Source of the DNA: Alphaproteobacteria bacterium
GTDB lineage: Bacteria > Pseudomonadota > Alphaproteobacteria > Micropepsales > Micropepsaceae
Direction of reading: 5' to 3'
Assembly (NCBI GenBank): GCA_018971835.1
Contig: JAGWZW010000014.1
Location: 1-58,672, forward strand
DNA length: 58,672 bases
The notes beneath the pieces are model-generated. The model worked only from the letters and a program-made list of their open reading frames with translations, was not told where the DNA came from and made no database searches. The position numbers and the translations under genes were made by a program. Shown here piece after piece: positions 1 to 58,672 of this stretch. Positions within the stretch are counted from its first letter, which is position 1, and the number at the start of each line of letters is the position of its first letter.

Positions 1-163
1 GGATCGGCCCCCAGAACTTGCTCAGCAGCGTCAGCAGCGGATGGCGGCGCGGCTCGGGAATCGCGTTTGGACCATACTGCTTGAGGCGGCGTTGCGCTTC
101 GGCCTCGGTCAGGCCTGGCCACCGCGGATTGTTGGTCTGCGCGCTCGTTGCCAACTGGTCCAT
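1..163 (-). CDS. P-type cation-transporting ATPase, N-terminal fragment
   Basis: This is a leftward gene cut by the window edge; only the first 54 codons are visible, from an ATG at 163. The peptide begins MDQLATSAQTNNPRW and continues with GLTEAEAQRRLKQYGPNAIP and then KFWGPI. A 'GLT..EA..RL..YG.N.I' block followed by 'GPI' is the typical cation-ATPase N-terminal domain, closest in look to plasma-membrane H+-type (P3A) ATPases. The transport and phosphorylation domains lie outside the window, so the transported ion cannot be named. It is divergent from the GT39-type gene that starts near 450. Confidence 0.72.
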   Translation of the reverse strand, partial: MDQLATSAQTNNPRWPGLTEAEAQRRLKQYGPNAIPEPRRHPLLTLLSKFWGPI

Positions 164-449
164 ACCCCTGTCGTTCTGACCTTCACTTCTTGTACATTCT
201 GGAACGGCCCTACCGGATGGACAACATTAGACCCGCGAAAGGGTGGCGTGTCGGGCAGGGATATTATCGCACGCCATCCAGTTCCGCATTTTTAATTCAC
301 CGCAATTGCTTGGTGCGGCGATCCGGATCATGTGTGCCCGCTTTGCTCGCACGGGCACGAAGGAACGTGCTATGAGATCGGGCGGCATTGTCCGCGGCTA
401 CCTGGCCGTGCAATATTTGCGCGCCATAAAATACAACAAGGGGGGCTGC

Positions 450-1991
450 GTGACAGTGAGCAAGGGCCGCTTGGTCTTCGGACATTCCTTCGATTGGACT
501 CGGCCATCCTTCATCCTTGGACTCGTGACGCTTGGCATTCATCTGGTCGCCAACGGGAACTATGGCTTCTTCCGCGACGAACTTTATTTCATCGTCTGCG
601 GGAAGCATCCGGCCTGGGGCTATGTCGATCAGCCGCCTTTCGTGCCCCTGCTCGCGGCCGGCTCCTACGCACTGAGCGGCGGTTCGCTGCTGGCGTTCCG
701 GCTGTTGCCGGCGCTGGTGCTGGCGGCGACAGTCGCATTGACGGCGGAGTTCGCGCGCGTTGTCGGCGGCGGGCGTTTTGCGCAGGGGCTGGCGGGGCTG
801 TGCGCGCTGTTCGCGCCGATCTTTCTGATTCAAGGCGTTCTGTTCGGCACCGACATGTTCCAGGCGATGACCTGGCTCGGGCTTGCCTGGATCCTGGTGC
901 GGCTGGAGCAAACGGGCGACGAGCGCTGGTGGCTTGGCTTTGGCCTGATTACAGGTTTCAGCCTCGAGACGAAATATGCCATCGCCTTCTTTCTTGTGGC
1001 GCTGGCGGTGGGGCTGCTCGTTACGCCACGCCGCAAGTCGCTGCTGCGGCCGTGGGTTTATCTGGGGGCGCTCGCCGCCGCGGTGATCGTGCTGCCCAAC
1101 GTGCTATGGCAACAGGCGCATAGCTGGCCGTTCCGCGAACTCGGAGAGGCCGGGGTGAACGGCAAGAATGCCATCCTTTCGCCGCTTGCCTATTTCGGAC
1201 AGCAGTGCCTTCTCGTTGCCCCCCTGGGCATGGTGGTGGCGCTGTGCGGGCTGTGGGCCGGTGCGGTCCGGCCCAGACTCGTGACGGCGCGCGCCATCGC
1301 GGTCGCGTGGTTTGTCCTGTTCGCGATATTCGATAGCGCGCACGGCAAGGCTTATTATCTGACGCCGATTTATCCAGCGCTGTTGGCCTTCGGGGCGCAG
1401 CGGATCGAACAATGGCTTGGCAAGGCCGTGGCGCGCGGCGCCGCGCTGGCCGCGGTCATCGTGCTGGGTGCTCTGACTGCGCCGCTGACCCTGCCCATCC
1501 TTCCGATCGATGCGTTCATCCGGTACCAGCAGACGATCGGCGTCACGCCCTCTTCGGGCGAGCGCCTGAAAACCAGCACGCTGCCGCAATACTATGCCGA
1601 CATGTTCGGCTGGCGGGGCATGGCAGCAAAGGTTGCGAAGGTCTATTGGTCCTTGCCGCCCGAGGATCGGGCGCGCGCCGTGTTCTTCGGGAACAATTAT
1701 GGCGAGGCTTCTGCAATCGACGTGTTCGGGCGCCGTCTCGGCCTGCCGCCGGCGATTGCCGGGCACAACAACTATTACCTCTGGGGACCGCGCGGCCACG
1801 ACGGCAGCGTGATCATCATCATCGGCGGAAGCGCCAGGCACTACGCCGGGTTGTTCCGCTCGTACCGCATCGCCGGCCGGATCGATTCGCCCTACGCGAT
1901 GCCCTACGAAACGAACCAGCCGATCTATGTGCTGCGCGGGATGAAAACCCCGCTGCAGAAATACTGGCCCCAGGTCAAGCATTTCGAATGA
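450..1991 (+). CDS. GT39/ArnT-type membrane glycosyltransferase
   Basis: The product is a polytopic inner-membrane protein of about 513 residues in the PMT_2 (dolichyl-phosphate-mannose mannosyltransferase, ArnT) style. Near the N-terminus, after the first membrane segment, it has FFRDELYFI, the acidic loop motif of GT-C enzymes (a 'DE' pair), followed by YVDQPPFVPL. About nine to ten hydrophobic segments follow, then a soluble C-terminal part. Such enzymes move a sugar from a polyprenyl-phosphate donor to lipid or protein on the periplasmic side. I chose the GTG at 450 because AAGGGGGG sits just upstream; in-frame ATGs further upstream would add an unlikely tail. The acceptor is unknown. Confidence 0.8.
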   Translation: MTVSKGRLVFGHSFDWTRPSFILGLVTLGIHLVANGNYGFFRDELYFIVCGKHPAWGYVDQPPFVPLLAAGSYALSGGSLLAFRLLPALVLAATVALTAEFARVVGGGRFAQGLAGLCALFAPIFLIQGVLFGTDMFQAMTWLGLAWILVRLEQTGDERWWLGFGLITGFSLETKYAIAFFLVALAVGLLVTPRRKSLLRPWVYLGALAAAVIVLPNVLWQQAHSWPFRELGEAGVNGKNAILSPLAYFGQQCLLVAPLGMVVALCGLWAGAVRPRLVTARAIAVAWFVLFAIFDSAHGKAYYLTPIYPALLAFGAQRIEQWLGKAVARGAALAAVIVLGALTAPLTLPILPIDAFIRYQQTIGVTPSSGERLKTSTLPQYYADMFGWRGMAAKVAKVYWSLPPEDRARAVFFGNNYGEASAIDVFGRRLGLPPAIAGHNNYYLWGPRGHDGSVIIIIGGSARHYAGLFRSYRIAGRIDSPYAMPYETNQPIYVLRGMKTPLQKYWPQVKHFE

Positions 1992-2069
1992 ACGGCGGCG
2001 CGGGCTACGCGGACAATTGGACGCGGTTCCGCGATTTGCTATCCTGACGCCGAAGGGGAGGTGCAGCCG

Positions 2070-4856
2070 GTGGCGCAGGGGCCAATCGAACTCATTGTTA
2101 CAAAGTTGTTTCCTCCTATCAGTCGAGGTGGATTGATTGGCCGCAGCCGCTTATTGGACAGGCTGCAAAGCCAGGGCGAGCGGCGTTTGACTTTGGTGTC
2201 CGCCCCGGCCGGCTTCGGCAAGACCACTCTTCTGGCGCAATGGCATGACGTGCTTGCCGCCAAGGGGATGAGCTGCTGCTGGCTATCGCTTGACGATGAA
2301 GATCGTGAGCCCAGCCGTTTCCTGAGGTATTTTGTGGCGGCGCTGCAAACCGTGGCGCCCTCCTGCGGCGCGCGCGCACTCGAACTGCTGAATAGCGGCA
2401 GGGTCAATATCGCGAGCGTCATTGCGCGCGTCATCAACGAGATAGCGGAAAGTGACGGGCGATTCGCTATTTTTATTGATGATTATCATCTGGCGGATAG
2501 CGGCGCGCTCAATGAAGCGATGCAACTGTTGCTCGCGCGCGCTCCACATAACCTCCAGTACATTATCGCCAGCCGGGCGGTGCCCAATCTGCTTGTCTCG
2601 GAGCTTCGCGTTCGCGATGAGGTGACAGAGTTCGGGGCAACGGAACTTCGCTTCGACGAGCGCGAAGCGCGTGATTTTATTTTGAGAGTACGCGGCCTGT
2701 CGCTCAATACCGACCAGCTTAGGTTGCTGCAGGAACAGACGGAGGGCTGGGCGGCCGGTCTGCAGCTTGCCTCCCTCTGGCTTAAGGAGCAGGTGAACCG
2801 TGATGATTTTTTCTCCGGATTTTCCGGTAATCTGCGCGACATCGCCGAATATCTGGCGAGCGGTGTCCTGAATAACCTCCAGCAAGGCGAGCAGGACTTC
2901 TTGCTCAAGACCTCAATTCTTGATCGCTTTAATGCCAGGCTCTGCAATCTGCTGACGGACCGGGACGATAGTCATTTGATGCTGGAACGGATGGAGGCTG
3001 CCAATCTCTTTCTTCAGCCGCTTGACGGCCGGCATGTGTGGTACCGCTATCATCACTTGTTCGGTGAATTTCTGCGCAGTCAATTAAGACGCCGTTATGG
3101 CGGGGAAATGACCGAACTCTATCGTAGGGCCAGGGAATGGTTCACGGCAGAGGGCTTCGTCAGCGAGGCTGTGCATTACGCCCTTGAAGGTGGCGATTTC
3201 GACACTGCGGCAGCTCTTGTGCAAGTGCACGCCACCCACATGATGCATGTCGGGCAGATGGTGCAGATCAATAGCTGGATCGACAAAATCCCGGCGTCGA
3301 TGGCGGACCGGCACCCGCGCCTTCATATGTTTCGATGCTGGGCGCTGTTTCATATGCGTCAGCCAAGTGGCGCCGATGAGGCGTTGAAATGCGCAGAGAA
3401 GGCAATTGCCGAACTGGAAGCAGATGCGCGGCAACGAAATGACTGTATGGCGCTTGAACAGGTTTTTGCCCTGCGCGAAGAAGAGAAGGTGCTCAGAGCA
3501 GGAATCGCGATCGCTTTTGACGATGTCGAACAGGGGGAAGAGCTGGCGAGTGCCGATATCGCCGCAAATCCCGCCGAATTGCCGTGGTTGGCCGGAGTGA
3601 TGGCGAACATACACGGCTATGCCTGTCTGTCGCGCAGCAAGTTCAAGGAAGCCGAGGCGTCGCTGGTACGGGCGCGCCATTTTCACGAGATGCTGGGATC
3701 GGTTTTTGGGGTCGTCTACTCAGACTGTTTTCTGGGTCTATCGGAGCTGGCTCAGGGTAATCTCCACCGTGCGGCCGCGCTGTTTCAGCAAGCCGAAGAC
3801 GTGGCACTCAAGGGCGGCCTCGGTCAGCGTTCGGCCGGTACTGCTGTAGCCCGGGTTCTTCGTGCCGTGGTGCTTTATGAATGGGGCCGGATTGACGAGG
3901 CGGACGACCTGATCCGCAACAATTTCGACTTGGTCGAGGAATGCAGTCATATCGAGGTGGAAACCAAGGCCCGCATCACCTTGGCCCGCATTCATACGAT
4001 GCGCGGCGCTCACGACCAGGCTGTGGCGGTCCTCAACGGTGCGCGCCATTTCGCCGCCCGGAACGGGTTTGGCAGGCAGCTCGTTCAGTATCTTGACGAA
4101 ATGGTGTGCCTGTCCCTCAGAGCCGGTGATAGCGAGGCTGCATTTGATATTGCAGAGGATCTTCGTATTGATCTGGACGCGCCACCGCAGAGCACAACGG
4201 AACGCTGGGATCGTATCGCGTTTATCCGCGATCTCATTCGGGTGCGTCTGCTGATCGACCAATGTGCCTATGACAGCGCGCTGGCCGGTTTCGTTCATCT
4301 ACGCGGAATTGCTACGCATTTCGGTCGGCGCTACCGCGTGATTCAAATGGCGGTGCTCGAGAGCGTGACCCTCGCGCGGGCAGGAAAGCAGGATGCGGCG
4401 CTGGAGCGATTCCGTGAAGCGCTGACGCTGGCCCAGCCTGAAGGCTATATAACAACGATCATCGGCGGCGATCCGAGAGTCAAGGGCCTCATCCTCGCAT
4501 TGCGCGAACGCCTCGGCAGCAGTTCGGATCACAATGTGGGGTTCCGCCACTATCTGGGCCGGCTCTTGTCGGAATGTGACACTCAAATCCGTCGTGCCGA
4601 TAACAGCCCCGCACAGGGAACGGGCACGTCATCTGGACAATTGGCGACGTTCTTGCCGCCCGTCGAGGCCTTGAACGCGCGCGAAAGCGAAGTGCTCAAC
4701 CTGATTGCGTTGGGACGAACCAATCGCGATATCGCAAGACAATTGGCGATTGCTGAGAATACCGTCAAGTGGCACGTAAAAAATATCTTTGAAAAGCTCA
4801 GCGTCGTCAATCGCACGATGGCGGTAGGTCGCGCGCGCGAGCTGGGCCTGCTGTAA
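2070..4856 (+). CDS. MalT/LAL-type ATP-dependent LuxR transcriptional regulator
   Basis: This is a large (about 928 residues) regulator of the MalT class. It opens with VTKLFPP and GRSRLLDRL, then has a Walker A motif SAPAGFGKTT (about residues 44-53) and a degenerate Walker B FAIFIDDYHL. A winged-helix and a long TPR-like helical region follow. The C-terminal LuxR-type helix-turn-helix (about 865-928) contains LNARESEVLNLIALGRTNRDI and ENTVKWHVKNIFEKL. The family is normally switched on by ATP plus an inducer bound to the helical domain. GTG at 2070 is preferred to GTG at 2061 because the AAGGGGAG ribosome site ends at 2060, leaving a normal spacing. Base composition is less GC-rich than its neighbours. 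It may control the genes downstream, but no operator was found. Confidence 0.87.
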   Translation: MAQGPIELIVTKLFPPISRGGLIGRSRLLDRLQSQGERRLTLVSAPAGFGKTTLLAQWHDVLAAKGMSCCWLSLDDEDREPSRFLRYFVAALQTVAPSCGARALELLNSGRVNIASVIARVINEIAESDGRFAIFIDDYHLADSGALNEAMQLLLARAPHNLQYIIASRAVPNLLVSELRVRDEVTEFGATELRFDEREARDFILRVRGLSLNTDQLRLLQEQTEGWAAGLQLASLWLKEQVNRDDFFSGFSGNLRDIAEYLASGVLNNLQQGEQDFLLKTSILDRFNARLCNLLTDRDDSHLMLERMEAANLFLQPLDGRHVWYRYHHLFGEFLRSQLRRRYGGEMTELYRRAREWFTAEGFVSEAVHYALEGGDFDTAAALVQVHATHMMHVGQMVQINSWIDKIPASMADRHPRLHMFRCWALFHMRQPSGADEALKCAEKAIAELEADARQRNDCMALEQVFALREEEKVLRAGIAIAFDDVEQGEELASADIAANPAELPWLAGVMANIHGYACLSRSKFKEAEASLVRARHFHEMLGSVFGVVYSDCFLGLSELAQGNLHRAAALFQQAEDVALKGGLGQRSAGTAVARVLRAVVLYEWGRIDEADDLIRNNFDLVEECSHIEVETKARITLARIHTMRGAHDQAVAVLNGARHFAARNGFGRQLVQYLDEMVCLSLRAGDSEAAFDIAEDLRIDLDAPPQSTTERWDRIAFIRDLIRVRLLIDQCAYDSALAGFVHLRGIATHFGRRYRVIQMAVLESVTLARAGKQDAALERFREALTLAQPEGYITTIIGGDPRVKGLILALRERLGSSSDHNVGFRHYLGRLLSECDTQIRRADNSPAQGTGTSSGQLATFLPPVEALNARESEVLNLIALGRTNRDIARQLAIAENTVKWHVKNIFEKLSVVNRTMAVGRARELGLL

Positions 4857-5072
4857 CCGCCCTTCTTTCAGGTAGTCGAAAAGAAATCGCGATCACCCCT
4901 CCTTATTGGTGGGGACAACATATTTCGTTTGCCCCATCATTTTTTTGCCGTTCAGCGGAGCGGGTCGGGCTGCGGCGACGCCAGGCCTGATCGTCGTTTC
5001 GCTGCGCGACTGATCCGTCGGTTTTAAAAATGAACCGGCAAGGAATTGTTCAACAGGGCGGGAATAGATCGG

Positions 5073-6509
5073 GTGAATCTCGGCGATTACGTGAAATTTG
5101 ACGGCCTCGGTCTGGCGGAGCTGGTGCGTACGGGCCAAGTGAGCGCCCATGAGCTTGCCGAAACCGCGCTTCGGGCCGTTGAGCTGGTCAATCCGCGCGT
5201 TCAGGCCGTCGTCGAAACCTATGCGGACGTCCTGCCCGGGCTGGAGCGAAGTCCGCCAGCCCAGGGCCTGTTCCAGGGCGTGCCGTTCCTGGTCAAGGAT
5301 CTGGTGCTTCACGAGGAAGGCCGGCTGACGGAGAGCGGCAGCCGTTTGGCGGCCGGGCTTCGCTCGCCGAACGATACCGACTTGGCGAGGCGGTTCCATG
5401 CCGCCGGGCTTGTCACGCTCGGGCGCACCAAGACGCCTGAGCTGGGCTTCAACATCACCACGGAAAATATTTTCCACGGGCCCGTACATAGTCCTTGGAA
5501 TCTCGAACGCTCGCCGGGCGGCTCCAGCGGAGGTTCCGCGGCGGCCGTGGCGTCGGGAATGGTGCCGCTGGCCCATGCCAACGACGGTGGCGGTTCCATT
5601 CGTATCCCTGCCTCCTGCTCAGGGCTTTTCGGGCTCAAGCCGACGCGCGGTCGCACGCCCATCGGCCCGGAGAGCGCAGAAGGTCTGAACGGTCTTGGCA
5701 TCGAACATGTGCTATCGCGATCCGTCCGCGATAGCGCGGCGGCGTTGGATGCGACACAGGGCGCGGCTCCTGGCGATCCGTATGTCATCCCGCTGCCATC
5801 GCGACCCTATCTGAGCGAAGTGGTAATCGAGCCCGCGAAACTTCGGATCGCGGTTTCAACGCACCGCCATGCGCTTTCGAAGGATTGCGCCAAGGCTCTC
5901 GACGATAGCGCGAACTTGTGCGCGGAGCTGGGGCATCATGTTACGGAGGCACAACCGGAACTAGGCGTCTCCTGGGACGCGTTCCTGCTCGCCAACGCGC
6001 GCGTGTGGTGTTCCAACATGGCGCTTTGGGTTTCCGGCCTTGCGCAGCTCACCGGCCGGACACCGGGGCCGGACACGCTCGAGGCGACCACGTTGGCCTG
6101 TTATGAGTTCGGGCTTAAGCTCAGCGCGGTCGAACTTCAGCAAGCCTTCGACATCTTCAATACGGTAAGCCGCACGGTTGCTCCCTTTTTCGCGTCCCAT
6201 GATCTGCTGCTGACGCCGACCATGACGGAACCGCCGGCGCTGCTGGGCGCCATGAACGCCAATGCGCCCGGGCTTGATGGCCTGGCGTGGACTGAGGCAA
6301 TTTTCAACGCATCGCCGTTTACGCCATTGTTCAATGTGACCGGCCAGCCGGCCGCGTCGATACCGCTGGCGCTTAGCGCAGAAGGCCTGCCGATCGGCAT
6401 GCAATTCGCTGCGAGATTCGGTGACGAGGCTACGCTGTTCCAGCTGGCCGGGCAGCTGGAACGGGCAAAGCCCTGGGCGCCTCTGCGGCCACCGGTATTT
6501 GCAGCATGA
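5073..6509 (+). CDS. Amidase signature family hydrolase
   Basis: This is an amidase-signature enzyme of about 478 residues that hydrolyses a C-N amide bond; the substrate is not predictable. The Ser-cisSer-Lys triad is visible: Lys in FLVKDL (about residue 75), the Gly/Ser loop PGGSSGGSAAAVASG (cis-Ser about 151-152), and the nucleophile Ser in DGGGSIRIPAS (about 175). No signal peptide is seen, so it is probably cytoplasmic. GTG at 5073 has a purine-rich site GGGCGGGA upstream; a TTG at 5046 is possible but its spacing is poor. Its stop codon overlaps the start of the next gene (ATGA), so the two are probably translated together. Confidence 0.85.
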   Translation: MNLGDYVKFDGLGLAELVRTGQVSAHELAETALRAVELVNPRVQAVVETYADVLPGLERSPPAQGLFQGVPFLVKDLVLHEEGRLTESGSRLAAGLRSPNDTDLARRFHAAGLVTLGRTKTPELGFNITTENIFHGPVHSPWNLERSPGGSSGGSAAAVASGMVPLAHANDGGGSIRIPASCSGLFGLKPTRGRTPIGPESAEGLNGLGIEHVLSRSVRDSAAALDATQGAAPGDPYVIPLPSRPYLSEVVIEPAKLRIAVSTHRHALSKDCAKALDDSANLCAELGHHVTEAQPELGVSWDAFLLANARVWCSNMALWVSGLAQLTGRTPGPDTLEATTLACYEFGLKLSAVELQQAFDIFNTVSRTVAPFFASHDLLLTPTMTEPPALLGAMNANAPGLDGLAWTEAIFNASPFTPLFNVTGQPAASIPLALSAEGLPIGMQFAARFGDEATLFQLAGQLERAKPWAPLRPPVFAA

Positions 6510-7660
6510 CAGCATCGAGGAGCAGTACCTTGAAAACGGGTTTCGTTTGGCACGAAACATTTATGTGGCACGACACCGGCAACTTCGCCGGACCGTTGCC
6601 GGCGGGCGGCTGGCTGCAGCCAGGGCAGCATTCCGAGAATCCCGAAACCAAGCGGCGATTGAAAAATTTGCTGGATGCCAGCGGGTTTATCGAAAAGTTG
6701 GTCGCGATTGCACCCAGGCCAGCCAGCGATGAAGAGCTTCTGCGCGTTCACACGCCAGAATATCTGGCAAAGATCAAGCGGCTGAGCGCCGACCCGCGAG
6801 GCGGTGACGCGGGCCTCTTTACGCCCTTCGGTGCGGGCAGTTTCGAAATTGCCGCGTTGTCCGCCGGTGGAGTTATCTCGGCGGTCGATGCGGTGCTCGA
6901 TGGCAAGGTTGAGAACGCCTATGCTCTTGTCCGTCCGCCCGGGCACCACGCCGAGCCGGATCAGGGCATGGGCTTTTGCATCTTCTCCAATGCCGCGATT
7001 GCTGGTCGGCACGCGCTGGCAAGGCGCGGCCTCAGGCGCATCGCCTTCGTCGATTGGGATGTCCATCACGGCAACGGTACGCAGAAGGCATTTTGGACAG
7101 ATCCCGCGGCGCTTACGATTTCCATTCATCAGGACAATAACTTCCCGCCGGATTCGGGGCACGTTACCGAAATCGGCGGCAGCGCAGGTGAAGGTTATAA
7201 CATCAACATTCCGCTGCCGCCCGGAAGCGGAGTTGGCGCTTATGAAGCCGTTTATGACCGTGTCGTGATTCCGGCGCTTCGCGCCTTCAGGCCTGAACTC
7301 ATCGTCGTGCCGTCAGGCTTCGACGCGGGTGCGCATGATCCGCTCGGCCGGATGATGATGACGGGCGAAGGCTATCGCAGCCTGACTGCCAAGCTCATGA
7401 CGGCTGCAGAAGAACTGTGCAACGGGCGGATCGTCATGTGTCACGAAGGTGGGTACAACGCGCCGACGGTTCCTTTCTATGGTATCGCCGTGCTTGAGGA
7501 ATTGTCCGGTATCAAGAGCGGGATCGTAGATCCATTCCAGGCGCTGCTCGGCCCTCTGGGCCAGCAGGCCTTGCAACCACACCAGGACACTGCAATTCGG
7601 CGAGCCGAGGCGCTTCTTGCCGGCCTACAGGGCGCCATCGCCGGCAGAGGCCGGCCTTGA
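6506..7660 (+). CDS. Class II histone deacetylase-like / acetylpolyamine amidohydrolase family protein
   Basis: This is a zinc-dependent deacetylase-fold protein of 384 residues. The charge-relay His pair is in RPPGHHAEPD (H147, H148), the zinc ligands are in VDWDVHHGNGT (D185, H187) and SGFDAGAHDP (D273), and the transition-state Tyr is in HEGGYN (Y317). All catalytic residues are kept, so it should be active. Bacterial members remove acetyl or related acyl groups from polyamines or other small amides rather than histones. It starts inside the stop codon of the amidase gene, so both may act on one amide-containing compound (inference). Confidence 0.87.
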   Translation: MTASRSSTLKTGFVWHETFMWHDTGNFAGPLPAGGWLQPGQHSENPETKRRLKNLLDASGFIEKLVAIAPRPASDEELLRVHTPEYLAKIKRLSADPRGGDAGLFTPFGAGSFEIAALSAGGVISAVDAVLDGKVENAYALVRPPGHHAEPDQGMGFCIFSNAAIAGRHALARRGLRRIAFVDWDVHHGNGTQKAFWTDPAALTISIHQDNNFPPDSGHVTEIGGSAGEGYNINIPLPPGSGVGAYEAVYDRVVIPALRAFRPELIVVPSGFDAGAHDPLGRMMMTGEGYRSLTAKLMTAAEELCNGRIVMCHEGGYNAPTVPFYGIAVLEELSGIKSGIVDPFQALLGPLGQQALQPHQDTAIRRAEALLAGLQGAIAGRGRP

Positions 7661-7770
7661 GGCCGGCGCCGGTGCGGAACCACGCACGGTTGCACAGCCC
7701 GCTCGCGTGCTTGCTGGTTCGGTCTGCGGGCAGTTCAAGATTATAAACGTTGTTGAAGGGGGAAATAGGG

Positions 7771-10239
7771 ATGTCGACGATACAGAATCGTAAAGTGTTT
7801 CGCGGTGCGTCTTTGCTTGCGCTGACGTCTGCGCTCATTGCTCCGGGGACAGCACTTGCGCAAGCCGCGACGGTGGTGGCGCAGGCGCAAGCGACGAGCA
7901 CCTCTGGCCAAGGGTTGGAAGAGGTTGTCGTGACCGCGCAAAAACGGCGGCAGAATGCCAACGACGTCGGCATCACGCTCAATGTGTTCACAGGCAAGGA
8001 ACTGGCCGACAAGGGGGTTGCGACACCGGAAGACATGGCGCTTTACACGCCGGGCCTGACCGTCAATGCAACCGCGGCAACCGGCGTGCCGAATTATACG
8101 ATTCGCGGTGTCGGCTTTCAGGATTACTCGACCGGCGCGTCCTCGACGGTCGGCCTGTATTTCGACGGTGTCGCGATCCCCTATGCGGTCATGAGCCGCG
8201 GCCCGCTGTTCGACCTCAAGCGGGTCGAAGTGCTTAAAGGGCCGCAAGGCGATCTCTACGGCCAGAACACGACCGCTGGGCAGATCAACTTCATCAGCAA
8301 TCTGCCGACGGACGACTTCGCCGCTTCGCTCAGGGTAGGCTATTCCAGCTACCAGACAGTCGATATCGAAGGCTATATCGGCGGGCCGCTGACAAAGGGC
8401 ATCGATGGACGCCTTGCCTTCACAACGACCCAATCCGGCGAGGGCTGGCAGCAAAGCCTGACGCGGCCGAACGATCATCTCGGAAAGAAGGATATCTACG
8501 CCATCCGGGCCATGCTGGATATCGATCTCGGCCGCGGCGACTTGTTGCTCAAGGCCCAGTATAACCGCGATCTTTCCGACAATCAGGCAAATACGGCCTA
8601 CGACGGACGGATCATCGGCCTCGGACAGTTCAACAATCCCTACGCTCAGATTCTGCCTTATGCCGCCAGCGGCAATGCGCCGTGGTACTCTACCGGCAAC
8701 AATACGGTTGCAGACTGGACCAACAACTACACCGACCCGAGCGGAAAAACCTATAATCTGCGTCCGAGGACGAACAGCAAGCTGCTCAACCTGACGGCGA
8801 CACTCAACTACGATCTTGGGCACTCCGTCACGATCACCTCAGTCACCGGCTACGACGGCTTCGATCGCCGGGACGCGAACGACTGGGACGGCACCCCAGC
8901 CAACGACTCCAGCAATATCAATACGAGCGACATCAAGGTCTATTCCGAAGAACTCCGGCTCTCCGGTTCGGCGGATCGCCTGAATTGGGTCGCCGGCCTC
9001 TACTACTCCTACGACAAGGTCAACGAGATCTATCACTATTTCATGTCAGATTCGGTCTATGGCCTGGGCGGCGTCGCATTCGGCGTCGCGCCATTCATGT
9101 TCGCACCGATCCTTCAACTGCACACGCAGTACAGTCAGGAAACGACCTCCAAAGCGGCCTTTGCCCATGTGGAATACAATATTACAGATGCGTTACAGGT
9201 TGTCGGCGGGCTGCGCTATACCGATGAGACGCGAAGCTGGTCAGGCTGCACTTTCGATGCCGGCGATGGAAGCCTCGCGAATTTTCTGAACTTTGCGTTC
9301 GGTACGTCGCTCGGGCCCGGGGCCTGCGGAACGATCGACGACAATCCAGGTTCGCCCGATTACATCTTCTCCGTCATCGGCACGCCAAACGTCAACAACG
9401 CATTTCACGTCTATAATCAAACCATCCGCGACGGCGAGTGGATGTACAAACTGGGCGCGAATTACAAGGTCACGGACGCCATCCTTGCCTACGCAACATT
9501 CGGGCACGGCTTCAAATCCGGCGGGTTCAACGGCGCAAATTCGAATACGACCTCGCAGCTCCAGGCCTACAAACCTGAGGAATTAAACAGCTACGAACTC
9601 GGATTGAAGTCCACGCTGCTGGATCACACTTTGCAGTTCAATTTGGCCGGGTTCTATTACGATTACAAAAATAAGCAGGAGTCGGATCTGGCTGTGACGT
9701 TTGTGGGTAATATCAGCGGTATTACAAATGTCCCGAAATCGCGGATTTATGGCGCCGAAGCGGATGTGACCTGGGCGCCTGTAGACGGGCTGCTGATGAA
9801 CCTCGGAGCAGCTTGGCTCGATACAAGGGTCACGGATTGGCAAGCCGTCTCCAATGCCAGTCACTGGCCGGCCGTAGTGAGGTTCGACGCTGCCGGAATG
9901 TCGCTGGCTCAGGCACCGAAATGGGAGTTCAACGGAAACATAGAGTATGAGAAGCCGATTAGCAGCGCGCTGAAGGCCGGCATCGGTATCGATATCGCCT
10001 ACAAGGACTCCACCTCGGGCGGCGCGCAGGGAATCGCCTATGCCACCGCGGACTACACGGTGGCCAACGCGCGGCTGACGCTGGCCAATATCGACGACAA
10101 GTGGAGCCTCATGCTGTGGAGCCGGAACCTTTTCGATACCTACTACTATCCGGCCGCCTATGTGGGCGGCAACGGCCCATACGTTCGTACCGTGGGCATG
10201 CCGCGCACGATCGGCGTGACGGCGCAGTACCGCTTCTAG
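7771..10239 (+). CDS. TonB-dependent outer-membrane receptor
   Basis: This is an outer-membrane receptor of about 822 residues. A Sec signal peptide ends near ALAQA, followed by a TonB-box-like segment LEEVVVTAQKRRQN. The plug domain contains TIRGVGFQDY, RVEVLKGPQGDLYGQNTTAG and INFISNLP. The 22-strand barrel ends in the Phe-terminated strand GVTAQYRF, the usual BamA signal. The ATG at 7771 follows AAGGGGGA, which decides the start. The family imports scarce large ligands using TonB energy, but the ligand is not predictable. An inverted repeat lies just after the stop codon. Confidence 0.92.
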   Translation: MSTIQNRKVFRGASLLALTSALIAPGTALAQAATVVAQAQATSTSGQGLEEVVVTAQKRRQNANDVGITLNVFTGKELADKGVATPEDMALYTPGLTVNATAATGVPNYTIRGVGFQDYSTGASSTVGLYFDGVAIPYAVMSRGPLFDLKRVEVLKGPQGDLYGQNTTAGQINFISNLPTDDFAASLRVGYSSYQTVDIEGYIGGPLTKGIDGRLAFTTTQSGEGWQQSLTRPNDHLGKKDIYAIRAMLDIDLGRGDLLLKAQYNRDLSDNQANTAYDGRIIGLGQFNNPYAQILPYAASGNAPWYSTGNNTVADWTNNYTDPSGKTYNLRPRTNSKLLNLTATLNYDLGHSVTITSVTGYDGFDRRDANDWDGTPANDSSNINTSDIKVYSEELRLSGSADRLNWVAGLYYSYDKVNEIYHYFMSDSVYGLGGVAFGVAPFMFAPILQLHTQYSQETTSKAAFAHVEYNITDALQVVGGLRYTDETRSWSGCTFDAGDGSLANFLNFAFGTSLGPGACGTIDDNPGSPDYIFSVIGTPNVNNAFHVYNQTIRDGEWMYKLGANYKVTDAILAYATFGHGFKSGGFNGANSNTTSQLQAYKPEELNSYELGLKSTLLDHTLQFNLAGFYYDYKNKQESDLAVTFVGNISGITNVPKSRIYGAEADVTWAPVDGLLMNLGAAWLDTRVTDWQAVSNASHWPAVVRFDAAGMSLAQAPKWEFNGNIEYEKPISSALKAGIGIDIAYKDSTSGGAQGIAYATADYTVANARLTLANIDDKWSLMLWSRNLFDTYYYPAAYVGGNGPYVRTVGMPRTIGVTAQYRF

Positions 10240-10254
10240 GATTGCATGCGAACA

Positions 10255-10286
10255 CCATGAGGCGCGCGTTCGGGCGTGCCTCATGG
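10255..10286 (+). terminator. Inverted repeat after the first TonB receptor
   Basis: CCATGAGGC (10255-10263) pairs perfectly with GCCTCATGG (10278-10286), and a few extra inner pairs are possible. It starts 16 bases after the receptor stop codon. No T-tract follows, so it is either a weak terminator or an RNA 3'-end stabiliser. Confidence 0.5.
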
Positions 10287-10561
10287 CCCGTCAGCGCGGG
10301 CTGGCCGCTGCGTTCCCAGCCCTGGAGATTGCAAAATTCCCGCGCAATCCGATAGCGGTGGCGGCTCTCCTGTTCGACGCTTCCGGATGCAAGACTAACA
10401 GCAAAAGTTCTCATTTCCTGAAAATCCGTTCAGGTAGGTGTCAGCCGCGCTTCAGGATACGCGGCTAGGGTCATCGTCGCGGCCGGTGGTGCGTCCGGTT
10501 GCCGCCAAGTAAGGCCGCGAAGCGGCATCTGAGCCATCAAGGGTGGAAAGCGGAGATCATC
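10287..10561. other. Intergenic stretch without a convincing gene
   Basis: This is the remainder of a roughly 320-base gap between the receptor and the repeat protein. I see no coding sequence with a ribosome site. A second short inverted repeat, AGCCGCG (10443-10449) with CGCGGCT (10460-10466), is present. The promoter of the next gene is probably here but I cannot place it. Confidence 0.5.
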
Positions 10562-11857
10562 ATGAAGTCAACCGGTATTGGTGCGCTGGTTCTGCTGGCG
10601 TCGGCGGCGTGCGTTGGAACTGCGGCAGCAGCGGATGCACCCGTACTCGGCAAGGGCAGCTACGGCCAGTACCTGATCGATCGCGCGGCCGCCGCTCATC
10701 ATGACATCGCCGCCATCGCCATCTATGCGGCACCGGCCGCAGGCAAGGCGGCGGTGGCCGTAGCGGCGAGGAATGGCGAAGCCGGTGCGCCGGCGCCGGA
10801 AAAGGCCGCGACGGTGGCCGAAGCCGGCAAGTCGCAATTCCTGATGGACAAGGCGGCGCATCGTTTCGATGCAATGCTTCCGCTCCCGGATATGTCACAC
10901 AAGCCCGCGGGTGTGCTGTCGCTGTCGCTCAATGCGCCGGGTGGAGATGAAGCGGCACTCAAGGCCGAGGCGATTGCTATCCGGGATTCATTGTCGCGCC
11001 GTATCTCCTATACAGCGAATCTGCTGCAGCCGGAATCCTATGATCCGAACGTGCCGGTTCATAGCTATGCACAGCATCTGGTCGATGCAGCACTTAAGCG
11101 GCATCCGGACGTGATCATCCTCGCGATCCATGCGGCGACGCCGAAGAATTCCGATCCCGAGATACTCGCTTCCAATATCGGGCGTATCGGCAAGAGGGCA
11201 GACGATGACGATATGCGCGTGGTGCGGGACGGCAAGACCAATCTTGAAGTAAACCGGGGGCTGATGCGCTACGAAGTGGAGCTGCCGTTGAACGACGTAT
11301 CTGGCGCGCGCGTCGGCGCGCTGGGCGTGGTTTTTGCGCTCGACGCGCACACCGATCAGCAGGCGCGGCACGCCGAGGCCATCCGCATCCGCGATGAGAT
11401 CAGCCGGCGAATCCTTACGCCCGCCAATCTCGTCGAGGCCTGGCCGTACGATCCGAACTACTCGGACAAGACATATGCCCAGGCGCTGGTCGACAGAACG
11501 CTGGCCGCTGATCGGGATGTGCTGGTGCTGGCGCTGCATGTGACGCCTCCGGGCAGCAAGAAGAACATCATCCTCGCCTCCAACATTGGTCGCATCGGCA
11601 AGGTGGCGGATTCCGACGATATGGGAGTGGTCACTAGCGGTGTGCCGGCCGTGGCGGTTAACGCCGAGGGCAATCGCTTCGAGGCCGAACTGGCGCTGAA
11701 GGACCGGCGTGGCACGCAAATCGGGGCGGTGAGCGTGGTGTTCGCCTACAAGCCCGGGGCCGACAAGGCTGCGTTCCGCAATCGCGCGCAGGCGATCGCA
11801 GATTCGCTTGCGCGTGAAATCCCGGATGCTGCCGCGCTCTTCAAGCCGCGCGGCTGA
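10562..11857 (+). CDS. Secreted protein of three tandem sensor-like repeats, function unknown
   Basis: The product has 431 residues and a Sec signal peptide (MKSTGIGALVLLASAACVG, cleaved near AAAADA). I do not recognise the family. It is built from three repeats of about 130 residues, each starting Y(A/G)Q-L-(I/V)D and ending in an 'A-AI-IRD-(L/I)SRRI' helix. Repeats 2 and 3 share an almost identical ILASNIGRIGK block and a '(D/S)DDM-VV' segment. Repeat 1 lacks that block and is diverged. The mixed alpha/beta pattern recalls periplasmic PAS/Cache-like ligand-binding domains (inference). It sits between two TonB receptors and upstream of two PstS-like binding proteins, so a periplasmic ligand-binding role is plausible. 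Confidence 0.7.
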   Translation: MKSTGIGALVLLASAACVGTAAAADAPVLGKGSYGQYLIDRAAAAHHDIAAIAIYAAPAAGKAAVAVAARNGEAGAPAPEKAATVAEAGKSQFLMDKAAHRFDAMLPLPDMSHKPAGVLSLSLNAPGGDEAALKAEAIAIRDSLSRRISYTANLLQPESYDPNVPVHSYAQHLVDAALKRHPDVIILAIHAATPKNSDPEILASNIGRIGKRADDDDMRVVRDGKTNLEVNRGLMRYEVELPLNDVSGARVGALGVVFALDAHTDQQARHAEAIRIRDEISRRILTPANLVEAWPYDPNYSDKTYAQALVDRTLAADRDVLVLALHVTPPGSKKNIILASNIGRIGKVADSDDMGVVTSGVPAVAVNAEGNRFEAELALKDRRGTQIGAVSVVFAYKPGADKAAFRNRAQAIADSLAREIPDAAALFKPRG

Positions 11858-12195
11858 AGGCACGCCGCGCGCCGTCGCGCCGAACTGGAGGACTTCACCG
11901 CCAGACCGACGCGGCGATCGACGATCATCTGAATCTCGGCTGCAACATGGACCTGCGTTCGGCACGGGAAGCGTACGCCGTCATGGTTTGAGCAGCGGCC
12001 TGCAGCCCTTTGCGCCGCGCCGAGCTGCGTTCGGCCACCGGCATCGTGGACGCTGCACGCGGCCGTATTTTCGCCGCCCCACGCCCCCTCCACGCTCGCG
12101 GTTCTGTTAGCCGGCTTTCAGGTTGAATTCAGGGGCGAGGCTTAAGATGCCGTCATAAATACAATGCGCATCCCGCGCATGGGGGAGGGAATGTT
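11858..12195. other. Intergenic leader region before the second TonB receptor
   Basis: About 338 bases without a supportable gene. Just upstream of the receptor's ribosome site is a perfect hairpin, ATGCGC (12164-12169) with GCGCAT (12175-12180), loop ATCCC. It directly abuts GGGGGAGGGA and could affect translation start. No known riboswitch pattern was recognised. Confidence 0.45.
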
Positions 12196-15111
12196 ATGAA
12201 GCATGTCGCAAAACGGGTGTCCGTTGGTTTGCTTGGTTCGACGGCGATCTGCGCCATTCTTGCCGCCGGCGCGGCAAGCGCGCAGACGGGCAATCAGTCG
12301 TCCGCTCAGGTCGAGGAGGTTATCGTCACCGGATCGGCTATTCCGACAGCACCAGGCGATGTCGCAGTCGATGTCAGCACAATCGATGCGTCAGCCATCC
12401 AGGCTGGCGGCGTGTCTTCCAATGTGCTGGATATCATGCGCAAGCAGATTCCGAATTTCATCGGCCGTGGCGACACCGGCAGCACCAACGCCAATAACAA
12501 TAATCAGAAGACCGCTGGCGGTTCGCAAATTCTGCTCAACAACATCGATACGCTGGTTCTCGTAAACGGGCGGCGGGTGGCGGTCAGCGCCATTTCCGGT
12601 CTTGGCGGCAAGAACTTCGTCGACGTGAACGAGATTCCGGCGGCCGCGATTGAACGCGTCGAAGTGCTGAACGACGGCTCATCGTCCATCTACGGTTCGG
12701 ATGCGGTCGGTGGTGTGGTCAACATTATCCTGAAGAAGGATTTCGAGGGTCTTCAGGTCGGCGGGCGCTTCGGCGGCGCCGCGGGCGGCTACGGCGAAGA
12801 GTCCGGCTATTTTGTCGCCGGCACCAATTGGGGTAATTTCAACTTCACCCTGATGGGTTCCCGCTCGCATACGACTCCGCTGCTTCAGGACAAGCGGGCA
12901 TTCAGCAGCAATATGACGGGCTTTAGCGCCCAGGTGCCCGGCTCGATCGCCAATGCGAACCTGCTGGCCACTGGCCTCAATTCGCCGAGCGACAAGGTTC
13001 CTACGGGCACGGCCGCAACGGCAGCCTCGATGGCCCAGCTTGAGGCGGCGGGTGTCTACTTCCCGAATAATCTGGCCGGGATCGCGTCGACCTACGATTA
13101 CTCCAAATTCCAAACACTGATTATGGGGCAGGACCAGACGGCGCTGGACGGCACCTTCACCGGCAATCTGATCGGCGACAAGCTGGTGGTCTTCGGCGAT
13201 ATCGAATATTCCGACGACAGCGGCTTCCGCCAGTTCCTTCCCAAGGCAATCAGTTATACGGTGCCGGCGGGCGCGCCGTACAATCCGCTTACCACGGCCG
13301 TTTCCGGCGTCAATTTTGCTGACTGGTCGCTACCGATCAAGTATCGCGACTCTCAGCAGTCGGTGCGCGGCACGATCGGCCTGCGTGGAAATTTCATGGG
13401 CGATTGGGGTTGGGAAGTCGGCTACGTGCACAGCGAGAACACGCTGGATGAGCACATCGATAACGTAATCTACAAGCCGAATGAAGCGCTGGCGATCGCG
13501 GGCGGCTACGACGCCAACGGAAACCCGGTGGCTGGCGGTGCCTACAGCAAGGTCTATTCTGGCTTCTCCACAGCCTCAATGGTCGTCCAGCCCGCGCTCG
13601 ATCCCTTCGCACGCGGCGGGCTCGATCCGGCGGCACTTGCCAATTTCTACGGCAACGAACTCATGCACGCACACAGCTACATCGACTCGGTCGACGGCAA
13701 GATCAACGGCTATCTGTTCCATCTGCCGGCCGGGCGGATTGCCTTTGCTGTCGGCGGATCCTGGCGCGAGGAAGGTCTTTCGGCCTATACCGATCCGAAC
13801 GGCCGCAATACCGATGCGGTCACCCACGCCGTCACGGGTGGGTACTGGGATGGCGGTATCGCCGCGGATCCGTTCTCGACGAGCCGCAGTGTCGAAGCCG
13901 GATTCGTGGAATTGCGCATTCCGGTCACCAGCCCGAAATGGAACGCACCGGGCCTTTATTCCTTCGACCTGATCGGCGCAGGACGCGAAGAGAATTACAG
14001 CGATGCTGGCAGTTCCTTTGTGCCGAAGATCGCTTTTCGCTGGCAGCCTTTCAGCGGCGACGTTACGATCCGCGGCAGCTATTCCAAATCCTTCACGGCG
14101 CCGCAGCAATTCTTCGAAGTCGGTCCGACGGATACGCGCCTCGTCGCCGCCGCCGTACTTCAGAAGGCGTTCACGGCGACTATTCCCAATGACGGTTTCC
14201 AGGCCGAAGACGGTAACAACCCGCAATTGAAGCCGGCCACGGCACAAACCCGCTCGCTCAGCCTCACCTGGGCGCCGCATCAGGTGCCGGGGCTCGTTCT
14301 GTCTGCGCAATACTCCTCGATCGATCAGCGCGGTACGCCGGCCGGTATCGGCATCGTCACCGAACTGAACGACGTGAACCTGCATGGTAAGGCGTCGCCG
14401 TTTGCGCAGCTGGTGACCATCAACAACTTTGTTGGTCTTCCCGGCGCGGTTGCTGCAGCCACGGCGTTTCCGAATCCGGGCGATCTGCAAGCCTACCTAC
14501 TGGCCAACCCGAGCAACTCCTTGAATGTCTATACCTACGATCACTTCATCAATCAGGGTGGCGCAAAGGTGCGCAGCTTCACGCTAAACGGCTCCTACAC
14601 GCTCGCTACAGAGAAGGAGGGCAACTTCACCCTGGCAACTGCCGGCACGGTGTTCGACTCCTATCAATATTCGGCTTCGCTCGGCGCGCCATATTACGAG
14701 TATGTCGGTACGGCGACCAATGGCGGCACCGGCGTGCAGGGCACCATTCCGAAGTATCACTTCTACAGCACGATGACCTGGAACTATCAGCACTGGACGG
14801 TGACCCTGGGCAACACCTATGTCTCCAGCGTGCTGGACGAGGGCGCCGGTGGTCCGGTGTTTGCGGGCGGCACCAGGGCAGCGGTCCCGATTGCTTCATA
14901 CACGGCCTGGGATTTCCAGCTTGCCGCTCAGGGCGATGCCATCTTCGGAGAATACGCCAAGGGATGGGACTTCACGCTCGGCGTGAACAATTTCACCGAC
15001 GCGCAGCCGCCGATCTCGACCTGGGCCTACGGCGCCGACAGCAATGCCGACACCGGCACCTATTCGCCAATCGGCCGTTTTGTTTACGTGTCTGCGTCGG
15101 TGAAAATTTAA
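12196..15111 (+). CDS. TonB-dependent receptor, large (971 residues)
   Basis: This is an outer-membrane receptor with a signal peptide ending AGAASAQ, a TonB-box-like VEEVIVTGSAIP, and a plug with LVLVNGRRVAVS and IERVEVLNDGSSSIYGSDAVG. The barrel is long, and its final strand is weakly conserved. 'VLVNGRR...GSDAVGGVVNIILKK' is typical of the large receptors common in sphingomonads, xanthomonads and caulobacters, often used for oligosaccharides, peptides or other bulky substrates. The ATG at 12196 is preceded by GGGGGAGGGA. The two PstS-like proteins downstream may take over the ligand in the periplasm (inference). Confidence 0.92.
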   Translation: MKHVAKRVSVGLLGSTAICAILAAGAASAQTGNQSSAQVEEVIVTGSAIPTAPGDVAVDVSTIDASAIQAGGVSSNVLDIMRKQIPNFIGRGDTGSTNANNNNQKTAGGSQILLNNIDTLVLVNGRRVAVSAISGLGGKNFVDVNEIPAAAIERVEVLNDGSSSIYGSDAVGGVVNIILKKDFEGLQVGGRFGGAAGGYGEESGYFVAGTNWGNFNFTLMGSRSHTTPLLQDKRAFSSNMTGFSAQVPGSIANANLLATGLNSPSDKVPTGTAATAASMAQLEAAGVYFPNNLAGIASTYDYSKFQTLIMGQDQTALDGTFTGNLIGDKLVVFGDIEYSDDSGFRQFLPKAISYTVPAGAPYNPLTTAVSGVNFADWSLPIKYRDSQQSVRGTIGLRGNFMGDWGWEVGYVHSENTLDEHIDNVIYKPNEALAIAGGYDANGNPVAGGAYSKVYSGFSTASMVVQPALDPFARGGLDPAALANFYGNELMHAHSYIDSVDGKINGYLFHLPAGRIAFAVGGSWREEGLSAYTDPNGRNTDAVTHAVTGGYWDGGIAADPFSTSRSVEAGFVELRIPVTSPKWNAPGLYSFDLIGAGREENYSDAGSSFVPKIAFRWQPFSGDVTIRGSYSKSFTAPQQFFEVGPTDTRLVAAAVLQKAFTATIPNDGFQAEDGNNPQLKPATAQTRSLSLTWAPHQVPGLVLSAQYSSIDQRGTPAGIGIVTELNDVNLHGKASPFAQLVTINNFVGLPGAVAAATAFPNPGDLQAYLLANPSNSLNVYTYDHFINQGGAKVRSFTLNGSYTLATEKEGNFTLATAGTVFDSYQYSASLGAPYYEYVGTATNGGTGVQGTIPKYHFYSTMTWNYQHWTVTLGNTYVSSVLDEGAGGPVFAGGTRAAVPIASYTAWDFQLAAQGDAIFGEYAKGWDFTLGVNNFTDAQPPISTWAYGADSNADTGTYSPIGRFVYVSASVKI

Positions 15112-15113
15112 CG

Positions 15114-15131
15114 AAACGCGGGGCCGCGTTT
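15114..15131 (+). terminator. Short GC hairpin after the second receptor
   Basis: AAACGCG, loop GGGC, then CGCGTTT forms a perfect seven-pair stem starting three bases after the receptor stop codon. The T-run is very short, so this is a possible weak terminator only. Confidence 0.4.
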
Positions 15132-15248
15132 GCTGCGAGGCGATGCCCGCGTGCGTGATGCTTCTGCCAGGAGAAATTCTTCTCCCCCGGGCGGAGCGGA
15201 ACCTGTCATTCGACGTCAATGGCGAAGCCAATAGTGGAGCAGTGTACG

Positions 15249-16418
15249 ATGCAGAACGTCAGGTGCCGATTCTGGGGATTTGCACTCCTTGCAGGTCTGA
15301 TGCTTGGCGCGCAAGGCGCCTTGGCGCAGACGAGCCCTGCCGATAGCAGTAGCGGTTTGCTGGAATGGACGGCGCCGCCGGCAACACGACACACCGCGCA
15401 GACGCCCGCCCAAGAGGAGATTGGCAAGACCAAGGGTCGTCCACTGCCGGCGCCGGAATTGCTGCAGCCGACGCTCGATCCGGCGCTACCTGTGTATCAT
15501 GCGCGCCGGGATCTGCATCTTTCCGGCACCTTCAAGGTTTCGGCATCGGATGTGCTGCCCCATCTGGTGCGCCGCTGGATCACCGGCTTCGAACGCGATT
15601 ATCCGCACGTCCACCTGATGCTGTCGCCGCCCTTTGCCGGCAGCCTGGGGGCGGTGGCGCTGGCTAACGGCAAGATCGACGTGGCTGTCGTTTCGCGCGA
15701 ATTGCGGCCTTCCGATATCACGCTGTTCAAGGCACATTATGGCTATCCGCCGCTCAGCGTAGCGGTGTCGGGCGGAAGCTACCGCCAATTCGGTTTCCTC
15801 GATTCTGTGGTCTTTGTGGTGAACAAGGACAATCCGATCGATCAGCTCAGCTTCGATCAGCTCGATCGGATTCTCTCCTTCACGCACGCGCGCGGCGGCA
15901 CTGCGATCACCACCTGGGGGCAGCTCGGCCTCACCGGCGATTGGGCATCACGTCCTGTCCACATCTACGGCATCAAGCCCTGGAACGGTTTCGAGGAATT
16001 CGTGCGCCAGCGCGTGCTCAGCGCGAACGGCAGGCGCGGGCAATGGCGCGACGGCATTGCCTTCGCCAAGACCGTCTTTCCGATTGCGGGCGAAGTGGCG
16101 AAGGATCCCGACGGTATCGGCTATACCGGCATGGCGTTCGTCGATGCACCGGTGAAGCTTCTGGCGCTGCAGGCGGAAGCGGGCAAGCCCTATTATCCGC
16201 CGACATACGAAAATGTCGCCAGCGCCGATTATCCACTCAGCCGGCTCGTGTATCTCAACCTCAACCGGGTGCCGGGCAAGCCGCTTGATCCTGCGCTCCA
16301 GCAATTCCTGCTCTATATCCTGAGCAGGCAGGGCCAGCAGGATGTACTCGACCAGGCGATCTACCTGCCGCTGCGCGCCGGGCAGGTGGATGAAAGCCGC
16401 AAGCTCATCATGCAATGA
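15249..16418 (+). CDS. PstS-like periplasmic substrate-binding protein (copy 1)
   Basis: This is a secreted protein of 389 residues. A signal peptide (FWGFALLAGLMLGAQGALAQ) is followed by a Pro-rich linker and a PBP-like domain of the PstS/phosphate-binding superfamily. The domain begins HLSGTFKVSASDVLPHLVRR and includes GKIDVAVVSREL and FVVNKDNPIDQLS. It ends in a 'PLSRLVYLNLNR-PGKPLDP' block and LLYILSRQGQQ. The start is the ATG at 15249, giving a clean signal peptide. No PstC, PstA or PstB genes are near, so it may hand ligand to another system or act as a sensor. It is clearly paralogous to the next gene. Confidence 0.82.
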   Translation: MQNVRCRFWGFALLAGLMLGAQGALAQTSPADSSSGLLEWTAPPATRHTAQTPAQEEIGKTKGRPLPAPELLQPTLDPALPVYHARRDLHLSGTFKVSASDVLPHLVRRWITGFERDYPHVHLMLSPPFAGSLGAVALANGKIDVAVVSRELRPSDITLFKAHYGYPPLSVAVSGGSYRQFGFLDSVVFVVNKDNPIDQLSFDQLDRILSFTHARGGTAITTWGQLGLTGDWASRPVHIYGIKPWNGFEEFVRQRVLSANGRRGQWRDGIAFAKTVFPIAGEVAKDPDGIGYTGMAFVDAPVKLLALQAEAGKPYYPPTYENVASADYPLSRLVYLNLNRVPGKPLDPALQQFLLYILSRQGQQDVLDQAIYLPLRAGQVDESRKLIMQ

Positions 16419-16449
16419 AAACCTCGCAATACTGCACCGGAGACGAAAC

Positions 16450-17526
16450 ATGCGCATACCAGCCTCTTTGCGTAAGCCGCTTCTGCTGGCCGCTGTAGCG
16501 GTCGGCACTGCAGCGCTCATCGGCGCTGCGCCAGCCCTGGCGTTAAAATACGCGCCGGTGGCGCAGCACATGAACGCCGATCCTTCTTTGCCGGCCTGGC
16601 ATCCCGGCAAACTCGACATCATGCCCGAGCAGGAGTTCCATCTCGTCGGCGCCGATGTGATGGACCAGATGACGCTGGGCTGGGCGGAAATATTCCGCAA
16701 GGCCTATCCGCATCTCAGCGTAACGATGGAAGCGCGCTCCTCCGGCTCGGGCGCTCCGGCGCTGGTCGACGGGCGCGCAGATGCTGCGCCCGTGGGGCGC
16801 GAATTGCTGCCGGCAGAGGAAGCCGCCTTCGTCAGGAAATTCGGCTACGCGCCGCTGGCGATCAAGGTGGCCACGGGCAGCGTTGGCGAACTTGGCAAGA
16901 CGGCATCCACCGTCATGCTGGTGTCGAAAGCCAATCCGATCCGCGGCCTGACGATGGCCGAACTTGACGCCATCTATTCGACCAGCGACAAGCGCGGCCA
17001 TGCCGACGTCAAAACCTGGGGCGATCTCGGCCTCAAGGGTGAATGGGCGAACCGGCCGATTCATCTCTACGGGCTCAAGTCGCCGAACGGCATCGAGCAG
17101 TATTTCAAGCAGGCCGTGATGGAAGGCGGCGATTACAAGACGAACATCGAGTTCGTGCATGGACAGGGCTTCACACATGCCTTTACCGTGGCGGCGCATG
17201 ACATCGAGCAAAGCCAGCCTGGCGGCATTACCTACGCTATGCTCAGCAATCTCACGCCCGGCACCAAGGTCGTGCCCTTGGCAGAGAAGGCGGGTGGGCC
17301 GTTCCTGATGCCGACGTTGCACAATATCTATACCCACGCATATCCGCTCAGTCGCTATGTCTACATCTTCGTCAACCGGCCGCCGGGCCAGCCGCTCGAT
17401 CCGGTGGTGAAGCAGTTCCTGACGATGGTGCTGAGCCGGCAGGGGCAGGAAGTCGTCGCCAAGGAAGGCGTCTATATTCCTCTGACGCCTGCAGTGGCGA
17501 AGGCGGAACTGGCGAAGTTGAATTGA
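16450..17526 (+). CDS. PstS-like periplasmic substrate-binding protein (copy 2)
   Basis: This is a 358-residue exported protein with a signal peptide (KPLLLAAVAVGTAALIGAAP). Its PBP-like fold includes EARSSGSGAPALVDGRADAA, where 'SSGSG' resembles the phosphate-contacting loop of PstS proteins, and PVGRELLPAEE. The C-terminal blocks YPLSRYVYIFVNRPPGQPLDP and TMVLSRQGQEVV match copy 1, so the two genes come from a tandem duplication. It starts 31 bases after copy 1 ends. Copy 1 has 'SPPFAGSLG' where copy 2 has the Ser/Gly-rich loop, so the two may bind different ligands. Confidence 0.83.
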   Translation: MRIPASLRKPLLLAAVAVGTAALIGAAPALALKYAPVAQHMNADPSLPAWHPGKLDIMPEQEFHLVGADVMDQMTLGWAEIFRKAYPHLSVTMEARSSGSGAPALVDGRADAAPVGRELLPAEEAAFVRKFGYAPLAIKVATGSVGELGKTASTVMLVSKANPIRGLTMAELDAIYSTSDKRGHADVKTWGDLGLKGEWANRPIHLYGLKSPNGIEQYFKQAVMEGGDYKTNIEFVHGQGFTHAFTVAAHDIEQSQPGGITYAMLSNLTPGTKVVPLAEKAGGPFLMPTLHNIYTHAYPLSRYVYIFVNRPPGQPLDPVVKQFLTMVLSRQGQEVVAKEGVYIPLTPAVAKAELAKLN

Positions 17527-17667
17527 GCTTGCGTTCGCATACGCGTTGATTTGCTGCCTATCGGATATCGACATCCGGCCGTACCGGCCTGGGCTGAAAT
17601 GTTATCTACAGCTTCTGCATCATCCGATAGTACGTGAACTTTTTCTGAGCGTGAACGAATTGGCCGG

Positions 17668-18714
17668 TCACATTGGCATATTAACGGTGCCGCCTTTGAG
17701 CGCCCTTCGATAGTCGCGCGGGTTCATGCCGCTGCGGCTGCGGAATGCGTGATTGAAGCTGGTCACGCCCTTGTAGCCCAGGCGAAAGGCGATCTGCGTG
17801 ATGGGCTGCCCCGGCGTGGCGAGCATGGCGCAGGCTCGGCGGTGGCGAATTTCGTTGCTCAGTTTGCGAAAATTGATCCCTTCCGCGGCCAGCGCGCGCG
17901 TCAGCGTGCGCGCACTGAGCCCGAGTAATTCGGCCAGCGCCCGGCGCGAAAGCTGTGTGCCCTCTGCCTCGCGAAGCATCAGCGCCATCCAGTCGCCACA
18001 TCGGTTGGTCGGCGAAAAATCAGGCGTGACCGCATGAGAGCGCGGCCGCGCACCCGGCGCAGCACCGATCTTCGGAACCTTGGGCTGCGTGTCGGCAAAC
18101 GCCGCCGGTACGACGCCGCGCACCGCCGGCAAGGCGTGGGCGCCAAAGTGGAAGCAGCACGGATGGAGTGCTTCGTAACGCGCGACGTGGGCAGGGACCG
18201 GCATCGAAAGATAGATATTCAAAGGTTTCGGGCCGCCCAGCATTCGCGCGCAATCGGCATGGAACGAGACAGCGAACAGTTCCTCCATCATCCACAGGGT
18301 GGGCTGGCTCATGCCTGCCGCCGGGCGGACGATCCATTCCAGGGTCTCGGCACGCCGCCGGTATTCGACCGCGAAACAGGTCGTTACGTGCTTCCAAAAC
18401 CGCGCATACATGCTGAGCAGGCTGTCGAGCGTCCGGCAGGTGGCGAGCGCCAGCCCCAGCGCCTCGTGATTATGGACGCCAAGCCGCAGCCCGAGTTCGA
18501 AGCCGATATCCCCGCGTTCCAGAACCTTGACCGCGGAGGTCAGCAGCAAATCCAGCTGGCGCATCGAAAGTGCCGCTCGCTGCTCCGCCAGGATTGCGCC
18601 ATCGATGCCGCTTTCCCTGAGGATGCTGGCGATCCGAGCCGGCTTCTGCTCGCGCATGAAGTCCAGCATGGCGACGACATAACGGGCGGGTACAACCGGA
18701 TCGTAGAGGGGCAT
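17668..18714 (-). CDS. AraC-family transcriptional regulator (OruR-type N-terminal domain)
   Basis: This is a 348-residue regulator. The N-terminal half is of the Arabinose_bd/OruR type (GFELGLRLGVHNHEALG and the W-rich middle). The C-terminal AraC domain has two helix-turn-helix motifs: RRALAELLGLSARTLTRAL and ITQIAFRLGYKGVTSFNHAF, followed by FRSRSGMNPRDYRR. The second is the classic 'AF--G(Y/F)---S-F-RAF' block. It is divergent from the dehydrogenase gene at 18870, with 155 bases between them, and probably controls that gene pair. Confidence 0.88.
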   Translation of the reverse strand: MPLYDPVVPARYVVAMLDFMREQKPARIASILRESGIDGAILAEQRAALSMRQLDLLLTSAVKVLERGDIGFELGLRLGVHNHEALGLALATCRTLDSLLSMYARFWKHVTTCFAVEYRRRAETLEWIVRPAAGMSQPTLWMMEELFAVSFHADCARMLGGPKPLNIYLSMPVPAHVARYEALHPCCFHFGAHALPAVRGVVPAAFADTQPKVPKIGAAPGARPRSHAVTPDFSPTNRCGDWMALMLREAEGTQLSRRALAELLGLSARTLTRALAAEGINFRKLSNEIRHRRACAMLATPGQPITQIAFRLGYKGVTSFNHAFRSRSGMNPRDYRRALKGGTVNMPM

Positions 18715-18869
18715 GGCAGGCTTGAATTCGACCGGTCTTCAAAATGGCTGAGTTGGCTACAAATAGCAAGTTTTGGGAGCAAGGCAATCGTATCTTTGTC
18801 ACCAATGGGAAACGCCGCGGGCAGGTCTTCTCACGGACCGGCACCGGCCAGCATGATCAGGAGCGATAA

Positions 18870-19706
18870 ATGCCGGTGAAGACTCTGCGTGACAAGATCG
18901 TGGTCATCACGGGCGCGGCATCGGGCATCGGGCGCGCGGCAGCGCTCGCTTTCGCAAAGCGCGGCGCGCATATCGTGGCGGCGGATCTCAACGCCGGTGC
19001 GCTGGAGCCGCTTGGGCGCGGGGTGACGGCGCTGGGCGTTCGCTTCAGGCCGTTCACGGTCGATGTTGCGGACGAAAAGGCGATGAAGGAATTTTCCGCC
19101 GCCGTGACGGCGGACGGTGCGGTACCGGACGTTCTCATCAACAATGCCGGGATCGGCTACATGGGCGCGTTCCTGGATAGCGATCTGGCGCATTGGCGAC
19201 GCGTGCTGGCCGTCAACGTCATGGGTGTGGTTCACGGCTGCTATTTCTTCGTTCCCGGCATGATCGCCGCTGGTGGCCCGCGCCATGTTCTCAACGTGGC
19301 CTCGGCAGCGGGTAACTTCCCGGTGCCTTCGCTCGCGGCCTACAGCACATCCAAAGCCGGAGTGAAAAGTTTCTCGGAGGTTCTGCGCATGGAGCTTCGC
19401 GATACCGAGGTGAGCGTAACTACGGTCTGCCCCGGCATCATCGACACACCGATCGTCTCGTTTTCCGGCACCAACGCCGCGCCCACGGTCAGCGCCGAGC
19501 GGGTCGCGAAGCTTCAGGCCTATTACAAGACGAAGGGCTGCTCGCCGGACGTGGTGGCAGAGGACATGGTGCGCGCGTCGCTTGACGGCCGCGACATGCT
19601 TCTGACCGGGCCGTCGGCAAAGTTCGGCTATTATCTCACCCGCCTGTCGCCCAGGCTGACGCGCGCTGCAACGATCCGGATCGCGCAAGAATCCGGCTAC
19701 CTGTAA
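18870..19706 (+). CDS. Short-chain dehydrogenase/reductase (SDR)
   Basis: This is a classical SDR oxidoreductase of 278 residues. It has the nucleotide-binding motif TGAASGIGRAAA, the structural NNAGIG motif, and a catalytic Ser, then Tyr and Lys in AAYSTSKAG. A D at the end of beta-2 (AADLNAG) favours NAD(H) (inference). The C-terminal extension to GYYLTRLSPRLTRA is longer than in minimal SDRs. AGGAG lies nine bases before the ATG. It lies 16 bases upstream of the thiamine-diphosphate enzyme, so the two are probably one operon. Confidence 0.88.
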   Translation: MPVKTLRDKIVVITGAASGIGRAAALAFAKRGAHIVAADLNAGALEPLGRGVTALGVRFRPFTVDVADEKAMKEFSAAVTADGAVPDVLINNAGIGYMGAFLDSDLAHWRRVLAVNVMGVVHGCYFFVPGMIAAGGPRHVLNVASAAGNFPVPSLAAYSTSKAGVKSFSEVLRMELRDTEVSVTTVCPGIIDTPIVSFSGTNAAPTVSAERVAKLQAYYKTKGCSPDVVAEDMVRASLDGRDMLLTGPSAKFGYYLTRLSPRLTRAATIRIAQESGYL

Positions 19707-19722
19707 GAGAAGGAATGTCGAG

Positions 19723-21429
19723 ATGTCCGTTTACGTTCATGACCGTATTCTGGAATTGTTCGAAGCCGAGGGCATCAAGACGTTGCTGGGCATTCCCGAT
19801 CCCAGCTTCGTCGCGATGTTCATCGCCGCGGAGGCGCGCGGCTGGCGGGTGATCGCCCCCCATCACGAAGAAGCCGGCGCCTTCATGGCCGACGGCCTGT
19901 GGCGCATGACCGGCCGGCCCGGCGTCATCGTCGGCAATCAGGGGCCGGGCGTGGCCAACCTGGCGCCGGCCGCGATCTGCGCGGCTAAGGAGAACGTGCC
20001 CACCGTCTTCCTCGCCGGCCAGCGTCAGCGCATCTATGAGGAGCGGGTGCGCCGCGGCCGCTTCCAGTACACGCGCCAGCCGCGCTACTTCGAGGAGGCG
20101 ATGAAATATGTCGGCATCATCGAATATCCCGAGCAGACCGACGAGATCGTGCACGAAGCCTTTCGCCGCGCGCTCTCCGGCGTACCGGGGCCGGTCTATA
20201 TCGAATATCCGATGAACGTGATTCCGGCGCAGCTCGAGCTGCCGCCGGCGCCGCCGCCCGGGGCCTATCGCCTCGTCCATCAGGCGGCGAGCGAAGGCGC
20301 CATCGCCGCGGCCACGAAGCTGGTCAAATCGGCGAAGCTGCCGATCCTGTTGGTGGGGCAGGGTGTGTTTGTTTCGCGGGCGCATGACGCGGTGGCGTCG
20401 CTGGCCCGCGCGCTGAATTGTCCGGTGATCCAGACACCGGGAGGTGCCGCGTTCCTCGAAGGGCTGGAGGATCGCAGCTTCGCCTACGCTTCGCCCGCGG
20501 GAACCGAAGCGGTGGCGAATGCCGATCTGGTCATCGCAGTGGGCACGGAGATCGGCGAGCCCTTGCACTACGGTACTGGCCGGCACTGGGCCAAGGGCAA
20601 CACCGATCGCAAATGGATCTATATCGAGCGCGATCCCACCGCCATCGGCGTCAACCGCCATATCGATGTACCGCTGGTGGGCGATCTGCGCGACGTGGTT
20701 CCGCAACTCACGGCCGCGGTGGTGCCGCTCGGCCTGAAACCGCCGGCGCAGCTCGAAGGCTGGAGCAAGGCGCATCAGCAGTTCGCCGCGATGATGTTCG
20801 CCGCGGTGTCCACGCGCTCCACGCCCGTCCATCCGGCGCGCCTCGCGGTCGAAGCCACGCGCGTGCTGCCGAGGGACGCGGTGCTGGTGCGCGACGGCGG
20901 TTCGATGAACATCTTCACCTGGGCCTATTCGCAGCTTCAGCCGAAGGACGCGATGTGGTGCCAGAATTTCGGCCATCTCGGCACCGGCCTGCCACATGCC
21001 ATCGGCGCGCAGCTTGCCGTGGGCGATAGCCGCCGCGTGGTGCTGATGACGGGCGACTCGTCCTTCCTGTTTCACATCTCCGAACTCGAAACCGCGGTGC
21101 GCAAGAAGCTGCCGGTGGTCTGCATCGTCGGTTGCGATTATTCCTGGGGCATGGAATCTGCCGTGTACAAGGCCAATTTCGGCCCGCAATCGCCGGAGAC
21201 CGAAGCCCATTGGGGCACACAGTTACGCTTGGACAAGATCGCCGATGGTTTCGGCGCCTATGGCGAATATGTCGAGCGTGCGGAAGATATCGCGCCCGCA
21301 GTCGGGCGCGCGCTGGCGGCCGGTCGGCCCGCCGTGGTGCAGGTGGCGATCGATCCGCTGGCCAACTCGACCGAATTGCCGGGATTTGAGGAGTTCATGA
21401 CCTGGTACGGTGAAGAGGGCTATAAATAA
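19723..21429 (+). CDS. Thiamine-diphosphate-dependent enzyme (acetolactate synthase / benzoylformate decarboxylase family)
   Basis: This 568-residue protein has all three domains of the family. The N-terminal Pyr domain has the catalytic Glu in HHEEAGAFMADG. The central domain has PILLVGQGVFVS. The C-terminal PP domain has MTGDSSFLFHISELETA, where 'GDSS' replaces the usual GDG, and a C-D-Y where N-N is more common. The reaction is probably a decarboxylation or carboligation of a 2-oxo acid. A true acetolactate synthase is unlikely because no small subunit is nearby and the metal-binding motif is atypical. A strong terminator follows. Confidence 0.82.
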   Translation: MSVYVHDRILELFEAEGIKTLLGIPDPSFVAMFIAAEARGWRVIAPHHEEAGAFMADGLWRMTGRPGVIVGNQGPGVANLAPAAICAAKENVPTVFLAGQRQRIYEERVRRGRFQYTRQPRYFEEAMKYVGIIEYPEQTDEIVHEAFRRALSGVPGPVYIEYPMNVIPAQLELPPAPPPGAYRLVHQAASEGAIAAATKLVKSAKLPILLVGQGVFVSRAHDAVASLARALNCPVIQTPGGAAFLEGLEDRSFAYASPAGTEAVANADLVIAVGTEIGEPLHYGTGRHWAKGNTDRKWIYIERDPTAIGVNRHIDVPLVGDLRDVVPQLTAAVVPLGLKPPAQLEGWSKAHQQFAAMMFAAVSTRSTPVHPARLAVEATRVLPRDAVLVRDGGSMNIFTWAYSQLQPKDAMWCQNFGHLGTGLPHAIGAQLAVGDSRRVVLMTGDSSFLFHISELETAVRKKLPVVCIVGCDYSWGMESAVYKANFGPQSPETEAHWGTQLRLDKIADGFGAYGEYVERAEDIAPAVGRALAAGRPAVVQVAIDPLANSTELPGFEEFMTWYGEEGYK

Positions 21430-21486
21430 GCCGGGGAACGGCGGCATCGTTGCCAGAGGATTTCGTTCGGCTCAGGAGCTGCCGCG

Positions 21487-21511
21487 GCGCAAATTATCTT
21501 TGCGCGTTTTT
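21487..21511 (+). terminator. Intrinsic terminator downstream of the SDR/ThDP operon
   Basis: GCGCAAA (21487-21493), loop TTATC, TTTGCGC (21499-21505), then GTTTTT. This is a good rho-independent terminator for rightward transcription. It overlaps the last codons of the leftward AAA+ gene, so the two convergent genes share it. Confidence 0.7.
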
Positions 21512-24500
21512 CGCGATCTTCTCCGACTGCGCGCCGATCAGGTCAAAATCCCCGGACAGCACGGTTTCGAGCCGGCCGGTGCGCCAGCCGCTTCGCGCGT
21601 CGCGTACAAGAGGGGCCGCACCCTCCCGATAGCGGCGTACCACGGAAGTCGGTTGGCCTGCGCGCGCGATGAGTTCCGAATAGGAGCGATAGGCATCATA
21701 GGCTCGCGGTTCCTCTCTTGGGCCCGCCACCACCCGGACACGCGCCACGCTGCGCCGCCCGTTTGCCGCGTCCTCAAGCACATGCAAACCCGCCTCATTG
21801 GCGAGCGTGCGGAAAGCGCCGAAGCCGCTCACATGCAGAAGCATGTCCCCGCGCCTTAAGGCCGGATTTATGTCCTCGAATTGCATTCGGCGACGTTCGG
21901 CCCACAGGCGGTACATCTGGGCGAGGCGCGCGCACCATTGCTCGCTCGTCGCTATCTCGGCGCCGGCATCAAGCGCCGGTTCAACAGAAATAACGGCATC
22001 CGCCGGCGCCTCGGTGAGCACATCGGTGATACCCTGCTCGATCACATAGAGCTGCAATGCCAGGCGCCCAACAAGCTCGCGCGACGCGCGAGCTGTGGCC
22101 GCGCCGTGCGAGCCGAGGCGCCGATGAAGGCGCTCTGCCGTGCGCGCCGCTTCGGCGACACTATCCATCACCGCGATGCGCGTGAACAGCAGATGGCGTT
22201 CAGGCCGCGACCAGACGTCAGGCGCAGAGGCCTGCTGGAGCAGCTCGTCCTTGAGGACAATCCAGTCGGGCGAAGCGAGCTTGGCTTCGACGGCTGCGAA
22301 CATAGTTTCCAGCGCCGCACGTTCCGGGGCATCGCCTCCGGGCTGCAGTATCATGGCCGGCAGCGAGGCCGGCGGCCCGAGTGGTGCCTCCGAATTGTCT
22401 TTGTCCGGCGCCTCGCCCGGCGCGTCAGGATCGACGAATTCGACTTCGATGGCCCTGCCATTGCTGCGCACGAACAGGAACTGGTCACCTTCGGGAAATC
22501 GATGCTCCACCAACGTCGCAGCGAGCGGCGCAAGGAGATATTCGTCGATTGCGCGCTTGAGGGGGCGAGCTCCCATTTCCGGCGAGAAGCCGCGATCGAG
22601 CAGGAATTCGATTGCCGTGGACTCCCACTCCACGGCCCAGTCGCGATTGCGCAGTCCGCGGCGCTCCAAGATCTGACGCAGTTCCTTGTGCAGGATATCG
22701 CGCATCACTTCGCGCGACAGCGGCTTGAAGACGACGATCTTGTCCAGCCGGTTGACGAATTCGGGGCGGAATGTCCGCGCGATCGACCGCAAGACCTGCT
22801 CCTCGCCATAGGAGCCCTTTGCGGGCAGAAAACCGAGATCCGCGCCCTGATGGCTCGTTGCACCGAGATTGGAGGTGAGGATGATAATCGTATGTCGAAA
22901 ATCGACGACATGCCCATTCGCATCGGACAGCCGCCCGTCATCGAAGACCTGGAGGAACAAGTCCCAAATGTTCGGATGGGCCTTTTCGAATTCGTCGAGC
23001 AGCACGACGGCAAAGGGTTGTTTGCGGATGCGCGCGGTCAACGAATCCGTTTCGGCGTAGCCGCGCTCCCCGATAATCTTGGCGGTCGAATCCGCAGTCT
23101 GAAACTCGCTCATATCGAGGCGGGTCATTCGCTCGGGCGAACTGAACAAGTATTCGGCCAGGGTCTTGGCGAGTTCGGTCTTTCCGGTTCCCGTCGGCCC
23201 CGCGAACAAAAAGACGCCGACCGGGCGATGCGGATCGAGGAGGCCCGCTTTCAGCATGGCAATCCGGTCCACGACTGCCAATACTGCTTCATCTTGACCG
23301 ATCAGGCGTGCACCAAAGAACTGCCGCACAGCGGCAAGGTCGATCTTCTCCTTATCGTCCAGTATCGCGTGGGGCAAACCGCTGATCTGCGATACCGCCG
23401 CGAGGACGTGGTCGGGCGTGACAATTCGCGCGTCAGCGGCATTCTGAACCGCGCGTTTCAGCAGACCGACGGCGATGCCGGGCAGGTGTGCGCCGCTGAG
23501 ATATTGTTGCGACAGCTGTAGACAGGCCGCGACCGTATGCTCATTGACAATCTTGCGATTGCTGCGCGCGATCTGCGAGGCGGCGTGTGCGAGGAAGGCT
23601 GACAGTTCTTCGGTACTGAAGGAGTTGAGCTGAAAGACTTCGATCTGCGTACGCAAGGACGGTCGCGACTGAAATAGCCGGCTGACGCCGTCGGGATTGG
23701 CCTCGGCGCATATGACAAGCCGCCCCGCGACCATCGCCGGGAGTATTTGATCGAGGACGCTCGCCGCCTGGCCGCTATGCCTGCCGCTCTCGGCAAGTTG
23801 AAGAATATTGCCGGCATACCAGAGTACGCGCTTGCCCGTTTCAAGTTCGGTTACGAGATTGCGGATGCGTCCTTCGAGTTCGCCGAAGTAGCTTTGTCCG
23901 GCCATCAAGTCCACCGCGCTAGCCTCGAACACGCGCCAGTCCTTGTCGGCAAGGCGCTTGCCGAGGATCTTCAGAAACGACGTCTTGCCGATGCGGGAAT
24001 TGCCCGTCACCAAAATCGAACGCGGCGGAAAGGCAAGCACGGAGTCCTGCGCGCGCTGGAGAAGGTCTTGCCACGGCTCCGGTGTGACGAGCACGTCGTC
24101 GGAGTTTCCGCTCCAGAAACGGCCGAAGGCGCTGAGGAAGTTGGTATCGACCCGGGAAGCCCGCCAGCGCGCAAGCTGCTCGCGCAGCGTGGGCGCGAAC
24201 GGATGATCGACGTAGGACAGGAAGGCGTCGATGACCGCCGGCTTCGAGGCCGAACCCCATTCGAGATAAGTGCCGAAATCCGGCCGGTCTCCGAGTGCCT
24301 CACCCGTCGCGAAGTAGTCGCGAAAGCTGTCGGCGAGAGCGACGTGCGAAATCCACCAGTTCTCGGCCAGGACCGCCGGCCCTCCGACCGGGGGCCGCTG
24401 TTCAAGGCTCGTAAAGTACCGAAGCGCGTAATGCATGACTTCGGGCTGGAGTTTGCGAAAATGCATGATGATCGTATCGAACAACGATTGACGCCCCGGC

Positions 24501-24832
24501 CTTGCAGCCAAGGCTTCGAACGCGGCGCAAGCGACGTACAGGTTTCCCGCTGTGGCATATTGACGGACGGTGTCGATGTTCACGTCGCCTTGCTTTAGAA
24601 GCCGGACTGCCTCTTGAAAATCCGGGCAATCCAGAAATTCCCGCGCGTGAACGGTCTTGCGTGCGAAGGTTTCGACCGCCGCACTCAGGCGGCCGAGCGC
24701 GGCGCCGAGACTTTCCTTTACGGCCGCTGCCTTTTTGGCGGCCGCCTTCTTTTCATGGCGCTCAAACCAGGCGAATAAGGTCATGACGATCGCGGCTGCG
24801 ATCGCATAGGAGACGAAATTCTCAATTGTCAT
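21494..24832 (-). CDS. Membrane-anchored Clp-type AAA+ protein fused to an RF2-like, GGQ-less domain
   Basis: This protein has 1112 residues. A single N-terminal membrane helix (about 6-22) and a charged stretch are followed by a helical region and then two AAA+ modules. D1 has Walker A GNSRIGKTS (about 277-285), but the Walker B site reads RVLWYAGN with no Asp-Glu. D2 is fully intact: GPTGTGKTEL (545-554), VVLLDEFEKAHP (609-620) and SNLGATS. The C-terminus (about 840-1103) matches bacterial release factor 2: a PDVWSRPER helix, then MYRLWAERRRMQFEDI, GAFRTLANEAGLHVLED, and LVRDARSGWRTGRLETVLSG ending in DFDLIG. The codon-reading and GGQ catalytic domain is missing. It is the third gene of an operon with sigma and anti-sigma-like genes. 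It could be an unfoldase or remodeller acting at the membrane; the RF-like part may bind ribosomes or a partner (inference). Confidence 0.85.
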   Translation of the reverse strand: MTIENFVSYAIAAAIVMTLFAWFERHEKKAAAKKAAAVKESLGAALGRLSAAVETFARKTVHAREFLDCPDFQEAVRLLKQGDVNIDTVRQYATAGNLYVACAAFEALAARPGRQSLFDTIIMHFRKLQPEVMHYALRYFTSLEQRPPVGGPAVLAENWWISHVALADSFRDYFATGEALGDRPDFGTYLEWGSASKPAVIDAFLSYVDHPFAPTLREQLARWRASRVDTNFLSAFGRFWSGNSDDVLVTPEPWQDLLQRAQDSVLAFPPRSILVTGNSRIGKTSFLKILGKRLADKDWRVFEASAVDLMAGQSYFGELEGRIRNLVTELETGKRVLWYAGNILQLAESGRHSGQAASVLDQILPAMVAGRLVICAEANPDGVSRLFQSRPSLRTQIEVFQLNSFSTEELSAFLAHAASQIARSNRKIVNEHTVAACLQLSQQYLSGAHLPGIAVGLLKRAVQNAADARIVTPDHVLAAVSQISGLPHAILDDKEKIDLAAVRQFFGARLIGQDEAVLAVVDRIAMLKAGLLDPHRPVGVFLFAGPTGTGKTELAKTLAEYLFSSPERMTRLDMSEFQTADSTAKIIGERGYAETDSLTARIRKQPFAVVLLDEFEKAHPNIWDLFLQVFDDGRLSDANGHVVDFRHTIIILTSNLGATSHQGADLGFLPAKGSYGEEQVLRSIARTFRPEFVNRLDKIVVFKPLSREVMRDILHKELRQILERRGLRNRDWAVEWESTAIEFLLDRGFSPEMGARPLKRAIDEYLLAPLAATLVEHRFPEGDQFLFVRSNGRAIEVEFVDPDAPGEAPDKDNSEAPLGPPASLPAMILQPGGDAPERAALETMFAAVEAKLASPDWIVLKDELLQQASAPDVWSRPERHLLFTRIAVMDSVAEAARTAERLHRRLGSHGAATARASRELVGRLALQLYVIEQGITDVLTEAPADAVISVEPALDAGAEIATSEQWCARLAQMYRLWAERRRMQFEDINPALRRGDMLLHVSGFGAFRTLANEAGLHVLEDAANGRRSVARVRVVAGPREEPRAYDAYRSYSELIARAGQPTSVVRRYREGAAPLVRDARSGWRTGRLETVLSGDFDLIGAQSEKIAKNAQR

Positions 24833-24955
24833 GTGCCCCCATGCCCCTACGCAGCAAGCTCGGTCTACTTCCCGTTATCTGAAGAAATATTTGCAAGATG
24901 CGGATTTGAGAATGGCGCCATCGTGCCGGTATGGCGAAAGGCTGAGCTGCACCAT

Positions 24956-26017
24956 TCAATGCGGGGCGTCATCGCCATGCGTCCAGTCATCCGAAGTTGC
25001 AGCGGCGGGGGGCGGCGAAGTGGGCGTGGATATTGTCGGCACCGCGTCGGCCGGAGCCGCATGCGCCCCATATTGCGACGTGCCGCGTTCATTGGCAAAA
25101 TCCTGCCCACAACCTTCGCGATGTGACGCCGCCTTCGGCTGCTTGGCGTCGGGGGCTATTGCACCGGCCATCTCATCGTCGCGCGCTGGCGGGCCGCCGC
25201 AAGAAGCCCGGTCTGCCGTATTCGATGACGTGTCCGCAGATGCGCCCTCCATCTGCATTTGCTGCGCGCCATAGCGGTCCATGACAGAAGCAGCGTCGCC
25301 TGCCGCTGGTGCCGGCACGCCTGCTGCCGGCGGCGGCGCGGTCGGCGATGCCTGCGGAAGAAGGGCCGCTGCCGCCGGCCCAGGGGATTGCGGCGCCGGC
25401 GACGGCTGGGTGGGTGCAGAAGCCGCCGGGGGAGCTTTATCAACAGACGGTGCCGGGCGACTGCCGGGCGCCGTATCCTGCGCAGGGGTTTTTACGGCAG
25501 CGTTCCGGGGCAGGGGGGCGGCGGCGAAGCGGTCAAGATTTGTCGAAACAACCAGCAGCAAGGAAAAGGCGACGGCGATACCGCCGCCCATCACCCCCAG
25601 CAGCCGAGGTCGGGTAGAAATCCAGGAAAGAATACTCTGCCGCAGCGGCTGTGAGCGACCGGGCGGTTCTGCAGCCGGCATCCCCGCAATCGCGGCTTGG
25701 ACCAGATCGTCGGGCGCGGTGAGCGGAGCGCCGGCCACTGCATCCACGAAGGACTGCACGGCCTGCATATGCAACAACTCGGCCGGCGCCCGCGCCATCT
25801 CGGCTTCAAAACGGTCACGCTCGGCACCATCCAGCGCACCGTCGAGCCAGGCCGCCAACCGTTCTTCGCTATCCCCGTCCGGCCGCGCAAGAATCTGCTC
25901 GCCGGCAGCCAGGATCGCCGCCAGTTCGGCGCGGCCTGCCGCGTCGGCCTCGTCTGAAGCCTCTGCTTCTCCAGGGAAAAGCCTGTCGATCAGGGCTGTA
26001 AGGTCAGCAATCCGCAC
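24956..26017 (-). CDS. Membrane anti-sigma-factor-like protein
   Basis: The product has 353 residues. The N-terminal cytoplasmic part carries RLAAWLDGALDGAERDRFEA (about 53-72), the 'L-AYLDGEL--AER--FE' pattern of anti-sigma domains, but without the HxxxCxxC zinc motif. One membrane helix follows (about 138-158, LLGVMGGGIAVAFSLLLVVS), then a long Ala/Pro-rich periplasmic tail with two Cys residues. It starts 25 bases after the sigma gene ends, the standard sigma/anti-sigma order, so it probably holds that sigma factor at the membrane. The signal that would release it is unknown. Confidence 0.72.
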   Translation of the reverse strand: MRIADLTALIDRLFPGEAEASDEADAAGRAELAAILAAGEQILARPDGDSEERLAAWLDGALDGAERDRFEAEMARAPAELLHMQAVQSFVDAVAGAPLTAPDDLVQAAIAGMPAAEPPGRSQPLRQSILSWISTRPRLLGVMGGGIAVAFSLLLVVSTNLDRFAAAPLPRNAAVKTPAQDTAPGSRPAPSVDKAPPAASAPTQPSPAPQSPGPAAAALLPQASPTAPPPAAGVPAPAAGDAASVMDRYGAQQMQMEGASADTSSNTADRASCGGPPARDDEMAGAIAPDAKQPKAASHREGCGQDFANERGTSQYGAHAAPADAVPTISTPTSPPPAAATSDDWTHGDDAPH

Positions 26018-26042
26018 CGCTCAGATGCTCCTTCCCGATTTC

Positions 26043-27134
26043 CTAGACGGACGCACGCCAGTTTTTGACCGCAGAATCTTCGGCTATGGCGTCGTGCAGA
26101 CATTTATGCACGCGTTGCTTGAGTTTGTAGATTTCCGCTATCGGTCGCTGCATCAGGCGGGCGATCTCGCGTGGCGGCAGGTTTTCGCCGCCGCCCAGCA
26201 CAATCTCCAAATAGATCCGCTCGCGGTCCGGCAGTGCGGCCGCGGCCTGACGCAGCGCCGCTGCGGCTGTGGTTGAGGCCAGTTCCCGGGCCTCGTCGAT
26301 CAGAACATCTTCGGGAGATGTCTCGCTCGCCCCGATCAGGCTATCGGCTGCATCCCCGTCGAGGGACGAAAGTGACACTGACGCCCCGCGCGCGGCCCGG
26401 GGCTGCCCGGCCGCCACGACGTGCACGCGCACCGTCGCGATCGCGGCAGATACATCTGCGTCGGAGGGCTGCGGCTCAATGCTGGCGCCCAGGGCCTCCC
26501 TCACGCTTGAAACATCGTCGGGCACGCCCCGCCATGCTAGGAGCCGGAACACCGCCTGTTCCAGCGTATCAAGCCTGGCCACGGCCGCCGGCAGGCGGCG
26601 GCGCGGCGCGATGCTGCGCGCGAAGTCGATCAGGATCCGATCCGCGATGCGCAGGACAAAGCCGGCAAAACTGCCAATCCCGGTATATTGGCGAAGACGC
26701 CGGTAATCATCTTCGATGAGCGCGATGCAAAGCTCCTGATAGCCGTCCGCGCGCAAATCCTCATAGGCCGCGCCGCTGAGCCTCGCCCGGACGCGCCGCC
26801 GCAGATCGTCCGCGAAGAAATGCTCGAACGCCGCCCAGCCCCGGCGCCGATCTTCGAACAGGAGACGCAGGATGCGCGCCGCGAGAAGGTCGCGCGTGAC
26901 GACAGCAACATAAGTCTCTACCCGGCCGCGGCCCCTATAGCCGCGCAACCGCGCAAAGCCATTGGCGCTGAGCGCCGCCGCAGCCTCTTCAAATGCCTCG
27001 CGCGCCTGCAACTCGCTGCCGCATGCCCGCACGCAGGCTGCCCAGACAATGGTGGAGATGCGGCGCAGGAATTCAGGACCGGCCCCGCCTTCGCCTGCAA
27101 TCGCAGACGCAAGGCAGGCAGCAAGGTCACGCAC
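26043..27134 (-). CDS. Sigma-70-family (ECF-like) sigma factor with a duplicated region-2-like segment
   Basis: This is a 363-residue protein, much longer than an ordinary ECF sigma factor. Region 4 is clear at about 296-350: AALPDRERIYLEIVLGGGE, then PPREIARLMQRPIAEIYKLK. Region 2 appears twice: EAFEEAAAALSANGFARLRG with YRGRGRVETYVAVVTRDLL (about 45-83), and GYQELCIALIEDDYRRLRQY with TGIGSFAGFVLRIADRILID (about 131-170). The second copy, which has the usual 'D' end, is probably the working one. It heads the leftward operon with the anti-sigma-like and AAA+ genes and is divergent from the secreted DUF4919-like gene. Its target promoters were not identified. Confidence 0.75.
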   Translation of the reverse strand: MRDLAACLASAIAGEGGAGPEFLRRISTIVWAACVRACGSELQAREAFEEAAAALSANGFARLRGYRGRGRVETYVAVVTRDLLAARILRLLFEDRRRGWAAFEHFFADDLRRRVRARLSGAAYEDLRADGYQELCIALIEDDYRRLRQYTGIGSFAGFVLRIADRILIDFARSIAPRRRLPAAVARLDTLEQAVFRLLAWRGVPDDVSSVREALGASIEPQPSDADVSAAIATVRVHVVAAGQPRAARGASVSLSSLDGDAADSLIGASETSPEDVLIDEARELASTTAAAALRQAAAALPDRERIYLEIVLGGGENLPPREIARLMQRPIAEIYKLKQRVHKCLHDAIAEDSAVKNWRASV

Positions 27135-27274
27135 TATGCTTTCCCTCCCCGCCCGGTTTTCGCCCCGGACAATCTAACATGCCGGGTCGCAGGGCCAAAG
27201 CATGGGGTTCCGTCAATTTTCTCGTCCCGTCCGTCCTTCCCCGAAGGCGTGCGATCATGCCGAGGAGCAATGCC

Positions 27275-27904
27275 ATGCAGTGGACCCGAGCCTGCTATCT
27301 TGGTGCAGCCCTGGCGCTGATAACCATTCCGGCCGCCGCAGGGCAGGCGGATACCTCTTACAAGGCGATGGTGGCCGCCGCGGAGGCCGGCCAGGCCGGC
27401 GTTGATTACGGCAAGTTGCGCGGCGCCTATGTCCACAGCGCGGGATACGATCCCTATGGCATGGCGGTCAGCAATCTTGTCGACGGGATGCGCAAGGCCT
27501 ATGCAGCCGGCGACTGCAAACTGGCCGCCAAGGACGCGGCCGCCATCAGCGCGCAGCAGTTCACCAACGTCGAGGCGCATCTTGCGGCTGCGCTCTGTTT
27601 CGAGAAATCGGGCAACAAGGCTGGAGCCGGCCGGCAGCACGAGATATTCCTCGGGCTTACGGGCTCGATTCTGGAATCCGGCGACGGATTGACGCCGGCG
27701 ACGGCCTTTCACGTCGTCAGCCTCGACGAGGAATATTTCGTTCTCACCGCGTTGGGGTTGAACGTGGGCGAACAGGCGCTTGTGCAACTGGGCGGGCACG
27801 CCTATGACCGGTTCGCCGTCTCCGCGAAAGACTTCGACGCCAAGTCGACCCTCTATTTCGAGATCGATCCGATTCTCGGCGCGGCGAAACAACGCCCGCA
27901 ATAA
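27275..27904 (+). CDS. Secreted DUF4919-like protein
   Basis: The product has 209 residues with a signal peptide (ACYLGAALALITIPAAAGQA). The mature part has VDYGKLRGAYVHSAGYDPYG and is then helical; this start block resembles the DUF4919 family, whose function is unknown. A pair of Cys (DCKLAAKD and ALCFEKSG) could form a disulfide in a TPR-like fold. I chose the ATG at 27275 because GAGGAG lies seven bases upstream; the ATG at 27257 has no ribosome site. It stands alone on this strand between the sigma operon and the lanthipeptide-like operon. Confidence 0.72.
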   Translation: MQWTRACYLGAALALITIPAAAGQADTSYKAMVAAAEAGQAGVDYGKLRGAYVHSAGYDPYGMAVSNLVDGMRKAYAAGDCKLAAKDAAAISAQQFTNVEAHLAAALCFEKSGNKAGAGRQHEIFLGLTGSILESGDGLTPATAFHVVSLDEEYFVLTALGLNVGEQALVQLGGHAYDRFAVSAKDFDAKSTLYFEIDPILGAAKQRPQ

Positions 27905-27940
27905 GTGCGCGGGTTCTCGCCGCCGGCAGACAGACGCGTA

Positions 27941-27973
27941 GAAGCCGCCGCAGTGCCTGACTGCGGCGGCTTC
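27941..27973. terminator. Strong bidirectional hairpin between convergent genes
   Basis: GAAGCCGCCGCAG (27941-27953), loop TGCCTGA, then the perfect complement CTGCGGCGGCTTC (27961-27973): a 13-pair stem. It lies between the rightward DUF4919-like gene and the leftward polyproline gene. There is no T-tract on either side, but its strength and place fit a terminator. Confidence 0.65.
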
Positions 27974-27993
27974 TGTGCATTGGCCATCCCGGC

Positions 27994-28188
27994 TTATCCG
28001 CGGACCGCAGCAACCGCGGTCGGGCGCGGCGGAGGCGGGGGCGGGGGAGGCGGTGGCGGTGGCGCCGAATAGGTGGTGGTCGACACCGCGACTTGCGCCG
28101 CGGCTGGTAACGCGACGGTCGCCGCGGTCAATACCGCCACCACCAACAACGCGCCACGCGCGGCCCGGTGAACTGCATGCCTGTACAT
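27994..28188 (-). CDS. Small secreted polyproline peptide, last gene of the LanB/LanC operon
   Basis: This is a 64-residue product starting MYRHAVHRAARGALLVV. The signal peptide ends near LPAAAQ, and the mature part is only about 30 residues: VAVSTTTYSA, a run of 12 prolines, then RPTAVAAVRG. GGGAGA lies six bases before the ATG, supporting expression. It follows lanB by 95 bases. It has no Cys and no leader motif, so it is not obviously a substrate of LanB and LanC. Both Cys-rich precursors also end in proline-rich tails, which suggests a shared surface or cell-wall role (inference). Function unknown. Confidence 0.62.
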   Translation of the reverse strand: MYRHAVHRAARGALLVVAVLTAATVALPAAAQVAVSTTTYSAPPPPPPPPPPPPRPTAVAAVRG

Positions 28189-28283
28189 TGTTCGTCTCCC
28201 TTTGATGTGCGGGAGACGGCAACCGCCCCCCAAGCGCTACATCTGTAGAGACGGACACGGCACGGATTTTTGCCGCCGCGCCC

Positions 28284-31200
28284 TCAGCCCGCCGACGGGT
28301 TCTCGCTCGACCCGGCCTGTGCGCGCGCGCGGGCCCAGCGTGCCTCGTAGCCGCGCGACAACAGCCCGAAGGCGCGGCGCTCCAGGTTCCGGTCCGTCCC
28401 CAGGAACCGGTTGCAGTGCATGTGCATCAGGCTTTCAACGATGTTCTGCATGGGACAGCTGAGGGCCTCTCGCGCCTCGAGCGCCCGCAAGCGGGCGCCG
28501 AGCGCCGGCAGGTGACGGTCGTAAAGCGCGAGCGGCGCCGGCGAAGGCGGGCGGGCGACATCCAGCGCATCCTGAAGGTCTTTGTTGCGCCGGCGATATT
28601 CGTCACTCGTCTCGCGCCGGAAGCCGGCATATCGCTCGCGCCACCAGTCGCGTGCGCGCTCCTCGACGCCCAGCCCGCGCAGCAGGCGCGCCAGGCTGGC
28701 GACGGCGGGCAGTACGCGCTGGTCGGCGGGCGTTGCGTCCTTCGCAAGCAGATCGAGAACGACCCGGCTGTCGATGGCGAATATCTGCTCGACAACATCG
28801 ATGGCCTCGGGCCCGCCATAACGCTCGATCTCGCGCTCATAGGTATCGAAGGCAAAGCTGCGGCGCTGGTCAGCCGCCACCAGCGAAGTACCCCATTCAC
28901 AGAGCCGCGGCAGGACTTTGCGCCAGAGCCTTCGCGCATCGCCCTTGAAGCGGAGCCGCAAATGCGGATCCGGATCGGAATAGCGCAGGAAGAAGAACGG
29001 CAGATTCGCATCGCGACGCGGAAGCGTCGCAAGAAAGGCCGGCAGCGCGGCGGATATGAGATCGTCCTCGCTCTCGCGCCCGCCATAGAGCTTCATATAA
29101 AGCCAATCGCTGCCGGGCGGGCGCATCCGTTCCGCAGGCGACACAGCGTGCGCGTTTCGGGGGGGCGCGATCCGGCGCGTATGCGACGCCGCACCATCGA
29201 GATCGCGCCGGTAAAGCGAAACGGCCAGTTCGCAAATATAGTGTCCGCCCGGTCCCTCGAGCCAGGCGTGCTCCGGTCCCGGCAAGGCCTCCTGCAAGGT
29301 GAGTGGAGGCGAGCCCGGCTTCAGCTTGCGCACGTCGCTCCACAACGCCTCGGCGAAGACTGCCTTCTCGAGGTCGAAGAGGAGCCTGTGATCGCCGGCG
29401 CTGAGGTAGACATGGCGCGGCACATTCCAGGCCCGGCGCCAGGCCGCGAGGCGTTCGGCGAAGCTGGCAGGCGACTTCGCTTGCAGATGCTTGCCGGCCA
29501 ACGCCGCATCGATACGCCATTGCGCGGGAACCAGAATGACCCTGCCGGCCTCGAGCCGCGGCAGGAACGGAAAGGCCGATGCCGATCCCCAATCGAACAT
29601 TTGCAGCATTGGCCGGCCGTCATTCGAAACGTCTGCGAGAAAGCGGCAGAGAACCGGCGCGTAGAGGAAGTTCAGCATATGCGTGCTGGTGACGAGTACG
29701 CGCGCGCCGCGGCTCAGCGAGCGCAGGTAGAAGCGGCCATCGGCAATGCCGACGACGAGGTCGGCCGGTGAGAGCGTGTCCTCGGCTGCCACTCCGGGTG
29801 CTGCGCCTAGCGCAATCTCATGACGCTGGATCGGCGGACGGATCGCGACATTGGCCGAGCGGAACTTGCGCGGGGGATAGATGATTTCGGCCCGGATGGC
29901 ATCTGGATCAGCGGCCGCGCTTGTGCTTGCCATCCGGCGCAGGGCTGCGGTCGCCTCCGCACCGAGAAGGTCGGCGAAGCGCGCCAGATTGCGGCCGGCA
30001 GCGCCCGCACCGATATTGGGACCGATCGCGACCTTGAAATCGCCGGCATCGATGGCCGCGCGCGACTGCGCGATGACGAAGGTATAGATATCGTGCGAAG
30101 GCGCTGCGGTTTTCTCATCCGGCGGCCACATCTCCATCTCAGACAGCGTCTGGTCGTCGAGCGATCGGACGGGTGTGCGGTCGCGCAAGGTCTCGCAAGC
30201 GAGCGCGAACAGTATCTGGTTGCGGCGTGCCATATTGCCCGCGCCACCCGAACCGGCCCAGGACGCTTCTCCACTATAGGCCGGCGGCGGACCAAGGCCG
30301 CTCTCGGGATCGAGCAGTTCAAGGAGCGGCACCTCGCGCTCGGCGCCGTAGCGATTGACAAAATTCGCGCGATAGGCCTCGAGCGGGCCGAAACTGCGCG
30401 AGGACGGCGCCAGGCGGAGCAGCAATTCGAGCGCGCGCGCGGCTTCTTCGCCCACGGTCCGCGTGATCGTGACGTCCGACAGGAACCAGGACATGTCGAC
30501 CTGGATCGGCGTATCGCTCGGCAAGGGCGAGGCTGCTGCGGCGATGGCATGCAGGCGCGCCACCTGGGCGCGGCAATCGCCCGCTTCCAGCTTGGTCCAC
30601 GACCGGCACGCATCATCGAAGGCGATAAGGCCCACTCTGATCTCCGCGGCCGCCGCAACCGGCTCCAGACGGGCGATGACGTGGCCGACAGGATTGTCCG
30701 TGGTCAATGGCGGACGAAGTTCCGACAAGAGCAGGGTCTGGTCCAAGAGTTCGTCGACCAGCGCTTCGATCCTGGCGCGTGCGGAGGGATCGCGGCCCGC
30801 TGTCAGATGCGCCACGATCTCGTTGTAAGGCCTGGGCGCATTGGCGAATGCCAGAATGCTGTTCACCGCATTCGTAGCGCGCAGCGACACCCGCGGCTCC
30901 GCCACCCCTTCGCCGTGCGACACGCGCTCGGCCAGATAGACCCGGCCGCTACGACTATAGGCCGCCGGATTGACGTAGAGCCGCAGCGCTTTGCGGATAG
31001 CCGGCTGCCCCTCAAGATGTAGCACGAGCCGCAACAGCCAATCCATGTCGGGGCGGGCGCGGATCCGTTGGGCGCTGCCGGCAAGCCTGAGGCCTGTCGT
31101 GCTGGCGCACTGTCCCAATGCGACGCCGGAGAACAGTCCGAATGGCGTAGGCCTTGCGCTCGCGCGGATCAGATAGCGCAGCAGCTTTGCCTCGGCCGAG

Positions 31201-31412
31201 CGTCTTGCACTCTCGCTTACCGACGCATCTTCCAGCCGCGCTGTCAGGGAGTTGCTGGCGACGGCGATCGCTGCGCGCAGGCGCGGATCATCAAGCTGTT
31301 CACCGGCGGGCGCATTTCCCAGCGCATCGTAGAATTCGACCGGCAGCAGAGGGGCGCGCACCTGCATGACGTCGAAGGGCCGATAAAGCGGCGTGCCGAT
31401 ACAGCGCTTCAT
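28284..31412 (-). CDS. lanB: Full-length LanB-type lantibiotic dehydratase
   Basis: The product has 1042 residues, the size of complete class I lanthipeptide dehydratases such as NisB (about 1000). The N-terminal Lant_dehydr_N-type glutamylation domain starts YRPFDVMQVRAPLLPVEFYD and includes RYLIRASARPTPFGLFSGVA, a hallmark block. The C-terminal SpaB_C-type elimination domain (about 765-1035) has DWLYMKLYGGRESEDDLI and FFFLRYSDPDPHLRLRF. Family enzymes use glutamyl-tRNA to activate Ser and Thr, then eliminate to Dha and Dhb. Its ATG overlaps the lanC stop codon (ATGA), so the two are translationally coupled. The expected substrates are the two Cys-rich peptides upstream. Confidence 0.9.
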   Translation of the reverse strand: MKRCIGTPLYRPFDVMQVRAPLLPVEFYDALGNAPAGEQLDDPRLRAAIAVASNSLTARLEDASVSESARRSAEAKLLRYLIRASARPTPFGLFSGVALGQCASTTGLRLAGSAQRIRARPDMDWLLRLVLHLEGQPAIRKALRLYVNPAAYSRSGRVYLAERVSHGEGVAEPRVSLRATNAVNSILAFANAPRPYNEIVAHLTAGRDPSARARIEALVDELLDQTLLLSELRPPLTTDNPVGHVIARLEPVAAAAEIRVGLIAFDDACRSWTKLEAGDCRAQVARLHAIAAAASPLPSDTPIQVDMSWFLSDVTITRTVGEEAARALELLLRLAPSSRSFGPLEAYRANFVNRYGAEREVPLLELLDPESGLGPPPAYSGEASWAGSGGAGNMARRNQILFALACETLRDRTPVRSLDDQTLSEMEMWPPDEKTAAPSHDIYTFVIAQSRAAIDAGDFKVAIGPNIGAGAAGRNLARFADLLGAEATAALRRMASTSAAADPDAIRAEIIYPPRKFRSANVAIRPPIQRHEIALGAAPGVAAEDTLSPADLVVGIADGRFYLRSLSRGARVLVTSTHMLNFLYAPVLCRFLADVSNDGRPMLQMFDWGSASAFPFLPRLEAGRVILVPAQWRIDAALAGKHLQAKSPASFAERLAAWRRAWNVPRHVYLSAGDHRLLFDLEKAVFAEALWSDVRKLKPGSPPLTLQEALPGPEHAWLEGPGGHYICELAVSLYRRDLDGAASHTRRIAPPRNAHAVSPAERMRPPGSDWLYMKLYGGRESEDDLISAALPAFLATLPRRDANLPFFFLRYSDPDPHLRLRFKGDARRLWRKVLPRLCEWGTSLVAADQRRSFAFDTYEREIERYGGPEAIDVVEQIFAIDSRVVLDLLAKDATPADQRVLPAVASLARLLRGLGVEERARDWWRERYAGFRRETSDEYRRRNKDLQDALDVARPPSPAPLALYDRHLPALGARLRALEAREALSCPMQNIVESLMHMHCNRFLGTDRNLERRAFGLLSRGYEARWARARAQAGSSENPSAG

Positions 31413-32773
31413 GACAGCAAGAACACCCTGTCCCAGCACGGTGCCCGGTCGGTCGCGAAAGCGAGAAGCGCCGCGGCGACGCCAGGGGCGCCGTCCAGGA
31501 ATCCCGGGCGGTCTATCCGGCGGCCCTCCGGCTCATGCGCGCGAAAACCCAACACGCTGTCTGGTTCATAAAGCTCAAGAAGCATGTCGAGCATGGCCCG
31601 GCTCGCCTCCCACAACCAGGGCAGATCGGTATCCTGCGCAAAGCGCAGGACGATATGGGCAAGGCCCGAGACGCCGTGACAAAAGGTCGGCGACGAGATC
31701 TGGCGTGCTTGCCAGGGCCGGGCGCAGATGGCGCGCACGGCCTCCAGCGCCGCGTCGCGATAGCGCGGTTCATCAAGCGCATCGCCCGCCAGCCACAAGG
31801 CGCGCGCGACGCCCGGGCTGCCATAACACCAGGCCGCATGGGTCGGATGCAGGGGCTTACCGAAATGCGCATGGACTTCCTGCGGCAGAATCGCTCGCCT
31901 GGCACCGCCGACCGTGGCGACGGGAATGGCCGCTGGCCAGTTTGTGCCCCAAGCGTCGTCCACGCGATGGGCCAGAAGCCAATCGGCGCCGCCGCGGATG
32001 CGTTCCTCGACAAGGCCATTGTTGTGCATGCCGGCCTTATAGGCGAGGGCAAGGGCGGCAAGCGGCCCCGGAATGCCGTGCGCAAGTCCGCAGTTTAAAT
32101 TGCCTTCCGCAAATTCGGCGCGCATGTCGGGATTGGCGATGCGTTCCGGTGGCGTATACCACGCCGGCAGGCCATCGACGCTGGCGACGGCGCACAGCGC
32201 CTCGATCACCGGCGCCAGGGCGTTGGCGAGTTCGTCGGTGTCCTGGCGGGCCAGCATGCAGGCGGCAGTTCCAGCCAGGCCGGAAATGGCGTCGAATTGG
32301 TGCACGGACAGATCATGCACATTGCTGTGAAGCTGTTCACCGGCATCGCGCGCGCTTTTGGCCAGAGCCGTGTCGATTTCGCCTTGAAGGCGGCGATAAC
32401 GCGTGCCGCCTCTCGACAGCAGATCGACGACCAGCGAAAGCCCGGCAAGGCCTCCGAACGCCCCGATCGGTGGCGATGCCATGCCTTCAAGGGATTGCGC
32501 GGCAGACTGGAGATAGCCATGTGCCTGACGATCCCAGCCGTCCTCAGGGAAACTGGCGTCGAGGCAGGCAAGTAACAGAGCCAGGCCCACCTCGCCCTGC
32601 GCAACAGAAAGCGCCGACCAATGGGCGCCCTCGGGAAATGCCGTCTGCTTGCGATTGAATGCGACTGCGCGCGCGATGCGCTCACGATCGCAAGTGCGCC
32701 TGCCGACCTCGCGCGCGATCTCCAGCGCGCGATCGCGGGCGGTTGCCTCGATCATAATCTTCCAAAGCGCCAC
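31409..32773 (-). CDS. lanC: LanC-type lanthionine cyclase
   Basis: This 454-residue protein has the LanC alpha-toroid repeats (GEVGLALLL, FGGLAGLSLV, AISGLAGTAA, LAHGIPGPLA, YGSPGVARAL, HGVSGLAHIV, GAPGVAAALL). The zinc ligands are all present: C316 (AAWCYGSPG), C365 and H366 (TFCHGVSG). The His that matches the catalytic His of NisC is H232 (GLAHGIPG). It should catalyse Michael addition of Cys thiols to Dha or Dhb. The start is either GTG at 32773 or ATG at 32755; neither has an ideal ribosome site. It sits 18 bases after precursor 1 and overlaps lanB, so precursor and enzymes are one transcript. Confidence 0.9.
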   Translation of the reverse strand: MALWKIMIEATARDRALEIAREVGRRTCDRERIARAVAFNRKQTAFPEGAHWSALSVAQGEVGLALLLACLDASFPEDGWDRQAHGYLQSAAQSLEGMASPPIGAFGGLAGLSLVVDLLSRGGTRYRRLQGEIDTALAKSARDAGEQLHSNVHDLSVHQFDAISGLAGTAACMLARQDTDELANALAPVIEALCAVASVDGLPAWYTPPERIANPDMRAEFAEGNLNCGLAHGIPGPLAALALAYKAGMHNNGLVEERIRGGADWLLAHRVDDAWGTNWPAAIPVATVGGARRAILPQEVHAHFGKPLHPTHAAWCYGSPGVARALWLAGDALDEPRYRDAALEAVRAICARPWQARQISSPTFCHGVSGLAHIVLRFAQDTDLPWLWEASRAMLDMLLELYEPDSVLGFRAHEPEGRRIDRPGFLDGAPGVAAALLAFATDRAPCWDRVFLLS

Positions 32774-32791
32774 GAGCGGTCTTTTCCCTGC

Positions 32792-33175
32792 CTATTCCGG
32801 CGACGGTTCGGGCGGCGCGCAGACGCAGGTGGCGGCACAACTTCCGTTGCAGGTGCCCAGGCACGTTGCTGCGCATGTCGCCTGGCAGGTTCCCATGCAG
32901 GTGGCTTCGCAGGTCGCCATACAGGTTCCCATACATGTGCCTCCGCAAGTTCCGCCGCAGGTGCCCAGGCAGGTGCTGCCGCAAGTCGCAGTGCAGCCAG
33001 CGGCGCTCGGTTCGAACTGCGCGATTTGGGTGCCGCCGCGCGTGAGCCGCACGTCAATATCGAATTCGTCGTCCGGGTGATTGCGTGCCACGGCGGGCAC
33101 TACCCAGAAGCCGACAACTGTGGCCGCCAGTCTCGCCAAGAAATGGCGCCGCGGCGGCGTATTGCGTTCCGTCAT
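32792..33175 (-). CDS. Cys-rich RiPP precursor 1 with Tat-like signal and FDIDVRL leader
   Basis: The precursor has 127 residues. It begins with a twin-arginine-type signal, PPRRHFLARL (RRxFL) plus a hydrophobic stretch ending VVPAVA (about 9-30). Next comes the leader block DDEFDIDVRL (35-44), which matches the F-(N/D)-(L/I)-D box of class I lanthipeptide leaders bound by LanB. The core (61-119) has 16 Cys, almost all exactly four residues apart, as 14 tetrapeptides of the form x-(A/G/S)-(T/S)-C (13 with Thr, one with Ser). The tail is APPEPSPE. AGAGG lies before the ATG. It is adjacent to lanC and lanB. The modified state is inferred, not shown; metal binding or disulfides are the alternatives. 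Confidence 0.8.
   Translation of the reverse strand: MTERNTPPRRHFLARLAATVVGFWVVPAVARNHPDDEFDIDVRLTRGGTQIAQFEPSAAGCTATCGSTCLGTCGGTCGGTCMGTCMATCEATCMGTCQATCAATCLGTCNGSCAATCVCAPPEPSPE
32819..32995 (-). repeat. 12-bp-period coding repeat of precursor 1 core
   Basis: This stretch encodes residues 61-119 of precursor 1 as tandem 12-base units (x-x-Thr-Cys). Thr uses ACC, ACT, ACA and ACG, Cys uses TGC and TGT, and Gly varies too. The DNA units have therefore diverged while the peptide period is kept exactly, which points to selection on the peptide rather than a fresh slippage repeat. Confidence 0.85.
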
Positions 33176-33232
33176 TCGTTATCCTCTGCTGGGTTCACCG
33201 GCGCCGGTCTGTCAACAATCGCCCATCATCGC

Positions 33233-33754
33233 CTATGAGGGCGGCGGAGGAGGCGGACAGCCGCAGGTATCGAAGCCGCATGTGCTGCCGCAAGACGTCG
33301 GACTACAGCTGGCCCCACCGCAGGTTCCCATGCAGGAGTCCGGGCACGTGTTATGGCAGGTGGGCGTGCAGCTGTCGCCGCACGAGCCACCACAGCTTTC
33401 TGTGCAGGTGGGAACACAGGAAGGCGGGCACGAACCGGTGCAGCAGTCGCTGCCGCTATCCTCCTGCGCGATGCGCGGACCTTTGTGCGACAGGCGGACG
33501 TCGATATCGAATTCGTCATCGGCCGCGGCTGTGCGGCGCCGCAAGGATGCTGAAGCCGGAGACGCCCCCATACCGGCCATTCCGGCAAGACCAAGGATCA
33601 CCGCGCCGATCCGCGTCACGACAAGCCGGCGCGCGCCGTCCGCAGGCGGCGAAGCTGCTGCCCTCAGTCCACCGCGCCCGCGATTGCGCAAGACGGCCGC
33701 CACACCGGCCACGCCCACCAAACCCAGAAAGACACTCAGACCGTAAATCCACAT
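33233..33754 (-). CDS. Cys-rich RiPP precursor 2 with membrane/Tat-like N-terminus and FDIDVRL leader
   Basis: The precursor has 173 residues from the ATG at 33754, which has GGAG eight bases upstream. It starts with a membrane helix (MWIYGLSVFLGLVGVAGVAA). A second hydrophobic segment is preceded by ARRLVV (RRxPhiPhi, Tat-like) and ends ASPASA (about 64-69), like a cleavable signal. The leader block DDEFDIDVRL (79-88), then a G and IAQ, is shared with precursor 1. The core (104-166) has 17 Cys, mostly every four residues, as x-x-(S/T)-C units (TGSC, PPSC, VPTC, TESC and so on), with three five-residue spacings near the end. The tail is GCPPPPPPS. It is a divergent paralogue of precursor 1, 57 bases upstream. 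Confidence 0.8.
   Translation of the reverse strand: MWIYGLSVFLGLVGVAGVAAVLRNRGRGGLRAAASPPADGARRLVVTRIGAVILGLAGMAGMGASPASASLRRRTAAADDEFDIDVRLSHKGPRIAQEDSGSDCCTGSCPPSCVPTCTESCGGSCGDSCTPTCHNTCPDSCMGTCGGASCSPTSCGSTCGFDTCGCPPPPPPS
33257..33445 (-). repeat. 12-bp-period coding repeat of precursor 2 core
   Basis: This encodes residues 104-166 of precursor 2: eleven Cys in strict four-residue steps (105-145), then steps of five, five, four and five. The unit residues are more varied than in precursor 1 and Ser is about as common as Thr, but the (S/T)-C ending is kept in every unit. Confidence 0.75.
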
Positions 33755-33809
33755 CACGTCGATCTCCTGCCGAAAGATGTGCCTCAAATGCGTGTCCGCC
33801 CGTGCGGCC

Positions 33810-34175
33810 TCAAGCCCTTCTGCTGCGGGCAGGGTTGTCCAGATATCCGATCGTGGAAAACAGGATCAGCAGGCCGGCTATCAAGCCGGCCCACCACGGA
33901 AGCGCAAAGACATAGGAAACAGCGATTCCGGCGCCGATGCCCAGAACGATTCCAAGAGGCGCGATCCAGCCGCCTTTGGCCCCGTCATAATCGCCCCGCA
34001 CCATCCGCTGGGCATCAATCGCCTGCCCGCAGGCCGGGCATGTCACATGCTCCGCCCTGTTGCCGAGCCCGATATAGCGTGCGCCGGAGCTGGCGATTTC
34101 GCCTAACACATAGGCCTGCGCACTTTTGGTGAGCCGCGCCCTACAGTTAGGACAAAAGAATGTCTCTGATGGCAT
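33810..34175 (-). CDS. Zinc-ribbon membrane protein
   Basis: The product has 121 residues. The N-terminal cytoplasmic part has two CxxC pairs, FCPNC (C8, C11) and TCPACG (C46, C49), forming a zinc ribbon. Two membrane helices follow: APLGIVLGIGAGIAVSYVFA and WWAGLIAGLLILFSTIGYL. It lies 55 bases upstream of precursor 2 on the same strand, so it is likely co-transcribed. Its function is unknown. It could tether or sense, or handle Cys-rich substrates at the membrane (inference). Confidence 0.72.
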   Translation of the reverse strand: MPSETFFCPNCRARLTKSAQAYVLGEIASSGARYIGLGNRAEHVTCPACGQAIDAQRMVRGDYDGAKGGWIAPLGIVLGIGAGIAVSYVFALPWWAGLIAGLLILFSTIGYLDNPARSRRA

Positions 34176-34243
34176 GGCCCCATCCCCAATTTTTCATGTT
34201 ACACCTTTTTTTGCGGCCTCAAAGTCCAATTCAGCCGCAACCG

Positions 34244-34456
34244 TCAACGTCGGTCCTCGGGCAGTTTGGGAGAAGGCGGCATGGGATCGACGCCCAGCGG
34301 CACCATCGGCCCCTTGACGCAGCACGGGCAGCAACAGCAGCAACCGGAAGGATAGGCATCCACGCTCTGGGCACCGGACGTAGTGGCTCCGGCAATCAGA
34401 CCGGCGACCAGGCCGCCAAGCAACGCGCCTGTAAGAAAATTGGAAATACCGCGCAC
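34244..34456 (-). CDS. Small Cys-cluster membrane peptide
   Basis: The product has 70 residues from a GTG at 34456 with a perfect GGAGG seven bases upstream. It has a glycine-rich hydrophobic helix (FLTGALLGGLVAGLIAGATT, about 7-26), then the run SGCCCCCPCCVKGP with seven Cys in eight positions, and a Pro-rich tail (MPPSPKLPEDRR). An in-frame upstream extension exists but has no ribosome site. It is the first gene of the leftward operon, 68 bases before the zinc-ribbon gene. It lacks the FDIDVRL leader, so it is probably not a LanB substrate. The Cys cluster could bind metal or be lipidated or disulfide-linked; the function is unknown. Confidence 0.62.
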   Translation of the reverse strand: MRGISNFLTGALLGGLVAGLIAGATTSGAQSVDAYPSGCCCCCPCCVKGPMVPLGVDPMPPSPKLPEDRR

Positions 34457-34772
34457 CCGAGTCCTCCGCAACTGTCCTGACAAGTATGACGGACGGGCGC
34501 GCAAAATTGGCCGCCTCCGGGCGCGGGACTGGAAATTCAGCGGCGAATTTGGCGCAGAAGTATCGGCCGATGCCTGGTCGCCTTCCATCGGCAGGATGTC
34601 GAAGTCCAGGGGCGAAAATGCGGGCGTGCCCGTCTGTGATAACGTGCCCGTACACATTCGGCCAGCACAGTAGCAATCCGGCGTGCGCGGGCCTAGCGGC
34701 CGGTTTCGTTTTACTGTCGCATGGCAGACACCAATAGTCTTTTTCCAAATTTGGACGCCAAAGGAGACACAG
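34457..34772. other. Divergent intergenic region between the RiPP operon and a secreted-protein gene
   Basis: About 316 bases with no gene I can support; it must hold the promoter of the leftward operon and that of the rightward gene at 34773. I found no clear -35/-10 pair and no copy of a motif shared with the sigma-operon promoter region (27135-27274). Confidence 0.5.
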
Positions 34773-35486
34773 ATGAAGGCGAACAGGACCGTGCTTGCCT
34801 ATGCTGCAGGCGTGCTCTCAACATTTCTGGCGGTGGCTGCCGGGCAGGCCGTTGCCGCCATGCACGATGCCAGCTTCGATACCATCGACGTGCACCGCAT
34901 CAATCTGCGTGAACCGGACGGCACGCTGCGCATGGTGATCTCTGATCGCGCGGAATTTCCCGGCGCCATCGAGAAGGGCAAGGAATATCCCCACCCGTCG
35001 CGCAACGATTCCGCCGGCATGATCTTCTTCAACGACGAGGGCACCGAAAACGGCGGGCTGATTTTCGGCGGCAAGGACGTGAATGGAAAAATCTTCAATT
35101 TCGGCCATCTGAGCTTCGATCAGTACGAACAGGATCAGGTGCTGACGCTCGAACAAGGCGAAGAGAACGGCACACGCTGGGCGGGGCTCTCGATTGCGGA
35201 CAGGCCGGACAAGCCCCTCGACTACGCGGCGCTCGCCAAGTTCGATGCGGTGAAAGATGGACCTGCCAAGGCGGCGCTGCTGAAGAAACTGGAGGCCTCT
35301 GGTGCCGTCGGCGGCGCGGGGCGGGTCTTCATCGGCAAGGACCGCAAGCGTGAATCGCGGGTCAGCTTGCGCGACGCCGATGGCCGGGCGCGGTTGGTGC
35401 TGTCCGTCGCTGCGGACGGCACGGCATCGATTGCGTTCCTCGATGCAAAGGGCAAGGTGGTGCGTACGATCGGCCCTGGAAGCTGA
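34773..35486 (+). CDS. Secreted protein of unknown function
   Basis: The product has 237 residues. The N-terminal signal or anchor (VLAYAAGVLSTFLAVAAGQA) is followed by a mostly beta domain with two similar strand pairs, INLREPDGTLRMVISDRAEF and RVSLRDADGRARLVLSVAAD. It has no Cys in the mature part. The ATG at 34773 follows AAGGAG at seven bases. It is divergent from the RiPP operon, so it may share a control region, but no function is recognised. Confidence 0.7.
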   Translation: MKANRTVLAYAAGVLSTFLAVAAGQAVAAMHDASFDTIDVHRINLREPDGTLRMVISDRAEFPGAIEKGKEYPHPSRNDSAGMIFFNDEGTENGGLIFGGKDVNGKIFNFGHLSFDQYEQDQVLTLEQGEENGTRWAGLSIADRPDKPLDYAALAKFDAVKDGPAKAALLKKLEASGAVGGAGRVFIGKDRKRESRVSLRDADGRARLVLSVAADGTASIAFLDAKGKVVRTIGPGS

Positions 35487-35990
35487 TGGCCCGCCGCCGC
35501 TAGCCAGTTCGCCCGGGGTGTTCAATCTGCATCGATGATTGCGGGAGCGCGATGACATGCGGCATCAGCCGCCGGCTCATTCGTGTTCCGATATTCGGCC
35601 CGTTCCGCAGGCGGCAGGGCGGACCACCGCATCGAGGCCTGCAATCCTGCCGCGCTGAACTTGACGAATGTCGCGGAGGACGCGTAGGCCGGAGATCGAG
35701 GTGTCGGCGGCTAGTGTCGTCGTATCCATGACGCTGACACGTTCGGGGCGGCATGGGGCGGGAAGTTGCCTCGCTCGCACAACGGTCAGTTTGTCATCTC
35801 GACGGTGAACCATATTTTGTCGCGCGTGGCATAGGCCCTAACGCCGTCGTAACGCGAGCAGACGATTACACTCTGGCGGCGGAAAGGCGTTCAGGTCGGA
35901 ACGCGCCATGAGTGAAGACCGCGCAAAAACGGCGACCTGTTCCGCAATGAAGCCGATGGAGCAATAATGCTCCCGTTGTACGCAATATGA
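35487..35990. other. Gene-free stretch between the secreted protein and kdp
   Basis: About 500 bases with no coding region that has both a ribosome site and a recognisable product. Short open frames occur on both strands but look random. It ends in the kdp control region. Confidence 0.5.
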
Positions 35991-35996
35991 TTGCCC

Positions 35997-36016
35997 ATCT
36001 ATATGAAATCTATATG
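35997..36016 (+). promoter_or_regulatory. Direct repeat upstream of kdp, candidate KdpE site
   Basis: ATCTATATG occurs twice (35997-36005 and 36008-36016) with an 11-base period, one helical turn, as OmpR-family regulators usually bind. An AT-rich TTTATACG (36042-36049) lies 27 bases downstream as a possible -10 region, and the first kdp ORF starts at 36093. The AT-rich repeat stands out from the GC-rich surroundings. Confidence 0.5.
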
Positions 36017-36092
36017 CGCTGGGTTCGCCTCCGCTCTCGAATTTATACGCCGGAAGGTTGAGGCTATCGCTCAGCATGCAAGGAGGCAGATC

Positions 36093-36176
36093 ATGCTCGA
36101 TCTCGTCTATATCGGCGTGGGGCTCGCTTTTTTCGTTCTGGCCGCTCTGTATGTCACCGCCTGCGAGCGTCTTTGA
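36093..36176 (+). CDS. 27-residue membrane peptide preceding kdpF
   Basis: This is a single-helix peptide: MLDLVYIGVGL, then AFFVLAALYVTACERL. The ribosome site AAGGAGG is excellent (36080-36086). It lies seven bases before kdpF. Similar short one-helix peptides before kdpF are often left unannotated in alphaproteobacterial kdp operons. It is probably a small KdpFABC-associated subunit or stabiliser, by position only. Confidence 0.65.
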   Translation: MLDLVYIGVGLAFFVLAALYVTACERL

Positions 36177-36183
36177 GGCAGTC

Positions 36184-36273
36184 ATGACGCTCGATCTCTG
36201 GCTCGGCGCCTTCGTGACGGTCGGCATTCTTGCCTATCTCGTCTATGCGCTTGTCCGCCCCGAACGCTTCTGA
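36184..36273 (+). CDS. kdpF: KdpF, small subunit of the K+-transporting ATPase
   Basis: The product has 29 residues with one membrane helix: [20 protein letters not shown] then RPERF. The 'YLVYAL-RPE-F' ending is the KdpF signature. KdpF stabilises the KdpFABC complex in the inner membrane. It sits eight bases before kdpA. Confidence 0.85.
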
Positions 36274-36281
36274 GGCTTCGC

Positions 36282-38009
36282 ATGACATTCAATGGCTGGG
36301 TGCAGATCGCGCTTTACGCGCTGCTCGTCACGGCGTGCGTGAAGCCGCTGGGCCTTTACATGGTGCGCGTCTATGCCGGCGAGCGCACATTTCTTTCGCC
36401 GCTTCTGAAGCCGCTGGAGGCCACGATCTACCGGCTCTGCCGCGTCGAACCGGCAAAGGAACAGCATTGGACGAACTACACGGTTTCTCTGCTCGTGTTC
36501 AGCGCGGCGGCGTTCCTCTTCACCTACTTGACCCAGCGGCTTCAGCAATTTCTCCCGCTCGATCCCCAACATCTTGGCGCGGTCTCGCCGGACTCGTCGT
36601 TCAACACCGCCGTCAGTTTCTCCAGCAACACCAATTGGCAGGATTATGGCGGCGAAACCACCATGAGCTATCTCACCCAGATGGCGGCGCTGACGGTGCA
36701 GAACTTCGTTTCCGCTGCGGCCGGCATGGCGCTCGCCATCGCACTGATCCGCGGCTTCGCGCGCACCTCCGCCAAGACAGTCGGCAATTTCTGGGCCGAT
36801 CTGGTGCGCGGCGTGCTCTATATGCTGCTGCCGCTGTCGCTGGTAATGGCGCTGGTGTTGGTGTGGCTGGGCGTGCCGCAGAATCTCGATCCCTATACCC
36901 ACGCTACCACGCTGGAAGGCGCCAAGCAGATCATCGCGCAGGGACCAGCCGCGTCGCAGATCGCGATCAAGCAGCTCGGCACCAATGGTGGCGGCTTCTT
37001 CAATGTCAATTCCGCGCATCCGTTCGAGAATCCCAATGCGATCACCAACCTGATCGAGATGTGGGCGATCCTCGTCATTAGCGCGGCGCTGACCTACACT
37101 TTTGGCGTGATGGTGAAGAACACCCGCCAGGGCTGGGCGCTCTTTGCCGTGATGGGGATTTTGTTTCTGGGCGGCGTGAGCGCGACCTATTGGGCCGAGA
37201 GCTATCCCAGCGCCGCTATTGCCGCCGCGCATGTGGATGCGAAATCGGGTCCGCTGCAGGCCGGCGGCAACATGGAAGGCAAGGAGGTCCGCTTCGGTAT
37301 TGCCAATTCGGCAATCTGGGCAGCCGCGACCACCGATGCCTCCAACGGCTCGGTCAATTCCATGCACGACAGCTACACGCCACTCGGCGGGCTGGTCGAA
37401 CTCGTCAATATCCAGCTCGGCGAGATTGTCTTCGGCGGCGTGGGCTCCGGGCTCTACGGAATGTTGTTGTTCGCCATCGTGGCGGTGTTCATTGCTGGGC
37501 TGATGGTGGGACGGACGCCCGAATATCTCGGCAAGAAGATCGAGGGCCGCGAAGTGAAGATGGCGATGCTCGCGATCCTGATCCTGCCGCTGTCGATCCT
37601 GGGTTTTACGGCGCTGGCGGTGGTGCTGCCGCAGGGTCTCTCAAGCCTCGCCAATGCCGGGCCACATGGCTTCAGCGAAATCCTTTACGCCTATACCTCC
37701 GGCACGGGGAACAATGGCAGCGCCTTTGCCGGACTGAACGCGAATACGCCTTTCTACAATGCCACCATCGGCTTTGCCATGCTGATCGGGCGCTTCCTCT
37801 TCATCGTGCCGATGATGGCGGTGGCCGGATCGCTGGCGGGCAAGAAGATCGTCCCGGCGTCCTCCGGCACCTTCCCCACCACCGGCCCGCTCTGGGTGGG
37901 GCTGCTGCTGGGCGTCATCCTGATCGTCGGCGGACTCACCTTCTTCCCGGCTCTGTCGCTCGGCCCCATCGCGGAGCATCTGGCGATGCTGGCCGGCCAG
38001 CAATTCTGA
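36282..38009 (+). CDS. kdpA: KdpA, potassium-binding and translocating subunit
   Basis: The product has 575 residues, close to the usual 560. The four selectivity-filter-like loops are visible: [54 protein letters not shown] and [17 protein letters not shown]. It carries K+ through the membrane and is driven by KdpB. Its stop codon is followed ten bases later by the likely kdpB ATG. Confidence 0.96.
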
Positions 38010-38018
38010 GTGACAGCC

Positions 38019-40079
38019 ATGCAACATCGAATCCGCAAGCGTATGCCGGTCGCCGCGATGATGGACCGGAGCATCCTCATCCCGGCTATTGGCGAAGCAT
38101 TCCTCAAGCTTGATCCGCGCAAGATGGCCAAGAACCCGGTGATGTTCGTGGTGGAGATCGTCGCCACGCTCACAACCGTCCTCTTTCTGCGCGATATTCT
38201 GGCGGGCGTCGGTGGCCTGGGCTTTTCGTTCCAGATCAATCTCTGGCTCTGGTTCACGGTGCTGTTCGCCAACTTCGCCGAGGCCGTGGCCGAAGGGCGC
38301 GGCAAGGCACAGGCCGCCACCTTGCGCAAGACGAAGACGGAGACCCCGGCCAAAAAGCTCGCCAACCAGGAGATGCGCGTCTATCGCACCGTTCAGGCTT
38401 ATGAATTGTCGCGCGGCGATCTGGTTCTGGTCGAGGCGGGCGAGATCATTCCGTCGGACGGCGATATCGTGGAAGGCGTCGCCTCTGTGGACGAATCCGC
38501 GATCACGGGTGAAAGCGCACCGGTGATCCGCGAATCCGGTGGCGACCGTTCTGCGGTGACCGGCGGGACGCGGGTGCTGTCCGATTCCATCGTGGTGAAG
38601 ATCACGGCCGCGCGCGGCGCCACCTTCCTGGATCGCATGATCGCGCTGGTGGAAGGCGCGGCGCGGCAGAAGACGCCTAACGAAATCGCGCTCAATATCC
38701 TGTTGGCGGGCATGACGCTGATTTTCGTCTTTGCCGTGGCCACCATTCCGAGTTTCGCGGCCTATGCCCACGGCCATATCAGTGTGCTGGTTCTGGTGGC
38801 ACTGTTCGTGACGCTGATCCCCACCACCATTGGCGCGCTGCTCTCCGCCATCGGCATTGCCGGGATGGACCGGCTGGTGCGCTTCAACGTGCTGGCCATG
38901 TCCGGTCGCGCGGTGGAGGCTGCTGGCGACGTGGACACCCTGCTGCTCGACAAGACGGGCACCATCACGCTGGGCAACCGGCAGGCGTCCGAATTCATTC
39001 CGCTTCCCGGCATTTCGGAACGCGATCTGGCCGATGCGGCACTGCTGGCCTCGCTGCCGGACGAGACACCGGAAGGCCGCTCCATCGTTACGCTGGCGCG
39101 CGAGAAATATGCCCTCCGCGAGCACGACAGCGTGCCGCCGGGCGCCAGCTTCGTTCCCTTCTCGGCGCAGACGCGTATCAGCGGCCTGGACTTCGCCGGC
39201 ACTTCCATCCGCAAGGGTGCAGTCGATGCCGTGCTGAAAAGTGTACCGGGAGCCGACGCCTTCACCGTGCGCGGCATCAACGCCAGCGCCGAGCGCGTGG
39301 CCAAATCGGGCGGCACGCCGCTGGCCGTGGCCAGGGACGGGCGGCTGCTCGGCATCGTTCATCTCAAGGATATCGTCAAGGGCGGCATCCGCGAACGCTT
39401 CATCGCGCTGCGCCAGATGGGCATCCGCACGGTGATGATCACGGGCGACAATCCGGTCACCGCGGCGGCCATCGCCGCCGAGGCGGGCGTCGACGATTTC
39501 CTGGCGCAGGCCACGCCCGAAGCCAAGCTGGCGCTGATCCGCGACGAGCAGGCCAAGGGCAAGCTGGTGGCCATGTGCGGCGACGGCACCAACGATGCGC
39601 CCGCGCTGGCGCAGGCCGATGTCGGCGTCGCCATGAACACCGGCACAATGGCCGCGCGGGAGGCGGGCAACATGGTCGATCTGGATTCCGATCCCACCAA
39701 GCTGATCGAGATCGTGGAAATCGGCAAGCAGCTGCTGATGACCCGCGGCGCGCTGACCACCTTCTCCATCGCCAACGATGTCGCCAAGTATTTTGCGATC
39801 ATCCCGGCGATCTTCCTGTCGTTCTATCCGCAACTCGGCGCCCTCAACATCATGGGGCTCACCAGCCCGCAAAGCGCGATCCTGTCGGCGATCATCTTCA
39901 ATGCGCTCATCATCATCGCCCTGATTCCACTGGCGCTGACAGGCGTGAGCTACCGCGCCGGCAGCGCGGCCAGCATCCTCAGGCGCAACCTGCTGATCTA
40001 CGGATTGGGCGGGCTGATCGTGCCGTTCATCGGCATCAAGCTGATCGACATGGCGGTCGCCGCCATCGGTCTGGCGTGA
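38019..40079 (+). CDS. kdpB: KdpB, ATP-hydrolysing subunit of the K+-transporting ATPase
   Basis: This P-type ATPase has about 686 residues. It has [17 protein letters not shown] near the N-terminus, the actuator motif ITGESAPVI, the phosphorylation site [10 protein letters not shown] (Asp about 311), and the hinge [20 protein letters not shown]. All catalytic residues are intact. A GTG at 38010, directly after the kdpA stop codon, is an alternative start. Confidence 0.96.
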
Positions 40080-40090
40080 AGGAGGTGTTG

Positions 40091-40693
40091 ATGCTGAAGC
40101 AGCTCTTGTCCGCCGCGCTGATGATGATCGTCATGACGGTCCTCACCGGGCTGCTCTATCCATTGGCCGTCACCGGGCTGGCGCAGGCGATCTTTCCCGA
40201 TCAGGCCAATGGCAGCCTGGTCCGGGTGGACGGGCGGGTCATCGGCTCGGAGCTGATCGGCCAGCAGTTCGGCGCGCTGCGTTACTTTCACGGCCGGCCC
40301 TCGGCCACGACACCGCCCTACAATGCCGGGGCCTCGGGGGCTTCCAATCTCGGTCCGACCTCGAAAGCGCTGGCCGCCCGGGTGGCGGCGGAGGCGGCCA
40401 GGCTTCACGCCGAAAATCCGGCTATGCCCATTCCCGTCGATCTGGTGACCACCTCCGCCAGCGGCCTCGACCCCGACATCACGCCCGCCGCCGCCCTGTT
40501 CCAGGTGCCGCGCGTGGCCCGGGCGCGCAGCCTACCGGACGCGGCGGTCCGCAAACTGGTGCTGGAGCACGTCTCGGACCGGATGCTGGGCGTCATCGGC
40601 GAGCCGCACGTCAACGTGCTCGACCTCAATCTGGCGCTGGACCGATTGCAGCCGTCCGCGAGCGGCCGTGCGGCGGCGTCCGCCTTGCCCTAA
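40091..40693 (+). CDS. kdpC: KdpC, accessory subunit of the K+-transporting ATPase
   Basis: The product has 200 residues with one N-terminal membrane helix ([20 protein letters not shown]). The family motifs [20 protein letters not shown] and [12 protein letters not shown] are present. KdpC supports ATP binding by KdpB. AAGGAGG lies just before the ATG, and the gene begins 11 bases after kdpB. Confidence 0.95.
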
Positions 40694-40723
40694 ACTGGGG
40701 GTGGTTTTCGAGATTCATACGGA

Positions 40724-43438
40724 ATGACAGACGAGCGGCCCGACGCCTCACGCCCTTCACCGGACGCCTTGCTGGAAACCGCCAGGCAGGAAAGCCGCGG
40801 CCGCCTGAAAATCTTCCTCGGCGCCGCGCCCGGCGTGGGCAAGACCTTCGAGATGCTGCAGCAGGCGCGCCAGCGGCAGTTCGAGGGCGTCGATGTGGTG
40901 ATCGGCGTTGTCGAAACGCACGGCCGCATGGAAACCGATTTCCTGACCAAGGGCTTTGAGAGCATCCCCAAGAAGCGCGTGCTCTACAAGGGCCGCGTGC
41001 TTGGCGAGATGGATATCGACGCCATCTTGCAGCGCAAGCCAAGGCTCGTGCTCGTCGATGAGCTGGCGCATACCAACGTTCCCGGCAGCCGCCATCCCAA
41101 ACGCTATCTGGATGTGGAGGAACTGCTGGGCGCCGGGATCGATGTCTACACCACGTTGAACGTCCAGCACGTCGAAAGCCTCAACGACGTGGTGGCGAAG
41201 ATCACCCGCATCCGCGTGCGTGAAGTGGTGCCCGATTCCATCCTCGACCGCGCCGACGATATCGAGCTGGTGGACCTGACGCCGGAAGACCTGTTGCAGC
41301 GCCTCAAGGAAGGCAAGGTCTATGTGCCGGAAACGGCCGAGCGCGCGGTGCGCCACTACTTCCTGCCCGGCAATCTCGCCGCTTTGCGCGAACTCGCCCT
41401 GCGCCGGACCGCGCAGCGGGTGGACGATCAGGTGCTCAATTACATGCGCTCCCACGCCATCCAGGGGCCGTGGGAGACCAGCGAGCGGGTGCTGGTCTGT
41501 GTCAACGAGCGACCCAATGCGATCACGCTCGTGCGGTTCGCGCGCCGTCTGGCGGACCGGCTGAAGGCCTCATGGTCCGCGATCTACATCGAGACCAGTC
41601 ACAGCGAGCGCCTCAGTGAAACCGAGCGCGACCGGATTGCCGAAGCGTTGCGCATGGCCGAGCGGCTGGGCGGGCAGGCCATCACGCTCCCGGCCCCGGA
41701 CGCCGCTGACGCCATCGTCGACTATGCCCGCGCCAACAATTTCACCCATATCGTGATTTCCGCGGTGCGCCGTTCGCGGTTGATCGAACTGTTCCGTGGT
41801 GCTTTCGCGCACGCGGTCATTCGCAAGGCCGACGATATCAGCGTGCACGTCATTCCGCAGGCGCCTTCCGGCGAGATGGAACGCAAGGAACCCGTGCCGC
41901 CGCCGGCACCGCGCCAGGCCTCACCGGCCTTCGATCCGCAGGCCTACGCGGCCAGTTTCGCCTTCGTCCTGCTGGCGTTGCTGCTGGGGCTTTTCCTAAG
42001 CCGTTTCCTGGCGGTGACGGATATCTCGCTGGTGTTCCTCACGGCGGTTATGGGCAGTGCGGTCGCCTATGGGCTATGGCCCGCGCTATTCGCCAGCCTG
42101 CTCAGCGTGCTGGCCTACAATTTTTTCTTTTTCCCGCCGCTCTACACCTTCACCATCGCGGCGCCAGAAAACGTCGTGGCACTGTTCTTCTTCGCCATCG
42201 TGGCGATCATCGCCAGCAACCTGACGGCGCGGGTACGGGCCCAGGCGTTGACGGCGCGGCTGCGCGCTCGCGCCACCGAAGACCTCTATCTTTTCAGCCG
42301 CAAGCTGGCCGGCATCGCCGACATTGACGACCTGTTATGGGCCACGGCCTATCAGATGTCGCATATGCTCGGCGTGCATGTGGTCCTACTGCTGCCCGAA
42401 GGGGAAAGCATCGCTATCCGCGGCGGCTATCCGCCGGAAGATATACTAGATGAGGCTGACCTGGCCGCCGCCAAATGGGCATGGGACCACGCCAGCCCCG
42501 CCGGCCGCGGTGCCGACACGCTGCCTGGCGCGCGCCGCCTTTTCCTGCCGATGCGCACGGGCCGCGGTGTAGTCGGCATTGTTGGGCTGGATAGCGATAA
42601 ACCCGGACCGCTGCTCTCGCCTGACCAGCGCCGGCTTCTGGACGCCCTGGCCGACCAGGCGGCACTCGCTATTGAGCGCATCAACCTGGCCGACGATATC
42701 GACCGCGCCCGTATCGCCACGGAAACCGAGCGGTTGCGTTCGGCACTGCTGACCTCGATCTCCCACGATCTGCGTACACCGCTAGCCTCGATCCTCGGCT
42801 CGGCCACCAGCCTGAAGAATTACGGCCAGGCGCTTGACCAGGCAGCGCGCGGCGAACTGATCGGCACCATCGCCGAGGAGGCCGAACGGCTCAACCGCTT
42901 CATCGCCAATCTCCTGGATATGACGCGGTTGGAATCCGGCGCGGTACAGCCCCATACCGAGGCAGTTGATCTCTCCGATGTGGTGGGCAGCGCGCTGAGA
43001 AGGGCCGCGAGCGTGCTCGCCGCGCATCGCGTGGAGATCGATCTGGCACCGGAGGTGCCGCCGCTGCAACTCGATCCGGTGCTGTTCGAGCAGGTGCTGT
43101 TCAACCTGCTGGACAACGCCTCCAAATACACGCCGCCCGGCACCACCGTGCGGATCGCGGCGCAGCCTGAGGGCCGCTCCGTTCGCCTGCAGATCAGCGA
43201 TGAAGGGCCGGGCATTCCCGCCGACTCACTGGAGCGCGTGTTTGACAAGTTCCATCGCGTGCAGGCTACGGACCGCAAGCGGGCCGGCACCGGACTTGGC
43301 CTTGCTATCTGCCGGGGCTTTGTCGAAGCTATGGGCGGCACGATCACGGCCTCGAACCGCACGGATCGCCCCGGCGCCGTCTTCGCTGTGACGCTGCCGG
43401 TGGCGGCCGGCGCCGACCTGAAGGTTCAGCCTGAATGA
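40724..43438 (+). CDS. kdpD: KdpD, K+-responsive sensor histidine kinase
   Basis: The product has 904 residues. The N-terminal KdpD domain has Walker [10 protein letters not shown] (33-41) and [14 protein letters not shown] Usp-like domain, the four-helix DUF4118 membrane block ([17 protein letters not shown] onward) and a GAF-like domain follow. The kinase core has the phospho-acceptor His in [10 protein letters not shown] (H681) and ATP-binding boxes [20 protein letters not shown] and GTGLGLAI. It senses K+ limitation and phosphorylates KdpE. Confidence 0.95.
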
Positions 43439-44148
43439 ATGCGCAAACCAATCTGCCCTTAATTCTGGTAGTCGATGACGAGCCGGCAATCCGCCGCTTC
43501 CTGCGCGCCAGCCTGAGCGCGGAGGGCTATCAGGTTGAAGAAGCGGAGGACGGCACAGGCGCGCTGGCGGCGCTCAAGCGCCACGCAATGGATGTTCTCG
43601 TGCTCGATCTGGGGCTGCCGGGCATCAGCGGTTTCGATGTCATTCGCGAATTGCGCGAGGGCGGCTCCGCGATTCCGATCATCGTACTTTCCAGCCGCAC
43701 CGACGAAGGTGGCAAGGTACGGGCGCTGGACATGGGCGCCGACGACTATGTCACCAAGCCGTTTGGTATGGACGAGCTGCTCGCGCGCATTCGCGCCGCT
43801 CTGCGCCATCGTTTGCAGCGCGAAGGCGAAAAGCCGGCTTTCCGCGCCGGGGGGCTTTCCGTCGATCTGGTGCGACGGATCGTGACGGTCCGCGGGCAGG
43901 AGGTGAAACTTACCCGCCGCGAATACGATCTTCTGCGCCTCTTGATCGCCCATGCCGGCAAGGTGCTCACGCACAAATTTATCTTGCGCGAGGTCTGGGG
44001 CGGCGAAACCGACGTGCAGTATCTGCGCATCTATGTGCGCACGCTGCGGCAGAAGCTCGAAGCCGATCCGCAGAGGCCTGCACTGATTCTGACCGAGCAG
44101 GGCGTCGGCTACCGCCTGCGCGCCGGAGAAGAAGAACACCGTTGCTGA
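43435..44148 (+). CDS. kdpE: KdpE, response regulator of the kdp operon
   Basis: This is an OmpR-type regulator of 237 residues. The receiver has the acidic pair D14/D15, phosphorylation site D58 ([10 protein letters not shown]) and K108 (YVTKPF). The winged-helix DNA-binding domain has [13 protein letters not shown] and [13 protein letters not shown]. It overlaps kdpD by four bases (ATGA). Here it is downstream of kdpFABCD, so control is probably autoregulatory. Confidence 0.94.
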
Positions 44149-44514
44149 CACGTTGAGAAGACAACGCGCCGTCGATCTGATGCTTGCGGGTTCCTCGTTT
44201 TCTGCGGCCGGTCAAGGCCGGCCTTGCTGGGATGCCGGCAGTTCTGGTGCCGATCCGTGACGGCCGGAACTGGCCCGCGCTTCTGGGGTCTTGAGAGGGT
44301 CTGGCGATGTGCCTGCCGAACGGTGTCGGTAAGGTTGCGATCTTTTAAGAAAAATTCCTTGCCTTCGCCAATCGTTCCATCGGTGCGCTGATGTTCTCTA
44401 TAGTGTCCCGCTGTGCATTGTTGTGCCTTGTGTTGCACGACAGAATGTCCAGGCTCGCATTGACGGAGTTCGCACACACACAAAGATGATCTGCGGATAG
44501 CGAGGATCATACTC
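44149..44514. other. Gene-free stretch after kdpE
   Basis: About 366 bases without a supportable gene. It contains a 14-base palindrome, CAAGGCCGGCCTTG (44213-44226). No tRNA or attachment site was recognised, although the remnant that follows suggests a former mobile element. Confidence 0.5.
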
Positions 44515-44700
44515 ATGCCAGAGCCGGAAAAGATTTTGCGGATGCGGACGGTCCTGCAACCACCGGACTTAGCCGCTCCACCATTTACCGCAAAATCAAG
44601 AAGGGGGCTTTCTCGAACCAGGTCCGCATCAGTACGCACTGCAGCGGCTGGCGAAGCGGCCAGCAGTTTCATCGGCACGTCGTATCCTTTTCCGATGTAA
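44515..44700 (+). pseudogene. Frameshifted AlpA-family (phage/prophage) regulator remnant
   Basis: Starting at the ATG with GAGG nine bases upstream, the frame reads PEPEKILRMRTVLQ. A one-base slip near 44559 moves the AlpA core to another frame, TTGLSRSTIYRKIKKGAF then NQVRISTHCSGWR. A second shift near 44650 returns to the first frame, EAASSFIGT. Together these make a nearly complete AlpA-type MerR-like helix-turn-helix protein, a family tied to prophages and integrative elements. Two shifts argue for decay rather than a single read error. Its 3' end overlaps the convergent IclR gene. Confidence 0.62.
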
Positions 44701-45496
44701 AAGAAGCGCCGGGCTGCGGCGGCGGCGAAAATGTGTCCTTTAGGCGGTCCAGCAACGCTTTAAGCTCGACGATTGCGCGGGCTTTTTTCCGAGCAAAGCG
44801 CGCGGCGGGTATCGGAATGCTGATTGCCAGATGCCCTAATGGCGAGCCTTCAAAGGCAACTCCAACTGCACAAATGCCGCTGCTGTGTTCTTCCAGATCG
44901 AAAGCAATTCCGGATTCTCGGACGGTGTCGATCATCTCGTAGAGTTTCGTCAGACATTCGCTTTCTTCTGAATCGAGTCCTTGTAATTCCTTGCGCAAGA
45001 GCCGATGGCTTGCAGGCAGTGGCATAACGGCCAGCAGGGCCCTTCCGTTTGCAGTGCAATGAAGCGGGAAAGCCGATCCGATCGCGCTAACTGCGCACAA
45101 GCGGTGCTGGGCGACGACTTGGTCGATAATCACCGCCCGGCCGCGTTCAAACGTCGATAGATCGACGGTCTCGTCGATCTTCGCAGACAGCGCTTGCAGG
45201 TAACCGTGAATCTCCCCGATGAACGTGCTTCTGGCCGAATGGCCCGCCTGGATAAATTCCGGGCCAATACGGAACCGTCCGTTCGCGCCGACGCGTTCGA
45301 CAAGTGACTCTGCGCACAGCGCCGTGACGATCCGGTGCACGGTCGTCCGTGCGAGCCCGAGCGCTCCCGTGATTTCGGCTTGGGTCATCCCTGCCGGTGC
45401 AGATCGCAGAAGGCGTAGCAACTCCGCGGCGCGTGCCAAGACCTGAATTCCGGTTCTTTCGCTTCCTTGTTGCGCGGCTTCACCGCCTTTGCCCAT
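44669..45496 (-). CDS. IclR-family transcriptional regulator
   Basis: The product has 275 residues. The N-terminal winged helix has RAAELLRLLRSAPAGMTQAE and GLARTTVHRIVTAL. The C-terminal effector domain has LSAKIDETVDLSTFERG, FPLHCTANGRALLA and GICAVGVAFEGSP, with the Cys/Gly pattern of the family. The start at 45496 gives the normal length; the ribosome site is weak, so a different start is possible. The target is unknown. It lies between the AlpA remnant and a LysR gene. Confidence 0.85.
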   Translation of the reverse strand: MGKGGEAAQQGSERTGIQVLARAAELLRLLRSAPAGMTQAEITGALGLARTTVHRIVTALCAESLVERVGANGRFRIGPEFIQAGHSARSTFIGEIHGYLQALSAKIDETVDLSTFERGRAVIIDQVVAQHRLCAVSAIGSAFPLHCTANGRALLAVMPLPASHRLLRKELQGLDSEESECLTKLYEMIDTVRESGIAFDLEEHSSGICAVGVAFEGSPLGHLAISIPIPAARFARKKARAIVELKALLDRLKDTFSPPPQPGASFTSEKDTTCR

Positions 45497-45738
45497 CGGC
45501 GGTGTTGTGGAGGAACGCCCGGAGGCGCATTCTAATGAAAATTGTGATCGATGCAGCACGTGTGCGCGCCTTATATGCCCGCGCCGGTGCAGTGGCGATT
45601 TGGGGGGCGAATCAGATCGCGCCTCACTACAAATGGCACTGAACCGGAGCAAAGAATTGGAACGGGTTCGCTGGTGAGTGTCCGCGTTCTCTGTGCATTC
45701 GTCAAATTGATAGAACTAATGATTTTTCATCTGGAATA

Positions 45739-46647
45739 TTAATTATCATACAAGGCGTCGGCCTGATCATGGATGCGGCTCATCAGCCATTTAACACCGC
45801 CGTCGGTCTTTCTTGTATTATGAAATTGAATCATCTCGCGCATCGCCGGAAAGGGGAAAGGTAGGGGCGCTATGGCGAGTGGGAGCCGTTTTGTCATTAT
45901 CTTGGCGAGGCGCTCCAGCATGACCGCCAACCGCCGGGTATGTGGGAGCATCCACGGCACGGCATGAAATGACGGTGCGACCACCGCCGCGTGACGTTTT
46001 CGTCCCAACGTTGACATGGTTTCTTCGACGAAAGTGTGAGCATAGCCGAGTTCAACGACGATATGCTGCTGTCTGAAGAATAATTCTTCTGTCAGCTTTT
46101 TCTTGAAGATGGGATTGCCGCTCCATCCGACGACAACATGTTGTTCTTCGAATAGAAGTTCTTTGGGTTGATCTTTCGCAAGGTATTGCTCAGGACTTAT
46201 CATCAGATCGATTTCGCCGCGATCGAGCTTAATGACCTCTTCAGGGGAGGGGGATGAAATCTCGATGCAAATATCTGGCGCTGATGTTTCGAGTTCTTTT
46301 AACAACGGCACCAGCAAGACGACGGTGACGTAATCTGACGCAGAGATGCGAAACACGCGCTGTGATGTCGCCGGGTCGAAGACCGTTGACATAGAGATCA
46401 GGTCATTGATCTCGGCAAGCGCCCTGGAAACCATCGGTGCCATGTTCTGGGCGTGCGCCGTCGGCAACATACGCTTGCCGTGCGCAACCAATATTTCGTC
46501 GTTGAAATACTCTCGCAGCCGTCCGAGGGCGGCGCTCATAGCTGGCTGGCTAAGGCTGAGCGTCCTTGCTGCGCGAGAGACATTTCTCTCCTTCAAGAGT
46601 GTATCCAGGGCGAGGAGCAGATTGAGATCGAGTTGCTTGAAGCGCAT
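45739..46647 (-). CDS. LysR-family regulator (NodD-type)
   Basis: The product has 302 residues starting MRFKQLDLNLLLALDTLL. The helix-turn-helix is RNVSRAARTLSLSQPAMSAA. The N-terminal 'F-QLDLNLL-ALD-LL-ERNV' block is typical of the NodD/NahR group that responds to aromatic or flavonoid-type inducers. It is divergent from the TonB receptor at 46782, with an AT-rich gap of 134 bases, so it is the likely regulator of the receptor-F420 cluster (inference). The gene is clearly more AT-rich than its neighbours, a sign of separate origin. Confidence 0.88.
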   Translation of the reverse strand: MRFKQLDLNLLLALDTLLKERNVSRAARTLSLSQPAMSAALGRLREYFNDEILVAHGKRMLPTAHAQNMAPMVSRALAEINDLISMSTVFDPATSQRVFRISASDYVTVVLLVPLLKELETSAPDICIEISSPSPEEVIKLDRGEIDLMISPEQYLAKDQPKELLFEEQHVVVGWSGNPIFKKKLTEELFFRQQHIVVELGYAHTFVEETMSTLGRKRHAAVVAPSFHAVPWMLPHTRRLAVMLERLAKIMTKRLPLAIAPLPFPFPAMREMIQFHNTRKTDGGVKWLMSRIHDQADALYDN

Positions 46648-46781
46648 GGCTAACCATCCATGAAATGATTGGTATATGATAAAAACAAACAATTTTACTT
46701 ATGCCAAGGCTTTCTCCGATCATGGCCATGAAAACATGCTGCCGGCGAGCAATCGCTGCGCTGCGACAATCGGGGGGAGTT

Positions 46782-49217
46782 ATGCGCGCGACACTTTACG
46801 CCGGAACGGCGCTAATTTTTGTACTTCAAGCCTTTGCAGTTACGGCCGAGGCTGCGTCGGCGAACTCGTCGGCCGCCGGTACGGCGCAGCCGGCTGGCGC
46901 CGGGACGGACAGCGGGCTGGAAGTAGTAGTTGTTACCGCACAGCGCCGTTCGGAAGATATGCAGAAGGCCGCGGTCGCGATCAGTTCCGTCGACGCAAAT
47001 ACGCTCATCAATGCGGGTGTTACCGATACGCAGGGATTGAGCAACGTGGTTCCCGCGCTGCAAGTCAAGTCCGCCGCGGGCCCCTATCCGCTGTTTTACT
47101 TGCGTGGCGTCGGCAATTTCAACGGTAACGGCCTGTCGGATTCGGCGATCGCCTTCGACGTCGACGGCGTTTATATAGGCCGGCCGTCTTCGACGAGCGG
47201 CTTCTTCTACGATCTAGATCGCATTGAAGTCCTCAAGGGGCCGCAGGGAACGCTGTATGGCCGCAACGCCACGGGCGGCGCCATCAACGTCATCACCAAG
47301 GCACCAGAGCTGGGCGATCTCGGCGGCTATATGATCGGCTCCTACGGGAACTACAATGCCGTCAATCTGCAGGGCGCGGTTAATGTTCCGCTGGGAGAAG
47401 ATGCCGCCGCACGCCTGTCGGGCGAATATCTCAAGCATGACGGTTACCTCTCCGACGGCACCAGCGATGAAAACGATTATGGCTTGCGCGGCCAGGTGCT
47501 GTGGGAGCCGCGTGACGATCTTTCGGTTCGCATTGGTGCCGACTATTTCCACCAGGGCGGGGTTGGCGCGGGTTCGACGATAATCGGTGCCAATGTCGGC
47601 GCCGGTGGCCAGGTGCTACCCTCGGGCCTCAGCCGCGCCACCGGGATGAACAGTGCCGCCGCCGGTGTGCTGTTCTCGCAACAACTTGTTTATACGGCCG
47701 GGAACTTCCTGGCGCCGCTGCCAAACGACCTGTTCCAGGACGACCAGTTCTACGGCGTTTCCTCGACCATCGAATGGACGACCGCACTCGGGACTCTGAC
47801 TGTCATTCCGGCCTACCGGGAAGGACAACTGAACTATCGCAACACTGTGCCGGCCTTCCTGATCGACCAACGCGAAGATGACAAACAGGATTCGGTCGAA
47901 ATCCGTTTTGCCAGCAAGGAAGAAACGCCTCTTCGTTGGCTCGTCGGAGCATATTACTTAAAAGAAGATATCAGCGTTCCGGAGGCCGCCTATAATCAGG
48001 AGTTCAATGCCTCCTATCAAAGCTACAAGTCGGGACTGGAAACCGAGGCGGCATTCGGACGTGTGACGTGGTCGTTGACAGATACGATCCGGCTCAATGC
48101 CGGGTTGCGCTATACGGCAGAGAGCAAGAACATCAACGGCACGCTCTACGGGGCGTCGGTGCTGTGTTCCGGCACGGTGGCGCCTGGCACGGTTCCGCCG
48201 ACTTTCTGTTTCGGTGGCCCTTATCTTCCCAACACGGCGGGCGTGGCGCCGGGCCTTGTCGCACCGAACGGCAACGTGATCCCCTTTCAACTGTACGGTT
48301 TCGGTGCGCCATTTCCGGGCGGACCTGCGACAACGCCAGTTTATCTGGCCGGCAGTCAGATCAATCTGAACAAGAGCGCATCGTTCAGCAAGTTGACCTG
48401 GCGTGCCGGTGCCGAATGGGACGTGGCTGAGCACTCGATGCTCTATGCGAGCTATGAGGTCGGCTACAAATCGGGCGGCTTCTTCTTCACATCGGACAAT
48501 CCGGTCTATAGGCCCGAAACGGTGGATGCCTGGACGGTGGGCGCGAAGAACCGCTTTTTCGATAACCGCCTGCAACTTAATCTGGAAGGGTTCTACTGGA
48601 CCTATAAGGACCAGCAGATCAGCCATGTCGGCCGCGACAGCGCGGGCATTGTGATTTTTGCGACCGAAAATGTTGGCCGCGCCGAGATGAAGGGCTTTGA
48701 ATTGGAAGCTCTATATGCACTCGGCGCCAATACGTTGTTATCCGCCGATATTCAGTATCTGGATGCCAACTACACCAGCTTTGTTTACTCGGTACCGAAT
48801 TTCGGCGCGCCGCCGCTTGTCAACTGCGCGGCCACGCCGCAAGGAACGGTCTACGTCCTTGACTGTTCGGGCAAGCGGCCACCCAACGCGCCGGCCTGGA
48901 CGATCAACCTCGATGCCAATCACACTATCCCTCTCGGACAATACAAGGTCGTGCTAGACGCCCGCACGCTCTACCAGTCGCGCACGCTCTCCGGCTTCGA
49001 GTTCCAGAACATCGAATATCAGCAGCCGTTCTGGCGCAGCGATGCCTCCGTCTCGTTCGGTGATGCCGATGGCACCTATGCGCTTACCTTGTTCGTGAAC
49101 AATATCGAAGATCAGCGCCAGGAAAGCGTCGCCACCCCGCAGCCGCTTTCGACCATCATCTCGGAATCGGTCACGCCGCCACGAACCTATGGCGTGCGGT
49201 TGCGTTACAATTTCTGA
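46782..49217 (+). CDS. TonB-dependent receptor heading the F420 cluster
   Basis: This is an outer-membrane receptor of about 811 residues. A signal peptide (TLYAGTALIFVLQAFAVTAE) is followed by a TonB-box-like LEVVVVTAQRRSED. The plug has YLRGVGNFNGNGLSDS, RIEVLKGPQGTLYGRNATGG and INVITKAP. The barrel ends TYGVRLRYNF with the terminal Phe. The ATG at 46782 has GGGGGAG only two bases away; in-frame ATGs at 46722 and 46728 are alternatives. It sits 15 bases before the LLM oxidoreductase gene and probably imports that enzyme's substrate. Confidence 0.9.
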   Translation: MRATLYAGTALIFVLQAFAVTAEAASANSSAAGTAQPAGAGTDSGLEVVVVTAQRRSEDMQKAAVAISSVDANTLINAGVTDTQGLSNVVPALQVKSAAGPYPLFYLRGVGNFNGNGLSDSAIAFDVDGVYIGRPSSTSGFFYDLDRIEVLKGPQGTLYGRNATGGAINVITKAPELGDLGGYMIGSYGNYNAVNLQGAVNVPLGEDAAARLSGEYLKHDGYLSDGTSDENDYGLRGQVLWEPRDDLSVRIGADYFHQGGVGAGSTIIGANVGAGGQVLPSGLSRATGMNSAAAGVLFSQQLVYTAGNFLAPLPNDLFQDDQFYGVSSTIEWTTALGTLTVIPAYREGQLNYRNTVPAFLIDQREDDKQDSVEIRFASKEETPLRWLVGAYYLKEDISVPEAAYNQEFNASYQSYKSGLETEAAFGRVTWSLTDTIRLNAGLRYTAESKNINGTLYGASVLCSGTVAPGTVPPTFCFGGPYLPNTAGVAPGLVAPNGNVIPFQLYGFGAPFPGGPATTPVYLAGSQINLNKSASFSKLTWRAGAEWDVAEHSMLYASYEVGYKSGGFFFTSDNPVYRPETVDAWTVGAKNRFFDNRLQLNLEGFYWTYKDQQISHVGRDSAGIVIFATENVGRAEMKGFELEALYALGANTLLSADIQYLDANYTSFVYSVPNFGAPPLVNCAATPQGTVYVLDCSGKRPPNAPAWTINLDANHTIPLGQYKVVLDARTLYQSRTLSGFEFQNIEYQQPFWRSDASVSFGDADGTYALTLFVNNIEDQRQESVATPQPLSTIISESVTPPRTYGVRLRYNF

Positions 49218-49232
49218 TCACGGAGAATGTCC

Positions 49233-50258
49233 ATGAAAATCGGCCTGATGATGGCACCCAGGAATCTGCCGTCGCGTCCAAAAAGTCCAGCGGAGTTTTA
49301 TCAGGATTATATCGGCGACGCCGTGCGCGCCGAGCGCCTGGGCTTCGACTATGTCTGGGTCGGTGAGCATCACATGCGCGAGTGCCAGTGGACGCCCTCG
49401 TCCATCGTAACGATCAGCGCCGTTGCATCGCTTACAAAACGTATACGCCTCGGTACGGCAATCATTTGTCTGCCTTTTCATAACCCGTTGCGGCTTGCCG
49501 AGGACGTTGCGGTTGTCGATGCGATCTCCGGCGGCCGTTTCGAGTTCGGAATCGGTCCGGGCTCGCAATATGAGGAGTTCCGCACCTTTGGTATTTCGCC
49601 AAAGGAGATGTTCGGCCGCAGCTGGGAAGCGATCGACTTCATCGAGCGTTGCTTCGGTCCCGAAAAACACTTCGATCATCATGGCAACTACTACAATTTC
49701 GAGGACGTGACCTTCACCACGAAACCGGTTCAAAAGAGGGTGCCGATCTGGTGGGGCGGCTTCGGCCCGAAGAACCTGCAAAATGCGGCGCGCCGCGGCT
49801 ATCACCTGTTTTCTCCGGGCTCGCCGGTCTATGACGAGGCCCTGCGCGCCGCGGGCCGCGACCCTTCTCAATTCCACTCGGGATTTGGTCCGTTCCTATC
49901 GCTTGCAGACACGCGGGAGAAGGCGTTCGAGGCTGCGGCGGAGGGCGTGATGTATTTCCTTAACTTCTACATCATGCGGAAGAATCTGGAAGGCGTTTCG
50001 CCGCCGCCAGAGGCCGCGCTGACGCTGGAGAAAATGGCGGCGGCAAATGGGCCAGTCCCACCCACCGAACTTGCGCCCTTTCCGTTCATCGCCGATACGC
50101 CCGAAGCGGCTGTTCCCAGGCTGAAGGAGATGATCGCGCGTATGCCGCGAAAGGCAAGTCATTTGCCGATCAATTTCCGGTTTCCCGGCTCTAAAAGTGA
50201 GGATGTGGAGCGCTCTATGGAGCTGTTCGCCACGCGCGTACGGCCGTTCTTGGACTGA
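49233..50258 (+). CDS. LLM-class flavin/F420-dependent oxidoreductase
   Basis: This is a luciferase-like TIM-barrel enzyme of 341 residues, with RAERLGFDYVWVGEHHM, KRIRLGTAIICLPFHNPLRL, DAISGGRFEFGIGPGS and IWWGGFGPKNL. Family members use FMNH2 or reduced F420. Placement directly upstream of an F420:NADPH oxidoreductase and all F420-synthesis genes favours F420. The ATG at 49233 is chosen because GGAG lies seven bases upstream. The substrate is unknown; F420 enzymes reduce nitroaromatics, enones or similar groups. Confidence 0.87.
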   Translation: MKIGLMMAPRNLPSRPKSPAEFYQDYIGDAVRAERLGFDYVWVGEHHMRECQWTPSSIVTISAVASLTKRIRLGTAIICLPFHNPLRLAEDVAVVDAISGGRFEFGIGPGSQYEEFRTFGISPKEMFGRSWEAIDFIERCFGPEKHFDHHGNYYNFEDVTFTTKPVQKRVPIWWGGFGPKNLQNAARRGYHLFSPGSPVYDEALRAAGRDPSQFHSGFGPFLSLADTREKAFEAAAEGVMYFLNFYIMRKNLEGVSPPPEAALTLEKMAAANGPVPPTELAPFPFIADTPEAAVPRLKEMIARMPRKASHLPINFRFPGSKSEDVERSMELFATRVRPFLD

Positions 50259-50285
50259 CCGGATGCAGGGTACGGAGACAGCGTA

Positions 50286-50954
50286 GTGGTTGCGTGTCTG
50301 ATTGCCGTTTTGGGTGCGACCGGTGACCTTGGCGGGGCGCTGGCGCGGCGCTGGGCAAAGGCGGGACTTTCGGTCGCGATCGGCAGCCGATCGGCGGAAA
50401 GTGCGGCCAAGGCGGCTGCGGCGTTGGCGGCGGAACTCGGCTGCGAAGTCGGCTCCGGAAGCAACGCAGAGGTTGCGGCGGCTGCGGAGATCGTGGCGGT
50501 GACGGTGCCGTTCGCGGCGCAGGAGGCCACGCTGGCGGCGATCCGCGATGCGGTGAAGGGCAAGCTGGTCATCGATACGACTGTGCCGCTGATGCCGCCC
50601 AAGGTGATGCGAGTGCAGTTGCCGCCGGAGGGTTCGGCGGCGGTGCGGGCGCAGCGGCTGCTAGGCGCCGACGTTACGGTGGTTTCCGCGTTCCACAACG
50701 TCTCGGCAGAGAAGCTGGCCAGGGACGCACCGGTGGAGGGCGACGTCCTGGTGTTCGGCGACGACAAGGCAGCACGGGCGCGGGTGGTCGCGCTGGCCGG
50801 GCAGGCGGGCTTACGGGGTCTGCACGGTGGAGCGCTGGTGAACTCTGCGGCGGCGGAGGCGCTGACCAGCGTGCTGATCTTCGTCAACAAGACCTATCAA
50901 GTGGAAGACGGCGCCGGCATCCGGCTGACGGGGCATTTGGTCAGCGCCGACTAG
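50286..50954 (+). CDS. fno: F420:NADPH oxidoreductase
   Basis: The product has 222 residues. An N-terminal Rossmann fold reads IAVLGATGDLGGALARRWAK with an SR motif (IGSRSAES) that fits the NADP phosphate. VTVPFAAQEATL and SAFHNVSAEKL, typical of Fno/NpdG proteins, follow. It moves hydride between NADPH and F420 and so supplies F420H2 to the LLM enzyme. GTG start with GGAG about eight bases upstream. It is 27 bases after the LLM gene. Confidence 0.86.
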   Translation: MVACLIAVLGATGDLGGALARRWAKAGLSVAIGSRSAESAAKAAAALAAELGCEVGSGSNAEVAAAAEIVAVTVPFAAQEATLAAIRDAVKGKLVIDTTVPLMPPKVMRVQLPPEGSAAVRAQRLLGADVTVVSAFHNVSAEKLARDAPVEGDVLVFGDDKAARARVVALAGQAGLRGLHGGALVNSAAAEALTSVLIFVNKTYQVEDGAGIRLTGHLVSAD

Positions 50955-50971
50955 ATGGCATTCGAGGATCC

Positions 50972-51736
50972 ATGACGGCGGTGACGCTTCAGGCGCTATC
51001 GGGACTTCCGGAGATCGGGCCGGGAGACGATCTGGCGCAGCTTATCGGCGAGACCCTGCAGCAAAATGATCTAGGCCCGCAAACGAAGGACATCCTCGTC
51101 GTGGCACAGAAGATCGTCTCCAAGGCAGAGAACCGTCTTGCCGATCTGGCGTCAGTCACGCCCGGACCGCATGCGCGCGCGCTGGCCGCGACGACGGGCA
51201 AAGATGCGCGGCTGGTCGAGCTGATTCTCTCGCAATCGTCCGAGGTTATTCGCACCGCGCGCAATGTGCTGATCGTGCGCCACCGGCTGGGTTATGTAAT
51301 GGCCAATGCCGGGATCGATCGTTCCAACGTGCCGGGTGCCGAAGGTGAGGAGCTGGTGCTGCTGCTGCCAGCCGACCCGGAGGGCTCGGCGCGGACACTG
51401 CGTGCACGGCTGATGGAGCGCTTCGGTGTCGACCTGGCCGTGGTGATCTCGGACAGTTTCGGGCGGCCCTGGCGCGTGGGCACGCTGAACGTGGCGCTGG
51501 CCGCTGCCGGTTTGCCGGCGCTACACGACCGCCGCGGCCAGACGGATCGCCAGGGCCGGGTGCTGGAGGTGACGCAGGTTGCGGTTGCCGACGCGGTTGC
51601 GGCGGCGGCGGGGCTCGTGATGGGCGAAGGCGCGGAAGGCACCCCGGTGGTGCTGCTGCGCGGCTTTGAATGCGATGCACCGCTGCGCGACGCCACGAGC
51701 CTGATCCGTCCCGTGAACGAGGATCTGTTCCGATGA
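50972..51736 (+). CDS. cofE: CofE, F420-0:gamma-glutamyl ligase
   Basis: This GTP-dependent ligase of 254 residues adds L-glutamate to F420-0. Family blocks: GLPEIGPGDDLAQLI, DILVVAQKIVSKAENR, SEVIRTARNVLIVRHRLGYV, NAGIDRSNV and VVISDSFGRPWRVG. It is a stand-alone CofE and lacks the C-terminal nitroreductase-like domain of mycobacterial FbiB, so the dehydro-F420-0 reductase step is not covered by this protein. Its stop codon overlaps cofD (ATGA). Confidence 0.93.
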   Translation: MTAVTLQALSGLPEIGPGDDLAQLIGETLQQNDLGPQTKDILVVAQKIVSKAENRLADLASVTPGPHARALAATTGKDARLVELILSQSSEVIRTARNVLIVRHRLGYVMANAGIDRSNVPGAEGEELVLLLPADPEGSARTLRARLMERFGVDLAVVISDSFGRPWRVGTLNVALAAAGLPALHDRRGQTDRQGRVLEVTQVAVADAVAAAAGLVMGEGAEGTPVVLLRGFECDAPLRDATSLIRPVNEDLFR

Positions 51737-52683
51737 GCCCGTCGGTCGTGGTCCTGACTGGCGGGGTGGGCGGCGCCAAGCTGGCGCTGGGGTTTTACGA
51801 CCTGGTACCGAAAGGGCGCCTGTCGCTGATCGTGAACACGGGCGACGACTTCGAACATCTGGGCTTACGCATTTGTCCCGATCTGGACACCGCGCTCTAC
51901 ACGCTTTCGGGCCGCGCCAATCCGGAACTGGGCTGGGGCCGGGCGAACGAGAGCTGGGGCTTCATGAAGGCGCTGGCCGAGTTGGGTGGCGAGAACTGGT
52001 TTCGCCTCGGCGACGGCGATCTGGCGCTGCATGTCCTGCGCACGCAGCGGCTGGCAGCCGGCGAACGCCTGAGCGCGGTGACGGCGGCGTTCGTGCGCGC
52101 TTTGGGCGTACGGGCCGCGCTGTATCCGATGAGTGATGATGCCGTCGCCACGATGGTCGCGAGCGATGACGGCGAGCTCGGCTTTCAGGATTACTTCGTG
52201 CGCCGCTGCTGCGAGCCGCGTGTGCGCGGCCTTTCTTTCCACGGCGCAGAACGGGCGCGGCTCGGCGGGGGCGCCAAGGCAGCGCTGGCAGCGCCGGAGC
52301 TGGCGGCGATTGTGATCGCGCCCTCCAATCCCTATCTCTCCATCGATCCGATTCTGGCGGTTCCGGGCGTGCGCGCCGCCCTCGTCGCGGCCAGGGCGCC
52401 GGTGATCGCCGTCACGCCGATCATCGCCGGCAAGGCGGTCAAGGGCCCGACGGCCAAGATCATGGCCGAACTGGGGCTCGAGCCGTCGCCGCTCGCCGTC
52501 GCCCGGCATTATGAGGGGCTGATCGACGGCTTCGTGCTCGACGCGCGCGATGCGGCGCTCGAGGCGCGGTTTTCCGTTCCGGTATGGGCCACCGATACGT
52601 TGATGACGTCTCTTGAAGACAAACAGCGCGTGGCGCGGGCAGTGCTCGACTTTGCAGCGCGGCTGGCGGGAGGCGGGCGATGA
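51733..52683 (+). CDS. cofD: CofD, 2-phospho-L-lactate (or related) transferase
   Basis: The product has 316 residues with the N-terminal glycine-rich motif VLTGGVGGAKLA, IVNTGDDFEHLGLRI, CPDLDTALYTLSGRANPELG and APSNPYLSIDPIL. It transfers the phospho-lactyl or enolpyruvyl moiety from the guanylylated intermediate to Fo. It overlaps cofE upstream and cofC downstream, each by four bases. Confidence 0.95.
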   Translation: MSPSVVVLTGGVGGAKLALGFYDLVPKGRLSLIVNTGDDFEHLGLRICPDLDTALYTLSGRANPELGWGRANESWGFMKALAELGGENWFRLGDGDLALHVLRTQRLAAGERLSAVTAAFVRALGVRAALYPMSDDAVATMVASDDGELGFQDYFVRRCCEPRVRGLSFHGAERARLGGGAKAALAAPELAAIVIAPSNPYLSIDPILAVPGVRAALVAARAPVIAVTPIIAGKAVKGPTAKIMAELGLEPSPLAVARHYEGLIDGFVLDARDAALEARFSVPVWATDTLMTSLEDKQRVARAVLDFAARLAGGGR

Positions 52684-53300
52684 ACTGCTGGGCGCTGGTA
52701 CCGATGAAGCGGCGTGCCGAGGCCAAGTCGCGCCTGGCGCCGGTGCTGGCTCTGGCGCCGCGGCTCGCGCTGGTGCGTTCGATGCTGGCGCATGTGCTGG
52801 GCGTGCTGGCCGCAGCGCCCGGCGCCGATCGCATCGCCGTCGTCAGCCCCGAACGCGACGCCGTGCCGGACGACATCCTGGTGCTGGGCGAAGCAGGACG
52901 GGGGCTCAACCGGGCGTTGGGCCATGCCGTGGCGACGCTGCATGGTTTGGGCGCGCGCCAGGTCGTGATCGTTCCGGGCGATTTGCCGTATCTGGCGCCG
53001 GCCGACGTGGCAGCGCTGCTGACGAGCCTGCGCGCCGGTGGCTGCGCCTTGGCGAGCGATGAGCGCGGCAGCGGCACCAACGCCATTGCCCTCGATCTGG
53101 AGCGATTGGGCCCCATCGCCTTCCGCTTTCTGTTCGGCCGCAACAGCTTTGCCCGCCACGTCCGGCAGGCGCGGGCGCTTGGACTGAGTCCGCAAGTGGT
53201 GCAACGCCCGGGCTTGAGCTTCGATCTGGATGAGCCGGAAGCGCTCAGCGCTTTCATGGCTGCCGCCGGGCGGACGAATGCGTTGAGAGAGGCATCATGA
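52680..53300 (+). CDS. cofC: CofC/FbiD guanylyltransferase
   Basis: This MobA-like nucleotidyltransferase of 206 residues has ALVPMKRRAEAKSRLAPVL at the N-terminus and VIVPGDLPYL in the middle. It activates a 2-phospholactate, phosphoenolpyruvate or 3-phosphoglycerate with GTP to make the CofD donor. Which substrate is used decides the F420 type and cannot be read safely from sequence alone. It overlaps fbiC by four bases. Confidence 0.9.
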   Translation: MNCWALVPMKRRAEAKSRLAPVLALAPRLALVRSMLAHVLGVLAAAPGADRIAVVSPERDAVPDDILVLGEAGRGLNRALGHAVATLHGLGARQVVIVPGDLPYLAPADVAALLTSLRAGGCALASDERGSGTNAIALDLERLGPIAFRFLFGRNSFARHVRQARALGLSPQVVQRPGLSFDLDEPEALSAFMAAAGRTNALREAS

Positions 53301-55657
53301 GCAGCTGGCAGAACATTCTTGAGGTTGCCGGGCGCGGCAGGCCGCTCTCCGTCACCGAAGCGCTCAGCCTCGAAGCTGCGCCCCTCGAAGCGCTGATGGA
53401 AGTGGCCGAGGTGCTGACGCGCGAAGGCTTCGGTCGCGCGCTTACCTATTCGCGCAAGGTCTTCATCCCGCTGACGCAGCTTTGCCGCGACGTCTGCCAC
53501 TACTGCACCTTCGCCAAGGCGCCGCGGACTCTCGCGCAGGCCTATTTGTCTGTGGACGAGGCCGTGGCGATCGCGCGCGCCGGTGCCAAGGCCGGCTGCA
53601 AGGAGGCGCTGTTCACCTTGGGCGACAAGCCGGAGCTGCGCTACGCCGCCGCGCGCGAGGCGCTGGAGACAATGGGCTTCGCCAGCACGCTCGATTACCT
53701 CGGCCATGTCGCGCGGCGGGTGGAGGAGGAGACGGGGCTGCTGCCCCATCTCAATCCTGGCGCGATGTCGCGCGAGGAGATCGCGCGCTTGCGCCCGTTC
53801 TCGGTGTCGATGGGCCTGATGCTCGAAACGGCCGCGGACCGGCTTTGTATGAAAGGCGGGCCGCATTACGGCTCGCCCGACAAGGCCCCGTCCGTGCGCA
53901 TGGCCACGCTGCGCGCTGCAGGCGAGGCCAAGGTGCCGTTCACGACAGGCCTGCTTGTCGGCATCGGGGAGACGCGCAGCGAGCGCATCGAGGCCCTGCT
54001 GGCGCTGCGCGAGATTCAGGACCGTTATGGTCACATCCAGGAACTGATCATCCAGAACTTCAGGCCCAAGCCGGGCACGCGCATGGCGAATGCGCCCGAA
54101 CCTGCGCTCGAAGAACATCTTTGGACCATCGCGGTGGCGCGCTTCATCTTCGGCAGCGCCATGAGCATCCAGGCGCCGCCCAATCTGCAAGGCGATCTGG
54201 CCGCGCTGATCCGCGCGGGGGTCAATGATTGGGGCGGGGTTTCGCCGGTAACGCCCGACCACGTCAATCCCGAAGCGCCGTGGCCGCATCTGGACCTGCT
54301 GGCGCAGAAGACGGCGGCGGCCGGCCGTGTGCTGGTCGAGCGGTTGGCGATCGGTCCGGCCCAGACGCGCGCCGCCGAGCGCTGGCTCGATCCCGGCCAG
54401 TTACGTGCGGTCGTGCACAAGACCGATGCGCGTGGCTTGGTGCGGCCCTGCAACTGGACTGCTGGAGCGGGCCAACCAGTGCCGGCCTACGCGCAGGACT
54501 GGCTCAAGCCCGCCAAGGCCTCGCCGGAGATCGCGGAAGTAATGGCGCGCGTCACAGACGGCGAAGACCTGAGCGAAGACGAGATCGTCGCGCTGTTCTC
54601 GGTGGACGGCCCCGATCTCGGCGCGCTGATCGGCGCCGCCGATGCGCTGCGCAAAAAGGTGGTCGGCGACACCGTCTCCTATGTCGTCAACCGCAACATC
54701 AACTACACCAACATCTGCACCTATAAGTGCGGCTTCTGCGCCTTCTCCAAGGCCGGCGGTTCGCGCGACGCCCGCGGGCCGGCCTATCGCCTCGACCTCG
54801 AGGAGATCGGTGCGCGTACCCAGGAGGCCTGGGCCCGAGGTGCCAGCGAGGTCTGCCTGCAGGGCGGCATCCATCCGGATTACACCGGCAAGACCTATCT
54901 CGACATCGTGCGTGCGGTGAAGCAGGCGGTGCCGGCCATGCATGTGCACGCCTTCTCGCCGCTGGAAATCAACCACGGCGCGCAAACGCTGGAACTGCCG
55001 CTCGAGGCCTATCTGGCCATGCTGCACGAGGCCGGGCTTTCGAGCCTGCCCGGCACCGCGGCGGAAATCCTCGACGACGAGGTGCGCGCCATCATCTGCC
55101 CGGACAAGATCAACACCCAGGAGTGGTTCGCGGTCATGCGGGCCGCTCACCGCGTGGGTATCAAATCGACCGCCACCATCATGTTCGGCCATGTCGACCA
55201 GCCCTGGCACTGGGCCCGCCATCTCTTGCGCCTGCGCGAACACCAGAAGCGCTTCGGCGGCTTCACCGAGTTCGTGCCGCTGCCCTTCGTGCATATGGAA
55301 GCGCCGATGTGGCGCAAGCGCGCCATCCGTCCCGGCCCCACCTTCCGTGAGGCCGTGCTGATGCACGCCGTGGCGCGTCTGGTGCTTCATCCGCACATCG
55401 CCAACATCCAGACCTCATGGGTCAAGATGGGCGCAGAGGGCGCGGCCTTCTGCCTTCAGGCCGGCGCCAACGACCTGGGCGGCGTGCTGATGGATGAATC
55501 CATTACCCGCGCCGCCGGCGGCCTCAATGGGCAGTATCTCGACAGCGCCCAAATGCACGCCGTCGCCAGCGCTCTTCGCCGGCCGTGCCGGCAGCGTACC
55601 ACGCTCTACCGGGAACCTCCGCCGCGGAGAAACTCCGTACAGTTTTCAACCACTTGA
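53297..55657 (+). CDS. fbiC: FbiC-type FO synthase (CofG-CofH fusion)
   Basis: The product has 786 residues with two radical-SAM modules. The CofG half has CRDVCHYCTF (C63, C67, C70), and the CofH half has CTYKCGFCAF (C474, C478, C481). Also seen are HLNPGAMSREE, LLVGIGET, LQGGIHPDYTG, GVKSTATIMFGH-like text (VGIKSTATIMFGH) and GANDLGGVLMDESITRAAGG. It makes the deazaflavin FO from tyrosine and a flavin precursor. It is somewhat shorter than actinobacterial FbiC and ends in a Pro/Arg-rich tail. Confidence 0.95.
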   Translation: MSSWQNILEVAGRGRPLSVTEALSLEAAPLEALMEVAEVLTREGFGRALTYSRKVFIPLTQLCRDVCHYCTFAKAPRTLAQAYLSVDEAVAIARAGAKAGCKEALFTLGDKPELRYAAAREALETMGFASTLDYLGHVARRVEEETGLLPHLNPGAMSREEIARLRPFSVSMGLMLETAADRLCMKGGPHYGSPDKAPSVRMATLRAAGEAKVPFTTGLLVGIGETRSERIEALLALREIQDRYGHIQELIIQNFRPKPGTRMANAPEPALEEHLWTIAVARFIFGSAMSIQAPPNLQGDLAALIRAGVNDWGGVSPVTPDHVNPEAPWPHLDLLAQKTAAAGRVLVERLAIGPAQTRAAERWLDPGQLRAVVHKTDARGLVRPCNWTAGAGQPVPAYAQDWLKPAKASPEIAEVMARVTDGEDLSEDEIVALFSVDGPDLGALIGAADALRKKVVGDTVSYVVNRNINYTNICTYKCGFCAFSKAGGSRDARGPAYRLDLEEIGARTQEAWARGASEVCLQGGIHPDYTGKTYLDIVRAVKQAVPAMHVHAFSPLEINHGAQTLELPLEAYLAMLHEAGLSSLPGTAAEILDDEVRAIICPDKINTQEWFAVMRAAHRVGIKSTATIMFGHVDQPWHWARHLLRLREHQKRFGGFTEFVPLPFVHMEAPMWRKRAIRPGPTFREAVLMHAVARLVLHPHIANIQTSWVKMGAEGAAFCLQAGANDLGGVLMDESITRAAGGLNGQYLDSAQMHAVASALRRPCRQRTTLYREPPPRRNSVQFSTT

Positions 55658-55862
55658 CCAAAATGATCCGCGCGGCAACAGCAGCGCGAGACGGGTGCGG
55701 AGGCCGTCCACCCCTCAGGTCAGCCCGTTGGAAGCAAAGGAAGGCGGACTAGAAGAGGGTTGTTGCGCTGCGGGTCATATTTACAACGACTGGCTCCAGA
55801 GACGGTGATGCAGGGCAGATCCAGCGCACGGCTTCGGAACCGAAATGGACGATGGGACTTGG

Positions 55863-56909
55863 CTATGTCCGCGGTTCCTGCAATAACCGATGGTTAGCGA
55901 TGAGGTTGGAAAGCGCGCCTTTGTCGCCGACGCCGAGCTTCCGATAGACAACGCGCAGATGATGGCGCACAGTTGCTGGTGACACGCCGAGGCGACGTGC
56001 GACTTCCTTATAAGATTCACCGCCGGCAAAGCGTTCGGCAATCAATCGCTCGCGCGGCGACAGAGTGTCGCTGGGCGTGCGTTCGGCGATTGTAACGAGT
56101 GTTGCCGGTCCTACTCGATCAAAACGGATAGCGATCTTCTTCCCCGAAAACTGTTTCCGGTTCGCCCAATCGGTTTTTCGCAGAGCTGCAGGCAGATAGG
56201 GGCCACGCCACGCCGGCCATTCTGTATGGAGCAACGCGGAAAATCCGGGTTCGGCGGCGATCAGCATGCCCAGCTCGTCGATGACAGCCATCGCCGAGCG
56301 CTGATCGGTCTTGCTGGCGCGGATGGTGGCGATCTGTGCAACGTGGCTTATCTGCAGCATATCGGCGAGATGCGGTGCCAAAGCCTGGAGCAATAAGCGG
56401 TTGCCCTCCGTAAAACAGCGCGAGGAACTGCGTCGCCCCAACGAGATGGAAATGAGCAACTCGGGAACTGAACTCCTCTGCGCGATGCAAAGTACCTGTG
56501 TGATTCCCATGTGCCGCGCCATTATTGCGGTCGGCGGATTACCCAGCACCACGTGAGCAGGAAAATAGAAACATCGACCCGGTGTTTCACGGCAAGTCTG
56601 GGCGATGATGTTTCCTTCGCTCGTCAGGTTCATAAGTTCGGCCGTGCCGTCCGGCAAGCCGTAGAAATAAGTGTCGTGGACACAGTGGCCGCCGTTCTCC
56701 AGATCCGTTGCCATGAGCCATGTGGCAGTGTCGAACGGAACTTGCTGCTTTATCCGCTCCAGCGCGTGGGCTTGAAATTCGTTAGTCGTGAGAGAGCGAG
56801 AGGCTCGATGAAGGTCGAGCAACAGTGCACTGAATTTCTCAACGGTAATGAATTCGCCACTCTTCGGTTGCTGGTCAGACTTGCTGCATTGCAGCAATCC
56901 ATCGTTCAT
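55863..56909 (-). CDS. LuxR-family transcriptional regulator
   Basis: The product has about 348 residues. The N-terminal GAF-like sensor region is divergent. The C-terminal LuxR helix-turn-helix has LSPRERLIAERFAGGESYKE and VARRLGVSPATVRHHLRVVY. ATG at 56909 or 56927 are both possible. It is divergent from the Rieske oxygenase gene at 57087 and is its likely regulator. Composition is less GC-rich than the flanking F420 genes. Confidence 0.83.
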   Translation of the reverse strand: MNDGLLQCSKSDQQPKSGEFITVEKFSALLLDLHRASRSLTTNEFQAHALERIKQQVPFDTATWLMATDLENGGHCVHDTYFYGLPDGTAELMNLTSEGNIIAQTCRETPGRCFYFPAHVVLGNPPTAIMARHMGITQVLCIAQRSSVPELLISISLGRRSSSRCFTEGNRLLLQALAPHLADMLQISHVAQIATIRASKTDQRSAMAVIDELGMLIAAEPGFSALLHTEWPAWRGPYLPAALRKTDWANRKQFSGKKIAIRFDRVGPATLVTIAERTPSDTLSPRERLIAERFAGGESYKEVARRLGVSPATVRHHLRVVYRKLGVGDKGALSNLIANHRLLQEPRT

Positions 56910-57086
56910 TTGATCGATCCCGCGCATCGGCCCGTCATTCTATCTTTCCTCTGGAACGTATCGCAAACCGTCGAACGCCGGAAACCAGCGGTGATCTCCG
57001 GGGTTGCCCAATTAGCAGAGCGCGGAGCTGGGTGGTGTTCGGGGCACCTACCGATGCGATCACACGCTACGCCTGAAGGAGGCGCC

Positions 57087-58103
57087 ATGCGCTATCTTGG
57101 AAACGCCTGGTATCAAGCTGCTTGGAGCGACGAAGTGGTCGCCGACGGCCTGCTCGGCCGCACGCTGCTGGATCGCCCGGTCGTGTTCTTCCGCGACGCC
57201 GAGGGTGCGATTGTGGCGCTTGACGACCGCTGTCCGCATCGCTTCGCACCGCTGTCGCGAGGACGGGTGAAGGACGGAACCCTGTACTGTGGTTATCACG
57301 GCCTCGGCTTCGACGCTACGGGAGGTTGCAGCCACAACCCGCACGGTCCGATCCCGAAGCGCGCGGCGGTCAGACGCTATCCGGCGCTTGAACGCCATGA
57401 CGCGATTTGGATATGGCCGGGAGATCCTGCAAGAGCCGATCCCGCTTTGCTGCCGGATCTCGGCTTTATCGACGTGACTCCGGCGACCGCGAAGCTGCAT
57501 GGTTATCTGCGTACCGCAGCGAATTACCAACTCCTCTCCGACAATATCCTCGATTTGAGCCATGCAGATTATCTGCATCCAGACACGCTCGGTGGCATAA
57601 TGACCAAGGCTGCCGTGAACGTAGCCGAGCAAGAAGGGCGTCTGTCGATCCGTTGGGATGCGCCGTCCGTCGAGCCGCCACCAGCTTTCAAGGCGATGGT
57701 ACCCGAAGGCAAGGCCGATATCTGGACCGAAGTGACCTGGACCGCTCCGGCCGTGATGATACTGAATACTGGCGCGGTGCCCACCGGACAGACGCCATCC
57801 GACTCCGATCAAAACTATGTCCTGCACAACATGACGCCGGAAACGGCATCGGCCAGTCATTATTTCTATTGCCCTACGCGCCGCAACCGGTTGGACGATG
57901 CGGCCTTTACGGCCGTCCTAAAACAGTTTCTCGATCAGGCGTTCCTCAGCGAGGACAAGCCGATGATCGAGGCGCAACAGAGCCGAATGGAGACGCCAGA
58001 TCTGTTCGCGCTGAAGCCGGTGCTGCTCTCGGTAGACGCTGGTGCGATCCGGGCTCGGCGGATGCTGCAGCGGCGGATCGATGCGGAATCGGCGAACGAT
58101 TGA
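57087..58103 (+). CDS. Rieske non-heme iron oxygenase (vanillate O-demethylase VanA-like)
   Basis: This is a terminal oxygenase component of 338 residues. The Rieske [2Fe-2S] ligands are C49 and H51 (DRCPHR) and C68 and H71 (LYCGYHG). The mononuclear iron site is in NILDLSHADYLHP (H159, H164). The size and the 'N-LLSDNILDLSHADYLH' block fit the VanA/dicamba demethylase group. No reductase partner is visible in the window. GAAGGAGG precedes the ATG. The adjacent corrinoid protein gene points to methyl-group metabolism. Confidence 0.86.
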   Translation: MRYLGNAWYQAAWSDEVVADGLLGRTLLDRPVVFFRDAEGAIVALDDRCPHRFAPLSRGRVKDGTLYCGYHGLGFDATGGCSHNPHGPIPKRAAVRRYPALERHDAIWIWPGDPARADPALLPDLGFIDVTPATAKLHGYLRTAANYQLLSDNILDLSHADYLHPDTLGGIMTKAAVNVAEQEGRLSIRWDAPSVEPPPAFKAMVPEGKADIWTEVTWTAPAVMILNTGAVPTGQTPSDSDQNYVLHNMTPETASASHYFYCPTRRNRLDDAAFTAVLKQFLDQAFLSEDKPMIEAQQSRMETPDLFALKPVLLSVDAGAIRARRMLQRRIDAESAND

Positions 58104-58155
58104 TCGCCGATGTTCGGCGAAGGAAATTCACCGGCCATGATGAGGAAACTACGCC

Positions 58156-58672
58156 ATGAATGACCTGAACGAGGAAGAAAAGCAGCTCATCGACTGGCTG
58201 GCCGACATGGACGAGGAGCGCGCGGTGGCACGCGCCAAGAAGATGCTGCTCGAAGAGGGCGCCGATCCGATGCGGGTGCTGGACATCTGCCGGGCGGCGA
58301 TGGACATCGTCGGCAAGCGCTTCGAGGATGGCGAATACTTTCTGCCCGAGCTGGTGCTGGCCGGTGAGATGCTGGACAACATCGGCGCGGTGGCCAAGCC
58401 CCTGATCACGCAGGGCGACGGCGGCGGCGCGGCCAAGCTGGGCAAGGTGCTGATCGGCACGGTGCATGGCGACCTGCACGACATCGGCAAGAACATCGTC
58501 ACCTTCATGCTCGACATCAACGGCTTCGAGGTGAGGGACATCGGCGTGGACGTGCCGGTGGACACCTTCATCGCCGAGATCAACGCCTTCCAGCCGGATA
58601 TTGTGGGGCTTTCTGGCTTCCTGACGCTGGCCTTCGACTCGATGAAGGAAACGATCGCGGCCTTCGGTAACG
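58156..58672 (+). CDS. Corrinoid (cobalamin-binding) methyltransferase protein, 5' part
   Basis: The gene runs off the window end after about 172 codons. It has the helical B12-binding-2 domain (FEDGEYFLPELVLAGEML) and then the cobalamin site GTVHGDLHDIGKNIV, with the lower-ligand motif D-x-H-x-x-G at D106/H108/G111. This is the MtbC/MtaC-type corrinoid carrier that takes methyl groups from a substrate-specific methyltransferase. It follows the Rieske gene by 52 bases. Confidence 0.88.
   Translation, partial: MNDLNEEEKQLIDWLADMDEERAVARAKKMLLEEGADPMRVLDICRAAMDIVGKRFEDGEYFLPELVLAGEMLDNIGAVAKPLITQGDGGGAAKLGKVLIGTVHGDLHDIGKNIVTFMLDINGFEVRDIGVDVPVDTFIAEINAFQPDIVGLSGFLTLAFDSMKETIAAFGN

Follow-up and report, generated by a model that had tools for sequence, protein, structure and literature searches.

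A candidate class I lanthipeptide operon encoding two Cys-rich, probably exported CXXX precursors that may carry long ladders of overlapping rings

Background

The question raised by this locus is what is made from a peptide that carries a Cys at almost every fourth position of its core when genes for a lanthipeptide dehydratase (LanB) and cyclase (LanC) lie next to it. Two such peptides, designated P1 and P2, are encoded in the window, the whole stretch of 58,672 nucleotides that was analysed, and the initial annotation of this DNA regarded them as class I lanthipeptide precursors. Periodicity of the CXXX type is, by itself, also found in the targets of radical SAM enzymes. According to section 14 of PMC11251773, no known lanthipeptide exceeds seven bridges and no predicted one exceeds eight, and the most complex prediction contains five overlaps at most; the portion of that paper cited here leaves open whether the limit on ring number is functional or synthetic.

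Results

Organization of the operon

The genes were read from the minus strand in the order P0010 (34657-34244), P0009 (34175-33810), P2 (33754-33233), P1 (33175-32792), lanC (32755-31409) and lanB (31412-28284), the last four being arranged head to tail. P2 (173 aa from its ATG, with a 17-Cys core) and P1 (127 aa, with a 16-Cys (x-x-T-C)n core) have the sequences CAGGAG and AGAGG, respectively, upstream of their ATG codons and are separated by 57 bases. A further 36 bases lie between P1 and lanC, which encodes 448 residues from its likely ATG in a frame that is open from GTG 32773. The lanC stop and the ATG of lanB, which encodes 1042 residues, overlap in the sequence ATGA.

LanB matched the glutamylation domain (PF04738, E 1.5e-170) and the elimination domain (PF14028, E 3.1e-55) in one frame, the scores being computed on the 1051-aa frame from GTG 31439, and its relatives in the PDB were 5ehk, 9g04, NisB (4wd9) and 6m7y. 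LanC matched PF05147 (E 3.9e-46), with 8byk, NisC (2g02) and the LanC-like protein 3t33 as relatives of known structure. Its motifs WCYG, FCHG and GLAHG, which we take to be the carriers of the Cys-Cys-His zinc ligands of LanC, aligned with 8byk and with NisC, where the second motif is ICHG, and were invariant in an alignment of four sequences, the window LanC and three relatives. Judged by these matches, both enzymes of a class I lanthipeptide system, a full-length LanB and a LanC with the cyclase motifs, are encoded here. The Pfam domains and the ATGA overlap bear out the earlier statement that complete lanC and lanB genes directly follow the precursors.

The small protein P0009, which has two Cys pairs and a hydrophobic C-terminal half, ends 55 bases ahead of P2 and is perhaps co-transcribed with P2, P1, lanC and lanB; its matches to zinc-ribbon profiles were all under their cut-offs. 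P0010 has DFDIL near its N-terminus, a hydrophobic segment and the run CCCCCPCC. It was without a family match in the profile search, and a search of 96 genomes of the family returned one other match, which was weak and had stops inside. That P0010 is an accessory protein, or a third substrate or precursor of the operon, is speculative.

Among the neighbours scanned, from 21494 to 36227, no exporter or protease gene and no match to an MNIO enzyme was found. Rfam gave nothing at gathering score between 28000 and 36300, and the promoter and terminator scan was near chance level. Genes for a sigma factor, an anti-sigma-like protein and an AAA/Clp-like protein lie between 21494 and 27904, along with an oppositely oriented gene for a DUF4919 protein. 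Of 69 genomes of the genus, 4 have the sigma factor, and one of these, the sister genome G054, has the AAA protein as well. As possible parts of the system, the genes for the sigma factor (26043-27134) and for the AAA protein (21494-24832) were considered and left out, because in G054 the two are paired on an 18-kb stretch without such peptides, and the P1 search of the 96 family genomes found no match in G054.

Sequence and periodicity of the precursors

The ten-residue block DDEFDIDVRL is identical in P1 and P2, as had been noticed initially. At the DNA level, 5 of its 30 bases differ between P1 and P2; all five changes are synonymous, which favours selection on the peptide. The block is a leader motif of the FxLD type in which I replaces L; FxLD is described in the cited part of PMC7268733 as a long-recognised motif.

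The proposed check against profile collections left both peptides under the cut-offs. P1 scored 15.1 bits against TIGR04363 (FxLD family lanthipeptide, cut-off 30), which P2 did not match, and neither peptide matched NF038155 (FDLD family class I lanthipeptide) up to E 0.1, a profile that the precursor of a related locus, L004 (see below), passed with 25 bits against a cut-off of 20. P1 and P2 have the same kind of leader block as these two families but fail both profiles. P2 also scored 22.2 bits against TIGR04117, under the cut-off of 50, and P1 15.4 bits against TIGR04114, under the cut-off of 20.

P1 contains 16 Cys, and 14 of the 15 spacings between them are four residues, the last being two. 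A Ser or Thr lies directly N-terminal to 14 of the 16 (13 Thr, 1 Ser). Shuffling the P1 core 2000 times gave 1.6 four-residue spacings on average and never more than 6, compared with 14 observed; when the Cys were held fixed, Ser/Thr directly before Cys averaged 4.7 with a maximum of 10, again compared with 14. Thr is encoded by all four of its codons (ACC 9, ACT 3, ACG 2, ACA 2) and 13 of the 14 twelve-base units are distinct as DNA; the period is therefore maintained in the peptide and is not a fresh DNA repeat. The initial annotation had reached the same view from codon usage. P2 is less regular, with four-residue spacings in 11 of 16 cases among its 17 Cys and a Ser or Thr ahead of 14 of these (8 Ser, 6 Thr). 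In total, P1 has 20 Ser/Thr for its 16 Cys and P2 has 24 for 17. The description of a core with Cys every four residues and Thr or Ser before Cys is thereby confirmed by the counts for both peptides and by the P1 shuffles.

Three features had gone unmentioned, a Tat-like N-terminus in P1, hydrophobic stretches in P2 and a common ending of the two cores. The P1 N-terminus, PRRHFLARLAATVVGFWVVPAVA, has R-R-x-F-L, a hydrophobic stretch and A-V-A (PRRHFLA...AVA), and its best 17-mer has a hydropathy of 1.79. P1 was not matched by the Tat profile TIGR01409 up to E 0.1; the window's genome encodes TatC. In P2, two hydrophobic stretches precede the shared block. P1 and P2 are small, probably exported proteins, the route of P2 being the less clear of the two. 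The P1 core ends T-C-V-C and the P2 core T-C-G-C, each followed by a Pro-rich tail, and the upstream end of the P1 core carries Ser/Thr of its own (S-A-A-G-C and T-A-T-C).

LanB-linked relatives in other phyla

At E 1e-20, the sole LanB match in the family (96 genomes), the class (385) and the phylum (398) was the window's own genome; LanB was absent from the other 95, 384 and 397 genomes (the sets overlap), and the operon therefore looks acquired. P1 at E 1e-5 matched only its own genome among the 385 of the class and had no match in plasmids and phages. LanB hit 154 stretches of viral contigs, none of which was confirmed. Against the contigs of GTDB species genomes, LanB as a single-sequence query found no relative, and a LanB alignment found 13 loci with relatives, the closest of which (L016, 46%) belongs to Limobrevibacterium gyesilva of the Acetobacteraceae. 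Among 150 genomes around Limobrevibacterium, only the Limobrevibacterium genome itself was matched. In the plasmid collection 67 records matched, the closest two being from Streptomyces sp. NBC_01320 (L002) and Nonomuraea gerenzanensis (L003). Further LanB relatives occurred in Ktedonobacteria (Chloroflexota), Bryobacteraceae (Acidobacteriota) and Actinomycetota.

A peptide bearing the block was found at 12 of the 15 lanB loci examined; the scan upstream of lanB found no precursor at L006, L013 and L015. Long Cys-rich cores (11-35 Cys) with an FDLD-type block lay upstream of lanB at L002, L003, L007, L011, L012 and L016, and short cores of 4-5 Cys with such a block at L004, L005, L008 and L009. 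Because its precursor goes out of frame within the core, L010 was excluded from the core statistics; L014 has a partial lanB match only, preceded by a FELDL peptide that was not used. The precursors of L003, L007 and L011 are about 82% identical and hence not independent. L004 comes from Ktedonosporobacter rubrisoli; the opposite strand of this locus encodes another lanC and lanB, the latter matched in several pieces, and the genome has one more lanB locus, L005. In the Streptomyces plasmid (L002:5938-10701), an IS66-type transposase gene interrupts LanB close to the C-terminus, with the remaining piece downstream.

The six loci with long cores resemble the window in their precursor-lanC-lanB order, in an EFDLDVR or EFDLDIR block and in their long cores rich in Thr-Cys, and the window LanB is 40-46% identical to theirs. 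They differ in that Cys spacings of 3, 4 and 5 are mixed, whereas P1 keeps strictly to 4, and in that a domain of about 100 residues stands where P1 and P2 have a signal-like N-terminus. This domain precedes the EFDLD block at L016:5826-6131, L002:3717-4031, L003:4011-4322, L007:6176-6487, L010:6674-6985, L011:6164-6475 and L012:1121-1489, is absent from P1 and P2, and occurred in 4 of the 7 genomes searched, once in each. It was predicted to be a small beta domain of six strands, with central blocks at pLDDT 80-93, and gave no Foldseek match at E 0.001 or better and no VIA Z of at least 5. These outcomes do not argue for a new fold. A hydrophobic signal was found in neither L003 nor L016, the two Cys-rich relatives tested, so signal-borne export is not a family trait. 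The recurrence of the same kind of block in related operons supports the earlier proposal that it is the leader motif recognised by LanB.

CXXX peptides of sister species

At E 0.001, P1 matched five of the 96 family genomes, namely the window's own, G020, G024, G060 and G052. The G052 match (E 6.2e-4, one stop inside) was dropped as a short-unit tandem repeat at a contig end with no signal. The peptides of G020, G024 and G060, three sister species, have a twin-arginine signal (e.g. DRRGFLKSG...PARA) followed by a CXXX core; they have no FDID block, and their genomes are without lanB. A protein beside the CXXX peptides of G024 matched TIGR04115, the radical SAM maturase family for CXXX-repeat targets (596 bits, cut-off 350), and when four of the sister peptides were scanned against TIGR04117, three were over the cut-off of 50 and one scored 49.5. 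TIGR04115 was matched in 3 of the 96 family genomes, exactly these three, and had no match in the window's genome (G000), which is 96.7% complete. The signal-bearing CXXX peptides matched by P1 were thus accompanied by one maturase or the other in all four genomes kept, and never by both.

Ten peptides were extracted from the three genomes (L036-L039); nine of them share a contig with the maturase, whereas L039 (G024) is on a different one. No synteny was detected between the window and the radical SAM loci fetched (tblastn, window ORFs of at least 100 aa, E 1e-10), and therefore a gene swap at a single locus is not demonstrated. In the ten radical SAM-linked cores, 113 of the 147 Cys directly follow a Ser, Asp, Thr or Gly. 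Thr stood directly before Cys in 23 of the 147, compared with 75 of 129 in seven lanBC-linked cores, and Ser or Thr in 67 of 147 compared with 89 of 129.

Homologues regularly found without lanB or lanC had been named at the outset as an observation against the lanthipeptide reading. The sister peptides come close to it, but they lack both the FDID block and the Ser/Thr placement described below, and their genomes encode a radical SAM maturase, so that they separate two systems and do not refute the assignment.

Placement of Ser and Thr

The rationale of the Ser/Thr placement (DISCRIMINATING) test was that LanBC rings need a Ser or Thr suitably upstream of each Cys, whereas radical SAM targets do not. 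Bridges were assigned from the C-terminus to the nearest preceding unbonded Ser/Thr at least three residues away, a rule that is right for 92 of 100 known patterns (section 14 of PMC11251773) and that was applied without its labionin clause. The score was the fraction of 5000 shuffles, with Cys fixed, that were as good in both the number of bridges and the longest span. The core sets (lanBC-linked + radical SAM-linked) were 7+10 for the counts of the residue before Cys, 6+5 for the spacing and pairing shuffles and for an earlier placement run, and 12+10 for the final run.

The rule assigned all 16 Cys of P1, with spans of 4, 3, thirteen of 5, and then 3, and 14 crossings, and all 17 Cys of P2, with spans of 3-6. 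In the relatives it assigned 24 of 24 Cys at L002, 13 of 13 at each of L003, L007 and L011, and 34 of 35 at L016, where spans ran to 11. The fraction of shuffles as good was 0 for P1, L002, L003, L011 and L016 and 0.0002 for P2 and L007; the earlier run had given 0 for P1 and 0.0004 for P2. L012, at 0.74, did not pass. The short-core relatives scored 0.23 (L004), 0.02 (L005), 0.02 (L008) and 0.24 (L009), and the ten radical SAM-linked cores were at chance level (0.35-0.94). By a second measure, the number of bridges with a span of 7 or less, the values were 0.0008 for P1, 0.0076 for P2, 0.55 for L016 and 0.80 for L012, just 3 of the 34 bridges at L016 being that short, as expected by chance.

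When pairing was run in the reverse direction, 15 of 16 Cys in P1 (spans 3-6) and 14 of 17 in P2 were assigned. The reverse pairing of P1 is nearly as complete as the forward one, that of P2 less so, and therefore the test supports the pairing of Ser/Thr with Cys more than its direction, which rests on the known behaviour of LanC. The initial annotation had argued that rings must skip units, and a Ser/Thr placement that fits bridging beyond chance in both P1 and P2 supports this.

Discussion

We favour, with a probability of roughly 0.6, the reading that the operon is a class I lanthipeptide system in which an exported CXXX scaffold would be turned into ladders of 16-17 overlapping rings. The gene order, the conserved enzyme motifs, the block, the periodicity with its statistics and the relatives are observed and support it. 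From these we infer the dehydration, ring pattern, export and stiffness of the P1 and P2 products. LanB would bind the FDID-type block and glutamylate and eliminate the Ser and Thr of the core, converting Thr to dehydrobutyrine and Ser to dehydroalanine, and LanC would join the thiol of each Cys to a dehydro residue lying three to six residues N-terminal to it. As the repeat unit is x-x-Thr-Cys, the Thr of unit n would pair with the Cys of unit n+1 (i to i+5), so that successive rings would overlap by one Thr-Cys pair. Iterated, this overlap would give stiff, thiol-free ladders, with 16 rings for P1 and 17 for P2. The first Cys of both peptides would be served by Ser/Thr at the upstream end of the core and the extra Cys of the T-C-x-C ending would pair with the last Thr, so that no Cys would be left unpaired. 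Modification would take place in the cytoplasm, after which P1, and perhaps P2, would exit through a general pathway (Tat in the case of P1) by means of an N-terminal signal. As to the role of the products, our first guess is antagonism of other bacteria and our second a component of the envelope.

LanB and LanC might instead act partly or in another pattern, leaving some lanthionine rings along with free dehydro residues, disulfides or bound metal, and no regular ladder. The excess of Ser/Thr over Cys means that not all of them must react, the L012 and L016 cores are without short spans, and the reverse pairing of P1 is almost as complete as the forward. The seven-bridge ceiling of known lanthipeptides may also reflect a real limit, which would count against the ladder. 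However, both P1 and P2 provide every Cys with a short-range upstream Ser/Thr, at the irregular ends too, far above the shuffles, and we consider partial action rather unlikely. The initial assignment of P1 and P2 to class I gains from the related operons, the cyclase motifs and the Ser/Thr placement; it needs the correction that a CXXX core is not confined to lanB loci.

Another candidate reading is that the peptides are exported CXXX proteins of the radical SAM-target type (TIGR04117/TIGR04115) beside which lanBC is incidental. The Tat-like N-terminus and CXXX core of P1 do resemble the sister-species peptides, and the sub-cut-off matches of P2 to TIGR04117 and of P1 to TIGR04114 point the same way. 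Such an account is highly improbable, however, given that the window's genome is unmatched by TIGR04115, that the FDID block and the Ser/Thr placement of P1 and P2 are absent from the radical SAM-linked peptides, and that the precursor-lanC-lanB order recurs in other phyla. We also think it very unlikely that P1 and P2 are unmodified Cys-rich proteins that bind metal or form disulfides. They have 33 Cys over two short peptides, and the bufferins, which are exported Cys-rich RiPPs as well, bind copper, according to the cited part of PMC12452194; the linkage to lanC and lanB and the leader block argue against this, and a Thr before nearly every Cys of P1 would be unexpected for metal binding.

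The enzymes and the leader logic are of a known kind. A core this long and regular, a probable export by signal and a radical SAM counterpart in sister species were not found in the open-access literature searched. The initial annotation had likewise known of no described lanthipeptide family with so long and strict a four-residue core. Long Cys-rich class I cores as such are known, as in the lanB-linked relatives with 11-35 Cys, and the cited part of PMC11251773 refers to an actinobacterial clade with CxxxCxxxC within a class I subfamily.

More tentatively, one genus may process a like exported CXXX scaffold by two unrelated chemistries, radical SAM in three species and LanB/LanC here, the latter with an FDID block and a Thr or Ser before nearly every Cys and yielding exported products in which 16 and 17 (methyl)lanthionine rings overlap, over double the seven of known lanthipeptides. 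Taken as a whole, this picture is possible but doubtful. Should the ladder form, no lanthipeptide ring system known to us would come near it in size, and LanC would be able to run along a repeat. The radical SAM version of the sister species would serve as a natural experiment in which a similar repeat meets two maturases, and the recognition block with the Thr/Ser placement would be a sequence rule separating their targets. A genetically encoded thioether rod of tunable length, exported by a general route, would be a useful scaffold.

Comparison with known systems

With the class I lanthipeptides of the nisin group, the operon shares a full-length LanB, a separate LanC with CYG/CHG motifs, an F-D-I-D block comparable to their FNLD/FxLD leader box and a core of Ser, Thr and Cys. 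The intertwined D and E rings of nisin (the term is used in the cited part of PMC10257480) resemble the overlap predicted for P1 and P2. The window differs from the nisin group in its 16-17 predicted rings, in the strict four-residue repeat of P1 and in the signal-like N-termini before the block; the scan of its neighbours gave neither a transporter nor a protease.

Bufferins and other MNIO-modified RiPPs are likewise Cys-rich peptides behind a general-export signal, a feature described as rare on bacterial RiPP precursors, and differ from P1 and P2 in having a Sec signal and an MNIO enzyme (cited part of PMC12452194). The TIGR04117/TIGR04114 targets of the sister species, which belong to the same genus, resemble P1 in that an R-R signal and a hydrophobic stretch are followed by a CXXX core; they differ from P1 and P2 in lacking the FDID block and lanB and in being served by a different maturase with a different chemistry.
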